Shown piece after piece: positions 1-47,547 of a DNA stretch of 47,547 bases. The translations under genes and the position numbers were made by a program. The notes below the pieces were generated by a model. That model was not told where the DNA came from and did no database searches. It worked only from the letters and a program-made list of their open reading frames with translations. The first letter of the stretch is position 1, and each line of letters starts with the position of its first letter. Source of the stretch: Bacteroidaceae bacterium (GTDB lineage Bacteria > Bacteroidota > Bacteroidia > Bacteroidales > Bacteroidaceae); NCBI GenBank assembly GCA_024401185.1, contig JAKSLO010000007.1, positions 1 through 47,547 of the forward strand, in the 5' to 3' direction.

Positions 1-51
1 TCTCAAACACCAGTGGGGCAACCCGTGCCGGTTCGACCCCGGCTCTGGGTA
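1..51 (+). tRNA. tRNA-Leu (CAA anticodon), 3' part only
   Basis: The window opens inside a tRNA. Positions 2-8 form an anticodon loop with CAA at 4-6. A long variable arm follows at about 14-25 (TGGG, loop, CCCG), as in class II tRNAs. The T arm is GCCGG/TTCGACC/CCGGC at 27-43. The 3' acceptor strand is 44-50, with discriminator A at 51. CCA does not appear to be encoded. The 5' half lies outside the window, so pairing of the acceptor stem cannot be checked. Confidence 0.82.
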
Positions 52-67
52 CAAGCTTTTGCAAAAG

Positions 68-105
68 AACCCTTGCAAGTCAAACACTTGCAAGGGTTTC
101 TTCTT
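68..105 (+). terminator. Rho-independent terminator after tRNA-Leu
   Basis: A perfect 13-bp stem (68-80 with 86-98) around a 5-nt loop is followed by a pyrimidine-rich TTTCTTCTTTCTT tract. It starts 17 nt after the tRNA end and fits termination of the tRNA transcript. Confidence 0.85.
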
Positions 106-424
106 TCTTATCACTCAAATTTAGACACAAAATGCCTGCAATTAGGATAGGCATAAAAAAAGCCATTTGTCACGTGATACTTTATGAGTTCATGGTTCAT
201 AGTCCATATAGTTCATAGTGCACTGGTATCTTTGCAGTATCAAACGCAAGGGGTGGATTTCGTTTTTTGTGACATGAATGCAAAGATGCGAAACTTGACT
301 TATGGAATTCAGATAACAAATATTCTTGTCAAATGGCCTGTTTTTCGCCATTCGGTTGCTATTCACTTTTCCTTCACTCTTCCTTCGGCTTTCCTACGCT
401 TATGGTTTTGCTTCATTCCTGCTT

Positions 425-490
425 AACTCCCACGTTCGTCCCACTCTAAGTGGGAGCGAGGTGGGAGGGAAGTGGGAGGGAAGTGGGAGG
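425..490. repeat. 11-bp-phased inverted array 1 (GTGGGAG type)
   Basis: Six consecutive 11-bp units start at 425, 436, 447, 458, 469 and 480. The first two carry CCCAC and the last four carry GTGGGAG, so the array reverses orientation near 447 and can fold on itself. The two units from 469 are identical. It lies in non-coding DNA between the tRNA and the SDR operon. It shares architecture but not sequence with the arrays at 17880, 34607 and 35083. Confidence 0.75.
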
Positions 491-505
491 CAGGGTATAG
501 TCAAG

Positions 506-542
506 CCGTAGTTTCCTCGTTGTCATCACGAAGAAACTACGG
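506..542. other. Long hairpin in non-coding DNA
   Basis: The 10-nt arms CCGTAGTTTC (506-515) and GAAACTACGG (533-542) are perfectly complementary. An inner TCGT/ACGA pairing extends the stem. No T-run follows on either strand, so it does not look like an intrinsic terminator. Its role is unknown. Apart from array 1 and this hairpin, I see nothing else definite between 106 and 631. Confidence 0.55.
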
Positions 543-631
543 ATGCAGGAAGTGCGGTTTTCCAAGCGTGAGGACAGGGAGACAAGCAGAAACTCACATG
601 AGAAAGCCAGATTTTCGAGGATGAAAAAACA

Positions 632-889
632 TTACTTTTCCTCTTCATCAAAATATCCGTCCTCCTCTGCCAGTTCCGTCATGAGGCATTCTCCCATGTC
701 TTCGTCATCACAATTGGCAGGAGTAGAGTTGTATAGTTCTTTTGATTCTTTCCGTGCCTTTTGTTCCCTAATAAGTTCTTTTTTGTTTGGCCCTTTCCTT
801 AATAGCCAGGCCCAGTCCGAAAAGTCGGTTGCATGTGTTTCCTATATGCTAATCATCTTTGGATCACTTAGACTTTGACTCTCGTCAGC
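632..889 (-). pseudogene. Degraded small reading frame, function unknown
   Basis: On the minus strand a frame is open from 841 to the TAA at 632-634 (69 codons). It has a protein-like composition: a hydrophobic/basic part (SDWAWLLRKGPNKKELIREQ) and a very acidic C-terminus ending GYFDEEEK. It has no ATG, GTG or TTG in its first two thirds and is preceded in frame by TAG (842-844). Above that TAG the frame stays open for another 15 codons. This fits a gene remnant with an in-frame stop, or simply chance. I do not recognise a family. Confidence 0.22.
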
Positions 890-918
890 TTAGGAATTTA
901 TGCCAAGCAAAGAAGTAA

Positions 919-961
919 AAAGAAAGCAGCCAACATCTTGCCAATGCCGACTGCTTTCTTT
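919..961 (-). terminator. Intrinsic terminator of the redox operon
   Basis: The arms AAAGAAAGCAG (919-929) and CTGCTTTCTTT (951-961) pair perfectly over 11 bp. Read on the minus strand, the stem is followed by TTACTTC. It lies 10 nt beyond the stop of the SDR gene and probably ends the 4071-971 transcript. Confidence 0.65.
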
Positions 962-970
962 GTTCCTTTG

Positions 971-1759
971 CTATACCCCTTGTTCCCACAACTGATCTAC
1001 AAGTGGGCTTTCAAGGAGTTTCTTGGGCATGTCCTTTATCTTTTTACCCACGAAATACTTCATGGTAACCTGGGTGTTCATAGCCTGAAGACCTGCATAC
1101 ACACCCTGTTTGGGAGTTTTAATGAAAGGACGGAAGAAGATATCGGCTAAGGGGTCGTACCACCTTCCCATCGTAATCATGTCTGTGTTCACGATGCCAG
1201 GGTCTGCCACATTGATATGCAACTCGGGATGTTTGCGTGCCAAAGCTATGGCATAGTAGGTCAAGGCTAACTTCGAGTTAGCATAGGTAGATACTTGACC
1301 AAAATGACGCTTGTCACATTCCTTCCAATTAAGATCAACATGACCCACCTTGATACTGACAGACACCATGAAAACCACACAACCACCAGGTTTCATAATA
1401 GGCACCATGAGGTCAGCCAATCTACGATTGCCCATATAGTTGGTGGCATAGTCCAGTTCCACCCCTTCCTCGGTAGTGGTAAAGCGATGAGCCTTTACGC
1501 CCGCATTACAAAACAAAGCATCAATTTGCATGCCCTTCAGCTGCCCTACAAATTGTTGTATGGAGGCAAGCGATGTGAGCTCGAGGTACATGGGCACCAA
1601 ATCTGCATCGGGTTGCTCCTCTAATATCTTTGCACGCAACTCCTCTGCTTTCTTCAAGTCGTTGCATGCCATAATCACACGGCATCCCTCACGCGCCTTG
1701 GCACGAGTAGCTTCCGAACCCATGCCACCTGTAGCACCAGTAATAACGACGATGGGCAT
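971..1759 (-). CDS. Short-chain dehydrogenase/reductase (SDR)
   Basis: Predicted cytoplasmic NAD(P)-dependent oxidoreductase of the classical SDR fold. Counting from the chosen start, the dinucleotide motif TGATGGMG is at residues 7-14, the NAG motif at 85-87, and the catalytic YxxxK at Y159/K163 (YANSK). The usual NhlGhF segment is altered to NYMGNRRL. The overall pattern resembles retinol-dehydrogenase-like SDRs, but the substrate is unknown. I chose the ATG at 1759 because it overlaps the upstream stop as TAATG, a typical coupled start. An ATG nine codons earlier (1786) would overlap the upstream gene by 28 nt. It is the last gene of a three-gene operon. Length (262 aa) is normal for the family. 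Confidence 0.88.
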   Translation of the reverse strand: MPIVVITGATGGMGSEATRAKAREGCRVIMACNDLKKAEELRAKILEEQPDADLVPMYLELTSLASIQQFVGQLKGMQIDALFCNAGVKAHRFTTTEEGVELDYATNYMGNRRLADLMVPIMKPGGCVVFMVSVSIKVGHVDLNWKECDKRHFGQVSTYANSKLALTYYAIALARKHPELHINVADPGIVNTDMITMGRWYDPLADIFFRPFIKTPKQGVYAGLQAMNTQVTMKYFVGKKIKDMPKKLLESPLVDQLWEQGV

Positions 1760-3048
1760 TACTTTATCTTTTTTAGTTCCTTCCATAGTTTCTCGGGTAT
1801 ATCATCGCAATGGTGACAGCAAATCATCTTGTCGGAGTACATGCGAGCCATGCAATAGTCGCGATGGTCGCAACCGCTACGAGTCTGCATATCACCCTCA
1901 CGCAACTTGTTTACGAAGTCAGGATCGTTGACCAAGGCACGAGCCATCTGCACAGTCTCAAAGCCCTCTGCCAGCACACGTTCAATGCCTTCACGAGACA
2001 CCAGACCGCCCACATAGGTAAGAGGCATTTTCAATTCTTTACGGAACTTCTTGGCATTCTCCAGGAAGAAGCATTCCTCGTAATCGTACTGCTTGATCAT
2101 CTTATCACCGAAGAGCGATACTACAATCTTTTGTGGCCACGACTTCCAAGGCATATAGTATGCCATTGTTTTGGTAGGTATCTTACCACGCATCACAGCC
2201 ATGGGAGCTTTGCTGACGAAACCAGAAGACAGAACAATGCTGTCAGCTCCATGACGTTCTATCTCCTTGGCTATCTCAATAGACTCAGGCACTTGGATGC
2301 CACCCTTGAAACCATCTTCCATATTATGCTTCACGGTCATGGCCATATTACGTTTGAGACACACCTCCTTCACTTCGTCAAGACACATATTCATGAAACG
2401 CATTCTGTTTTCGAGCGAGCCTCCAAACTCATCATGACGATGGTTGGTGTAGGGAGAGAGGAACTGTGAGATGAGGTAGCCATGGCCTGCGTGTACTTCT
2501 ACAGCATCAAAACCTGCCTGATAGCATATCTCAACGGCTTTACCAAAGTCCTTGGCTATCTCGGGCAATTCTTTTTTGCGAAGTCCACGTACGAAGGTGG
2601 GCGAATAAAGGTTGAAGCCTGTGGAGGCTCCCACAGGAAAACACCCTGCCGTGCTCCAATGCGTCATATTTCCACAATGCCCCAACTGTATGCCCACTTT
2701 GGCGCCCTCAGCATGTACAGCATCGGTTATATCAAGCAAACCTGGTATAATCTCCTCACGCAACCATAACTGACTGTTGAACGAGATAGCACCACGGTTA
2801 ACCGCAGCATAAGCCAGATTGGTCATGCCAATGCCACCCTTTGCCACGCTCACATGGTAGTCCTTGAGCATCTGTGTAGGCCCGAAGTCCTTACCCATAC
2901 TTTCAAAAGCAGAAGCACGTATGGTACGGTTTCGTAAAGTGATAGGACCAATTTTTACGGGCTCAAAAAGACGAAGACCAGCCTTCTCCCCCTGCCCTCC
3001 GCCTACAGAGGATGGAGTGGCTGCATTTTGACTATTTATATTTTCCAT
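1759..3048 (-). CDS. NADH:flavin oxidoreductase, old yellow enzyme family
   Basis: A 429-aa protein with an N-terminal FMN-binding TIM barrel. The start of the fold is LFEPVKIGPITLRNR (about 28-41). The substrate-binding motif EVHAGHGYLISQFLSPYTN has its two histidines at 186 and 189, and GGSLENRMRF follows near 209-218. Family members reduce activated double bonds using NAD(P)H. The C-terminus has a cysteine-rich stretch (CDHRDYC, then CCHHC) where related proteins often read CxxCxxC; here the middle position is Arg. There is no signal peptide, so it is cytoplasmic. It is coupled by TAATG to the downstream SDR and sits 39 nt after the ferredoxin/flavodoxin gene, which suggests shared electron transfer. 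The substrate is not inferable. Confidence 0.9.
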   Translation of the reverse strand: MENINSQNAATPSSVGGGQGEKAGLRLFEPVKIGPITLRNRTIRASAFESMGKDFGPTQMLKDYHVSVAKGGIGMTNLAYAAVNRGAISFNSQLWLREEIIPGLLDITDAVHAEGAKVGIQLGHCGNMTHWSTAGCFPVGASTGFNLYSPTFVRGLRKKELPEIAKDFGKAVEICYQAGFDAVEVHAGHGYLISQFLSPYTNHRHDEFGGSLENRMRFMNMCLDEVKEVCLKRNMAMTVKHNMEDGFKGGIQVPESIEIAKEIERHGADSIVLSSGFVSKAPMAVMRGKIPTKTMAYYMPWKSWPQKIVVSLFGDKMIKQYDYEECFFLENAKKFRKELKMPLTYVGGLVSREGIERVLAEGFETVQMARALVNDPDFVNKLREGDMQTRSGCDHRDYCMARMYSDKMICCHHCDDIPEKLWKELKKIK

Positions 3049-3087
3049 AATGACAAATCATTATTGTGTTATTAACAATTCAAAAGA

Positions 3088-4071
3088 CTATTTAGCCTTC
3101 ATTATTTCCTCATACCTCTCGTTTATCTTCTCATACTTCTCAACATAGCACTTGAAGAACCCCTTGGTGTCGGGTGTGATGAAAGGTTTGAGTGGCATCT
3201 TCTCTATACGTTCAAAGTCGTAACCACCCTTAATATTGACATGCCATCCCCAGTCTTCCAGGAAGCCAATGTCGAAAGCATCAGCAGGACAATAGAACGA
3301 ACAGCGCATACACATCAGGCAATGATGATGGAAAGCTATCTCACCCTTCTTGTTGCGGTAGATATTCTGTGTAGGACAACGCTTGATGCACAGATCACAG
3401 TTGATACACTTCTTCTTATCCACCTTGTACAGAAAAGAGTTGACGTTTCCACCAATATACTGTGGACGTGCCACCACGCTCGACACAAACCTTGGCCACA
3501 ATTTGTAGGGCTTCCAGTTGGGAATGCGATGCGTCACCTCATATACAAGGATTTCCATCAACTTACGGTCCATTTCAAGCATTTCACGAATGCAGGCATC
3601 CTCAAAACGGAAATGTATGTTGTAGGGCATTACAAAGTGATACTCGTTCTCCACAATTACCTTGTCACGTCGCAACTTACGCAGGAAATACTTCGACGAT
3701 GCATCATTGGCATGGTATGTCTCACCAGAGTTCTTATAGATAAAAGCCCTCATTCCAGCAGGAAACTTCTGTGCACGGATAAACCGGAGAAAAGCGTATG
3801 GGGCAGCAAAACCATAAATGGGGCTACCCAGTCCCACAATATCATAAGGGGAGTAATCTAATGCCTCATTATTGAGCGGGTTGATTTCGTAAGTGGTAAT
3901 TTGCCAGCCTTCCTGCTCCAAACGAGCCTTTAGCTTTTGCGTGATGTATCGTGTGTTGAAAGTTCCGGTATAGTACAAGAGCAAGCAATGCACAGCACCA
4001 TTCGTCTTGCCACCACCTTCATTAAACGATGAAGCATCGTTATTACTTATCTTTTCAACAGATTTTTCCAT
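3088..4071 (-). CDS. Flavodoxin-like/4Fe-4S ferredoxin protein (EFR1-type)
   Basis: The protein combines an N-terminal flavodoxin-like domain (LLLYYTGTFNTRYITQKL, then IVGLGSPIYGF) with a C-terminal ferredoxin domain. That domain has two full 4Fe-4S motifs, CINCDLCIKRCP and CLMCMRCSFYCP. This is the arrangement of EFR1-family ferredoxins. It probably shuttles electrons in the cytoplasm, perhaps to the neighbouring flavin reductase and SDR. An ATG at 4083 is four codons earlier, but it overlaps the -7 promoter element at 4081-4088, so the ATG at 4071 is the better start. That leaves a leader of only a few nucleotides. First gene of the operon. Confidence 0.86.
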   Translation of the reverse strand: MEKSVEKISNNDASSFNEGGGKTNGAVHCLLLYYTGTFNTRYITQKLKARLEQEGWQITTYEINPLNNEALDYSPYDIVGLGSPIYGFAAPYAFLRFIRAQKFPAGMRAFIYKNSGETYHANDASSKYFLRKLRRDKVIVENEYHFVMPYNIHFRFEDACIREMLEMDRKLMEILVYEVTHRIPNWKPYKLWPRFVSSVVARPQYIGGNVNSFLYKVDKKKCINCDLCIKRCPTQNIYRNKKGEIAFHHHCLMCMRCSFYCPADAFDIGFLEDWGWHVNIKGGYDFERIEKMPLKPFITPDTKGFFKCYVEKYEKINERYEEIMKAK

Positions 4072-4080
4072 ACTGAGATG

Positions 4081-4112
4081 CAAAAGTAGGAATTATTAGT
4101 GAAATACACAAA
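4081..4112 (-). promoter_or_regulatory. Bacteroidetes-type promoter of the redox operon
   Basis: On the minus strand, TTTG (4112-4109), a 20-nt spacer and TACTTTTG (4088-4081) match the -33/-7 consensus TTTG-N19-21-TAnnTTTG. Transcription should start near 4077, only about six nt upstream of the preferred ATG at 4071. Confidence 0.7.
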
Positions 4113-4200
4113 AATTTAAAAACATAATGCACAAAATAGAAGACATAATGCAGAAATAACCGAGGCTAATCATGTGAATCTCTCTATGTGACACTTGACC

Positions 4201-5673
4201 TTATTTGCGAACCCCAAAGTCCTTGCGGAATTCATCGTTGATGAGACAGCTAGCCTTATAACTATCGAAATGAGTCGTACTGACGATGAAATCGGGCGCA
4301 TTGAAGGAAAGGAAACGGTCACGATAGAACCGACGTGGATCTTGTTGAGGCAACATGAAGGGCTTGCTCACGTGTCCCTCTGAATCGACATGGCAGAAAT
4401 ATGGACGGGTAAAGAGTCCGTCGTCACGACGCGAACTGAACACCATCCAACGCGAGTTAGAGCTCCAGTTATGAAACGACTCTGTATCCTTCGAGTTTAT
4501 CTCTGTCATGGGACGGCTCTTGCCAGTAGAAAGATCGAGTAAGTGGAGGTCTGCCTCATGATGCCAAATGCTAAACTGTCCGTAGTCGGAAAGTGTATAG
4601 CAAAGGAAGCGTCCGTCGTAAGAGGGACGAGGAAAAGAAACCGACTTACGTTGATCCTCTGCATAGACAATGGTATCAATACTGCTTCCGAAATTACCCG
4701 TAATAGGGTCAAAATCGATGCGACAGAGATTATAGCGAATTGAGTCAAGTTGCAGACTACCCTCAGGGAGCGCACGGGCCGCACAGAAATAGAGCGAACG
4801 TCCGTCAGCCGAGAAAACAGGATACGTCTCATACACAGAGTCCTGCTTCAGGAGAGGCGAAAGCAACAGTTCGTTGTTATCTACATCATATACCTGAAGG
4901 TCGGAAGCCGTATCAAACACCTCGATACGGTTTGGATCCGCTATGTGGAACAACTGACTCGTGGCATTGGTGGAATAGGCAACATATCGCCCCGAAGGAT
5001 GCCAGTAAGGATAGACGCAGAAGCCGAGAGTCTGATCGGTCTGTGTATTATAAGCAGTGAATGGACCATCATTATGGCGCAGTAACGTGGCACTATGAGC
5101 TCCACGAATGTGAAGGCTCATATCTGCCGGATTACCACGATTGAAACTATGACAGTTGACACAACCCTCAAACTGTGTATTCTCAATCAAAGCAAACTCG
5201 TCAAACGAGGAGAGATCACGTTCATAAATTCCCATCTTGCTCCACACCTCATACCCAGGCTCAATAAGTCGGTAACAGATACCATAGTCGATACTATCCG
5301 CACTGACATAGATTGAAAAAGGAAGATAAGTATGCCATCCATCCTCATACTTGGCAGAAACGGTAACGCTCAGCGAGTCTCCACGATTCTTGTCGAGAAG
5401 AGCATGCCAATCAGAAATGTCGAAGTTAGCAGATTCTCCCCCCTGGCTATGCAGGTTGTTTCCGTGACTGTCGGTAATGACAGCATCAATGCACAATGCC
5501 GACTCATCTGCCATGCAGAAGCAGAGAGGGGCAATATTCACGGGTATGGTTACCCCAAGGTAGTCGGGATAGATTGATGGTTGTACATTCTCCTGCTTAG
5601 CATCCTTGACAGTTTCGCCCGAACAAGCAGAGAACAGCAGAATAGAGAGAAGTGTATATAAAATCTTTTTCAT
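4201..5673 (-). CDS. PD40/TolB-like lipoprotein with one CXXCH motif (copy B)
   Basis: A 490-aa predicted lipoprotein: the signal peptide ends in LFSAC with Cys17. The first ~165 residues form an uncharacterised domain with the phrase YPDYLGVTIPVNIAPL. A single c-type haem motif CVNCH is at 171-175. The remaining ~300 residues look like a TolB/WD40-like beta-propeller, with PD40 phrases such as YPYWHPSGRYVAYSTNA, YPVFSADGRSLYF and NWSSNSRWMVFSS. Its function is unknown; I infer a periplasmic or outer-membrane role, possibly with covalent haem. It overlaps the upstream membrane-protein gene by 4 nt (ATGA), so the two are co-translated. It is a clear paralogue of the gene at 7287-8828. Confidence 0.85.
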   Translation of the reverse strand: MKKILYTLLSILLFSACSGETVKDAKQENVQPSIYPDYLGVTIPVNIAPLCFCMADESALCIDAVITDSHGNNLHSQGGESANFDISDWHALLDKNRGDSLSVTVSAKYEDGWHTYLPFSIYVSADSIDYGICYRLIEPGYEVWSKMGIYERDLSSFDEFALIENTQFEGCVNCHSFNRGNPADMSLHIRGAHSATLLRHNDGPFTAYNTQTDQTLGFCVYPYWHPSGRYVAYSTNATSQLFHIADPNRIEVFDTASDLQVYDVDNNELLLSPLLKQDSVYETYPVFSADGRSLYFCAARALPEGSLQLDSIRYNLCRIDFDPITGNFGSSIDTIVYAEDQRKSVSFPRPSYDGRFLCYTLSDYGQFSIWHHEADLHLLDLSTGKSRPMTEINSKDTESFHNWSSNSRWMVFSSRRDDGLFTRPYFCHVDSEGHVSKPFMLPQQDPRRFYRDRFLSFNAPDFIVSTTHFDSYKASCLINDEFRKDFGVRK

Positions 5674-7157
5674 CGGTTCTTAGGAGCATATTTGATAAAA
5701 CTGTCTCGGTCGCCTGTCAACGCAAAAGCGGCCATCATGTATTCGTATGCAAGTCTATTTTCTGTATTGCTATTATAGAGGTCTTCAAGCATCTGAGGGG
5801 TAACATGATCACTGAAATAAAAGTCAGTTTGATAGGCCATCTTGCGCAGGCGCCCGTATTCTGGATGCCTGGCAATTGCCTCTTCATCTCCCAGCAATTG
5901 TAAGGTCTCATTGGCCCAATCGCAATAGTAGAATGTCTTTTGCAAAGCCATAAGATATTTGCGTGCCACCTCGTACTTGCCAATAATAAGGTTGGTCTGT
6001 GCCAGCCGTTTGTAGCAACGAGCACTCTTCTGGAAGTCAAGAATGGCTTCCTGCGCCTCAAATACTGTACGTTGAGCCGCATACACCATACCCAACTGAT
6101 AGAGAGCCTCAGCAGTGGGCATCGGGCTAATAGCATCGCGTTCCACATCGGGCAGAAGACCAAGAAGTCCGTTCTGGTTGTAATCGAACATGTGAGTGAG
6201 CAACTCACCGCGCATAGCCAAAGCAAGATTCTGTACGGTTACTCCAATTTGGTTGTTAGGCTTTTCTGCCGTGATAGTTTCAATTATACGATTCCACTGC
6301 TGATGGCATGACATGAAGTCATATCGCATTGTTTTTTCTGCTTTGAAATTGCAGTTCTTCCATACGACCGTTCCCATGCAGGCAACCACCAGTACATATA
6401 AGACTATTGGCATAACATGTTTGCTTGAAGCATTGGCCCATCGTTGCAAAGAACGTACAATGCATGTAAGGGCGAAGATGGACAGGGCAGACCCCCATAA
6501 TAAGGTTGGAATTGCAGTTGGGTAACGATGGTAGTGAATGCCTGTCCACAGTTTGCTGGCTGGCACAGGGACGAAATGCGCCAGGATGATGGGCATTACG
6601 ATCAATAGTACAAGCGTAACTACATTCCAGGGCAGTTCGGAACGTCGAATCTGCAGGAGGGGGAATACTATGCAAAGTGGACCCACCATCCAATAAAGTA
6701 CAGGGACAATGGCAACGAGCAAAATGCGTCGTATCTTACCTTCTGGTAATTTCTCATAAAGCCAGGAAACAAGAAGCGTGAGCAATACTGCCCATACCCC
6801 ACCCAGCAAGGCATTCTCGTCGAGCAGGAAGAGCCATAGCAGGCATGAGGGCAAGAAACTGAGACCATAAAGTCGTCCCCAATTGGCCAGCCTAAGCATA
6901 AGGATTTGCATTAATGAGAGTAGCACTCCGATGATGATGGCGCCTGTCCAGGCATAGAGGAAGAACTGCGTACAGAAACGTCCCAGCAAGTCGGCTACGC
7001 CTCCGGGCAGTTTAACCACGTCCCATACATAGCTGCTATCGAAGAGGAAAAGTTGAAACTGCTCCTGATAATGCAAGTGATGTGGGTAGGCCTTTCCGAA
7101 AAAGAGGGTTACAGCCACACCAAAAAGGAGCGTACATATAATATGGAAATACTTCAT
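5670..7157 (-). CDS. Polytopic membrane protein, DUF6057-like (copy B)
   Basis: A 495-aa protein. About the first 280 residues are a series of hydrophobic segments (for example AWTGAIIIGVLLSLMQILML and VVTLVLLIVMPIILAHFVPV). The last ~210 residues are soluble, helical and TPR-like, with motifs such as TAEALYQLGMVYAAQRT and NLIIGKYEVARKYLMALQ. It resembles proteins annotated as DUF6057 in Bacteroides; I could not verify this by search. Its stop overlaps the start of the CXXCH lipoprotein by 4 nt. The same gene order recurs upstream (8842-10590 with 7287-8828). The function is unknown. Confidence 0.8.
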   Translation of the reverse strand: MKYFHIICTLLFGVAVTLFFGKAYPHHLHYQEQFQLFLFDSSYVWDVVKLPGGVADLLGRFCTQFFLYAWTGAIIIGVLLSLMQILMLRLANWGRLYGLSFLPSCLLWLFLLDENALLGGVWAVLLTLLVSWLYEKLPEGKIRRILLVAIVPVLYWMVGPLCIVFPLLQIRRSELPWNVVTLVLLIVMPIILAHFVPVPASKLWTGIHYHRYPTAIPTLLWGSALSIFALTCIVRSLQRWANASSKHVMPIVLYVLVVACMGTVVWKNCNFKAEKTMRYDFMSCHQQWNRIIETITAEKPNNQIGVTVQNLALAMRGELLTHMFDYNQNGLLGLLPDVERDAISPMPTAEALYQLGMVYAAQRTVFEAQEAILDFQKSARCYKRLAQTNLIIGKYEVARKYLMALQKTFYYCDWANETLQLLGDEEAIARHPEYGRLRKMAYQTDFYFSDHVTPQMLEDLYNSNTENRLAYEYMMAAFALTGDRDSFIKYAPKNR

Positions 7158-7164
7158 TTATTCT

Positions 7165-7243
7165 TCTATATAACAAGTTTGTTATTTCAACATTGCTCTT
7201 ATTCCCTGCACTTTGACCGTAGTCAAAAGTCGGGGGTTAGGGG
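7165..7243 (+). repeat. Dispersed ~80-bp repeat, copy A
   Basis: This 79-nt segment matches 17756-17835 in the same orientation, with only about seven differences and one 1-nt indel. It contains the palindrome AACAAGTTTGTT and the inverted pair TTGAC/GTCAA, and it ends in a G-rich CGGGGGTTAGGGG. Here it lies in the 129-nt gap between copy A's lipoprotein gene and copy B's membrane-protein gene, antisense to the operon. Nature unknown; a small non-autonomous repeat element is possible. Confidence 0.75.
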
Positions 7244-7286
7244 TCAAAGAAGGGTGCCATCAATCTGAAGCTTGGCTACAAGGCTA

Positions 7287-8828
7287 CTATTTTTCAAACA
7301 CTTTGCTAAACTCTCTTGCGCTGATTCTGACAGGCTCAACCATGAACTCCGGACGATTGTAACTCTTCAACAGGTAGGTATTCACTTCGGGATCTTCCTG
7401 TGGAAGGAGGAAGGCCTTTTCGGCTTTTCCGTTTTTGAAATAGGAGAGATAGACACGGCTATAGGTACCATCGAGACGGCGACTTGCACACATAATCCAA
7501 CGTCCGTTGCTCGACCAGGTTGGATAGCTGTCCGATTCATCCTTGCTATTAAGAAGAGAAAGGTCGAAAAGCTGGGGACGTTCCCTACCTTGAATGGTGT
7601 CGGGAAGGCTTTCTTCCTGTGTCACGACACAACCCTTATCAAGCGGCATGCATACAATGTCTGCGTCACGATGTCTGCTATGAAAACAACCATACTGCCC
7701 TTCTGCAAACAACAAGTTACGGCCGTCAGGACTTACACGAGGCAAGGTGGCACTCTTATTGACCGAGGCAGCATCATATACCAGCTCCTCTTCGCCGAAA
7801 GCACGCGTGGCCAGATTAAACGACCGTCGATATAAGTTGTACTGCAGATACGAGTAGGTGGACCTGATATCCTTGTCACGCAGTTCTTCTGGAAGTGGAA
7901 TGGTTTTGCAATAATAAAGGTACTTGCCGTCGGGTGACCATGCGGGGTACACCTCTAACAGTTCGGGGTCATCGCAGATGACGCTCACAGAATCGGCCTC
8001 CACATCATAGAGAATCAAGTCGCTAATCTCATCATACACTTCAATCTTGTTAGCATTTGACGTATGGAATGCCTGGCGTGTCTTATTGCTTGAGAAGGCT
8101 ATCAGTTTGGCTGTAGGATGCCATGCTGGATAGGCACCGCCAAAGGCCGTGACATCGCGTTTCAGATTGATCTTTGACACCTTACCATCATTCACAATCA
8201 CAGTACCACTATTTGAGAGACGTACATGGAAGAGCATATTGTCGGTTTTATAGTTCTGGTAACTGTGGCAATTGATGCACTGACCTACTTCCCTGTCAAC
8301 ACTAGTAATCTCGTTGTTGAATATCTGGCTCTCTTCGAACGAAGTGAGATTGCGTTGGACTATCTCCATATAGTTCCATGCCACATACGAGGGTTCAATA
8401 AGGCGATATGACAAATATTCGTCTATAGGTTCCTCGGCTATATGAATCTCAAAAGGCGTGAACGATAGCCATTCATCTCCTTTCTGTCCCCAAACCTCCA
8501 CCTTTATACTCTTTCCTTTGGAAGCGTCAAGCATGGCATGCCATTCCGATTCGGGAATCTGCACCTTCACCCCATCTCCATAAGTCTGCTGTTGACCATC
8601 TGGCATACTAAAACGTGCCACACAAGCCTGATATTCATCAGTAGGAAGCATGAAGTTTAGTGGTGCAATATTGCAAGGCACGGTGACATCGCAATAATCT
8701 GGGAATATAGCCGGTTGACACTGAGTATCCTTGCACGAAGAAGGCACAGTGGGATGGCTGGCACATGATGACAACCACATCAAGGCCACAGCCACAAGAG
8801 GGAGAAGAAAGAGTGTATATCTTTTCAT
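7287..8828 (-). CDS. PD40/TolB-like lipoprotein with one CXXCH motif (copy A)
   Basis: A 513-aa paralogue of the 4201-5673 product. The lipoprotein signal peptide ends in WLSSC with Cys22. An N-terminal domain carries FPDYCDVTVPCNIAPLNF. The haem motif CINCH is at 184-188, and a beta-propeller follows with PD40 phrases (YPAWHPTAKLIAFSSNKT, YPAWSPDGKYLYYCK, YPTWSSNGRWIMCASRR). The order of domains and the position of the haem motif are the same in both copies, which suggests that the haem site is functional. It starts 13 nt after the upstream membrane-protein gene. Function unknown. Confidence 0.85.
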   Translation of the reverse strand: MKRYTLFLLPLVAVALMWLSSCASHPTVPSSCKDTQCQPAIFPDYCDVTVPCNIAPLNFMLPTDEYQACVARFSMPDGQQQTYGDGVKVQIPESEWHAMLDASKGKSIKVEVWGQKGDEWLSFTPFEIHIAEEPIDEYLSYRLIEPSYVAWNYMEIVQRNLTSFEESQIFNNEITSVDREVGQCINCHSYQNYKTDNMLFHVRLSNSGTVIVNDGKVSKINLKRDVTAFGGAYPAWHPTAKLIAFSSNKTRQAFHTSNANKIEVYDEISDLILYDVEADSVSVICDDPELLEVYPAWSPDGKYLYYCKTIPLPEELRDKDIRSTYSYLQYNLYRRSFNLATRAFGEEELVYDAASVNKSATLPRVSPDGRNLLFAEGQYGCFHSRHRDADIVCMPLDKGCVVTQEESLPDTIQGRERPQLFDLSLLNSKDESDSYPTWSSNGRWIMCASRRLDGTYSRVYLSYFKNGKAEKAFLLPQEDPEVNTYLLKSYNRPEFMVEPVRISAREFSKVFEK

Positions 8829-8841
8829 ACAGAATCAAGCT

Positions 8842-10590
8842 TTAATAAGTCCTTTTCTTGAAGAAGTAGTAATACCAGTAGGTGTCACTCCATTCTTTTT
8901 GCATATCCATAGCCACCGTTCCCAGCTTCGTACCAGGCTTCATCTTACTTTCCAGTTGCGCGGTGAATGCCTTGTAACGATTGTAAACATCCTCCTCAAC
9001 GGGGAGCATCATTCGCTTTTCTTCTGGAGCCCTGTCCAGATACAAGATATATGCCTCCTGAGCATGCACGGGGAAATCGTCATTGGTATGCAACTTCAGA
9101 TACTTACGAAATACGTCCCAGAAGGCATTTGCGTCACAGCGTATCATGGTATAAAACAATGCCTGTTCCGAAGCCACTTTGCTGTTGACCTTATCCCACA
9201 GACAGATGCTGGTCACTATGTATCTGTCGCTATTCTCTACACCGGTGATTTCATCGGAATAAGAGTTTTGTAATTCTTTGATATACTTTGTAGGAGGAGC
9301 AGGCTCCCAGTCGCTGTAAAAAGGATGATTGTGCAGAAGCTTGGTATAACGTTCAAGGAGCTTAACTTCTCCCGTGGCCATACAGCAACGAGAGAGCATC
9401 TTCAGATAGAATGGTGAGAAACCTGTCTGTATGCTACCTTCATAATTAAGGCGAATAGCTTCGGTTATCAGTCCGTAGTTATAATAAGCGAGAGGTGCAG
9501 CCGTATTCAGGAAACCGACATGCAGCGTGTCGGGATTGTAAATGTCTGCATCAATGTTGCCCATTTTGAAAGAGCGGTCAAGTAAACCTCCCTGGTTCAT
9601 CAAGGCAATGTTGCGAAGCATTGTCATCGTGGTGGTCGATTCCTCTGCATCAGCAGCAATATTAAGCACCTCATTCCAGTTTTCTTCCTGAGAATAGCGT
9701 ACCATACGCATTTCGTTGATGTAGTTCTTATCATGAAACCTAAGCGATGTGACAAAGACCATACCTACTACAGCACTAAGCGCAGGGACAAACCACTTTT
9801 TGGCATAGCGACCAAACGAAGAAATGAGCAGGGTGAGAGCCCCCAGTACAAAGAAAGGAATAGAGAGCGACTTGCCTACATCATTGGGTGTCTCAAAATG
9901 AGGCATACCAGCCATTACCAAATCATCAGGTTTTATATTTGAATATAAAAGAGTCCTCCAGACAGGTGCTGCTATTATAAGCACTATTACTGCTACGACT
10001 TCACGCCACGAAGGTTTTTCTATAACAGCCAGGCTCAGTACAAAAAGCAAGGCAAACCATCCAAGCACAGGATAAAGGCATAAACCTAACACATACCATA
10101 CTATGTGCCACCTACGAGGCGTGCTGCGAGCCGTCCACAAGAGTAGCAACATAACAAGATAGCTCACAGATTGTGAGAACCAATAGCCCTTTATGGTAAA
10201 AATATAAATCCAATAGCCCAGGTCAACTACCGATGTAAGCAGGCAAGCCACAGGCAAAAGCATTAGAGCCACAGAACTTTCCGTCAAACTGAAAGCCTTT
10301 TTCCCCACATAAAATATAAGCACCCAGATAAGTGCAAGAATAGCTGACCCCAAAGCAGGATAATAGAAGAATTGCGTGAGCCATGCCCCCACGTACTGCA
10401 TCAAGCCAAACGGCTTTGACATGAGGGTATGGAAGAAAGGCGTTCCGTAGAGAAACTCTGAACGCTCATGAGCCGTATAAAACACTTCTCCGTTGAGAAA
10501 AAGCATGAATACGACAAACACCATAGAAGTCAGCAGACTTGCATAGCATATTGTCTTTGAAACTTTCCGTGAAACATGGAATCGACCCAT
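8842..10590 (-). CDS. Polytopic membrane protein, DUF6057-like (copy A)
   Basis: A 582-aa protein organised like the 5670-7157 product. About ten hydrophobic segments fill the first ~300 residues (for example YPALGSAILALIWVLIFYVG and EVVAVIVLIIAAPVWRT). A ~280-residue soluble, TPR-like C-terminal part follows (LAYYNYGLITEAIRLNYEGS, FSPFYLKMLSRCCMATGEV). Overall identity to copy B appears low, but both share the GxxxxLTQFFxY-type segment and the C-terminal organisation. It probably heads the four-gene cluster 10590-4201. No strong promoter is visible in the 53-nt gap upstream, so transcription may come from the promoter at 10996-11027. Function unknown. Confidence 0.8.
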   Translation of the reverse strand: MGRFHVSRKVSKTICYASLLTSMVFVVFMLFLNGEVFYTAHERSEFLYGTPFFHTLMSKPFGLMQYVGAWLTQFFYYPALGSAILALIWVLIFYVGKKAFSLTESSVALMLLPVACLLTSVVDLGYWIYIFTIKGYWFSQSVSYLVMLLLLWTARSTPRRWHIVWYVLGLCLYPVLGWFALLFVLSLAVIEKPSWREVVAVIVLIIAAPVWRTLLYSNIKPDDLVMAGMPHFETPNDVGKSLSIPFFVLGALTLLISSFGRYAKKWFVPALSAVVGMVFVTSLRFHDKNYINEMRMVRYSQEENWNEVLNIAADAEESTTTMTMLRNIALMNQGGLLDRSFKMGNIDADIYNPDTLHVGFLNTAAPLAYYNYGLITEAIRLNYEGSIQTGFSPFYLKMLSRCCMATGEVKLLERYTKLLHNHPFYSDWEPAPPTKYIKELQNSYSDEITGVENSDRYIVTSICLWDKVNSKVASEQALFYTMIRCDANAFWDVFRKYLKLHTNDDFPVHAQEAYILYLDRAPEEKRMMLPVEEDVYNRYKAFTAQLESKMKPGTKLGTVAMDMQKEWSDTYWYYYFFKKRTY

Positions 10591-10643
10591 TATTGTTTTT
10601 GATTGTCTGTATTGTTGTTAAACGAAATATTGTCTTTGCTCCA

Positions 10644-10971
10644 TCATCCAATGACCCATCTCTCGATATTACGCGTCTTGCTGTCAAAGTTCATTCCGAC
10701 ACGGATAATCTGCCGGCCAGAAGTATCGAAAGGCAAGGCATAGTGCTTATCCTCTATCTGCGCCAAAGCCTCTTCTGCCGTGCCATCCAGTTTGAACTCC
10801 ATCACATAGCAGAACTTAGGCGACTGAAGCACAAGGTCAATGCGCCCCTCGCTGGTATGATATTCTGCCTGCACATAGAATCCCATCAACTTGAACAGTA
10901 GCCACAACACATTCTGATAATGGTTTTCAAGGTTCTTGAATGCCTATTGGCAATTTCTGAACAGCGTCCAT
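10644..10971 (-). pseudogene. AAA-ATPase/PD-(D/E)XK (PDDEXK_9-type) gene with internal deletion
   Basis: An ATG at 10971 opens a frame reading MDAVQKLPIGIQEP then TGA. The KLPIGIQ segment is the characteristic N-terminus of a common Bacteroidetes AAA-ATPase/nuclease-like family. Directly after it, in another frame, the last ~100 residues of that family appear: NLENHYQNVLWLLFKLMGFY, then EGRIDLVLQ, the ExK motif MEFKLDG, and TRNIERWVIG at the end. The central ATPase part (usually about 400 residues) is gone. So the locus keeps promoter, start and 3' end but lost the middle by deletion. The family's function is unknown. Confidence 0.8.
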
Positions 10972-10995
10972 CGCGATTACATTGATTCTGTGTTG

Positions 10996-11027
10996 CAAAG
11001 ATATAAAATTTATTACGATATTCCAAA
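10996..11027 (-). promoter_or_regulatory. Bacteroidetes-type promoter of the deleted AAA gene
   Basis: Minus-strand TTTG (11027-11024), exactly 20 nt, then TATCTTTG (11003-10996). The expected start is near 10992, about 20 nt upstream of the pseudogene's ATG. It may also supply transcripts to the membrane-protein/lipoprotein cluster that starts 53 nt beyond the pseudogene. Confidence 0.72.
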
Positions 11028-11091
11028 CAATAGCGTGAAATTATGCCACATACATTACACTTTGCTTTTGGGACAGAAATATACAACATTG

Positions 11092-11127
11092 AAATAGGCT
11101 GGTCCATTTTACTGAACCAGCCTATTT
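11092..11127 (-). terminator. Bidirectional-looking terminator hairpin
   Basis: A perfect 12-bp stem, AAATAGGCTGGT (11092-11103) with ACCAGCCTATTT (11116-11127), has a 12-nt loop. It lies 24 nt beyond the stop of the lipoprotein gene at 11151 and would end that operon. The T-rich tail is stronger on the plus strand. Confidence 0.65.
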
Positions 11128-11150
11128 TTAATTATCCTATTTCGGAAATA

Positions 11151-11912
11151 TTATTCCTCATAGTAAACAGAACGAATCTTCAAAGAACCACGGCGAACCA
11201 AGATGTCCAAGTCCTTACCGCCACCGCCGTTACCGCGAGCGCAATCCTTAGCGATATCCTCTGTGATGAGCACTTCCCACAAGCCGGGACCGTCGATGAT
11301 TACCTCGTCTTGATAGACATTTGACCACCAACCGTTCATGATACGTACCATGGTAGGACCTGCGGGCTCACCCCAGATACCACCGTCAGAGGGATTTGCC
11401 TCTTCCACATCGAAGATGAGGGTCTTGAAGCCCCAATATACATCGTCTGAGAGGTAAGGAAGGCCCTTACCTTCGTTGTCGCTGAAACGACCTGCAGCAG
11501 CATCACCCTGTGCGAGCACCAAGGGCTCACCCTGATAGATGGGGTACTTCTTAAGTTCCTGAGTAATAACCTCACACTTTACAGGGAAATCGGTAGTGTA
11601 CATAGTACCATCAGCACAAATTGCAGTAAGAGTAACAACATGCTCACCCACCTTCATCTTCTTCCAAGCATAGTTGCCGAACGTTGCCTTAAGAGTATCA
11701 CCATCGAAGAACCACTTGGCATTTACGGCTGCAGAGGTTGAGCACGTAATCACATTACCGAACTTGCCATTTTCAGCTACGTCAACCGTAACAGTTGACT
11801 TTTCAATGAGTTCCTCAATAGTGATGTTACCGTCATTGCTGAAATCCTCGTGAACGGGATCACAAGCTACCAACGCACATGCTGTGAGCAGAAAGAAAAA
11901 TATCTTTTTCAT
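11151..11912 (-). CDS. PUL surface lipoprotein with a PKD-like and a GWW-type domain
   Basis: A 253-aa lipoprotein (signal peptide ending in LVAC, Cys17). Residues about 30-115 look like an Ig/PKD-like domain. The C-terminal ~130 residues contain VRIMNGWWSNVY, which matches VRITTGWWNGAY of the triplicated domains in the protein at 22715-24628. By position it is the third gene of a susC-susD operon, the usual place of an auxiliary glycan-binding (SusE/F- or SGBP-like) lipoprotein. The likely role is glycan binding at the cell surface; the ligand is unknown. It sits 21 nt after susD, and a terminator hairpin follows. Confidence 0.75.
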   Translation of the reverse strand: MKKIFFFLLTACALVACDPVHEDFSNDGNITIEELIEKSTVTVDVAENGKFGNVITCSTSAAVNAKWFFDGDTLKATFGNYAWKKMKVGEHVVTLTAICADGTMYTTDFPVKCEVITQELKKYPIYQGEPLVLAQGDAAAGRFSDNEGKGLPYLSDDVYWGFKTLIFDVEEANPSDGGIWGEPAGPTMVRIMNGWWSNVYQDEVIIDGPGLWEVLITEDIAKDCARGNGGGGKDLDILVRRGSLKIRSVYYEE

Positions 11913-11933
11913 ATTCTTTACTAAATTATAAGA

Positions 11934-13835
11934 TTAATACAATGTCTTATACTGAGTCGTAGGATCAGATGCATCCCAACCGGGGTTCTGCACAAGCTTA
12001 CCATTCATGATGGTAATCTGACTCTGAGGCTTAGCCAAGAAACCATTGGTAGCAATGTAGCGCTCAGTCCAAGAGCAGGTCATGTGCTCCATAGTACGCT
12101 TGTTAGACTTATCACCAAGGCAAACGATCTTCTTACCAGCCTGAGCCTGAAGAGCCTTGGGAGCATAAGAATCAGCAGTAGGCTTGTTACCTGTCCAACG
12201 ACGCATATCGTTGAAGCGAATACCCTCGAATGCAAACTCCCAACGACGCTCGTCCTGGATAGCCTTCAAAGAGTAACCTGTCTCAGGAACGCCAGCACGC
12301 TTCTGAACCTTGTTGAGATAGGTCTTGTCACCAGTCAACTCAGCGTGCATCAGGTAAACGTCAGCCAAACGCATCAAGTAGAAGTCCTCAAAGTGGTCAC
12401 CCTGCATAGGATTGTCAAGAGAGCTGGTCTTAAAGCCAGGAGCAGCGTCCCACCAGGGAGAGTCACCTGTCAAAGCGTCAACAGTAACACCGTTCCACTT
12501 CTTCACACCATAGCCAGACTCCTCGCAGTCGTCCTTAACATAAGAGTACTCGGTAAGCTCATTGTCGCAGTCAATCAAAGAGCCCAACTTACGGATATCG
12601 GTATATTCGCCATTTCTCTCTGCCATTGTCCAGTCATCCCAGATGTTGCAAGAAGGAGTACCCTGACCCCAACCCTGAGTGAAGGGATAGGTATAGTCAC
12701 GGTTACCATTGTTACCATTTACACGGAGAGCCCAGAATACAGAGAGGTAGTTACAGTACATACGCGCAGTTGCATAAGGCTGAGTAATACCCCAGCTTGA
12801 AGCGTTCATGAACTGAATCTGGAAGATTTCCTCGGTGTTACCATTACCCATGCCAGGCATGTCGAAGCAGTTCTCACGCTTCATGTCAGCGATGAATGCA
12901 TATCCATGAGTACCTTCCTTGTTTGCACCGTCAACACCGTCGTGAGTCTCGTCCCAAACCAAGCTGTTAGAGTACTGCCAGAGTGAACGAAAGTCCTCGC
13001 AGAGCTTATAGCCACCATTGTCGATGACATCCTTAAGACCTGCCACAATGTCAGCCTGAGAAAGTGATGCAATCTCGCAACCCTCCTGCTTAACAAGGTT
13101 GATAGCGGGAGCAGAACCAGAAGCCAACTCGCCTACGTTCTTGTAGAAACCAGCCCAGAACATGTAAGCACGAGCTGCAAAAGCTTTAGCTGCATACTTG
13201 TTGGCATGACCACTGCCTGCAAAAGCAGCATCGCCCATAAGGTTCATACCAGAAACAAAGTCAGAAAGAATCTGAGGATAGATGACATCCTCTGCACTTA
13301 CCTGCTGCTGCATCTCATCAGTAACAGTAGTACTGGTTACCAAAGGTACATCGCCATACATCTGGGTCAGCCACAAGGTATAGAGACCACGCATGAAGTA
13401 GCCCTCACCCAAAAGCTGATTGCGCTTAGCCTCATTGCCTGTCCAATCTACATTATCGATGGTCTCAATCTGGTTGTTAGCACGTGAAATACCTGCGTAT
13501 AAAAGCTTAAAGGGCTCAGAGAACTGGTTTGAACTCATCTCTACAAGGTGATGAAGAGACTTCACCTTGTTGTCCTGCAAACCACCACTACCGTAGCAGT
13601 TGTCTGACATGAGCTCCCACCAGTAGAAAGGATTCTGTGTATCACTATCACCACCACCCATAGTATTCATGATACTGTAGGTAGCTGCATTCAATGCCTC
13701 CACATCTGCAGGCTTACCAGGGAAAGTAGCCTGAGTCATCTCGGTCACACGTGGATCGGTGTCCAGCATGTCATCACAAGATGTAAACATTGCTGCTGAC
13801 GCAACAGCCAATGCTGAGAATAAATATTTTTTCAT
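11934..13835 (-). CDS. SusD/RagB-family outer-membrane lipoprotein
   Basis: A 633-aa surface lipoprotein (signal peptide ending in FTSC, Cys20) of the RagB/SusD family. Typical marks are the N-terminal DDMLDTDPRVTEMT, TPR-like helical segments (GEGYFMRGLYTLWLTQMYGDVPLVT), and the C-terminal ERRWEFAFEGIRFNDMRRW plus QSQITIMNGKLVQNPGW. It caps the SusC transporter encoded 15 nt upstream and delivers bound glycan to it. The substrate is not evident, because no glycoside hydrolase lies next to this operon. Confidence 0.95.
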   Translation of the reverse strand: MKKYLFSALAVASAAMFTSCDDMLDTDPRVTEMTQATFPGKPADVEALNAATYSIMNTMGGGDSDTQNPFYWWELMSDNCYGSGGLQDNKVKSLHHLVEMSSNQFSEPFKLLYAGISRANNQIETIDNVDWTGNEAKRNQLLGEGYFMRGLYTLWLTQMYGDVPLVTSTTVTDEMQQQVSAEDVIYPQILSDFVSGMNLMGDAAFAGSGHANKYAAKAFAARAYMFWAGFYKNVGELASGSAPAINLVKQEGCEIASLSQADIVAGLKDVIDNGGYKLCEDFRSLWQYSNSLVWDETHDGVDGANKEGTHGYAFIADMKRENCFDMPGMGNGNTEEIFQIQFMNASSWGITQPYATARMYCNYLSVFWALRVNGNNGNRDYTYPFTQGWGQGTPSCNIWDDWTMAERNGEYTDIRKLGSLIDCDNELTEYSYVKDDCEESGYGVKKWNGVTVDALTGDSPWWDAAPGFKTSSLDNPMQGDHFEDFYLMRLADVYLMHAELTGDKTYLNKVQKRAGVPETGYSLKAIQDERRWEFAFEGIRFNDMRRWTGNKPTADSYAPKALQAQAGKKIVCLGDKSNKRTMEHMTCSWTERYIATNGFLAKPQSQITIMNGKLVQNPGWDASDPTTQYKTLY

Positions 13836-13850
13836 AACTATATTGTCGTA

Positions 13851-16800
13851 TTAGAATTTAATGCTTGCACCAATCAAATAAGTACGTGCACTGGGATAGA
13901 GACCGAGGTCGATACCACTTTCCCAAGAGTAACCACCACCTGCATTACCTACCTCAGGATCGAGGCCAGTGTAACCTGTGAAGGTGCAGAGGTTCTGAGC
14001 CTGGAAATAGATACGGAGCTGCTGGAAGGGGCATGACTTCCAAACGTTCTTGAAGTCATAACCTACGGTCAGAGCCTTAATCTTGAAGTAGCTTGCATCC
14101 TCCATGTAGCGGTTAGAAACCCAGATAGTGTTGGTATGACCAGTAGCAGAAAGGCGGGGCATATCGTTTGAGGTACCCTCACCATGCCAACGGTTCAGAA
14201 TGCTGGTATCGTAGTTGTGCTGGTAGCTGTCACCGAATGAACGGTAAGAACGCCAATTCTGCTGACCGAATGCACCGGCACCGTTGATTGAGAAGTCAAA
14301 GCCCTTGTACTGGATACCGAGGTTGATACCGAGGGTTACGTCGGGGTTGGGGTTACCAATCTCATGACGGTCGCACTCATCACCCTCTGCATAGACAATC
14401 TTGCCATCACCATTCCAGTCGTCCCAGATGCAGTCACCGGGCTGTGCACCATCCAGAACAGCCTTGCCTGCTTCGCGGGCAGCTTCAATCTGCTCCTGGT
14501 TCTGCCAGATACCACTGTATGACATACCATAGTAGTAGCCGAGAGGCTTGTCAATCTGAACACGTGAAACGTACTCAGTACCCTGTGAAAGCACACTACC
14601 CTGACCGTTAATGTAACCAGTCAGGTTTGCAATACGAGTAACCTTGTTCTTGTTGGTAGCTACGTTTACGCTAGCATTGTAACGCAAGTCCTTACCAATT
14701 CTGTCGTTCCAAGAGAGAGCCAACTCAATACCAGTGTTCTCTACGTCACCACCATTGACCTGTGACATTGGAAGACCTGTAGCAAAAACATCATCGCCCT
14801 TGATGAGCCAATCCTTGGTGGTCTTCTTGTACCAATCGAAGGTTACACCCAAACGGTTGTTGAGGAAGCGAGCGTCAAAACCGAAGTCGAGCTGCTCAGA
14901 AGTCTCCCAAGTGAGGTCCTCTGTAGGCAACAGATTAGCATAAGCACCAGTGTGAGGAGTGCCAGAGGTAGAGCTCTCCATGCTGCTATCGAACTTGTAA
15001 CCATTGTCGTTTGAAGAACCAGACTGTGCAATAGTTGCGAGGTACTGGTATGCAGGGATACGGTTGTTACCATTCTGACCCCAAGATGCACGGATCTTCA
15101 AGAAATCCATCCATGACTTGGTGCTCTCCATGAAGTCCTCCTGAGAGATGGTCCAACCTGCTGATACAGAGGGGAAGATACCCCAGCGATGACCCTTGGC
15201 AAAGATGCTCGAACCATCAGCACGAAGGGTAGCTGTTGCCATGTACTTCTCCTTGTAATTGTAGTTTATACGACCGAACCAAGAAGCCAGATAGTTTTCG
15301 TCGTTAGGATTACCAGTCAGAGTTGCAGCTGTAGCATCGTCAAGCTTAAAGTTTGACAGGTAAGCTGAATTCCAATCCTTAAGGGTAGCAAGCTGCTCAC
15401 CCTCGAGAACCTTGTTAGAGCCACCTACGTTTGCACTCCATGCAGAGCTCTCGAAGCTCTGACCTACCATGGCACTGATCTTGTGGCCATTGAATGAGGG
15501 AAGATCGTATGACAGAGTGTTCTCGAACGAGTATGAAGAACCCAACCAAGCGTTCTGGCTAACAGAGTAAGAACTTACAGTACCAGAACCTGCAGATGGA
15601 GAACGAGGTACGCCGAAGCTGCGATATGCACCATTTCTCCAGCGGTAGTTGAGCTGTGAACGCCACTTCAAGCCCTTGATAGGCTGGATAGTGATGAAAC
15701 CAGAAACGCGAGCGTTAAGGTTACGGCTCTCAGCCATTGAGTTGAAACCACCCTTAGAGAGACCCTCATAGGGGTTGCTGAAGTAGAAGTCGTTCCACGT
15801 TCCTGCGCCATAGTTTTGATAGTTTGCATGGTTGTAAAGAACACCAGGTTCTGCAGTAGGATCGATTTCATTAGCATATACAGGCATCAAAGGAGTTGTC
15901 TGCAGCAAGCTGTGAATGTAGCTCCAGTACATACCGTCCTCAGCCAGGTCATGACTCTTGTTGTAGCCCAAGTAGAGGTTCTCACCAATGGTGATAACAT
16001 CGAGATCCTTGTTCTTCAAAAGAACGTGATCGCTGTTCATGCGGATAGTATGACGGTTGTAGTAAGAAGCCTGGTCTGCACCCATGATACCTTCGTTGCC
16101 GGTATAGGTGTAAGACATTACAAACTTAGAACGGTCGGTACCACCATTCAAGGTTACTGCATGATTGTTCTGTACGGCATTCTTGTTGGTGAACTGATCC
16201 CACCAGTCGGTACCTTCCCAACCATTGGCTACCTTGTCGAGCACATTCTGGGGAACGTATTTTGCCCAATCCAACTTAAAACCACCCGTGTTGAACATAT
16301 ACTCATCGATGATGTTCATATACTGGGGAGCATTCAAGAGCTGAGGACGCTTGTAAACGTTAGACCATCCCACAGAACCATTATAGCTAAGTTCAACCTT
16401 GCCAGCCTTGCCCTGCTTGGTAGTAACAAGGATTACACCGTTAGCAGCACGTGAACCGTAGATAGCAGCCGAAGCAGCATCCTTGAGCACGTCGATGCTC
16501 TCGATATCGTTGGGGTTGATGTCATCGATTGAACCACCGGCTACACCGTCGATTACAACGAGAGGCTCGGGATTACCAATAGTACCTGCACCACGGATGG
16601 TAACCCTGTAGCCCTTACCAGGCTGTGCAGAAGCCTGAGTAATCATCATACCAGGCGTCATGGAAGCCAAGGCACCAAGCGCATTCGAAGTGTTGAGAGC
16701 AGCTACGTCTTCACCCTTAACCTGGATGGTAGCACCGGTCACCAACTTCTTCTTCATGGTACCATAACCTACAACAACCACCTCGTCGAGAATCTTGTTG

Positions 16801-17141
16801 TCCTCTTCAAGGCTGACGTTGACAACCGCACGGCTACCGATCTTTACCTCCTGTGTGACATAACCCATGAAGCTAACTACCAAAGTAGCTCCGGGCTTCA
16901 CATTCAGAGAGTAATTACCGTTGACGTCGGTAATGGTTCCGTTACTTGTACCCTTCTCAATGACACTGGCACCTGCTACAGGGCCCTGGTCGTCAGTAAT
17001 GGTACCTGAAACTTTCTTAGTCTGCTGAGCCTGCTGTGCGAGGCTTGCAGTCTGTCCAGCGTATGCTTCTGGAGCATAACCCAGTCCTACGACCGAGCAA
17101 AGTCCGAGGGCAAAAGCTGTCCTTCTGAAGTTTTTGTTCAT
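13851..17141 (-). CDS. SusC/RagA-family TonB-dependent transporter
   Basis: A 1096-aa outer-membrane receptor. The order is: signal peptide (to about residue 29), a carboxypeptidase-regulatory-like domain (VSGTITDDQGPVAGASVIEK onward, about 43-125), a TonB-box-like DEVVVVGYGT, and a plug domain (RVTIRGAGTIG, LVVIDGV, VLKDAASAAIYGSRAANGVI). A 22-stranded barrel follows, ending in GASIKF. It imports a glycan together with the SusD encoded 15 nt downstream. Its promoter appears to lie about 400 nt upstream (17542-17549). Length is normal for the family. Confidence 0.96.
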   Translation of the reverse strand: MNKNFRRTAFALGLCSVVGLGYAPEAYAGQTASLAQQAQQTKKVSGTITDDQGPVAGASVIEKGTSNGTITDVNGNYSLNVKPGATLVVSFMGYVTQEVKIGSRAVVNVSLEEDNKILDEVVVVGYGTMKKKLVTGATIQVKGEDVAALNTSNALGALASMTPGMMITQASAQPGKGYRVTIRGAGTIGNPEPLVVIDGVAGGSIDDINPNDIESIDVLKDAASAAIYGSRAANGVILVTTKQGKAGKVELSYNGSVGWSNVYKRPQLLNAPQYMNIIDEYMFNTGGFKLDWAKYVPQNVLDKVANGWEGTDWWDQFTNKNAVQNNHAVTLNGGTDRSKFVMSYTYTGNEGIMGADQASYYNRHTIRMNSDHVLLKNKDLDVITIGENLYLGYNKSHDLAEDGMYWSYIHSLLQTTPLMPVYANEIDPTAEPGVLYNHANYQNYGAGTWNDFYFSNPYEGLSKGGFNSMAESRNLNARVSGFITIQPIKGLKWRSQLNYRWRNGAYRSFGVPRSPSAGSGTVSSYSVSQNAWLGSSYSFENTLSYDLPSFNGHKISAMVGQSFESSAWSANVGGSNKVLEGEQLATLKDWNSAYLSNFKLDDATAATLTGNPNDENYLASWFGRINYNYKEKYMATATLRADGSSIFAKGHRWGIFPSVSAGWTISQEDFMESTKSWMDFLKIRASWGQNGNNRIPAYQYLATIAQSGSSNDNGYKFDSSMESSTSGTPHTGAYANLLPTEDLTWETSEQLDFGFDARFLNNRLGVTFDWYKKTTKDWLIKGDDVFATGLPMSQVNGGDVENTGIELALSWNDRIGKDLRYNASVNVATNKNKVTRIANLTGYINGQGSVLSQGTEYVSRVQIDKPLGYYYGMSYSGIWQNQEQIEAAREAGKAVLDGAQPGDCIWDDWNGDGKIVYAEGDECDRHEIGNPNPDVTLGINLGIQYKGFDFSINGAGAFGQQNWRSYRSFGDSYQHNYDTSILNRWHGEGTSNDMPRLSATGHTNTIWVSNRYMEDASYFKIKALTVGYDFKNVWKSCPFQQLRIYFQAQNLCTFTGYTGLDPEVGNAGGGYSWESGIDLGLYPSARTYLIGASIKF

Positions 17142-17541
17142 ACTTAAATTATTTAATAGTGAATACTATAACAATTTCTATATAACGATTGCTATCACTT
17201 TTTGTTATCATACGAAAATATTGGTATTGCTTTTTTGTTTTTCTTTGTTTTTAATTGAGGTTAGATCTATAAAAATAACTGGTAAACAACTAATAATTTT
17301 ACACTTGCAAATCCACTGGCACGTGACTGAACCATGTGGTAAGCATACTATTATTAAATTATTCTCATCCTAAGTTATAAGGTATAGATACATGATACAT
17401 AATTTGTTTTTTTAAGGTTAGAGGCAACACGAACTGCCTCAGCCTTCGTTTTACCTGATTTACCTGGTTTTAGATTAAAATTTGTTCACCTTATCTTTTC
17501 AGCAAGCACGTTCTTTTGCACGCTTCAAAGAAAAATGTGCG
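17142..17541 (-). other. Long untranslated leader of the 11151-17141 operon
   Basis: About 400 nt, AT-rich, with no credible reading frame, between the predicted transcription start and the susC ATG at 17141. It contains a short hairpin on the minus strand: GAGGCA (17450-17445) pairing with TGCCTC near 17436-17431. Such a leader could carry post-transcriptional control, but I see no recognised riboswitch. Confidence 0.4.
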
Positions 17542-17573
17542 CAAAGATACTTAAAATTTCATAAAAAATAAAA
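17542..17573 (-). promoter_or_regulatory. Probable promoter of the susC-susD-lipoprotein operon
   Basis: The minus strand has TATCTTTG (17549-17542), a perfect -7 element. The -33 position, 20 nt further, is TTTT (17573-17570) inside an A/T tract instead of TTTG. Between this promoter and the repeat at 17756 (about 17574-17755) there is only AT-rich DNA with no recognisable feature. Confidence 0.55.
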
Positions 17574-17755
17574 AAAAAAGCAAAAAAAATGCACCTATAT
17601 CATGATTTTTAAAAAACAAAAAACAAGCAAGTATCATATAATCGACAATTATACTGACAGATACATACAAAAACAAAAATTAAAGATTTTAGTGTTTTTT
17701 TGTAAAACAGATTAAAAACAGTATAAGTGAGTGACCTGTTTTGGCTCTTATCGCA

Positions 17756-17835
17756 TCTATATAACAAGTTTGTTATTTCAGCATCGCTCTTATTCCCCTA
17801 CATTTTGACCGCAGTCAAAAGTCGGGGGTTAGGGG
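17756..17835 (+). repeat. Dispersed ~80-bp repeat, copy B
   Basis: Second copy of the element at 7165-7243, same orientation, nearly identical over its whole length. It includes the AACAAGTTTGTT palindrome, the TTGAC/GTCAA pair and the terminal CGGGGGTTAGGGG. It lies 45 nt before array 2 and about 115 nt before the reading frame of the truncated susC. Confidence 0.75.
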
Positions 17836-17879
17836 GGGCTAATATTTTTTGGCATTGGTTTGATTACAGGGTGCACTTT

Positions 17880-17967
17880 ACTTTCACTCAGTTGGCTTAC
17901 GTCTGGCTTACGTGTTTTGACGTAAGCCAGACGTAAGCCAACTGAGTGAAACACGAGTGAAACTAAG
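17880..17967. repeat. 11-bp-phased inverted array 2 with perfect 32-bp arms
   Basis: Arms 17882-17913 and 17920-17951 are perfect reverse complements (32 bp) around a 6-nt loop GTTTTG. Within the arms the sequence repeats every 11 bp (GGCTTACG units at 17891 and 17902, AAGCCA units at 17924 and 17935, GTGAAAC units at 17946 and 17957). It directly abuts the truncated susC. The loop is too short to hold a promoter, so this is not an invertible switch of the usual kind. Confidence 0.85.
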
Positions 17968-18825
17968 AGGAAGCACGGTGTTGACATTGAGATTGGATGG
18001 CGCGACAACATTGGTGACCTCCGCTATAGTGTTAACGCTAACATGTCAACACTCCACAACGAGGTAACTGAGGTTTCAACACTTGCAGACCGCATCGACC
18101 CTGATGCAGCAGATATTATGCAGGGATTCAACAGTACTCTGGGTCCCACCTTTGAGAAGGGTCACAACGTATGGTACTTCCGTGGTTACAAGTACGCAGG
18201 TGTCAGCAATGGCCAGAACGTTGACAAGGACAACAATGTTATCGCTGAGGGTCACGCCATGTACTATGACAAGGATGGCAAGATTACCACAGCTCCCTCT
18301 GAGAACGACAAGCAAGACTTGGGTTCAGCTATTCCAACTTTCACCTATGGTATCACTTTGAACCTTGAGTATAAGGGCTTCGACTTCACCTTGTTCGGTA
18401 CCGGTTCTGCTGGCAACAAGATCTACAACATGATGTGTTCTGCTGACCGCACTATGATCAACGGTCTCAATACCTACTGGTTGGATTCTTGGAAGCAGCC
18501 TGGCGACAATGCTAAGTATCCCGACATGAAGACTGTAGCAGCCGACTGGACATTCTACAGCTCAAGTGCAGCAGTATTCAACGGTTCATTCTTCAAGATT
18601 AAGCAGATTCAGTTGGGTTATACCTTACCCCAAAACATCACCAAGAAGGCAAAAATCAACGCTCTGCGTTTCTTCGTTTCTTTGGATGACTTCATCACCT
18701 TCACCAAGTACGTAGGTGCTGATCCCGAGACTTCTTCATACAACAATGGTCCTTCACGTGGCATGGATAACGGTATGTATCCTACCTCTAAGAAGGTTAC
18801 CTTTGGTGCAAGTGTTACATTCTAA
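17950..18825 (+). pseudogene. 5'-truncated susC (C-terminal barrel fragment)
   Basis: The plus-strand frame is open from 17950 to the stop at 18825. From 17974 it reads HGVDIEIGWRDNIGDLRYSV, continuing to TLNLEYKGFDFTLFGTGSAG, FFKIKQIQLGYTLPQ and KVTFGASVTF. This is the last ~285 residues of a SusC barrel. The signal peptide, carboxypeptidase-like domain, plug and most of the barrel (some 700-800 residues) are missing. Homology starts immediately after array 2, so the breakpoint coincides with the repeat. An internal ATG at 18043 could start a 260-residue piece, which could not form a transporter. It differs strongly from the other susC genes here. Confidence 0.88.
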
Positions 18826-18851
18826 TTTTAATTCAATATAAAATACGGAAT

Positions 18852-20738
18852 ATGAAAAACAAGATATTTAAAATGGCTTTTCTGGCAACTGGAGCTTTGA
18901 CTTTTGCTTCTTGCGTGGACCAGCTTGACATACCTCAGAAGGGTGTAATTCCCATGGAGGAATACTATTTGACAGATGATGATTGTACCGCCGCTCTCAA
19001 CAATGCGTACGTTAATGTTATGGGCAACGTATTTGGCCGTCAGCCCGACTTGGGAGGTCCTGGTATTTACACACCTTTGAGAATTATTACAAACATGCCC
19101 GGTGACGATCTGTTCTATGCATCTGGCAACTATGGTGACCATGAATTCTCTGGCGATATCAACGAATTCCGTTATGACACCGATGCAGAGGCACTTAAAT
19201 TTGAGTATTCAGGTATCTACCAGGCCATCTACACTTGCAACTTGGTTATCGATAATTTTGGTAAGGGTACTTCTGCCATCCAGAAGCAGAGTGTAGCTGA
19301 GGCTCGCGTAATGCGTGCTTACTGTTACTTCTTGCTCGCTAACCTTTGGGGTAATTCTCCTTTAGTAGATCATTGCCTGACAGCAACAGACCTGCCAACT
19401 AACTGTGCTGATACTCCTGAGGAGGGTCGCAAGCTTTTACTGAATTGGGTAGTTTCTGAATGTGAGAAAGCCGAGGCAGATCTGACAGAGCGCAAGGGTA
19501 AAGATGACAAGGATGGATGCGTCCGTGTAACTAAGGGATTCGCAAACGCACTTACTGGTAAGGCATACCTCTTCTTGGAAGAATACGCTAAGGCAAAGAC
19601 TACTTTGGAGAAGGTTATCAAGTCGGATAAGTATGACTTGGTTTCTACCGATAAGTGGGCAGACAACTTCCATATAGAAGGTGACTGCAACGAGGAAAAA
19701 GTGTTTGAGTTCAACCTTGAGTACAATGCTGGTGTAGGCGGCTGGGGCGGTATGATTCAGCGCTCTTCTTGGATGGAGGCTAACGCATGGAACTGGCGCG
19801 CTGGTAACTTCAAAAGAAATCCCGCTTACAAGTACTGTGGTATCGACGGTTGGGGTGGCCTCGGTGTTAAGCAGAACTTCGGTGACGAATTCTTTGCTAA
19901 CGATGGTCATTCAAAGCGCTTCGATGAGTCTCTCATAAATGTCCACGATGCAATATTCGCTCATTCCATGGAGTATGGTACTATTACCGTAACTTACGAC
20001 AAGGACAAGAAGGAAGAACAGATGGCAGACTATTTGTCTATCGAATCTTACTGGAAGAATCCTAAAGAGGAGAAAGGTAAGATTACTATTGAGATCGACC
20101 TTGATGCTATTCCCGAAGCTGAGTTGAAGAGCAGTAAGGCAGTCGGCATCAGCGACCTCGCTCAAGGCCTGTATGGCAACTCATTCTGGTTGCAGAAGAA
20201 GGTTCTCATGCGTGCCAACGATACCGAGGGCAAGAAGTATGGCGACAACATCCGTTTGAACAACTATGTGGTAGAGCGTTACGCTGAGGTTCTCCTCGAC
20301 TATGCTGAGGCTTGCGTACAGACTGGCGATGTAGCAGAGGCTAAGAAGTACATCAACAAGATTCAGGAGCGTGCAGGCTCTAAGACCATCAGTGCTTCTG
20401 TTGACATGGAGGTTGTAAAGAAAGAGCGTCACTACGAGCTCTTCCTCGAGAATACCCGCTGGTTCGACATTATGCGTTGGAATGATGCAAAGGCTATTGC
20501 CGAGATTGAGAAGAACGGTACAAACGTTCCTCACGTATTCGACAAGATGTTCCGTGAACCTAAGGCTGGTGAGAAAGTCACATGGCATGAGGATGGCCGT
20601 CTGTACACCGTTGCAACTCAGGCTGCTAAGGATGCCGGCTTCGAAGTTGGTTTCAAGAAGGGTAAGCATGAGTTCTTCCCCATTCCTAACACTGTAATGC
20701 AGAAGAACGCCAACATGAAGCAGCACGATAACTGGTAA
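18852..20738 (+). CDS. SusD/RagB-family outer-membrane lipoprotein (orphaned)
   Basis: A 628-aa intact SusD-like lipoprotein (signal peptide ending in TFASC, Cys21). Family marks are DQLDIPQKGVIPMEEYYLTD, AEARVMRAYCYFLLANLWG, KERHYELFLENTRWFDIMRW and the C-terminal HEFFPIPNTVMQKN. It lies 26 nt after the truncated susC, so it was once the second gene of a susCD pair. It has no visible promoter of its own and its partner transporter is broken. It may be silent, or its product may pair with another SusC. A terminator follows. Confidence 0.93.
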   Translation: MKNKIFKMAFLATGALTFASCVDQLDIPQKGVIPMEEYYLTDDDCTAALNNAYVNVMGNVFGRQPDLGGPGIYTPLRIITNMPGDDLFYASGNYGDHEFSGDINEFRYDTDAEALKFEYSGIYQAIYTCNLVIDNFGKGTSAIQKQSVAEARVMRAYCYFLLANLWGNSPLVDHCLTATDLPTNCADTPEEGRKLLLNWVVSECEKAEADLTERKGKDDKDGCVRVTKGFANALTGKAYLFLEEYAKAKTTLEKVIKSDKYDLVSTDKWADNFHIEGDCNEEKVFEFNLEYNAGVGGWGGMIQRSSWMEANAWNWRAGNFKRNPAYKYCGIDGWGGLGVKQNFGDEFFANDGHSKRFDESLINVHDAIFAHSMEYGTITVTYDKDKKEEQMADYLSIESYWKNPKEEKGKITIEIDLDAIPEAELKSSKAVGISDLAQGLYGNSFWLQKKVLMRANDTEGKKYGDNIRLNNYVVERYAEVLLDYAEACVQTGDVAEAKKYINKIQERAGSKTISASVDMEVVKKERHYELFLENTRWFDIMRWNDAKAIAEIEKNGTNVPHVFDKMFREPKAGEKVTWHEDGRLYTVATQAAKDAGFEVGFKKGKHEFFPIPNTVMQKNANMKQHDNW

Positions 20739-20773
20739 TTGCAAAAGGTAAGTAAAACTTACTCACATAACAG

Positions 20774-20810
20774 CAGCCTCGCATTCAACTCTGGATGCGG
20801 GGCTGTTTTG
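20774..20810 (+). terminator. Intrinsic terminator after the plus-strand susD
   Basis: CAGCCTCGCAT (20774-20784) pairs with ATGCGGGGCTG (20795-20805), with one G-T pair and a 10-nt loop. TTTTG follows. It lies 35 nt beyond the susD stop. Confidence 0.8.
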
Positions 20811-20840
20811 TGTCCATAATGCACAGTGAGCATTTTTGTT

Positions 20841-22391
20841 TTAGACGATAGCTTCTATCAATGTTCGTCCGTTTAATTCTACTGGTGGCAACAAACCTGA
20901 CTTCTTTGCCTTATTGAAACAGAAGCTTACCATGTAACCAGTTTGCAAGTCGTAGCGTTCAAGATACTCGGCAAGCTGTTGCTCACCTCGTTCGTTGTAT
21001 GACTGTCCTCGCCATATCTTTAACTCCACGATGTACTGCTGACCGAGATAGTCTATGATGATGTCAGTACGGGTGAGGTCACGTGTCTGGGCTTCGCAGT
21101 AGTAATTGCCTATACCGTTGATAATAGGGCGAAGGTAGGTAAGGAAAATCTTTCTGCCATTATCTTCGACAAACTGATCATCGTGCCCAGGGCGATAGAT
21201 TTCGTTGAAGTGAACACAGAAACGCTCCATGAGAAGACGCATGTCGATAATGCCATCATGGACAAACTGGTTCTTTTCGTATTCGCCCAACTGATAGATG
21301 TGTGATGGTTTGTCAAGAGAGATGTAATAGTTGTAAAGCCATGTCTCGAATATGCGACAGGCTATCTTTGTGGCACCGCCTTCTTCCTTCACGAAGTTGA
21401 ACATAACGGCAATGTTGATGTCCCTGTCGTAATAGTTGAATGCCACCCGCTTGCCGCCAAAGATAATGGATTTCAACATGTCGGAAAGCCCCGGGAACTG
21501 GGTCAGTTTCTTCTGCATATCATCAAAGAGCGTGTTCCCCTCTTTGAGCAGAGCATTGACCGCCTTCAGCACACCTTCCTTGTCCCATGTGTACTGTTCG
21601 GCATCGATAATCTGGCAGATGCGACTTACGAGGAACGGATAGCCAGCGGTATAGTCGCGTATCATCTGACCTACAAATACTTCGTCAAAAGTCAGGTTGT
21701 GGTCTGCTTTATATTCGGCGAGCATTCCTGATATGCCATCGGCCGGAAGGCTCATATCGACATCGAAAGGAACCGCAATATTCCAGGGGCTATTGTATTG
21801 ATGGTCTTCTTCCGTGCGAATCCTCAGTTTCAAGTTCTTGATGTCATATACACCAGCGAGGATGACGGATTGGAAGGTTGGGTGAGACTCACGTTTCAGA
21901 TACATGTTTCTCAATCCGCCTAAAAATTTAATAAACCCTTGATTGTTACCAGCTTGGTCAACCTCGTCAATCAGCACAACTATAGGTTTTGATGATATGG
22001 TGCACATTTCCTCTACGACCTCAGAGAAATCCACGTCTTCTATAGCATTTAAACCAGGAGGACAAACAGTTTTCAAATAATCATATATTTGTCCATCTAC
22101 GATACGAGACTCACGCTTTATTCGCTTCAGAAAATTGGCGTTAGAGGTAGCTGCCGTTTCAAAGGAACTGTCATCTGCTCCTTCAAAACTGATATTGAAA
22201 ACGCAGTATTCATCCGAAAGACGGCAACTTATCGCCTCAAGTGTAGTAGTCTTGCCATACTGCCTACCACGGTTTATACAGAAATAGTCACCCTTGGCAA
22301 CCATCCTACGGATGATTTCCAAGCGGTCGGTGATGTCCACCATATAATGATCTTTCGGGAGACAAGTACCCGCTGTATTGAATATTTTCAT
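20841..22391 (-). CDS. AAA-like P-loop ATPase with C-terminal PD-(D/E)XK domain
   Basis: A 516-aa cytoplasmic protein. The Walker A motif is in NRGRQYGKTTT (40-50) and Walker B in PIVVLIDEVDQA (136-147), in an N-terminal STAND/AAA-like ATPase domain. The C-terminus has a PD-(D/E)XK nuclease-like core: TDIIIDYLGQQYIVELKIW (D then ExK). Such proteins are abundant in Bacteroidetes, often in many diverged copies, and their role is not established; defence, selfish or DNA-processing functions have been considered. It stands alone with its own promoter between two PULs. The pseudogene at 10644-10971 belongs to a related but distinct subfamily. Confidence 0.85.
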   Translation of the reverse strand: MKIFNTAGTCLPKDHYMVDITDRLEIIRRMVAKGDYFCINRGRQYGKTTTLEAISCRLSDEYCVFNISFEGADDSSFETAATSNANFLKRIKRESRIVDGQIYDYLKTVCPPGLNAIEDVDFSEVVEEMCTISSKPIVVLIDEVDQAGNNQGFIKFLGGLRNMYLKRESHPTFQSVILAGVYDIKNLKLRIRTEEDHQYNSPWNIAVPFDVDMSLPADGISGMLAEYKADHNLTFDEVFVGQMIRDYTAGYPFLVSRICQIIDAEQYTWDKEGVLKAVNALLKEGNTLFDDMQKKLTQFPGLSDMLKSIIFGGKRVAFNYYDRDINIAVMFNFVKEEGGATKIACRIFETWLYNYYISLDKPSHIYQLGEYEKNQFVHDGIIDMRLLMERFCVHFNEIYRPGHDDQFVEDNGRKIFLTYLRPIINGIGNYYCEAQTRDLTRTDIIIDYLGQQYIVELKIWRGQSYNERGEQQLAEYLERYDLQTGYMVSFCFNKAKKSGLLPPVELNGRTLIEAIV

Positions 22392-22404
22392 ACCTGCAGT
22401 GACG

Positions 22405-22460
22405 AAAGTGCATCGCTCGGCACTTGTGACGCTTGCCTAGCAAGTAATCGGTTTACCGCT
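22405..22460 (-). other. Three successive small hairpins in the AAA gene leader
   Basis: The ~92-nt leader between the predicted start (about 22483) and the ATG at 22391 contains three short inverted repeats: CGGT/ACCG (22449-22458), CTTGC/GCAAG (22432-22444) and AGTGC/GCACT (22407-22424). They could fold into a structured 5' UTR. None is followed by a U-run, so a terminator is unlikely. Confidence 0.4.
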
Positions 22461-22486
22461 TAGCTCGTCCAAGAACTTACGCTTTG

Positions 22487-22520
22487 CAAATTTATGAATT
22501 TTTTCTCAAAAACCAGCAAA
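22487..22520 (-). promoter_or_regulatory. Probable promoter of the AAA/PD-(D/E)XK gene
   Basis: The minus strand carries TAAATTTG (22494-22487), a good -7 element. TTTG candidates lie upstream at 22520-22517 (22-nt spacer) and 22510-22507 (12-nt spacer). The first is close to the usual 19-21 nt. From 22521 to 22641 I see no further feature. Confidence 0.45.
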
Positions 22521-22641
22521 AAGTCCCTTGAAATCAGCGTTTTTTTATAAAACTTTTCAACTTTCGCAAGCTTCGCATGTTTCAGTATGAGGGAGTTCTT
22601 ATGCAAGTGAAACTTGAATCACCTTATACTTCTTGAACAGA

Positions 22642-22680
22642 AATGCGACCCTACCCACAGGGGCAGAGTCGCATTTTATT
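22642..22680. terminator. Terminator-like hairpin at the 3' end of the mannan PUL
   Basis: AATGCGAC (22642-22649) pairs with GTCGCATT (22668-22675). A second inner pairing, CCCT or CCC with GGGG, is possible. The T-rich tail (TTTATTTG) is on the plus strand and a weaker TTTCTGTT is on the minus strand. It lies 40 nt beyond the stop of the last gene of the susC-susD-susC-susD-SGBP operon. Confidence 0.55.
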
Positions 22681-22714
22681 TGTCCGGGTTAAGCATGCGC
22701 TCAACTCTAACTTC

Positions 22715-24628
22715 TTACTTATAATAGTAAATCTTCATGGGTGTGTACTTTTCACCTGTCAAGAGGAAATGATGGGCATCAAGGTTGTCATAGAGATTTC
22801 CATCCTCCTTGATATTGATCTTGATAACCTTCATGCCTGTGGCAGGATCATCCTCAGCCATATCGATGCAGTTGTGCTCGTTGCCACCGTATGCACCATC
22901 CCACCAGCCTGTGGTAATGCGCACATTTGAGCTTGCATCACCATCAATGAGAACGTAGATAGTGCCATCCTTGATTACGGCCCAATCCTCCATAGAGACA
23001 GCCAAGATCTCTTCGCCAGAAGAAGTATTTACATTTGAGAAGCGATACACACCATCCCAAGCAACTGCGCCATGAGAGCCATCGTTCTCCCAGATTACAA
23101 TGGGGGCGGGACCATCCTCTGCACCACCGCCTACAAACACATCCTTCTCCTGATAGATCTCGAGGAGCCTGTAGCCTTCACCCGTAAAGAGCAGGTGCTG
23201 AGCATCAAGAAGAGCTAACATATCAGGATACATAGAAAGGTTGAGCTCGATGAAGAGAGTACCATCGACGTCCTCGATAAGTTCGGCGCAGTTATACTCC
23301 TTGCCTCCGTAATCGGATGCCCACCATCCTGTAGTGACACGTATATTGGGATTATCGGAAGTCTTCTCGATGGCAATGCGGAAGGGTTCGCTCTTCAGGA
23401 TTTCCCATACGTCATCGGGGAATGCATAGGTTTCCTCTCCCGTAGCACTTGAGACTCTTGAGAATCGGCCTTCGCCCGACCATGAAGGAGCGGGGATAGT
23501 GCTCTGCTCGCCATTCTTCCAGAATGAGGTTCTCACCTTCTCTAAGTGGCCTTCTTCACCTTCAATCCAAACCTTGTCGAGTACGTAGATACCCATGGGG
23601 GTATAACCTTCGCCCGTGAAGAGCAAATGCTGGGCATCGAGGTTGCCGTAGAGATTTCCGTCTTCCTTGATGTTGAGCTCGATGAACTTCATGCCAGTCT
23701 CCTCGTCAACTTCTGCGATGTCTATACAGTTGTGCTCACCTCCCATGTAAGCGCCATTCCACCAACCAGTGGTGATACGTACATTGGCATTGTCGCCACC
23801 ATCGAAGAGGAAGTAAACCACACCATCCTTGATGAGTGACCAGTCTTCCAATGAGAATGCAAAGATTTCCTCACCAGTCTTAGTATTGATATTAGCGAAG
23901 CGGTAGAGACCGTTCCAGCTTACAGCGCCTGTGGCAGCAGGGTCCTCGTTCTTCCAGAGGAAGCGCTTGGTAGTCTCCCAGTGTCCACCTGAGACAGCTG
24001 TTTCGAACTTGAATTCAGGACTCTCGACAATCTGGTCGCCGATGTAGATCTTGACCTTTGCATTACCCTTGATAACCTTGGCAGGCACCTGGATAACGAC
24101 ACGGCCGTTGGCTACGCGAACGAACTCAGAAGCGGGTATGAAGACGGGGTTGCCGTCCTCATCAACGAACTCTGCACCGGTAACGAACTGCATATCCTTA
24201 CCGTACACGGTGAGGGTCTCATTACCTTTGAGCAGGTCGCCCTCCTGGGCAGAATAGCCCAGAATGGCAGTCTGACCGATTGTGAGAGGAAGACGTGACA
24301 CAGCGGTCTCACCGGCTGCATTGCGAACCAAGAGGTTTCCTGCCTCCTTGAGCCCCATAGGAGCCTTGACGCGAATCATTTCATCAGTAACCACTTCAAA
24401 GTCGCTAACGGTGATTTCGCCAGGGAACACGATTTCAGTTACGCCGGCAAGCCCAGAACCGTTGATGGTCATCGGGGTGCCTGGTACGACTACTGTAGGT
24501 GAGAAAACCTTGATGTTCAGACCTAAGTTGCCAGAGTCGTTGTCATCATTGTCGGCACATGAGACGAACATAGCAGACAAAGCAATAAGCAACGTGGCAA
24601 TATTGAGATAGCTAAATAACTTTTTCAT
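22715..24628 (-). CDS. Surface glycan-binding lipoprotein with three GWW repeat domains
   Basis: A 637-aa lipoprotein (signal peptide ending in FVSC, Cys24). Residues ~38-115 form an IPT/TIG-like Ig domain (VFSPTVVVPGTPMTINGSGL). A second Ig-like domain follows to ~212. Then come three homologous domains of ~135 residues (about 214-350, 355-490, 501-637). Each has a W-K/E-N start, a YRF or GRF segment, a TGEE/SGEE motif, VRxTTGWW with nearby NC, and LDA(Q/H)H(L/F)L(L/F)TGE. The first and third copies are the closest. The protein ends the susCD-susCD operon and most likely binds (gluco)mannan at the cell surface. The three domains may give avidity. Confidence 0.85.
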   Translation of the reverse strand: MKKLFSYLNIATLLIALSAMFVSCADNDDNDSGNLGLNIKVFSPTVVVPGTPMTINGSGLAGVTEIVFPGEITVSDFEVVTDEMIRVKAPMGLKEAGNLLVRNAAGETAVSRLPLTIGQTAILGYSAQEGDLLKGNETLTVYGKDMQFVTGAEFVDEDGNPVFIPASEFVRVANGRVVIQVPAKVIKGNAKVKIYIGDQIVESPEFKFETAVSGGHWETTKRFLWKNEDPAATGAVSWNGLYRFANINTKTGEEIFAFSLEDWSLIKDGVVYFLFDGGDNANVRITTGWWNGAYMGGEHNCIDIAEVDEETGMKFIELNIKEDGNLYGNLDAQHLLFTGEGYTPMGIYVLDKVWIEGEEGHLEKVRTSFWKNGEQSTIPAPSWSGEGRFSRVSSATGEETYAFPDDVWEILKSEPFRIAIEKTSDNPNIRVTTGWWASDYGGKEYNCAELIEDVDGTLFIELNLSMYPDMLALLDAQHLLFTGEGYRLLEIYQEKDVFVGGGAEDGPAPIVIWENDGSHGAVAWDGVYRFSNVNTSSGEEILAVSMEDWAVIKDGTIYVLIDGDASSNVRITTGWWDGAYGGNEHNCIDMAEDDPATGMKVIKINIKEDGNLYDNLDAHHFLLTGEKYTPMKIYYYK

Positions 24629-24633
24629 AGATT

Positions 24634-26361
24634 CTATTCATTATTAATTTCCCAACCTGAATTCTGTGTAAGCTTACCGTTGATCAGTCTCTCAGACTGT
24701 GGGATGGGGAACAGGTTGTACTTCTCGTTCCAATTACGTGCCTTGATAGTACGTACCAGTGTATTACCGCCATCACTAAGGGTAGCTACAGCAATATTCT
24801 TGAAATATTTGTCACCCTTCATCCAACGGCGTACATCCCAGAAACGGTGATTCTCAAAAGCAAGTTCAACAAGACGCTCACGCTCGTAACGCTCTACCCA
24901 TGCCTCACCGTCTTCGGTGAACTTAGGCATATTGATGTCGGCACGAGTACGGAGTACGTTGATAGCCTCATTGGCTGACATACCGTTCTCCTTATTCACA
25001 TCATCCTTACTGTAGAACTTCTCGTTAGCCTTATCGCCATTTGCATGGAATGCAGCCTCGGCAAAGTCGAGATAGAACTCAGCCAGACGCATCACAATCC
25101 ATGTGTGCTGCTTGGTTACCTGATTGTCGGTAGTGGTTACGCAGGAACCGTCAACCAGCTTGCGAAGGTAGTAACCTGTGGGAGTAGCCCCGTACTTTGG
25201 AGCGGCATTGAAACCACCGGCAAAGGTTTCGATAACCTTCTTCTGTGTGCCATTAGTAGGCCACTCGTCGCCATTCTTTACTACAGTAAGAGCGAAACGG
25301 GGGTCAAGACCTTCGTAAGGATCGGCAGTCAAGTCGATGGTAGCACCAGGATAGCGTTCGCCGAAAGTCTGACCATTGTCCTGGAACTCATACTGGTCAA
25401 CAAGACTCTGAGTGGGACAGTTACCAGAAGAGCCGTTTTCAACACCTACAGGATAGTTTGCCATCTCGAAGTCATTGCTTGAGGGACGGCCAAGACCGAA
25501 AATGAGCTCCTTGTTGAAGAAAGCATCGTTACCCCAAAGGTCAGCATAGCGGCTGAGCTTCAAGCCCCAAGCCTTGGCATGGTCGATTACATACTTTGAA
25601 GCCTCGGCTGCTGCAGCCCACTTAGCCTTGTCGTTAGTAGGATTGTGCAAGGGAGAGGCAGCATAGAGCAATGTGCGAGCCTTGAGGGCATAGGCAGCAC
25701 CGCGAGTAGCGCGTCCGATTTCAGCGTATGGCTCATCGGCATAAGACACAGGCAGGTAAGTGGCAATCTCATCGAGTTCGTCCACAATGAACTTGACAAC
25801 CTTATCTGCAGGAGTACGCTCTACGTTGTTGGCCTGACCATTGGTAAGAGTAGTGGTTACAAGAGGCACATCACCATAGGTCTTGAACAGTTCGAAGTAG
25901 AAATAAGCACGCAGGAAACGCAACTCATAGGGGAAATTGTCCAACTGCTGCTGCCATATCTCATAGTTATCATCATAACGCCACTCGGTGAGGTCGATCT
26001 TGTCAATCTTCTCCAGAATGGTATGAATCTCAGCAAGAGCGGTATAAGACTTGTTCCATGTGCTTGCCATGGGGTTTGCCGTACTCCAACCGCCATTGAA
26101 GTAGTTGTTTACCGCACCAATTTCGAGCGCATACTGAGCCTCATCGGTAGCACCTGCCAGGAAACTGGTGCTATTATTTGACAACTCATCGCTGTACATC
26201 TGTGCGTAAACATCCCAAATCATATTCTTCACACCATCGTTGAAGAACTCGTATGTCCATTCCTCGTCACGGAGTGACACTTCGTTGTACTCAAGGTCCA
26301 CACAAGAGTTGAGCGCGAAGACAGTAGGAAGGGCAAAAAGAAATATTCTTTTGATTTTCAT
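24634..26361 (-). CDS. SusD/RagB-family lipoprotein (second pair of the mannan PUL)
   Basis: A 575-aa lipoprotein (signal peptide ending in ALNSC, Cys20). SusD marks are ELRFLRAYFYFELFKTYGDV, the helical repeat region, RERLVELAFENHRFWDVRRW and NLFPIPQSERLINGKLTQNSGW. It partners the SusC encoded 13 nt upstream (26375-29188). Only 5 nt separate it from the downstream binding-protein gene, so tight co-expression is expected. Confidence 0.95.
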   Translation of the reverse strand: MKIKRIFLFALPTVFALNSCVDLEYNEVSLRDEEWTYEFFNDGVKNMIWDVYAQMYSDELSNNSTSFLAGATDEAQYALEIGAVNNYFNGGWSTANPMASTWNKSYTALAEIHTILEKIDKIDLTEWRYDDNYEIWQQQLDNFPYELRFLRAYFYFELFKTYGDVPLVTTTLTNGQANNVERTPADKVVKFIVDELDEIATYLPVSYADEPYAEIGRATRGAAYALKARTLLYAASPLHNPTNDKAKWAAAAEASKYVIDHAKAWGLKLSRYADLWGNDAFFNKELIFGLGRPSSNDFEMANYPVGVENGSSGNCPTQSLVDQYEFQDNGQTFGERYPGATIDLTADPYEGLDPRFALTVVKNGDEWPTNGTQKKVIETFAGGFNAAPKYGATPTGYYLRKLVDGSCVTTTDNQVTKQHTWIVMRLAEFYLDFAEAAFHANGDKANEKFYSKDDVNKENGMSANEAINVLRTRADINMPKFTEDGEAWVERYERERLVELAFENHRFWDVRRWMKGDKYFKNIAVATLSDGGNTLVRTIKARNWNEKYNLFPIPQSERLINGKLTQNSGWEINNE

Positions 26362-26374
26362 AATAATTCGCTTT

Positions 26375-29188
26375 TTAGAATGTTACAGAAAGACCAAGGT
26401 TCACGCTCTTCATTACAGGGTAGCCTGTGTTGAGATTCTCTGCATCCATAGCCTTGATGCTGCTCCATGAAAGGAGGTTCTGGCCTTGGAGGAAGATCTT
26501 TGCACCATTAATCTTGAGAGAAGAGAGTACAGAAGCGGGGAGCTTGTAATAGAGTTCGAAATCGCGCATCTTGAACCACTTGGCGTTGCGGTACCAGATA
26601 GTTGACTCCTGCTCATTGTTAGCCACTGACTCGGTAGAGAGACGGGGATAGAGGGCTGCAGAACCCGCATTGTCCCAACAGTTGTTGTAATACTCGGCAG
26701 AAAGGTTGCGGTTGTTAGAGAGGGCACCCCATACGCCATCCACATAACGGATGTTCTTCATCTGGTTGCCAGCACCCTGGAAGGTAGCATTGATGCCAAA
26801 ACCTTTATACTCGACACCGAGGTTGACAGCATAGTTCAATGAGGGGAAAGAAGTGCCATAGTCAAGGGCAACATAGTCGTTCTGGTTGATTACATTATCG
26901 CCATTGACATCCTTGTACTTGATGTCGCCCACCTTTACCTGTCCAAACTCCTGACGAGGACTGTTGGCAATATCATCCTCGCTCTCGAAGAAGCCGAGGG
27001 CTACAAGAGCACGTGGTGCATCGGCAGCATCACCAATGACAGAGAGGTTCTTGTAGGCGGGATTCTCAATCCAAGAGTCAACCTTGCTCTTTGTAGCAGT
27101 AAGCATCACGCCACCATATACGTTAAGACCATTCTCAAACACCTTGGCATAACGCAAGCCAGCCTCTACACCATAGCTTGAAACCTCACCCTTGTCATCG
27201 TATGCAGACTGAATACCCACAACTGCCGAATTCTTCTGGTTAGCAGGAACAAGGATGTTGCTGTGCTTCTGATAGAAAGCATCGAGAGTGAAGTCGAGAG
27301 AATTCATCAAGCGAATATCAGTACCGACGTTTACCTTGTAGGCAGTCTCTTGCATGAAGTCCTCTGTGGGGAAAGCCTGAAGGAAGGCACCCCAGCTGCT
27401 CTGGAAGCTGGTGTCATGCACGAACTGTCCGTGTGACATGTTCCAGGGTGCCAGCCACATACCAGCCTCAGGAGTGAAGTCGGTGTGCTGAATACCTGCC
27501 GAAGCACGTACCTTACCATAGTTCAGGATGGCATCCTCATCAGTATTGTTTGCATAGATATAACCCAAACCGAGAGTGGGTGAGAATGCCCACTTGGCAG
27601 GATAGGAACGGTTTGAACCGTTGGCTGCAAGAACAAGGTCAGCCATCAACTTGTTGGCATGATCATAGTGAGTAGCCAACTGCCAGTTGGCACGATACCA
27701 TGAATGATGCTGGCCATCGCGAAGCTCACCCTTGATGTTGTAGTTGGCATTCAAGCCGAGGTTGTCACCATTACCAAACTGGGTATTGTACTTAAAGCCC
27801 ACATTCATTGAGCCCAGACGCCACTGGTTGTTGACCCAGTTGCTGAAACGAAGCTTGTCCTCCTTGGTACCCATCACGGTTTCAGCAAGGCTTCCCACAG
27901 CGTCATAGTAGTTCCAGCCATACTGGTAACCCTTGATGTTCTGCTCATAGATATTAGAGCAGTTGTCGTAAGAAGCACCGATATAGAACTTCAGACCTTT
28001 AACAAACATGCTCAGATCCTGATCCAACATCATGTTTGCCCAAACCTGACGCTGGTGAGTCTTTTGGAAACCAGTGCCTTGCATCTTAGCCAAGAGGTTG
28101 AAGTCGCCGAATGTCTGACTACCACCCCATACACCGTTGGCCGTCTGCACAGGGAACGCAATGGCAGGAGTCTTGTAGAGATGCCACCAGGCATCATTGG
28201 AACTCACATTGTTCAATCCGTTAGTCTCCATGAACATGGCAAGCATGCTGGCGCTAATCTTGGTTGACTCAGAAATCCTGAAATCTACATTGGCACGGAT
28301 GTTTGCCTTCGAGTACTTCAGCTGAGAATCCCAGTTCTCCTGCTTTGTGTTATTATAAAGACCACGGGCATCGGTGTAGTTCAACTGCGTGTAGTACTGC
28401 ACCTTTTCAGAACCTCCATACATAGACACGAAAGCCTGGCTCTCATGAGCGGTGTTACGGAAAGCCTGCTCCTTCCAGTTTATGTTGGGATAAACATAGG
28501 GATCAGAACCATCCTGGAACTTAGCCAGCTCATCGGCCGTATAGGCAGGAGCAAGACCATCGTTCTTACGCGCAATGTTCAGGGCGGTGGCATAGTCGAA
28601 TGCACTCACCATGTCGGCAAACTGAGGATCAAACTGGAACTTGTGCGAATAGCCTGCCTTAACGTGGTTGCCGCTATTGGCCTTGCCACGCTTGGTCTTA
28701 ACATAAAGCACACCATTGATGCCTTCATGGCCGAAGAGTGCCACAGCAGCAGCATCCTTCAATACCGTTACACTCTCTACCTCCTCCACTAACAGGCGGT
28801 CGATAGGACGCTCCACTCCATCCACGAGAATAAGAATGTCGTTGGCATCAGTAAAGTTGGCAGTACTACCTTGACGGGTCTGAATACCACGAATGTTGAA
28901 TGTGGCACCTTTACCTTCCTCACCCTTGAAACCCGTATTCTGGATAGCGGTGAGACCGAGCAGCTTGCCATAAAGTGCATCAGCCAAACTTACAGCCGAT
29001 GTGCGCTGCAACTCCTCAGCTGTGATGGTGGTAGCCGCTGCCGTAGTGAGAAACTCAGAAATCTCCACTTCGTAACCGAGGTTTACCTTCTGAGTCTGCT
29101 TGTCAGCAAGCTTCACTTGCGCATTGACTGTCAAAGGAGCAGCGCAAATGCCCATAAGGGTATATCTTAATATTTTATTGATATTCAT
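26375..29188 (-). CDS. SusC-family TonB-dependent transporter, short form
   Basis: A 937-aa SusC-like transporter. Signal peptide to about residue 23 (LTVNAQ). Unlike the other two complete SusC proteins here, it lacks the N-terminal carboxypeptidase-regulatory-like domain. The plug begins soon after the signal (TITAEELQRTSAVSLADALYGKL, then FNIRGIQTRQG, ILVDGVERPI, VLKDAAAVALFGHEGINGVL). The barrel ends in VNLGLSVTF. It is the third gene of the operon, 22 nt after the first susD. It probably imports a mannan-derived oligosaccharide different in size or decoration from that of the first pair. Confidence 0.94.
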   Translation of the reverse strand: MNINKILRYTLMGICAAPLTVNAQVKLADKQTQKVNLGYEVEISEFLTTAAATTITAEELQRTSAVSLADALYGKLLGLTAIQNTGFKGEEGKGATFNIRGIQTRQGSTANFTDANDILILVDGVERPIDRLLVEEVESVTVLKDAAAVALFGHEGINGVLYVKTKRGKANSGNHVKAGYSHKFQFDPQFADMVSAFDYATALNIARKNDGLAPAYTADELAKFQDGSDPYVYPNINWKEQAFRNTAHESQAFVSMYGGSEKVQYYTQLNYTDARGLYNNTKQENWDSQLKYSKANIRANVDFRISESTKISASMLAMFMETNGLNNVSSNDAWWHLYKTPAIAFPVQTANGVWGGSQTFGDFNLLAKMQGTGFQKTHQRQVWANMMLDQDLSMFVKGLKFYIGASYDNCSNIYEQNIKGYQYGWNYYDAVGSLAETVMGTKEDKLRFSNWVNNQWRLGSMNVGFKYNTQFGNGDNLGLNANYNIKGELRDGQHHSWYRANWQLATHYDHANKLMADLVLAANGSNRSYPAKWAFSPTLGLGYIYANNTDEDAILNYGKVRASAGIQHTDFTPEAGMWLAPWNMSHGQFVHDTSFQSSWGAFLQAFPTEDFMQETAYKVNVGTDIRLMNSLDFTLDAFYQKHSNILVPANQKNSAVVGIQSAYDDKGEVSSYGVEAGLRYAKVFENGLNVYGGVMLTATKSKVDSWIENPAYKNLSVIGDAADAPRALVALGFFESEDDIANSPRQEFGQVKVGDIKYKDVNGDNVINQNDYVALDYGTSFPSLNYAVNLGVEYKGFGINATFQGAGNQMKNIRYVDGVWGALSNNRNLSAEYYNNCWDNAGSAALYPRLSTESVANNEQESTIWYRNAKWFKMRDFELYYKLPASVLSSLKINGAKIFLQGQNLLSWSSIKAMDAENLNTGYPVMKSVNLGLSVTF

Positions 29189-29210
29189 AGTTTCCTTGAT
29201 TTATATGTTA

Positions 29211-31211
29211 TTACCATCCAGGATTCTGTGTAAGACCATAGCCTTTTTGAATCTCGTTGCGGGAAACGGGATCAAGATACCACTTGTTAGTCCAGAAACC
29301 GGGCTTCCACCACTCACGGGCACCATCAGTGATTACAGGACGCTCATACTCGAACTTGGGCCATGCCTCACCATCGGTGTAAGCACTCTCCACACGATTG
29401 CCTGAGGCATCAAGGCGATAGGTATGAAGCTCGTGCAAAGGCTTGGTGAAAAGATCCTGACGCATACGGCGAATCATGTCGTAAACGCGGTCACCACACT
29501 CAGCACCAATCTCACAGTTACGCTCACGAAGAATCTCGTTGATAAGGTTCTCCTTGTTAGACTTAAGGTTGAGTTCTTTATTCATCTCCTCAATACGACC
29601 CAGACCCACGCGTGAACGTACTACATGGAGGTCATCAAGTGCGCCTGTGAGGTTGCCTGTCTCTGCTTTTGCCTCAGCACTGATGAGGTACACTTCGGCC
29701 AGACGGATGTAGGCAACACCAATGGCCTTGTCGTCCATCTTATTAGCATCGTAATCCAACATCCACTTGAACTTGTTCAGACCAGAAGCATGGTCGGCTG
29801 CCTGATTGCTGAAAGCGCTGTTGTTCTGCAAAATACCGCCCTGCCAGGTATCAATGTACTGCTGACCCTGGAAATCACCTACGATTCCTGCGCTGAAGCT
29901 CTGGCGAGGTACAGCAACGGTCTCATAGAGACGAGGATCACGATCCACGAAGATGTCAATACCTGTAGGATTCTTACCAGCACCGTAAATATCGGCATTT
30001 GCATAGGGATAGTTCTTTCCGTCAGCCATACCGAAGCATTCAACCAACTCACAGGTAGGAACGGCAGAACCCTGACGATAACCATCGAGAGCAAAACCTG
30101 CCCAGCCCCAACCCCAGGCACCACCAGACATGGTTGTTGTGGGGTGTGCATCGAAAAGTTTTTCGTGATTCTTCTCGGTGTTGCGATAACGGTATGCAGT
30201 ACGGAAAGCCATACGATAGCCTGCTTCATCCTGGGTCTCAGCCTGTACAAGCTTGTAGTAGCCAGGAGCGAACTTGTTGGTGTCGTTGTCGAGGAAGAAA
30301 TCGTTGCAGGCATCCAGACAGCGGTTCCACAGACTTGGATCCTCCTTACCAAACCATACATGCTCGATGTTGGTGAACTCAGTCTCCTTGGCAGGATCAT
30401 AAGTCATGTAAGGCTTCACATTATTGAAAAGAGGAGATGCAGCAAACATCCAGAGCTTGCAGCGCAACGCACGGGCAGAAGCGCGGGTCAGACGACCTGA
30501 CCACTGGCCCAAATCCTCGTTGGGAACGGCCCAGATGAAACCGGGTTCGTCAATAGCCTTTTGAATGAGCTCATCAATATACACAGCAGTTTCCCAAGCT
30601 GTAGAACGGCCTGTGGTGAAATCCTCACCTACGCCGTAAGCATGGTCAACAAGGCAAAGTCCACCAAAGTTGCGGAATCCGTCGAAATAACGGCTTGCCA
30701 TAATGGTGTAAGCCTCACCTTTCAGACGGCTCTTCTCTTCCGCAGTCATATCAGGCACTTTGTCAATGTTCTCAATCAACTGCCAGCACTTGCGGATGGT
30801 TTCGTAGATGGATACGCGGCCATCCGATTCATAGGAGGGACTCTTGGTAGAATAAGAGAACTTACCATAGAAGTTACCGTTGTCAGTATCCTGACAATCC
30901 TCATTCAGCAGACCAGGGTAGTAGCTCTGCTTGGGAGCACCCCAGCTACAGTAGCACTGGTAAGAGTCAGAAATAGCATCGATGGGCGCACCATTCATCA
31001 TATTACCAGACGTGTAAATACAGTAGATCTGACCGTAAGCACTCCACAGGAAGTTACGGGTATATTCGGCTTTCGAAAAGATGGTATCGATGTTCACATC
31101 CACACCAGGAGCCTTCTCAAGGAATGCGTCGCCCACCTTGAAGTCATCCACGCAGGAAGCGGTGAGACCGGCGCCCAACATCAAAGCCACTATATATTTT
31201 AACTGTTTCAT
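29211..31211 (-). CDS. SusD/RagB-family lipoprotein (first pair of the mannan PUL)
   Basis: A 666-aa lipoprotein (signal peptide ending in LTASC, Cys20). SusD marks are RLKGEAYTIMASRYFDGFRNFG, RLTRASARALRCKLWMFAAS, ILRERNCEIGAECGDRVYDM and the C-terminal YLDPVSRNEIQKGYGLTQNP. It pairs with the SusC of 31240-34404, 28 nt upstream, and would bind mannan oligosaccharides at the surface. Confidence 0.95.
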   Translation of the reverse strand: MKQLKYIVALMLGAGLTASCVDDFKVGDAFLEKAPGVDVNIDTIFSKAEYTRNFLWSAYGQIYCIYTSGNMMNGAPIDAISDSYQCYCSWGAPKQSYYPGLLNEDCQDTDNGNFYGKFSYSTKSPSYESDGRVSIYETIRKCWQLIENIDKVPDMTAEEKSRLKGEAYTIMASRYFDGFRNFGGLCLVDHAYGVGEDFTTGRSTAWETAVYIDELIQKAIDEPGFIWAVPNEDLGQWSGRLTRASARALRCKLWMFAASPLFNNVKPYMTYDPAKETEFTNIEHVWFGKEDPSLWNRCLDACNDFFLDNDTNKFAPGYYKLVQAETQDEAGYRMAFRTAYRYRNTEKNHEKLFDAHPTTTMSGGAWGWGWAGFALDGYRQGSAVPTCELVECFGMADGKNYPYANADIYGAGKNPTGIDIFVDRDPRLYETVAVPRQSFSAGIVGDFQGQQYIDTWQGGILQNNSAFSNQAADHASGLNKFKWMLDYDANKMDDKAIGVAYIRLAEVYLISAEAKAETGNLTGALDDLHVVRSRVGLGRIEEMNKELNLKSNKENLINEILRERNCEIGAECGDRVYDMIRRMRQDLFTKPLHELHTYRLDASGNRVESAYTDGEAWPKFEYERPVITDGAREWWKPGFWTNKWYLDPVSRNEIQKGYGLTQNPGW

Positions 31212-31239
31212 TGTATTAAGTTTTAATCCAACAGATTGA

Positions 31240-34200
31240 TTAGAAATTAACCTTCACACCGAAGTTATAGACACGAAGATTCGGGTATCTGATGCCACGC
31301 TCTACGTTACCACCCTCAGCCTCGGGGTCATTACCTTTGAATGAGGTGAAGGTAAGAAGGTTCTGAGCGGTTGCATACACACGTACAGAGTTGAACAATG
31401 GTATCCACTTGGGCTTGTTGAAGGTATAGCCAATCTCAACATTCTTCAAACGCACATAGCTTGTAGAGATAAGCCAAGCACGTGAGTCACGGTTGTTGTG
31501 AACACGGTTAGAGAATGAGATACGGGGAAGCAGGGCATCCTGATTGTCCTCTGTCCATGAGTTATCGCAAACCCACTGGGTAAGAGCCGATGTATTGGTA
31601 GAACCAAACTGGTCACGATAGTATGTGTTGAGCATACGATCCACATTGCCTGCACCTACCCACATCATAGAAAAGTCGAGACCCTTCCAAGTGAAACCGG
31701 CGTTCAGAGAGTAGTTGATCTCTGGAATATCGGTATGACCATAAGCACGTTGGTCGTTAGCATCGATGAGACCATCACCGTTAAGGTCAACATACACACA
31801 GTCACCATACTTCAGAGCTACACCCTGATTAGGCATGGAAGTGCCGTACTTAGCTTTATAGCGGTCTTCCGTACCCTCGTTATAATATTCAAAGAGGTCA
31901 TATACAAAGTGAGTGCCGATGGGCAGGCCGGTACGTGCCAGATAGTCGTACTGGGGTGTGATTTCAAGCATATCGATGATCTTGTTGCGTACGAACGAGA
32001 AGCTGGGAGAGATGTTGTAACGGAAAGCACCTACCTTGTCACGCCATGCCAAAGAGATTTCATAACCATGGTTCTTTACGCGACCCTTATTTACGTAACC
32101 TGAAGGCAGGCTGGTAACAGCAGGAAGCAGCGCACGGTTACTTACAAGAATGTCCTTACGATCTTCCCAGAAGAAGTCGAGATTAAGCGAAAGCCTGTCG
32201 TTGAGGAAGTAAGCATCCATACCCAGGTTGTATTTAGAAGCAGTCTCCCATGTTACGTCGGGATTACCTGCGGTAAGTTCCTTGGCTGCCTTCAACCACT
32301 CTGTAGGATTGATACCGAAGTTGGTACCACGATTTTGGGGGTCAGTTGTCATGCTACCTGTATAGAATGCCCATGCACCGGGGAGATACATGAAACGCGC
32401 ACCATTGGTATTGTCATTACCGACCTTACCCCACGAACCACGAATCTTCAGATAGCTGATAGCCTTTGAAACAGGTATCCACCATTTTTCTGCAGAAGGA
32501 ATCCAACCTGCAGAGAATGAAGGGAATGTACCATAGCGCTTACCCTTGGCAAAGTTTTCTGAACCATTATAACCGATATTGAAGTCAATCATGTACTTTG
32601 TCTTGTAGTCGTATGTTACACGACCTACGAGACCCACATAACCTTTAGGAATTGAAGAGTATAAGCCATCAGAATCCCAAGGATAGTATGTCTTGCTCTG
32701 GTTGTAGAGCAAAAGTGCGCCAACGTTGTGATCGGCGAACTTGCGAGCGTAGTTCAGGCTGGCCTCAGTGTACCAGTTACGACTACCATAACGGCCTGTT
32801 GACTCGTTGTATTCTGCGGGCCATGCAGTACCTTGCTTACGCAATACCTCCTGACCATCCACAATGGTAGCTACATAGGTGGTACCCGTACCATAGTTCG
32901 AACGCATGCTCTTGGGAGACATGTACTCAGAGTTGTAAGAAGCCTTCACCTTGAAATCCAAGCCCTTGGTCAGGAAACTCATGTCGAGCTTGTACTGGAG
33001 GTCGAAGTTCAGAACGTTCTTGCTGGTGTAGTTGTAACCCAACTTATAATAGTTGGTCAAAGGTGCACGATCGTAGGGACCTACCAGAGTGGGGTCAGAA
33101 ACAATCAGACGACCCTGATCATCAATACCATAGCTGGCGTATGGAGTTGCACCCTGCATGTAACGGAAGATGAAGTCCTCACCCTGACCAGGAGTGGTAC
33201 GGTTCTCTACACGACCACCAAGGGTGATGGCGAGGGTGCTGTACTTTGACACATCAATATCAAGGTTAGCACGATAGTTGTAACGGTTGAAGGCGAAAGT
33301 CTCCTTGGGGTTATCTGAGAATGTCTTGAACAGTGAATTCTGATTCAGGAAACCGGCAGACACGAAGTAACGCATCTTATCGGTACCACCGCTCACGTTC
33401 ACATTCACCTGTTCCTGCCATGCAGCCTTGTTCATGGTCTTGTCAATCCAGTTCACGTTAGGATAGGTCATGGGCATGTCACCATCCTTGAAATGACGCA
33501 TGGCTTGCTCGTTGAACTTGATACCATCACCCTCATAACCTGTGTAGTCAGGGATGTACGAGGTACCAGGCCAGTTGCTCTGATCACGAGTATCAGTAAT
33601 CTGAGCATAGTTGAACATACGAGCATAGTTGTAAGAATCAGCAAAATCAATGTAGTCTGCAATCTGCTGAACGGCAGTTGATGCGGTGACGCTTACCTGA
33701 GCCTTACCCTCAGAACCACGCTTGGTGGTGACGAGGATAACACCATTGGCACCACGCACACCAAACACGGCTGTAGCAGAGGCATCCTTGAGGATTGAGA
33801 TATTCTCAACCTCATTGGGGTCAATCTGTGTGAACGAACGCTCTACACCATCCACAAGTACGAGAGGCTCAGCACTATTGAGCGAACCGGTACCACGTAC
33901 ACGGATAACGGGGTCGTCAGCACCTGGCATACCAGAGTACTGTACGGTCTGCACACCTGGCAGGTGGCCCTGAAGGGCGTTACCAAGGTTGGCAACAGGA
34001 GCCTTTAACAGGTCTTCCGAATTTACACTTGACACAGCACCAGTCAGTGTCACTTTCTTTTGAGTACCATAACCAATGACAACAGTCTCACCAAGAGTCG
34101 TGGCATCATCTGCCAACTTGACAGTTACATTGGAACGACCATTCAATGCGACTTCTTGAGCTTTGAAGCCGACATAAGATACAACAAGAGTGGCTTTTGC

Positions 34201-34404
34201 TGACTTTACGGAAAGCTTGAACTTACCGTTGATGTCGGTAATGACGCCATTCTGAGTACCTTTCTCGAGTACGGTTGCACCTACCAACTCATAACCCTCA
34301 TCATCAAACACTGTACCCGAAACGGACACCTGTGCTTTTGCCTGGGCCACGAAGAACATAAGCAGCGATACCAACGCGAGCTTTAGACTAAATGTTTTTT
34401 CCAT
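31240..34404 (-). CDS. SusC-family TonB-dependent transporter (first gene of the mannan PUL importer)
   Basis: A 1054-aa outer-membrane transporter. Signal peptide to ~24 (AQAKAQ), carboxypeptidase-regulatory-like domain (VSVSGTVFDDEGYELVGATV onward), TonB-box-like ETVVIGYGTQ, and a plug with IRVRGTGSLNS, LVLVDGVERS and ILKDASATAVFGVRGANGVI. The barrel ends in YNFGVKVNF. It is the first gene of a five-gene operon (susC-susD-susC-susD-SGBP). The best promoter is at 34959-34990, leaving a ~550-nt leader. Confidence 0.96.
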   Translation of the reverse strand: MEKTFSLKLALVSLLMFFVAQAKAQVSVSGTVFDDEGYELVGATVLEKGTQNGVITDINGKFKLSVKSAKATLVVSYVGFKAQEVALNGRSNVTVKLADDATTLGETVVIGYGTQKKVTLTGAVSSVNSEDLLKAPVANLGNALQGHLPGVQTVQYSGMPGADDPVIRVRGTGSLNSAEPLVLVDGVERSFTQIDPNEVENISILKDASATAVFGVRGANGVILVTTKRGSEGKAQVSVTASTAVQQIADYIDFADSYNYARMFNYAQITDTRDQSNWPGTSYIPDYTGYEGDGIKFNEQAMRHFKDGDMPMTYPNVNWIDKTMNKAAWQEQVNVNVSGGTDKMRYFVSAGFLNQNSLFKTFSDNPKETFAFNRYNYRANLDIDVSKYSTLAITLGGRVENRTTPGQGEDFIFRYMQGATPYASYGIDDQGRLIVSDPTLVGPYDRAPLTNYYKLGYNYTSKNVLNFDLQYKLDMSFLTKGLDFKVKASYNSEYMSPKSMRSNYGTGTTYVATIVDGQEVLRKQGTAWPAEYNESTGRYGSRNWYTEASLNYARKFADHNVGALLLYNQSKTYYPWDSDGLYSSIPKGYVGLVGRVTYDYKTKYMIDFNIGYNGSENFAKGKRYGTFPSFSAGWIPSAEKWWIPVSKAISYLKIRGSWGKVGNDNTNGARFMYLPGAWAFYTGSMTTDPQNRGTNFGINPTEWLKAAKELTAGNPDVTWETASKYNLGMDAYFLNDRLSLNLDFFWEDRKDILVSNRALLPAVTSLPSGYVNKGRVKNHGYEISLAWRDKVGAFRYNISPSFSFVRNKIIDMLEITPQYDYLARTGLPIGTHFVYDLFEYYNEGTEDRYKAKYGTSMPNQGVALKYGDCVYVDLNGDGLIDANDQRAYGHTDIPEINYSLNAGFTWKGLDFSMMWVGAGNVDRMLNTYYRDQFGSTNTSALTQWVCDNSWTEDNQDALLPRISFSNRVHNNRDSRAWLISTSYVRLKNVEIGYTFNKPKWIPLFNSVRVYATAQNLLTFTSFKGNDPEAEGGNVERGIRYPNLRVYNFGVKVNF

Positions 34405-34606
34405 CTTAATGGCTTTAAAGATTAGTTAATTATTTAATTAGTTTTTTTCTCTACAGGTTTAATTTCAATTTCAATTTTGAAGTATAGTTCTTTCACTCAA
34501 GTCCATTTATTTACGATTGACACATTTCATGTTATGCCATTGCTCTGCATAATTCACAATGCAGGGATGCTTTCCTTCGAGGTTTCTTCACGCTTCACTC
34601 TATGTG

Positions 34607-34658
34607 CGCTCAGTGTGCGTTCACAAATCCGTGGAGAACTGTGAGCGAACACTGAGTG
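34607..34658. repeat. 11-bp-phased imperfect inverted array 3
   Basis: CGCTCAGTGTGCGTTCACA (34607-34625) is an imperfect reverse complement (3 mismatches in 19) of TGTGAGCGAACACTGAGTG (34640-34658), with a 14-nt loop. In both arms related units recur every 11 bp (GCGCTCA then GCGTTCA; TGAGCGA then TGAGTGA). Further GCGCAC/GTGCGC pairing is possible just outside. It is the most diverged of the four arrays. Confidence 0.6.
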
Positions 34659-34780
34659 ATCCTAATGCGCACATTGAACGGACTCAAAAGCGATAGCTTC
34701 GGTTAACTCCATGCAGATTGTTCCATATCATTATCATTTGTCTAAGCATCTACTTCCTGAAAAGAAGCGCACATAGTTGA

Positions 34781-34828
34781 TAAAGAGCAAATTGTCAAAC
34801 TAGCAAAGACTAAAGAGCAAATGTCAAA
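34781..34828. repeat. Imperfect 19-nt direct repeat in the PUL leader
   Basis: TAAAGAGCAAATTGTCAAA (34781-34799) recurs as TAAAGAGCAAATGTCAAA (34811-34828), 30 bp apart, which is about three helical turns. The spacing would suit a DNA-binding regulator, but the site is 130-180 nt downstream of the predicted promoter, so its role is uncertain. Confidence 0.5.
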
Positions 34829-34958
34829 AAAGTAAATGAACTTATTAAAATAGTCCAATTTGAAATTACCAGATAGCTTTTCTTTTTTTTAGTTAAGAGA
34901 CTAAGATGAATCTCTGCCCGTTTTTGCAAGGCTTTGGTTCACATCGTCTCAGTTGATA

Positions 34959-34990
34959 CAAAATTAAGCTTTTTTTTTATTCTGAGCAAA
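34959..34990 (-). promoter_or_regulatory. Bacteroidetes-type promoter of the mannan-importer operon
   Basis: Minus-strand TTTG (34990-34987), exactly 20 nt, then TAATTTTG (34966-34959): a full match to TTTG-N20-TAnnTTTG. The start would be near 34955. It lies just downstream of array 4, so the array separates the enzyme operon from this promoter. Confidence 0.72.
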
Positions 34991-35082
34991 ATTTTGTGGG
35001 CAGTATGTTAAAATTAAGTAAACATCAGTTAAAATTTAGTAAGCATCCGTCTGTAATACGGTAAAATGACAGATTGCCATGA

Positions 35083-35302
35083 CTCCGCTATGCCTCCGTT
35101 AAGGGTCCGCTATGCCTCTGCTAAATGTCTGCTATTTCTCTGCTAAATGTCTGCTATTTCTCTGCTAAATGTCTGCTAAATAGCAGAGAAATAGCAGAGG
35201 AATAGCAGAGAAATAGCAGAGGAACAGCAGAGGCATAACAGACTATTAGCAGACTATTAGTAGGCTATTAGTAGGCTATTAGCAGGCTATTAGCAGGAAA
35301 CC
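35083..35302. repeat. 11-bp-phased inverted array 4: twenty units
   Basis: Twenty consecutive units of exactly 11 bp fill 220 bp without a slip in phase. Units 1-9 (35083-35181) are variants of CTCTGCTAAAT or GTCTGCTATTT. Units 10-20 (35182-35302) are variants of the reverse complement (AGCAGAGAAAT, AGCAGAGGAAT, AGCAGACTATT, AGTAGGCTATT). The orientation flips between units 9 and 10, so the whole can form one long imperfect hairpin or cruciform. Units diverge progressively away from the centre. It lies between the 3' end of the AGE gene and the importer promoter and may terminate the enzyme operon. It is not CRISPR-like. Confidence 0.9.
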
Positions 35303-35363
35303 ACACTAAATATGAATCATTCGGGTTGGTTATAAGGTTATGGCGTTTTGAGGTTATAAGGGG

Positions 35364-36629
35364 TTAGCCTATTCGTTCCATAAGTTCAAGGCACATGCGT
35401 GAGTTATGGTAGGGACATTTCCAAAATCCCGCATGGTCATCCTTTTTGTTGATATTACGCTCTGCATCGCGACTCCAGAACCATTCTCCGAGTTCATTGT
35501 CAATGAGGTTTTCCTTGATGTAGTTCCAGCAGTTGATGGCTTTTTTTAGGGCAGCCTCATCATAGAAATACTGATAGATATTAAAGAAACCTACCACAGT
35601 CTCGGCTTGTACCCACCAATGGCGGTCGGCATCAACATGTCCGTTGTCAAGATTGGCCTCGTGGGTCATACTGCCATCAGCATTTAATCCCTTTTCGCTG
35701 GCCTTGGCAACAAGCTGTACAATAGGCTCAACCTGAGCCAGAACGTCCTTATCGTCAAGCACCAAGGCTGCCTCGTGCAGCAACCAGGAGCACTCTATGT
35801 CATGCCCGTAGCTCTCCAGCCAGCCAGCACCACGCGTCCAGTCCATTTCAAAGAAAAGGTCAAGATGATGGGTGTCTGGGTTGAGTATCTTATGACAAAA
35901 GATGTCAATGAGATTGCGGAGAGCACGTTCCAGTTTTGAATACACTTCAGAAGAAACCAACCATCTTGTTTCATCCTTTGCAGCAAGTTCCTTGAGGCAA
36001 CGGTAGAGGTTGGTGTAAGGTTCAATGATATGCAGATGCGTGTTCTGTGACTTAGGGTAATTGGCATCAAGGTCAGAGAGTCGCATGTCGGCCATCTCAT
36101 TCCACTCACGTGTGCAAGCCTCGATGTAGCCATTATGTACCTCATCAAAACTATGCTCCTCAATACTTTCGTAGAGTGCTACGGCAGTACGGAGCGCTAT
36201 CTGCATGGTATTTGACTGTTTCGCATCAAAGTGCTCGCTGATCGCCCTGACATATTCTGTAAGGCCATAGATGCAGAAGCCGATGGCATAGAACTGCTTC
36301 TTGGTGTCAACAGGCTGTCCAAGACAGTCGAGTTCCCAGAAAGCACCACCATATAGGGGGTCTATAAAATGCTCCAGGATATAGTCCTTGGCACGAGTGG
36401 CAGCAGCAAGATACTCCGAACGACCCGTGACACGATAGGCAGCAGAGAACGACCACAAGATGCGGGCGTTAAGGATGCAACCCTTGTTGGCATCCTTAAC
36501 GAGTGTACCATCGCCCTTCATCCGCCCGTAGAAGCCACCATTCTCCTCATCCTGAAACTTGAGCCAGAAGGATAGAATGTTATCATGGAGGCACTTCTCT
36601 ACCTCTTGTTTGAGCACAATTGGAGTCAT
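35364..36629 (-). CDS. AGE-family cellobiose/mannobiose 2-epimerase
   Basis: A 421-aa cytoplasmic protein of the N-acylglucosamine-2-epimerase (AGE) family, with an (alpha/alpha)6 barrel. Recognisable segments are NGGFYGRMKGDG, NARILWSFSAAYRV, YGGAFWELD, YGHDIECSWLLHEAA, HWWVQAETVVGFFN and GFWKCPYHNSRMCLE, which carry the expected catalytic histidines. In mannan loci such enzymes convert beta-1,4-mannobiose to mannosylglucose (and epimerise cellobiose). GH130 lies two genes upstream in the same operon, and the two enzymes form the known mannobiose pathway. Last gene of the enzyme operon. Confidence 0.9.
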   Translation of the reverse strand: MTPIVLKQEVEKCLHDNILSFWLKFQDEENGGFYGRMKGDGTLVKDANKGCILNARILWSFSAAYRVTGRSEYLAAATRAKDYILEHFIDPLYGGAFWELDCLGQPVDTKKQFYAIGFCIYGLTEYVRAISEHFDAKQSNTMQIALRTAVALYESIEEHSFDEVHNGYIEACTREWNEMADMRLSDLDANYPKSQNTHLHIIEPYTNLYRCLKELAAKDETRWLVSSEVYSKLERALRNLIDIFCHKILNPDTHHLDLFFEMDWTRGAGWLESYGHDIECSWLLHEAALVLDDKDVLAQVEPIVQLVAKASEKGLNADGSMTHEANLDNGHVDADRHWWVQAETVVGFFNIYQYFYDEAALKKAINCWNYIKENLIDNELGEWFWSRDAERNINKKDDHAGFWKCPYHNSRMCLELMERIG

Positions 36630-36641
36630 AACAACGTATCT

Positions 36642-37997
36642 TTATTTCTTCAAGGGGAACTTGTAAGCCAAGAAGCCCATGATGATGGCAATTACAGCAG
36701 GGAAAATACTGAAGAGCATCCATATCATGGTCTTTACCGAGTCGAGGTCGGTGATGGTAACAATGGTTTCGCCGGTTACCTCGTTCGTCTCAGAAACCAG
36801 ACCTGCCATGCCCAGCAATGCTGCGATGAGCGAACCCGAGATGGCACCACCAAACTTCTGTGCCATGGTACCTGATGAGAAGATGAGACCGGTAGAAGAG
36901 GTTCCGTTCTTCTCTGTGGCATAGTCAGACACATCAGCATACATAGACCACAACAGGGGTGAATAAAGACCTACACCCACCGAGGTGAGCATCACAACGA
37001 CAATCATCAGCCACATGTAAGAACGATCCATCGGTATGAAGAAGAACAGGACTGAGGTTACCAAACAAATGACTGATGCCCAAACGAAGGCCATACGCTT
37101 TGAACCGATCTTCTTGGTAAACCAGGGAGAAACACCTCCGAAAATCATACAGACAATCTCACCAAAGAACATAAAGATGGTGTAGTTGATGATGACACCC
37201 ATTAGGGTGACATCACCTTGATTCTGTCCGTCCAGACAATAAGTCAGCATATAAGCGGCAACAGCATAACGGAAACCATTGAAGAAGTTGGTGCAAATAC
37301 CCATTGAGGTGAGGTACAGCCAAGGTTTGTTCTTAACAAGGTTGGCAAACTGCTTGAACTCAAACTTCTCGGCACGTTTGGGCTTCAATCGTTCCTTGGT
37401 CATCAAACCGCACGCCAAGGTCATTGCGGCAGCCAGGAAACCAAACACGGCGCCAATGACTGCATACTGATGCTGCTCGGTGCCACCAATAGCCTTCTGA
37501 ATATAGGGGAAGGAGAAGAGCATGATAGAACCTACTGCGTATGCACCTACCATGCGATACGCAGAGAACTGGTTCTTCTCGTTATCGTCCTCTGTCATCA
37601 CACCAAGCAGCGAACCGTAAGGCACGTTCACCATGGTATAGACAGCCATCATCAGCAAATAGAGTGAATAAGCATAGATGCGCTTGCCGGTGGGCCCCAG
37701 GTCGGGCGTAAAGAGCAAGAGAGCAAAGATGAGTCCGAAGGGAATGGCACCAAAGATGAGCCACGGACGGTAAGTGCCCCAACGAGACTGTGTGCGGTCG
37801 GCCAAACTACCCATCAAGGGGTCTGTGACCACGTCGAACAGACGTGCAATGAGCATAAGTAAAGCCGTATCAGCAAATGAGAGTCCGAACACGTTGGTAA
37901 AAAACACGGGGAAGGCGATTGACATAATCTTCCAAGTAATGCCACCTGCAGCAGCATCACCCAAGGCATAACCTATCTTTTCTTTTACAGAAGCCAT
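36642..37997 (-). CDS. GPH-family sugar:cation symporter (MFS)
   Basis: A 451-aa inner-membrane carrier with about 12 transmembrane segments. Family marks of the glycoside-pentoside-hexuronide group are KIGYALGDAAAGGITWKIMS at the N-terminus, ARLFDVVTDPLMGSLADRT, and RWGTYRPWLIFGAIPFG. It lies between the GH130 and AGE genes. By context it imports mannobiose, mannosylglucose or cellobiose from the periplasm. It starts 70 nt after GH130 and ends 12 nt before AGE. Confidence 0.92.
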   Translation of the reverse strand: MASVKEKIGYALGDAAAGGITWKIMSIAFPVFFTNVFGLSFADTALLMLIARLFDVVTDPLMGSLADRTQSRWGTYRPWLIFGAIPFGLIFALLLFTPDLGPTGKRIYAYSLYLLMMAVYTMVNVPYGSLLGVMTEDDNEKNQFSAYRMVGAYAVGSIMLFSFPYIQKAIGGTEQHQYAVIGAVFGFLAAAMTLACGLMTKERLKPKRAEKFEFKQFANLVKNKPWLYLTSMGICTNFFNGFRYAVAAYMLTYCLDGQNQGDVTLMGVIINYTIFMFFGEIVCMIFGGVSPWFTKKIGSKRMAFVWASVICLVTSVLFFFIPMDRSYMWLMIVVVMLTSVGVGLYSPLLWSMYADVSDYATEKNGTSSTGLIFSSGTMAQKFGGAISGSLIAALLGMAGLVSETNEVTGETIVTITDLDSVKTMIWMLFSIFPAVIAIIMGFLAYKFPLKK

Positions 37998-38010
37998 GAT
38001 ATAAATTTAA

Positions 38011-38037
38011 AATTAAGAATTAAGAATCAAGAATGAA
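38011..38037. repeat. Short 7-bp-period A/T repeat upstream of the symporter gene
   Basis: The intergenic stretch repeats AATTAAG / AATTAAG / AATCAAG / AATGAA with a 7-bp period. The GH94 gene carries another 7-bp-period repeat inside its coding sequence (42816-42848). Confidence 0.5.
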
Positions 38038-38067
38038 AAATTTAGAAATTAAAAGGATTTACAACCA

Positions 38068-39267
38068 TCAATCGTCAACCGTTTTGTTCTTACGGATGAG
38101 CGCCTTGATGGTCTCTACAGATTTGCCTGAGTAGTAACCATCTTCGGGTGTATTCATACAATAGTCAACAAGGCGGTCTATGGTTGACTCTGCCACATGC
38201 ATACGCGTGTCAGAAGATGCGTAATAGATGAGTACACGTCCGTCTTCATCAGCAATCCATCCATTGGCAAAAGCCACATTCATTACGTCGCCGATGTATT
38301 CATAGCCTTCAGGAACAAGGAAATAGCCACCAGGCTGAGCAATGACCTTTGTGGGGTCCTCAAGTGAGGTCATGTACATGTAGAGCACATAACGCAGACC
38401 TGCTGCGCAACCACGCACACCATGTGCCAGATGAAGCCATCCCTTGGCGGTCTTGATGGGGTGCGGCCCCTCACCGTTCTTCACTTCCATGATGGTATGG
38501 TAACGACGGGCATTGATTATCTTTTCCTCTTTTATCTCTGCACGGGCCATGTCATCCACCAAAGCCCATCCGATTCCGCCACCAGAGCCTGCATCGATGA
38601 AGCCGTCCTGAGGACGGGTGTAAAGCGCATACTTGCCATCCACGAACTCAGGATGCAAGCATACATTACGCTGCTGACATTGAGCCTTCAGGTCGGGCAG
38701 TCGCTCCCATGTCTTGAGGTCCTTGGTACGCGCAATGCCACAGGTAGCTGTAGCAGCCGAGAGGTCGTCGGGCATGCTATCATCGTGGCGTTCTGCACAG
38801 AAAAGGCCGTATATCCAACCATCCTCATGCTGGGTAAGTCGCATATCATACACGTTGGTGGCATCGTCTGTGCCTATGACCTCCCCTTCAGGAGACAGGA
38901 GGGGAGCTTCGGGCATGGTGATAGGCTCTTCCCAAAAGCGGAATTGGTCAATACCGTTAGGACTCTCTGCCACAGCAAAGAACGACTTACGGTCAGCCCC
39001 TTCCACACGTGCCACCAGCAAGTACTTACCATCGAGCTTGATAGCCCCTGAGTTGAATGTAGCGTTCATCATGATACGCTGCATCAAATAGGGATTGGTC
39101 TGCTCGTTGAAGTCATAGCGCCATTCAAGAGGTGTGTGCTCTGCTGTCAGTATAGGGTATTCGTATTTGTCATAAATGCCATTGCCCCACTCCTTCTTTG
39201 GATTGACACGTGTGAGCAACGCTTCATGACGCTCACGCAACGCCTTGACTTTTTCTTTGAAGTCCAT
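38068..39267 (-). CDS. GH130 4-O-beta-D-mannosyl-D-glucose phosphorylase
   Basis: A 399-aa cytoplasmic phosphorylase (no signal peptide) of GH130 subfamily 1 type, the expected length. It would convert mannosylglucose plus phosphate into mannose 1-phosphate and glucose. A five-bladed propeller is indicated by [37 protein letters not shown] (Asp141 is the probable general acid), [38 protein letters not shown] and [18 protein letters not shown]. Together with AGE (35364) it makes the mannobiose phosphorolysis pathway. It begins 5 nt after the GH26 stop. Confidence 0.93.
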
Positions 39268-39272
39268 ATTGC

Positions 39273-40421
39273 TTATTTTATTTTCTTTATGTCATTTACA
39301 AACAGGAAGTTCTCCTGCTTGGCCCATTGCTTGAAGTCATCGGCCGTCTTGGCATCTTTTGAAGCACCAAAATGCTCATTCTTGTAGTTGCGCCAAGGCA
39401 GGAAGTAACAGATGGGGAACTGCTCAATGATGGGACGGAACACACGCGTCCACCAAGTAGCGTCGGGAGAATTGGCATAGCCGCACTCCGTCATGGCAAT
39501 CAATTTGCCATGCTCTGCAGCAATCTTGGTAATGAGTTTCAAGTCTGCCGTTGTACCTAAGACAAACTCCTTCTCCCCACCCCACTGATAAGCATCCTCT
39601 CCAATAAGGTCAACACGGTCGTCACCAGGGTATCGCTTCATCCATTCTGCCTCAGTCCAAGTACCCTGAAGATTGGGTGAGTAGGACCATACAACATTAT
39701 GGTAGAGACGGGCGTTGATGAAATCCTGCGTCATGTCCCACAACTGATGGAACTGAGCATCAGTACACAATTTCTGTCCCCACCAGAACCAATTGCCGTT
39801 GTTCTCATGAAAAGGACGGAAGATGAAGGGCACTGGATTGCCTTGTTCATCCTTGAGGCTCTGCATGAACTCTGTCACGCGATACAGCCAAAGCAGGTAT
39901 TTCTCGTATTGGCTGCCTCCCGGCAAAATGCTCTGCACCGTAGTACGAGGGTCGATGAGTTGCTTGGTCAGCACGTTCTTGCCCACCTTGTCCAATGCCT
40001 TCACAGCCTCATCATAGGCCTTGATGTCGTTCTCTATCCAGGCTGTCGTGCCCAGCAATGGGTTTCGGGGATGCCATGAGATAGTGACAATGCCACCACG
40101 CTTGTGCTGAGCCACAATCTCTTCGCGAATGCGACTGAAAGGTACGGAGTCAAGGTTCTTGGCATCGCCCACCTCAATGCCGCCCAGGTCAAAGCCCATT
40201 ACACCAGGGTAGTCACCAACCAATTCCTTGGTGTCGGAACGATTATTGTCCCAATCCCAGGTGATGCCATAGAACGGATCATCCTGATGACCGTACATAT
40301 AGCCTTGTTTCTGTATCTTGGCCAATCGGTCAATAAGCAACCTGGCTGGAGACTTGGCAGCTGCGTAGATGCCAGTAAAACCCACAAATGCCCATAGCAC
40401 TAAAGCGAATAGTCGTTTCAT
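39273..40421 (-). CDS. GH26 beta-mannanase/mannobiohydrolase
   Basis: A 382-aa secreted enzyme. I chose the ATG at 40421, which gives a clean signal peptide ([20 protein letters not shown]) and lies 7 nt after the GH5 stop; a further 17 codons to 40472 would overlap the GH5 gene. GH26 marks are GHQDDPFYG (44-52), [10 protein letters not shown], the acid/base Glu206 in [24 protein letters not shown] and the nucleophile Glu312 in AMTECGY. It should cleave beta-1,4-mannosidic bonds in periplasm or at the surface, and could release mannobiose as in Bacteroides homologues. No lipobox is evident. Confidence 0.93.
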
Positions 40422-40428
40422 CTGTCTG

Positions 40429-41973
40429 TTATTTGGCGTTATCATATATGCTCTGCAACGTGTAATCAGCATCTGTACTGGTGCCAGCGTTAATCATCAT
40501 CTTGACAAGAGACTCATTATGGCACGTTCCATCATTGTGATTGAAGAAGTAGAACCTCTCTCCACTGCCATTATTGTTATTGTCCCAGAGCATTACAGGA
40601 ATGCCGTGCAGATAGGCACAACGGGTGAAATACTCCAGATAGTACTGGCGGTATTTCTCATCGGCCGACGACTTGCGTGTAACCACACCATACTCGCCCA
40701 TGTAGCAGGGAATGCCATTGTCAACATAATGAGCTTTAAGCTTGTCGAAGAGGTCACGAATCTGGTTCTCGTCACTATCATTTCCCTTATACTTGTGACC
40801 CCATTTCTGCACGCTTCCTTCTGTACAGAAGTTAAAAGGATCGTAGCAATGCACAGCCACCATAATGCGACTGTCGTTATTGGGGATTGTAACCTTGCCC
40901 ATTGTGAACGAGGGACTAGCACAGAAACCGGGTATGCCTATCCAACGAGTGGCATTATTGCCACCAGTAGCACGTATGGCATCCACACAGACCTTGTTCC
41001 ACTCGTTCATCATCTTATAGACGGGAGAATAGTTGTAACCTGGATTCCATCCCCAGGATTCATCGTGCACCTCGTTCATCGTCTCGAAGATGAGATGCTC
41101 GTCGTAGTCCTTGAAATGCTCGGCTATCTGTGTCCACGTCTTGTTCAGACGGTCTTCGATGGTGGCATTCAGGCTTGCGTTGGTCACAGCGCTGATAATG
41201 TCCTGCCAATACTCATCATGGTGGGTATTGAGCACCACATACTGTCCGGCAGCCAAAGCCCATTTCACATTCTTTTCAACTTCTTCCATATAATTCGCGT
41301 CAATGGTGTACTTGCCATCATTAACCTGCCATACGCCCCATGTCACAGGAATGCGGATGGTCTTCACACCCATCTTAGCAAGATTCTTGTAGAGTGTCTC
41401 TGTGGGTTTGGCTCCATCCCAGAATCCCCACTGAGGCTTCTGGAAGTCAATGGGTTTGCCATTGGCATCGCTGTTGGCTCCGGTATCAAAGTGGTTACCA
41501 AGATTCCATCCCCACCCCATAGCACGTGCCATACGTTTAGCCGCATTGGGTTCATCACTGGGGTCTGGCTCTTCGGCACGCTTCCTGGTGGTGAAGTTGA
41601 GCACGAAAGCGGGGGCAGATACCTTGGCATCTGTCTTGGCCACAATAGCACCTTCGGGGATGCTCAGCGTGTACTTCTTCCCGGGTTCGAGAGTGAGGGG
41701 TATCTCCACCTCCATAGCCGAACTTGTACCTGCCCTTGCCACCACTTTCTCATTGTTCAGCGTGATGTTGGCAGAAGAACGTACATTGACGGGTGCACTA
41801 TAGCTAAGCGTGAGCAAGTCCGTGTAAAACGCATTCACCTCGGCATCCTGCTCGATGGAGGTAGAGCGCAACTTAACTTCCACCTTGGGCACAAAAGTAT
41901 TTTCATCATCTCCGCATGCCCATAGCGTAAAGAGACAGAGAGCTGCGAAAAGAGTCGAAAGAATTTTTTTCAT
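40429..41973 (-). CDS. GH5 endo-glycanase lipoprotein (GH5_4-like)
   Basis: A 514-aa lipoprotein (signal peptide ending in TLWAC, Cys20). Residues ~30-130 form an Ig-like domain (VEVKLRSTSIEQDAEVNAFY onward). A GH5 domain follows from ~145: GWGWNLGNHFDT, TIRIPVTWGVW, VVLNTHHDEYW, the acid/base Glu301 in FETMNEVHDE, VAVHCYDPF and the nucleophile Glu427 in YMGEYGV. The GWNLGN/VLNxHHD/IFETMNE pattern fits subfamily 4-type endoglucanases, which can accept glucomannan or xyloglucan. In this locus it would cut glucose-containing stretches of glucomannan. Subfamily assignment is an inference. Confidence 0.88.
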   Translation of the reverse strand: MKKILSTLFAALCLFTLWACGDDENTFVPKVEVKLRSTSIEQDAEVNAFYTDLLTLSYSAPVNVRSSANITLNNEKVVARAGTSSAMEVEIPLTLEPGKKYTLSIPEGAIVAKTDAKVSAPAFVLNFTTRKRAEEPDPSDEPNAAKRMARAMGWGWNLGNHFDTGANSDANGKPIDFQKPQWGFWDGAKPTETLYKNLAKMGVKTIRIPVTWGVWQVNDGKYTIDANYMEEVEKNVKWALAAGQYVVLNTHHDEYWQDIISAVTNASLNATIEDRLNKTWTQIAEHFKDYDEHLIFETMNEVHDESWGWNPGYNYSPVYKMMNEWNKVCVDAIRATGGNNATRWIGIPGFCASPSFTMGKVTIPNNDSRIMVAVHCYDPFNFCTEGSVQKWGHKYKGNDSDENQIRDLFDKLKAHYVDNGIPCYMGEYGVVTRKSSADEKYRQYYLEYFTRCAYLHGIPVMLWDNNNNGSGERFYFFNHNDGTCHNESLVKMMINAGTSTDADYTLQSIYDNAK

Positions 41974-41986
41974 TATATTCTACGTA

Positions 41987-44509
41987 TTACAAGATAACCT
42001 CTACTACATGCTTACCGGGGGCATGCTTCACGACATTGCCTTCCACCTTGACGCCATCCACCACGAGACTGCTAACGCCAGCCTGCTTGCCATTGGGGTT
42101 CTTTACGGTGATTTCGTACTCTGCATCGCGGAGAATACGCTTTACACTATAACCCTTCATGTCAGAAGGCAGACAGGGGTCGATGAGCAGACCATCGTAA
42201 GTAGGCTTGATGCCCAGCAGATACTGGCTTACGGTCAGCCACATCCAGGCAGCCGTACCTGTCAGCCATGAGTTCTTGCCCTCACCTGGCTTGGCGGCAT
42301 CCTTACCAGCCACCATCTGACAGTTCACATAGGGCTCTACCTTATGCAAAGACTGGTCCTTGATGTACATGGGCGAAATCTTGCGGAACAACTCCCAGGC
42401 ATCATTGCCTCTATGGGCTACGGTTTCGCCAATAATCACCCAGGGATTGTTATGGCAGAAGATACCGGCGTTCTCCTTGTAGCCCGCAGGGTAAGAGCTT
42501 ATCTCACCCATCTCTACATGGTAACGTGTATAGGCAGGATTGTTCAACACCATGCCATGTTCGCAATCCAGGTATTTCTTACAAGAGTCGATGGCCTTAT
42601 CTACCATCCCCTCTTCCTGACCAATACCGGCCATGGTGCACCAGCCCTGGCTTTCGATGAAGATCTTACCCTCTTCGCACTCATTCGAGCCAATCTTGTT
42701 GCCATAGAAGTCATAGGCACGCAGATACCATTCGCCATCCCAACCGTGCTTCTTCACAGCCTCAACCATCGAATCGACACACTTCTGGGCACGCTCAGCC
42801 TCTGCCTTGAAGTCAAATTGTGAATTGTGAATTGTGAATTGTGAATTGCTAAGCTGCTTACACAACTCAATGTAATCCTTACCTGTCACTACGAACAGTC
42901 CGGCAATCATCAGCGACTCTGCCTTTGAGCCTACACTATTGTTTTCTGTGGTCTGGAACGATTCATTGGGGTCCCATGAGAAACAGTTCAGGTTGAGACA
43001 GTCGTTCCAGTCGGCACGACCGATAAGGGGCAACATGTGAGGACCGAGGTTCTCTACTACATGATTGAATGAGATGCGCAAGTGTTCAAAGAGCGAAACC
43101 TCCGAACCAGGTACGTTGTCGAAGGGTACTGGCTCGTCGAGGATAGAGAAGTCGCCTGTCTCCTTGATATAAGCCACCGTACCGAAGATGAGCCAGCAAG
43201 GGTCGTCGTTGAAACCACCACCGATGTCGTTATTGCCATGCTTCGTGAGAGGCTGGTACTGATGGTAGCAACCTCCGTCGGGGAACTGTGTCGAGGCAAT
43301 GTCGATGATACGTTCGCGGGCACGACTGGGTATCTGATGTACAAAACCAACGAGGTCTTGATTTGAGTCACGGAATCCCATGCCACGACCAATGCCACTC
43401 TCGAAGAACGAGGCAGAACGTGAGAAGTTGAACGTAATCATGCACTGGTACTGATTCCAGATATTGACCATACGGTTCAGACGTTCGTCATCACTCTTCA
43501 CCATATACTTGTCAAGCAGCTTGTCCCACATCTCATGCAACTCGTCGAAGGCCTTGTCCACAGCCTCTACCGTACTGAAACGCTGGATTGTCTCAAGTGC
43601 CTTCTTCTTGTTGACAAAGGTTACGTCGCTGGCCTGCGAAGAGATAAGCGTACCATTCTTCTTGCGTTCGATGTCTTCCTGCGAGAACTTCTCGTCCTGT
43701 GCGTTCTCAACGTAGCCCAGTACGAAGATAAAGTCCTTAGCCTCACCGGGCTGCAGTTCCACCTCGATATAGTGTGATGCCACAGGGCTCCATCCGTGAG
43801 CCAAGCTGTTGGAAGGCTTGCCTGCCATGACACACTGAGGATTGGCAAACTCGTTATAGAGACCTATGAACGACTCACGGTCGGTATCGTAACCCTGTAC
43901 GGGAACATTCACCGAATAGTAGGCATAGTGATTGCGACGCTCCTTATATTCGGTCTTGTGATAGATGACAGAACCGTCAATCTCTACCTCACCCGTTGAC
44001 CAGTTGCGCTGGAAGTTCTCCATATCGGTGGCAGCATTCCACAGACACCATTCAGCAAACGAGAAGAGCTTGATGCTCTTTACCTTATCGGTAGTGTTGC
44101 GGAGCGTTACTTTCTGCACCTCTGCCCATGTTTTCAAAGGAACGAAGAAAAGCACGGATGCCTCAATGCCATCCTTGGCACCGGTGATGCGGGTATAGTT
44201 CATGCCATGACGGCACTCATAGGAGTCAAGGGGTGTCTTGCAAGGCTTCCAACCTGGGTTCCATACCGTCCCATTGTCGTTGATATAGAAGTAGCGACCG
44301 CCATTGTCCATGGGAACACCATTGTAGCGGTAACGTGTAATACGACGGAACTTGGCATCCTTGTAGAAGTCGTAACCTCCTGCCGTGTTGCTGATTAGTC
44401 CGAAGAAATCTTCGTTGCCCAGATAATTGATCCAGGGGAATGGGGTTGCGGGATTGGTAATGACGTATTCGCGATTGGCATCGTCATAGTGGCCGAATTC
44501 TTGATTCAT
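41987..44509 (-). CDS. GH94 cellobiose phosphorylase-like enzyme
   Basis: An 840-aa cytoplasmic protein of GH94. N-terminal part: [19 protein letters not shown] and PWINYLGN. Catalytic (alpha/alpha)6 domain: [51 protein letters not shown], and [12 protein letters not shown] (residues 498-507), whose DWND supplies the general acid. C-terminus: [20 protein letters not shown]. It should phosphorolyse cellobiose (or a related glucosyl disaccharide) to glucose 1-phosphate. This supports a glucomannan substrate. Residues 554-565 ([12 protein letters not shown]) are encoded by a 7-bp tandem repeat and look inserted between LCKQL and DFKAEAE. Confidence 0.93.
42816..42848. repeat. 7-bp tandem repeat inside the GH94 coding sequence
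   Basis: AATTGTG is repeated 4.7 times (33 bp). Because 7 is not a multiple of 3, the repeat is read in all three frames in turn and gives [12 protein letters not shown]. Loss or gain of one unit would shift the frame at residue ~555 of 840. Confidence 0.9.
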
Positions 44510-44531
44510 TGCTATATATTTTTAGTTGTTA

Positions 44532-47147
44532 TTATTTCTTATATTTATCATAGAACTTTAATATGGTGGGGTTCCAATGGTCGTAGTCCACGTGGTGCCC
44601 GTAGTTACGATACACATGGAGTTCCTTCTCACCCTTCAACAGGTTGAAACCCGAGACGTTGGTATGCGGTGGACAGGTCACATCCTGTAGTCCGATACCA
44701 AGATAAACGGGGCATTCTATCCACCCAGCAAGGTTCTTAATGTCAAAGTACGACAGGTTGCGGTAGAGCTGCTCATCGCTCAGTCCCAGTTCCTTGGCCT
44801 TGTCCACCACGGGGTGCTTGGGCCATTCCACGATGCGGAAATAATCGGGGAAGTCGCTCATAAAGGTGATGTAACAGGCTATGGCACGTACACGGTGGTC
44901 CAAGGCTGCGCAGGCCATGCTGTAGGCTCCACCCTGACTGCCACCTTCGAGAAAGATGTTACGGTCATCTACTTCGGGCAGCGTTACCAGATAGTCGATG
45001 GCACGGGGGCAATCCAGATAGGCACCACGATAGTAGTAATGGGCAGGATTGTCCAGTCCGAACTGAATCCAGTCGCCAAAGCGGTTGGCGTCGTCGTTGC
45101 GTCCCTGTCCGCGACTGCTCACAATCACGTCAATCCATCCATTGTCCGTGAGGTCGAGGGGCCAGGGCTTGCTGCTGTAACCCATGTTGATGATGTGTAC
45201 AGGGTACTTGCCTGGCTTCGTGGGCACGGTATAGTCTATCTGTACAAGGTCGCCATCCAGTCCCTTCACCTGAGCCACATAGGCTTTCTTTCCTCCCTTC
45301 TCATCCTGACGTATCTGCTTTACCGAGGCATTCATGGGGGTAGATGCCAACTCGGCACGTGCCTTGTCCCAGAACTCCTTGAAGTCGGGTTGTGCATCGG
45401 GTTCCGAAACGATATTCTCTGGCTCCACGCCAAAACAGTAGTGGTCGATGACCAACTGCTTGCCGTACACCTCAGTCACGTTCTTTATGACATCCTTGCC
45501 ATCTACTTTAATATAGATATGATAGAAACCCGGAGCCAGTTGCTTCCATGCTGCCTTATCAAGGCAAACAATCTCCTCTCCCGGTTTGAGCACGTCCTTA
45601 TCCAGCTTTGAAGAATAAATCTCCTCACCGGTATCCTGGGTGATACGCAACTCGGCAGCCTTCAAGGGCACATCCAAACGACCGCTGTTTCGCAGGGTTA
45701 TCTTGAGTTGTACGTCCTTTCCGTCCTTCCACACCCAGGTGCTGTCGTTTGCCTCAATGAGGCACTCCAGACGTGTGTTCATCTCCTTAATCAGCGCCAA
45801 GGTACTGCTATCGCTGGCGAACACCGAATTAAGGCCTTGCTCCTCCTGTGCAGGGTCGCACACGTAGTCATCCCAGCGTTGCCAGATGGTGTGCTTCACT
45901 TGGGCACGACCACCCCATCCCCAGAAGTTACAACCTGCTATCTTGCCGCTGGTGCGTATGATGTCGAACACATATTTGTAATAGCCATCACGACCTGTGG
46001 TAGGCGAACCTGGAGTAAAAAGGAAACGGTCGCGTGGATAGCCGAACTCCTCCAATACGACAGGACGGCCAATCTTGCTCATCAACTCATACGACTTATC
46101 GATGTACTCGCTCGTCTTCTGGCAGGCCTCCTCCAATCGTTCCACCATAGGGTCAGGGCCCTCTATGGTCTTGTCGGCATCATAGTTCTGGTTGAACTCA
46201 CCAAGCCATCCCCAATTGTTGGGCCAGATGTGGATGCAGGCATAGTCAATGTTCTTCAGGGCATGAATCTGCTCAAACAAATCCCAGTCGTCCTCACAAC
46301 CGTGCATTCCCTCCGAACCTGTGGTTACCAAGTGGTTGGGATCAAAGCTCTTGATGAGGGTTGACTGCTCGTCAATCCATTCCACGAACTTTTTCTTATG
46401 CTCCAAGTCGTTGACGAAGCAACGGGGTTCGTTGGCTATCTCCCATGCCATCAAGGCTTTCGACTCGGTATAGGGAACTCCAGTATAGCGGTTTACGCGT
46501 GTCACCATGTTCTTCACATGGTTGGCTGCCAGTTCCTTTGCCTCATCGTTGAGGATGAAATTGCCTACATACTGCATGTATTCCCACCATCCATCGAGGG
46601 TAGGTACGGGAGTTTGGTCGAAGTGCTTTATCTTTCCGTCCTGCCCCATCACATCGCCTTTAAACCCAACCCAGTCGAGATAGGCTCCATAACCCCCACT
46701 CCATTCCCATGCGTTGTTGAAGTAGAGCACGGCCTTCATGTCGCGCTTCTCCAGCTCTGCCATCAGGAAGTCCAGACCAGCCAGGATGGTATCGTTGTAC
46801 TCGCCTGGTTCCGTCTGCAACTTGGGAGCTATGTGCGAGGGTATCCCATCGCGTCCGTCACCACCAATGAGCACACGCACGTTGTCGATGCCAATGGCCT
46901 TCATGTCATCCAGTTCAGCCATGAGACGCTGGCGGTTTCCACCTTGTCCCTCGCTGCCAAGAATGGCACCATACCACATATTCGCTCCCACATAACGGTA
47001 TTCCTGATCACCGATGTAGAAACGTCCATCACGCACCGTGACATAGTCGCTGCTCACAGCCTGTTGCCGTGTACAGCTGCTACCCATCCATGTGGCTAAG
47101 ACAAGCAACCACAAAGCAAGCTTATTTTTTATCAAGTTCTTAGTCAT
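44532..47147 (-). CDS. GH5_7 beta-mannanase fused to CE7 acetyl esterase, lipoprotein
   Basis: An 871-aa lipoprotein (signal peptide ending in MGSSC, Cys25). Residues ~35-440 form a GH5_7-type mannanase: RYVGANMWYGAILG, NVRVLIGG, VLYFNNAWEWSGGYG, acid/base Glu240 in MAWEIANEPRC, CIHIWPNNWGW and nucleophile Glu367 in VLEEFGYPR. Residues ~460-570 look like an Ig/FN3-type linker domain. Residues ~585-871 form a CE7 (AXE1) esterase: SSRGQG, Ser737 in GGSQGG, Asp822 in GLQDVTCPP, and His851/852 in YGHH. One protein could thus deacetylate and cut acetylated mannan at the surface. All catalytic residues are present. Confidence 0.92.
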   Translation of the reverse strand: MTKNLIKNKLALWLLVLATWMGSSCTRQQAVSSDYVTVRDGRFYIGDQEYRYVGANMWYGAILGSEGQGGNRQRLMAELDDMKAIGIDNVRVLIGGDGRDGIPSHIAPKLQTEPGEYNDTILAGLDFLMAELEKRDMKAVLYFNNAWEWSGGYGAYLDWVGFKGDVMGQDGKIKHFDQTPVPTLDGWWEYMQYVGNFILNDEAKELAANHVKNMVTRVNRYTGVPYTESKALMAWEIANEPRCFVNDLEHKKKFVEWIDEQSTLIKSFDPNHLVTTGSEGMHGCEDDWDLFEQIHALKNIDYACIHIWPNNWGWLGEFNQNYDADKTIEGPDPMVERLEEACQKTSEYIDKSYELMSKIGRPVVLEEFGYPRDRFLFTPGSPTTGRDGYYKYVFDIIRTSGKIAGCNFWGWGGRAQVKHTIWQRWDDYVCDPAQEEQGLNSVFASDSSTLALIKEMNTRLECLIEANDSTWVWKDGKDVQLKITLRNSGRLDVPLKAAELRITQDTGEEIYSSKLDKDVLKPGEEIVCLDKAAWKQLAPGFYHIYIKVDGKDVIKNVTEVYGKQLVIDHYCFGVEPENIVSEPDAQPDFKEFWDKARAELASTPMNASVKQIRQDEKGGKKAYVAQVKGLDGDLVQIDYTVPTKPGKYPVHIINMGYSSKPWPLDLTDNGWIDVIVSSRGQGRNDDANRFGDWIQFGLDNPAHYYYRGAYLDCPRAIDYLVTLPEVDDRNIFLEGGSQGGAYSMACAALDHRVRAIACYITFMSDFPDYFRIVEWPKHPVVDKAKELGLSDEQLYRNLSYFDIKNLAGWIECPVYLGIGLQDVTCPPHTNVSGFNLLKGEKELHVYRNYGHHVDYDHWNPTILKFYDKYKK

Positions 47148-47150
47148 AGA

Positions 47151-47205
47151 AGTTAGGGGAAGTTAGAGGAAGTTAGAGGAAATAAAAGGAAGTTAGGGGA
47201 AGTTT
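47151..47205. repeat. 10-bp tandem repeat (AGTTAGRGGA)
   Basis: Five 10-bp units (AGTTAGGGGA, AGTTAGAGGA twice, a diverged AATAAAAGGA, AGTTAGGGGA) start at 47151 and end with a partial unit. They lie directly upstream of the GH5_7-CE7 start codon on the minus strand, so they are probably transcribed between GH31 and this gene. Confidence 0.85.
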
Positions 47206-47212
47206 AAGGCTC

Positions 47213-47318
47213 GGAATACCGGAATACCGAAACCACCGGAATACCGAAACCACCGGAATACCGAAACCACCGGAATACCGGAATACCGCCCCTCGGAATA
47301 CCGGAATACCGGAATACC
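47213..47318. repeat. GGAATACC repeat cluster (8- and 17-bp periods)
   Basis: Nine copies of GGAATACC occur in about 106 bp. Some are directly tandem (8-bp period). Three are spaced by GAAACCACC, giving a 17-bp unit. The cluster fills the space between the GH31 stop and the 10-bp repeat. It has no cas context and units are far too short for CRISPR. Confidence 0.88.
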
Positions 47319-47335
47319 GAAAGCCCCGAAAAACC

Positions 47336-47547
47336 TTAAATCTTTACACTCACAGCCTTGCCTTCGTACTTAACCTCTTGTCCTGCGGCATCAGGATTGT
47401 AGCCCTGTGGCTTATCCTTGCTGCAAGTCACAATGGTAAACGTACGAGTCTTCAGCATACCTGGGAACTCACCCTTGCGCTCACCGATGGTGAGAGTCTT
47501 GGTAGCCTCGTTGTAGCTGATAGGTATGTTGGCATAACGGCCTTCCT
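47336..47547 (-). CDS. GH31 family glycosidase, C-terminal end (partial)
   Basis: The minus-strand frame is open from the window end to the TAA at 47336-47338. It encodes EGRYANIPISYNEATKTLTI, then GERKGEFPGMLKTRTFTIV, and ends KYEGKAVSVKI. This is the C-terminal DUF5110-like beta domain typical of GH31 alpha-glucosidases, alpha-xylosidases and some alpha-galactosidases. The catalytic part is outside the window, so specificity is open; an alpha-galactosidase would suit galactomannan. It is probably upstream in the same operon as the GH5_7-CE7 gene. Confidence 0.82.
   Translation of the reverse strand, partial: EGRYANIPISYNEATKTLTIGERKGEFPGMLKTRTFTIVTCSKDKPQGYNPDAAGQEVKYEGKAVSVKI

Follow-up and report, generated by a model that had tools for sequence, protein, structure and literature searches.

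BrickBuilt, a MITE of Porphyromonas gingivalis, is a species-limited, intergenic element of the Bacteroidales with predicted long stem-loops and tandem units of varying number, in all of which it resembles the arrays described here (PMC4596501). The element has 19 copies in one strain and is also found in P. gulae (PMC4596501). Extragenic palindromes that occur in many copies and in composite arrangements, again as observed here, are known as REP and BIME sequences (PMC3733652, PMC2817692); REP are palindromes of 20–40 bp, one large group of which is tied to RAYT transposases (PMC3733652). Short intergenic tandem arrays, a further likeness, are formed by the heptamer TAACTGA in Beggiatoaceae, cyanobacteria, and five Bacteroidetes (PMC4679880). 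Finally, inversion of a loop or spacer between unchanged arms, together with matching of the arms, is a mark of template switching between inverted repeats that is also seen here; such hairpins have been described, event by event, for RNA genes and yeast coding genes (PMC8794818, PMC8604942).

The window, that is, the whole stretch of 47,547 nucleotides analyzed, forms a single contig in a draft genome of 2.87 Mb (180 contigs, 83% complete), the nearest named relatives of which, judged by epimerase orthologues, are uncultured Prevotellaceae/Bacteroidales. Its principal array is one of more than 100 palindromic repeats built in 11-base steps, mostly intergenic, in this one genome. The original prediction of twenty phased 11-bp units, nine in one orientation and then eleven reversed, is borne out by the sequence: 20 consecutive 11-mers follow one another without insertion or deletion, with units 1–9 reading YTCYGYTAnnn, units 10–20 reading roughly the reverse complement, and the flip after unit nine taking the form TCTGCTA-AA-TAGCAGA (35172–35187). 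The array is located in a gap of 960 bp between genes for a TonB-dependent receptor and an N-acylglucosamine 2-epimerase (Table 1).

Table 1. Positions, strands, and supporting evidence of the arrays and neighboring genes in the window.
Feature	Position	Strand	Basis
Family D array: a flip followed by about 4 units of AGTGGGAGGGA	411..490	+	Sequence, flip scan, unit array on 4 contigs
Family A element with outer 11-bp units around a core of 46 bp, GGCTTACGTCTGGCTTACGT-N6-ACGTAAGCCAGACGTAAGCC, at 17894-17939	17872..17961	-	Half-core matches, 46-copy alignment
TonB-dependent receptor (SusC-like) gene; start about 180 bp from family B element	31240..34404	-	Pfam PF07715, PF13715
Family B element with arms of 11-bp units; its conserved core, CACAAATCCGTGGAGAAC, at 34622-34639	34586..34674	+	Core pattern, sequence model, alignments
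Family C array, 9 + 11 units of 11 bp	35083..35302	.	Sequence, BLAST, centre pattern, predicted fold
N-acylglucosamine 2-epimerase family gene; 3' end about 60 bp from family C array	35364..36629	-	Pfam PF07221, E 3.8e-29

At least four dispersed families of this 11-bp flip build, designated A, B, C, and D, are present in the genome. The family A core consists of GGCTTACGTCTGGCTTACGT, six bases, and then the reverse complement of GGCTTACGTCTGGCTTACGT; the half-core matches its own genome 58 times forward and 58 times in reverse, which amounts to about 58 copies, and single matches with 3 mismatches only were found in nine of 60 relatives. The 18-bp core of family B, CACAAATCCGTGGAGAAC, has 45 sites at up to 2 mismatches in its own genome and one 2-mismatch site each in five of the 60 relatives. 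A sequence-only model of the same family detected at least 59 distinct places (E ≤ 0.01; 70 of 809 candidates scored); in the 60 relatives, under stricter filters and with 70 scored candidates per genome, it gave a single marginal match (E 0.003). The unit array of family C, to which the principal array belongs, was found by BLAST at 6 places in its own genome and nowhere in the 60 relatives; its centre pattern, with at most 1 mismatch, was found at 7 places, one of them beyond the 6, and 1-mismatch matches in 11 of the 60 relatives are about as frequent as those of a reversed control pattern. The unit array of family D is present on four contigs (4 places), and its flip was seen in the window and, with a period of 22, on contig C150. 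As judged from such matches, families A, B, and C are without a convincing counterpart in the 60 relatives. Among viral contigs, neither the family A core nor the family C centre had a match; the 17-base core of family B occurs exactly in two viral contigs (L353, L354).

Contig C96 has copies of A, C, and B next to one another, and copies of both A and B are found on C105, C126, and C35. Contigs also start or stop inside or beside copies of A, B, or C (C113:1, C54:3, C136:1, C69:10, C141:36, and the ends of C93, C33, C75, and C161), and the copy and unit counts are therefore lower bounds. A 663-bp segment, 90% alike, bears the family C array on both C141 (11951–12611) and C31 (6579–7211); C157 shares 254 bp of this segment and diverges before the array, and a sub-threshold match to a Y1 transposase is located about 2 kb from the segment on C141. 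About 80 bp to the right of the family A core are conserved in several copies (L272, L015, L131). The other strand of this flank reads TTTG-N20-TAnnTTTG, which we take to resemble the Bacteroides promoter consensus; a promoter there would direct transcription into the hairpin.

Three other arrays in the window had been singled out for the same period and flip, and these are indeed arrays of this build, with 425–490 belonging to family D, 17880–17967 to family A, and 34607–34658 to family B. They had also been described as unrelated in sequence, which is only partly right, since the outer units of families A and B are alike by eye (TTTCACTC / GAGTGAAA). Likewise, the notion of a shared architecture without shared sequence is only partly right inside the window, but holds by eye between species of the genus.

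Flip arrays were scored as pairs of inverted matches that overlap and have centres one period apart. The sample from the genome amounted to 609 kb, comprising the window, which had been selected for the finding itself, and 35 stretches drawn by contig number; five contigs picked for bearing family C were excluded from the period count. At the main threshold, 27 flip loci were found (9 of period 7, 8 of period 11, 2 of period 22, and 8 spread), compared with none in first-order Markov (5 runs), third-order Markov (3 runs), or block-shuffled (3 runs) sequence, and flip arrays of the window type are thus not due to chance. At the lowest threshold, 56 loci were found (18 of period 11 and 13 of period 7), and the third-order Markov and block-shuffled sequences gave 15 and 16, respectively, over all three runs together. 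Whether 11 bp is commoner than other periods depends on the threshold: it is the commonest flip period at the two lower thresholds (18 of 56 and 15 of 42), but 7 bp leads at the four higher ones (for example, 9 versus 8 of 27), and among plain direct arrays of the same sample lag 7 (18 arrays) exceeds lag 11 (13) and lag 8 (11). Because 7-bp arrays are about as common here, the 11-bp period is not unique, but one of two peaks.

Arrays of other periods were noted along the way. Flip arrays of 7 bp are of TTCATAG / CTATGAA and AATTCAT types (L015 8455–8656 on contig C10, L124, L126, L129, and L113), and heptamers of a similar kind are present in congeneric species (G017, G036). Degenerate 8-bp arrays with a TCGAT-centred unit are found at L023 5646–5792 and L129 3992–4091, and at 47149–47322 in the window a 10-bp array (GAAGTTAGRG) adjoins a 17-bp array (ACCGGAATACCGAAACC).

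The spacing of the units is more constant than their sequence. In family B, 37 copies were aligned gapless over 92 columns with a mean column identity of 76%, six of the 43 copies having been dropped: three cut by contig ends, one coding chance match (L012), one copy with its right arm lost (L150), and one with its left arm replaced (L157), which MAFFT fits only with a gap, yet whose units look in phase by eye. In family A, 46 copies were aligned gapless over 90 columns, with four of 50 dropped as too short on one side. Parsimony on FastTree trees gave 398 changes in B and 279 in A, and no gap in either. Across five pairs of paralogous stretches from the same genome, 94 substitutions were counted alongside 7 small indels, none of them a multiple of 11 in length and three of them perhaps repeat counts of the same events; by simple arithmetic, this rate predicts about 17–30 indels in B and 12–21 in A, and none was seen in the aligned copies. 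In these alignments, the 11-bp spacing is kept while the arm sequence diverges. The absence of gaps could partly reflect gene conversion between copies, which could also inflate the change counts, or the choice of copies by a core of fixed length, and the paralogous pairs contain parts of elements, so that a spacing constraint is supported, but not proven.

Changes in arm length were observed in whole units. The family C arrays on C141 and C31 have 9 and 7 units, respectively, in the left arm (22 bp) and like right arms, and an 11-bp insertion in two family A copies (L272 and L015) is absent from five others aligned. The best reading, and a reasonably probable one, is that the arms change by slippage of unit length. 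According to the original prediction, the units nearest the centre are most alike, as if the array had grown from the middle. The inner units are alike, but an outer block of the right arm (35237–35291; similarity between neighboring units 0.82–1.0) is as uniform as the inner block (0.82–0.91). With a break (0.55) between these two blocks and a 22-bp repeat in the inner left arm, the array looks like the product of local duplication rather than of growth from one point; growth from the middle, to which the unit similarities of the right arm lend no support, was rejected.

The loop of family A behaves differently from the arms. In 50 copies, the six bases read CAAAAC (29), AAAAAC (18), GAAAAC (2), or AGAAAC (1), and they are found in either orientation relative to the arms. 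Asymmetric copies, when oriented by the A-rich loop, fall into two kinds, in each of which the two arm types are found in either order around the loop (12 versus 5 and 13 versus 7 copies), with nine copies fitting neither kind. Between two copies (L015 and L272), just 2 of 66 arm letters differ, yet the loop is reversed, and 12 of the 25 closest pairs are in opposite loop orientation. The nearest neighbor has an inverted loop in 25 of 45 copies (45 of the 46 have a neighbor within 22 differences), a count in which nearest neighbors are not independent and the orientation call is weak where both arms are alike. The centre of family C differs likewise, reading TT on C141 versus AA on C31. The family A loop was probably flipped repeatedly by template switches during DNA copying; the resolution of a cruciform would also invert a loop. 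An assembly artefact at a 46-bp palindrome present in about 58 copies could have flipped some of the loops.

Taken as a whole, the array is probably one copy of a palindromic, apparently non-coding, mostly intergenic, and species-specific set of REP/MITE-like hairpins with an 11-bp step. The copies would disperse as small REP/MITE-like elements, predicted to form hairpins, and are likely to have spread as small mobile elements. Arm units may be gained and lost by replication slippage, which moves whole units, so that the arms would change in multiples of 11. The loop may be inverted, and the arms occasionally matched, by a polymerase template switch across the hairpin or by cruciform resolution, and the constant spacing may reflect a helical-register constraint, for example a factor contacting the hairpin once per turn. 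The active process put forward in the original prediction is in keeping with the near-random loop orientation in close family A copies, the arm steps of 11 and 22 bp, and the dispersal to more than 100 places. Among the 46 family A copies, the exact ends of which are uncertain, no target-site duplication of any length was found above the maximum of shuffled partners, and no RAYT (PF01797, Y1 tyrosine transposase) was found over the cut-off in a genome that is 83% complete (best 22.4 versus 23 bits); the argument for mobility is therefore the dispersal itself.

A different reading is that the arrays are kept as 3'-end hairpins, either terminators or mRNA-protecting stems, in which only pairing and spacing are selected and the sequence is free. 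This appears unlikely; the gene positions given below and the weak locus-level covariation of family A bear on it.

The predicted RNA fold of the principal array has an energy of −110.9 / −116.9 kcal/mol, with z of about −14 / −16 relative to 100 mononucleotide shuffles; against such shuffles, the other window arrays have z of −11 (A), −5.5 to −6.7 (D), and −2.4 to −3 (B). The arms of family B pair in registers 11 apart, with 64–68% of cells paired at sums 10 and 21 and about 50% at 32, over a background median of 35–38% for all sums, and the named structure has 69.6% of cells paired versus 25–49% when slid. Covariation in family B (0.199 versus 0.140) was reached by none of 500 shuffles, a test that overstates covariation for related copies, and B1 and B2 look like two clades; pair exchanges at the clade level include A-T to G-C and T-A to C-G. 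Neither the number of pairs with both sides changed (33 of 500 shuffles) nor that of further pair types (156 of 500) is outstanding, paired changes in family B standing out on three of five measures, and the consensus that RNAalifold itself proposes for family B has only 9 pairs. Rfam, at its gathering score, gave no match in the window.

Family A differs in this respect. Its whole-structure covariation is not above that of shuffles (0.090 versus 0.094; 366 of 500), and its inner pairs hardly vary. Only for the unit adjoining the core is pairing with the true partner better than with dealt partners, both in 27 symmetric copies (0.859 versus 0.808; 1 of 2000) and in all 46 copies (0.771 versus 0.736; 33 of 2000), and the fourth unit, which is the next one outward, pairs worse with its own partner (2000 of 2000). 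Thus, locus-by-locus upkeep of pairing is not general. Complementarity is a property of the family, with only weak upkeep at the single locus. Compensatory evolution at the locus level was considered as a general rule and is rejected by family A. Selection for structure, also raised in the original prediction, is favored only in part, by the gapless spacing despite divergence and by the paired changes in family B; against it stands family A, in which pairing is no better than with dealt arms, except in the unit next to the core.

The positions relative to genes are likewise divided between families. Family B avoids divergent gaps, which make up 25% of gap length but hold 2 of 31 placed copies (p 0.008), a count that excludes 5 copies within predicted ORFs and 7 at the edges of contigs or stretches; the 5 of 43 copies inside ORFs come from a crude caller, and most of these ORFs are small. 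A mild avoidance was also observed for flip arrays of any period, with 13 of 89 in divergent gaps versus 22.8 expected (p 0.009; 17 in ORFs and 13 at edges left out), but no single group reaches significance by itself (p 0.05 to 0.64), and there is no clear enrichment in convergent gaps (p 0.09). Family A shows no gene-end bias, with 4 of 10 copies in divergent gaps, and A and B together have 6 of 41 (p 0.08); gene-end bias as a general rule was rejected on the family A count. The family C array itself stands close behind the end of the epimerase gene, and past the orthologous gene (78 of the 80 loci were tried), 2 of the 27 gaps that measure 100 bp or more contain a 9-bp flip array of unrelated sequence, and the other 25 contain no flip array. 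No intrinsic terminator (GC stem and T run) was found on either strand of 34400–35400, that is, none with a U run near the array. A role of the arrays at gene ends is only hinted at.

Flip loci are also present in other species. In stretches from seven other genomes of the genus, 59 flip loci were found, of which 25 have a period of 11, 22, or 33 (mostly 22), 16 have a period of 7, and 18 are spread; the sequences are unrelated to families A–D by eye. All ten flip loci in one of these genomes (G012; L187–L196) have a 22-bp period, usually with about four units, and the 22-bp units look palindromic themselves (GGTTAACC and CTTCTGCAGAGAAG types). Another congeneric genome (G006; L339–L352) contains dispersed 11-bp direct arrays of TGCATTCGGAT type, noticed through the reversed-pattern control; the pattern matches 14 times, on 7 contigs, and the match on C3 looks like chance. 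At 80 epimerase loci of other Bacteroidales, periods of 7, 8, and 9 account for 20 of 32 flip loci and period 11 for one. Flip arrays of CGCAAAGA type, closely similar in sequence, are found again in different Bacteroidales genomes (L033 8759–8820, L037 6001–6045, and L062 460–631) and on contig C157 of the present genome (L266), and CACAGAG-type flip arrays of period 8 or 9 recur likewise in Bacteroidales (L107 8095–8158 and L080 7408–7677).

A bolder and rather improbable proposal is that of a genus-wide hairpin system that inherits helical register, not sequence, in which each species would have its own palindromes in 11- or 22-bp steps, recognized by a shared factor acting once per turn. 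Under this proposal, the loop is flipped until its orientation is near random, and can therefore act as an inversion switch.

It is quite doubtful that a DNA-binding protein instead uses the units as its sites, with one unit for each helical turn and the arrays serving as operator-like platforms. The family C units, each with about seven conserved and four freer positions by eye, would suit such a protein, as would the direct arrays of another sequence in G006 and the uniform 22-bp period in G012, but the unit sequence varies between families in one genome and between species, and the loop, which should not matter to a platform, is nearly fixed (47 of 50 copies read CAAAAC or AAAAAC). That the arrays are a neutral by-product of slippage and inverted duplication in long intergenic gaps, with neither an element nor a constraint, is very doubtful, for although flip arrays of 7, 8, 9, and 10 bp also occur here and in relatives, and adjacent units are the most similar, as expected from slippage, an independent origin of near-identical cores at about 58 and 59 places is implausible, the spacing is gapless through hundreds of substitutions, and no flip locus was found in 100 kb each of Segatella baroniae and Escherichia coli.

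Returning to the reading as dispersed REP/MITE-like hairpins, the genome offers some 50 near-identical hairpins with scrambled loops and fixed arms, from which the rate and rules of inversion are measurable without a reporter. Furthermore, spacing is separable from sequence, since the 11-bp step survives hundreds of substitutions, and the arrays of other congeners differ, often with steps of 22 or 11 bp. A factor that did read such hairpins once per turn would represent a novel type of structural reader of DNA or RNA.

With respect to the known systems, BrickBuilt differs in having 23-nt direct repeats between a leader and a tail, with IS5-like terminal repeats (PMC4596501), a plan not found here, where the units are of 11 bp and flip. 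The mid-array flip, the 11-bp step, and the inversion of the loop are features of the present arrays, and none is described for BrickBuilt in the parts of its account drawn on here (PMC4596501). The heptamer arrays are 7-bp direct repeats of one sequence, with one inverted repeat versus 169 direct sets in the main genome (PMC4679880). The published template-switch hairpins are single events, in contrast to a dispersed family with near-random loop orientation. As in REP, many extragenic palindromic copies are present in one genome (about 58 copies of A and 59 places of B). With regard to the GTAG or CGTC tag at one end of REP, some family A copies read GTAGGA outside the core by eye. Unlike REP, the family A core is 46 bp with outer 11-bp units, and family B aligns over 92 columns. 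The copies are short, numerous, and mostly intergenic, as MITEs are, and presumably non-coding. Given the difference from REP in size, the lack of a RAYT over the cut-off and of a target duplication, and the difference from BrickBuilt in plan, the present repeats are not members of those families; full-text searches of open-licence papers gave no description of 11-bp flip arrays, in agreement with the earlier statement that they fit no named family. Overall, the families are REP-like and MITE-like in copy number and place, and form a variant outside these families.
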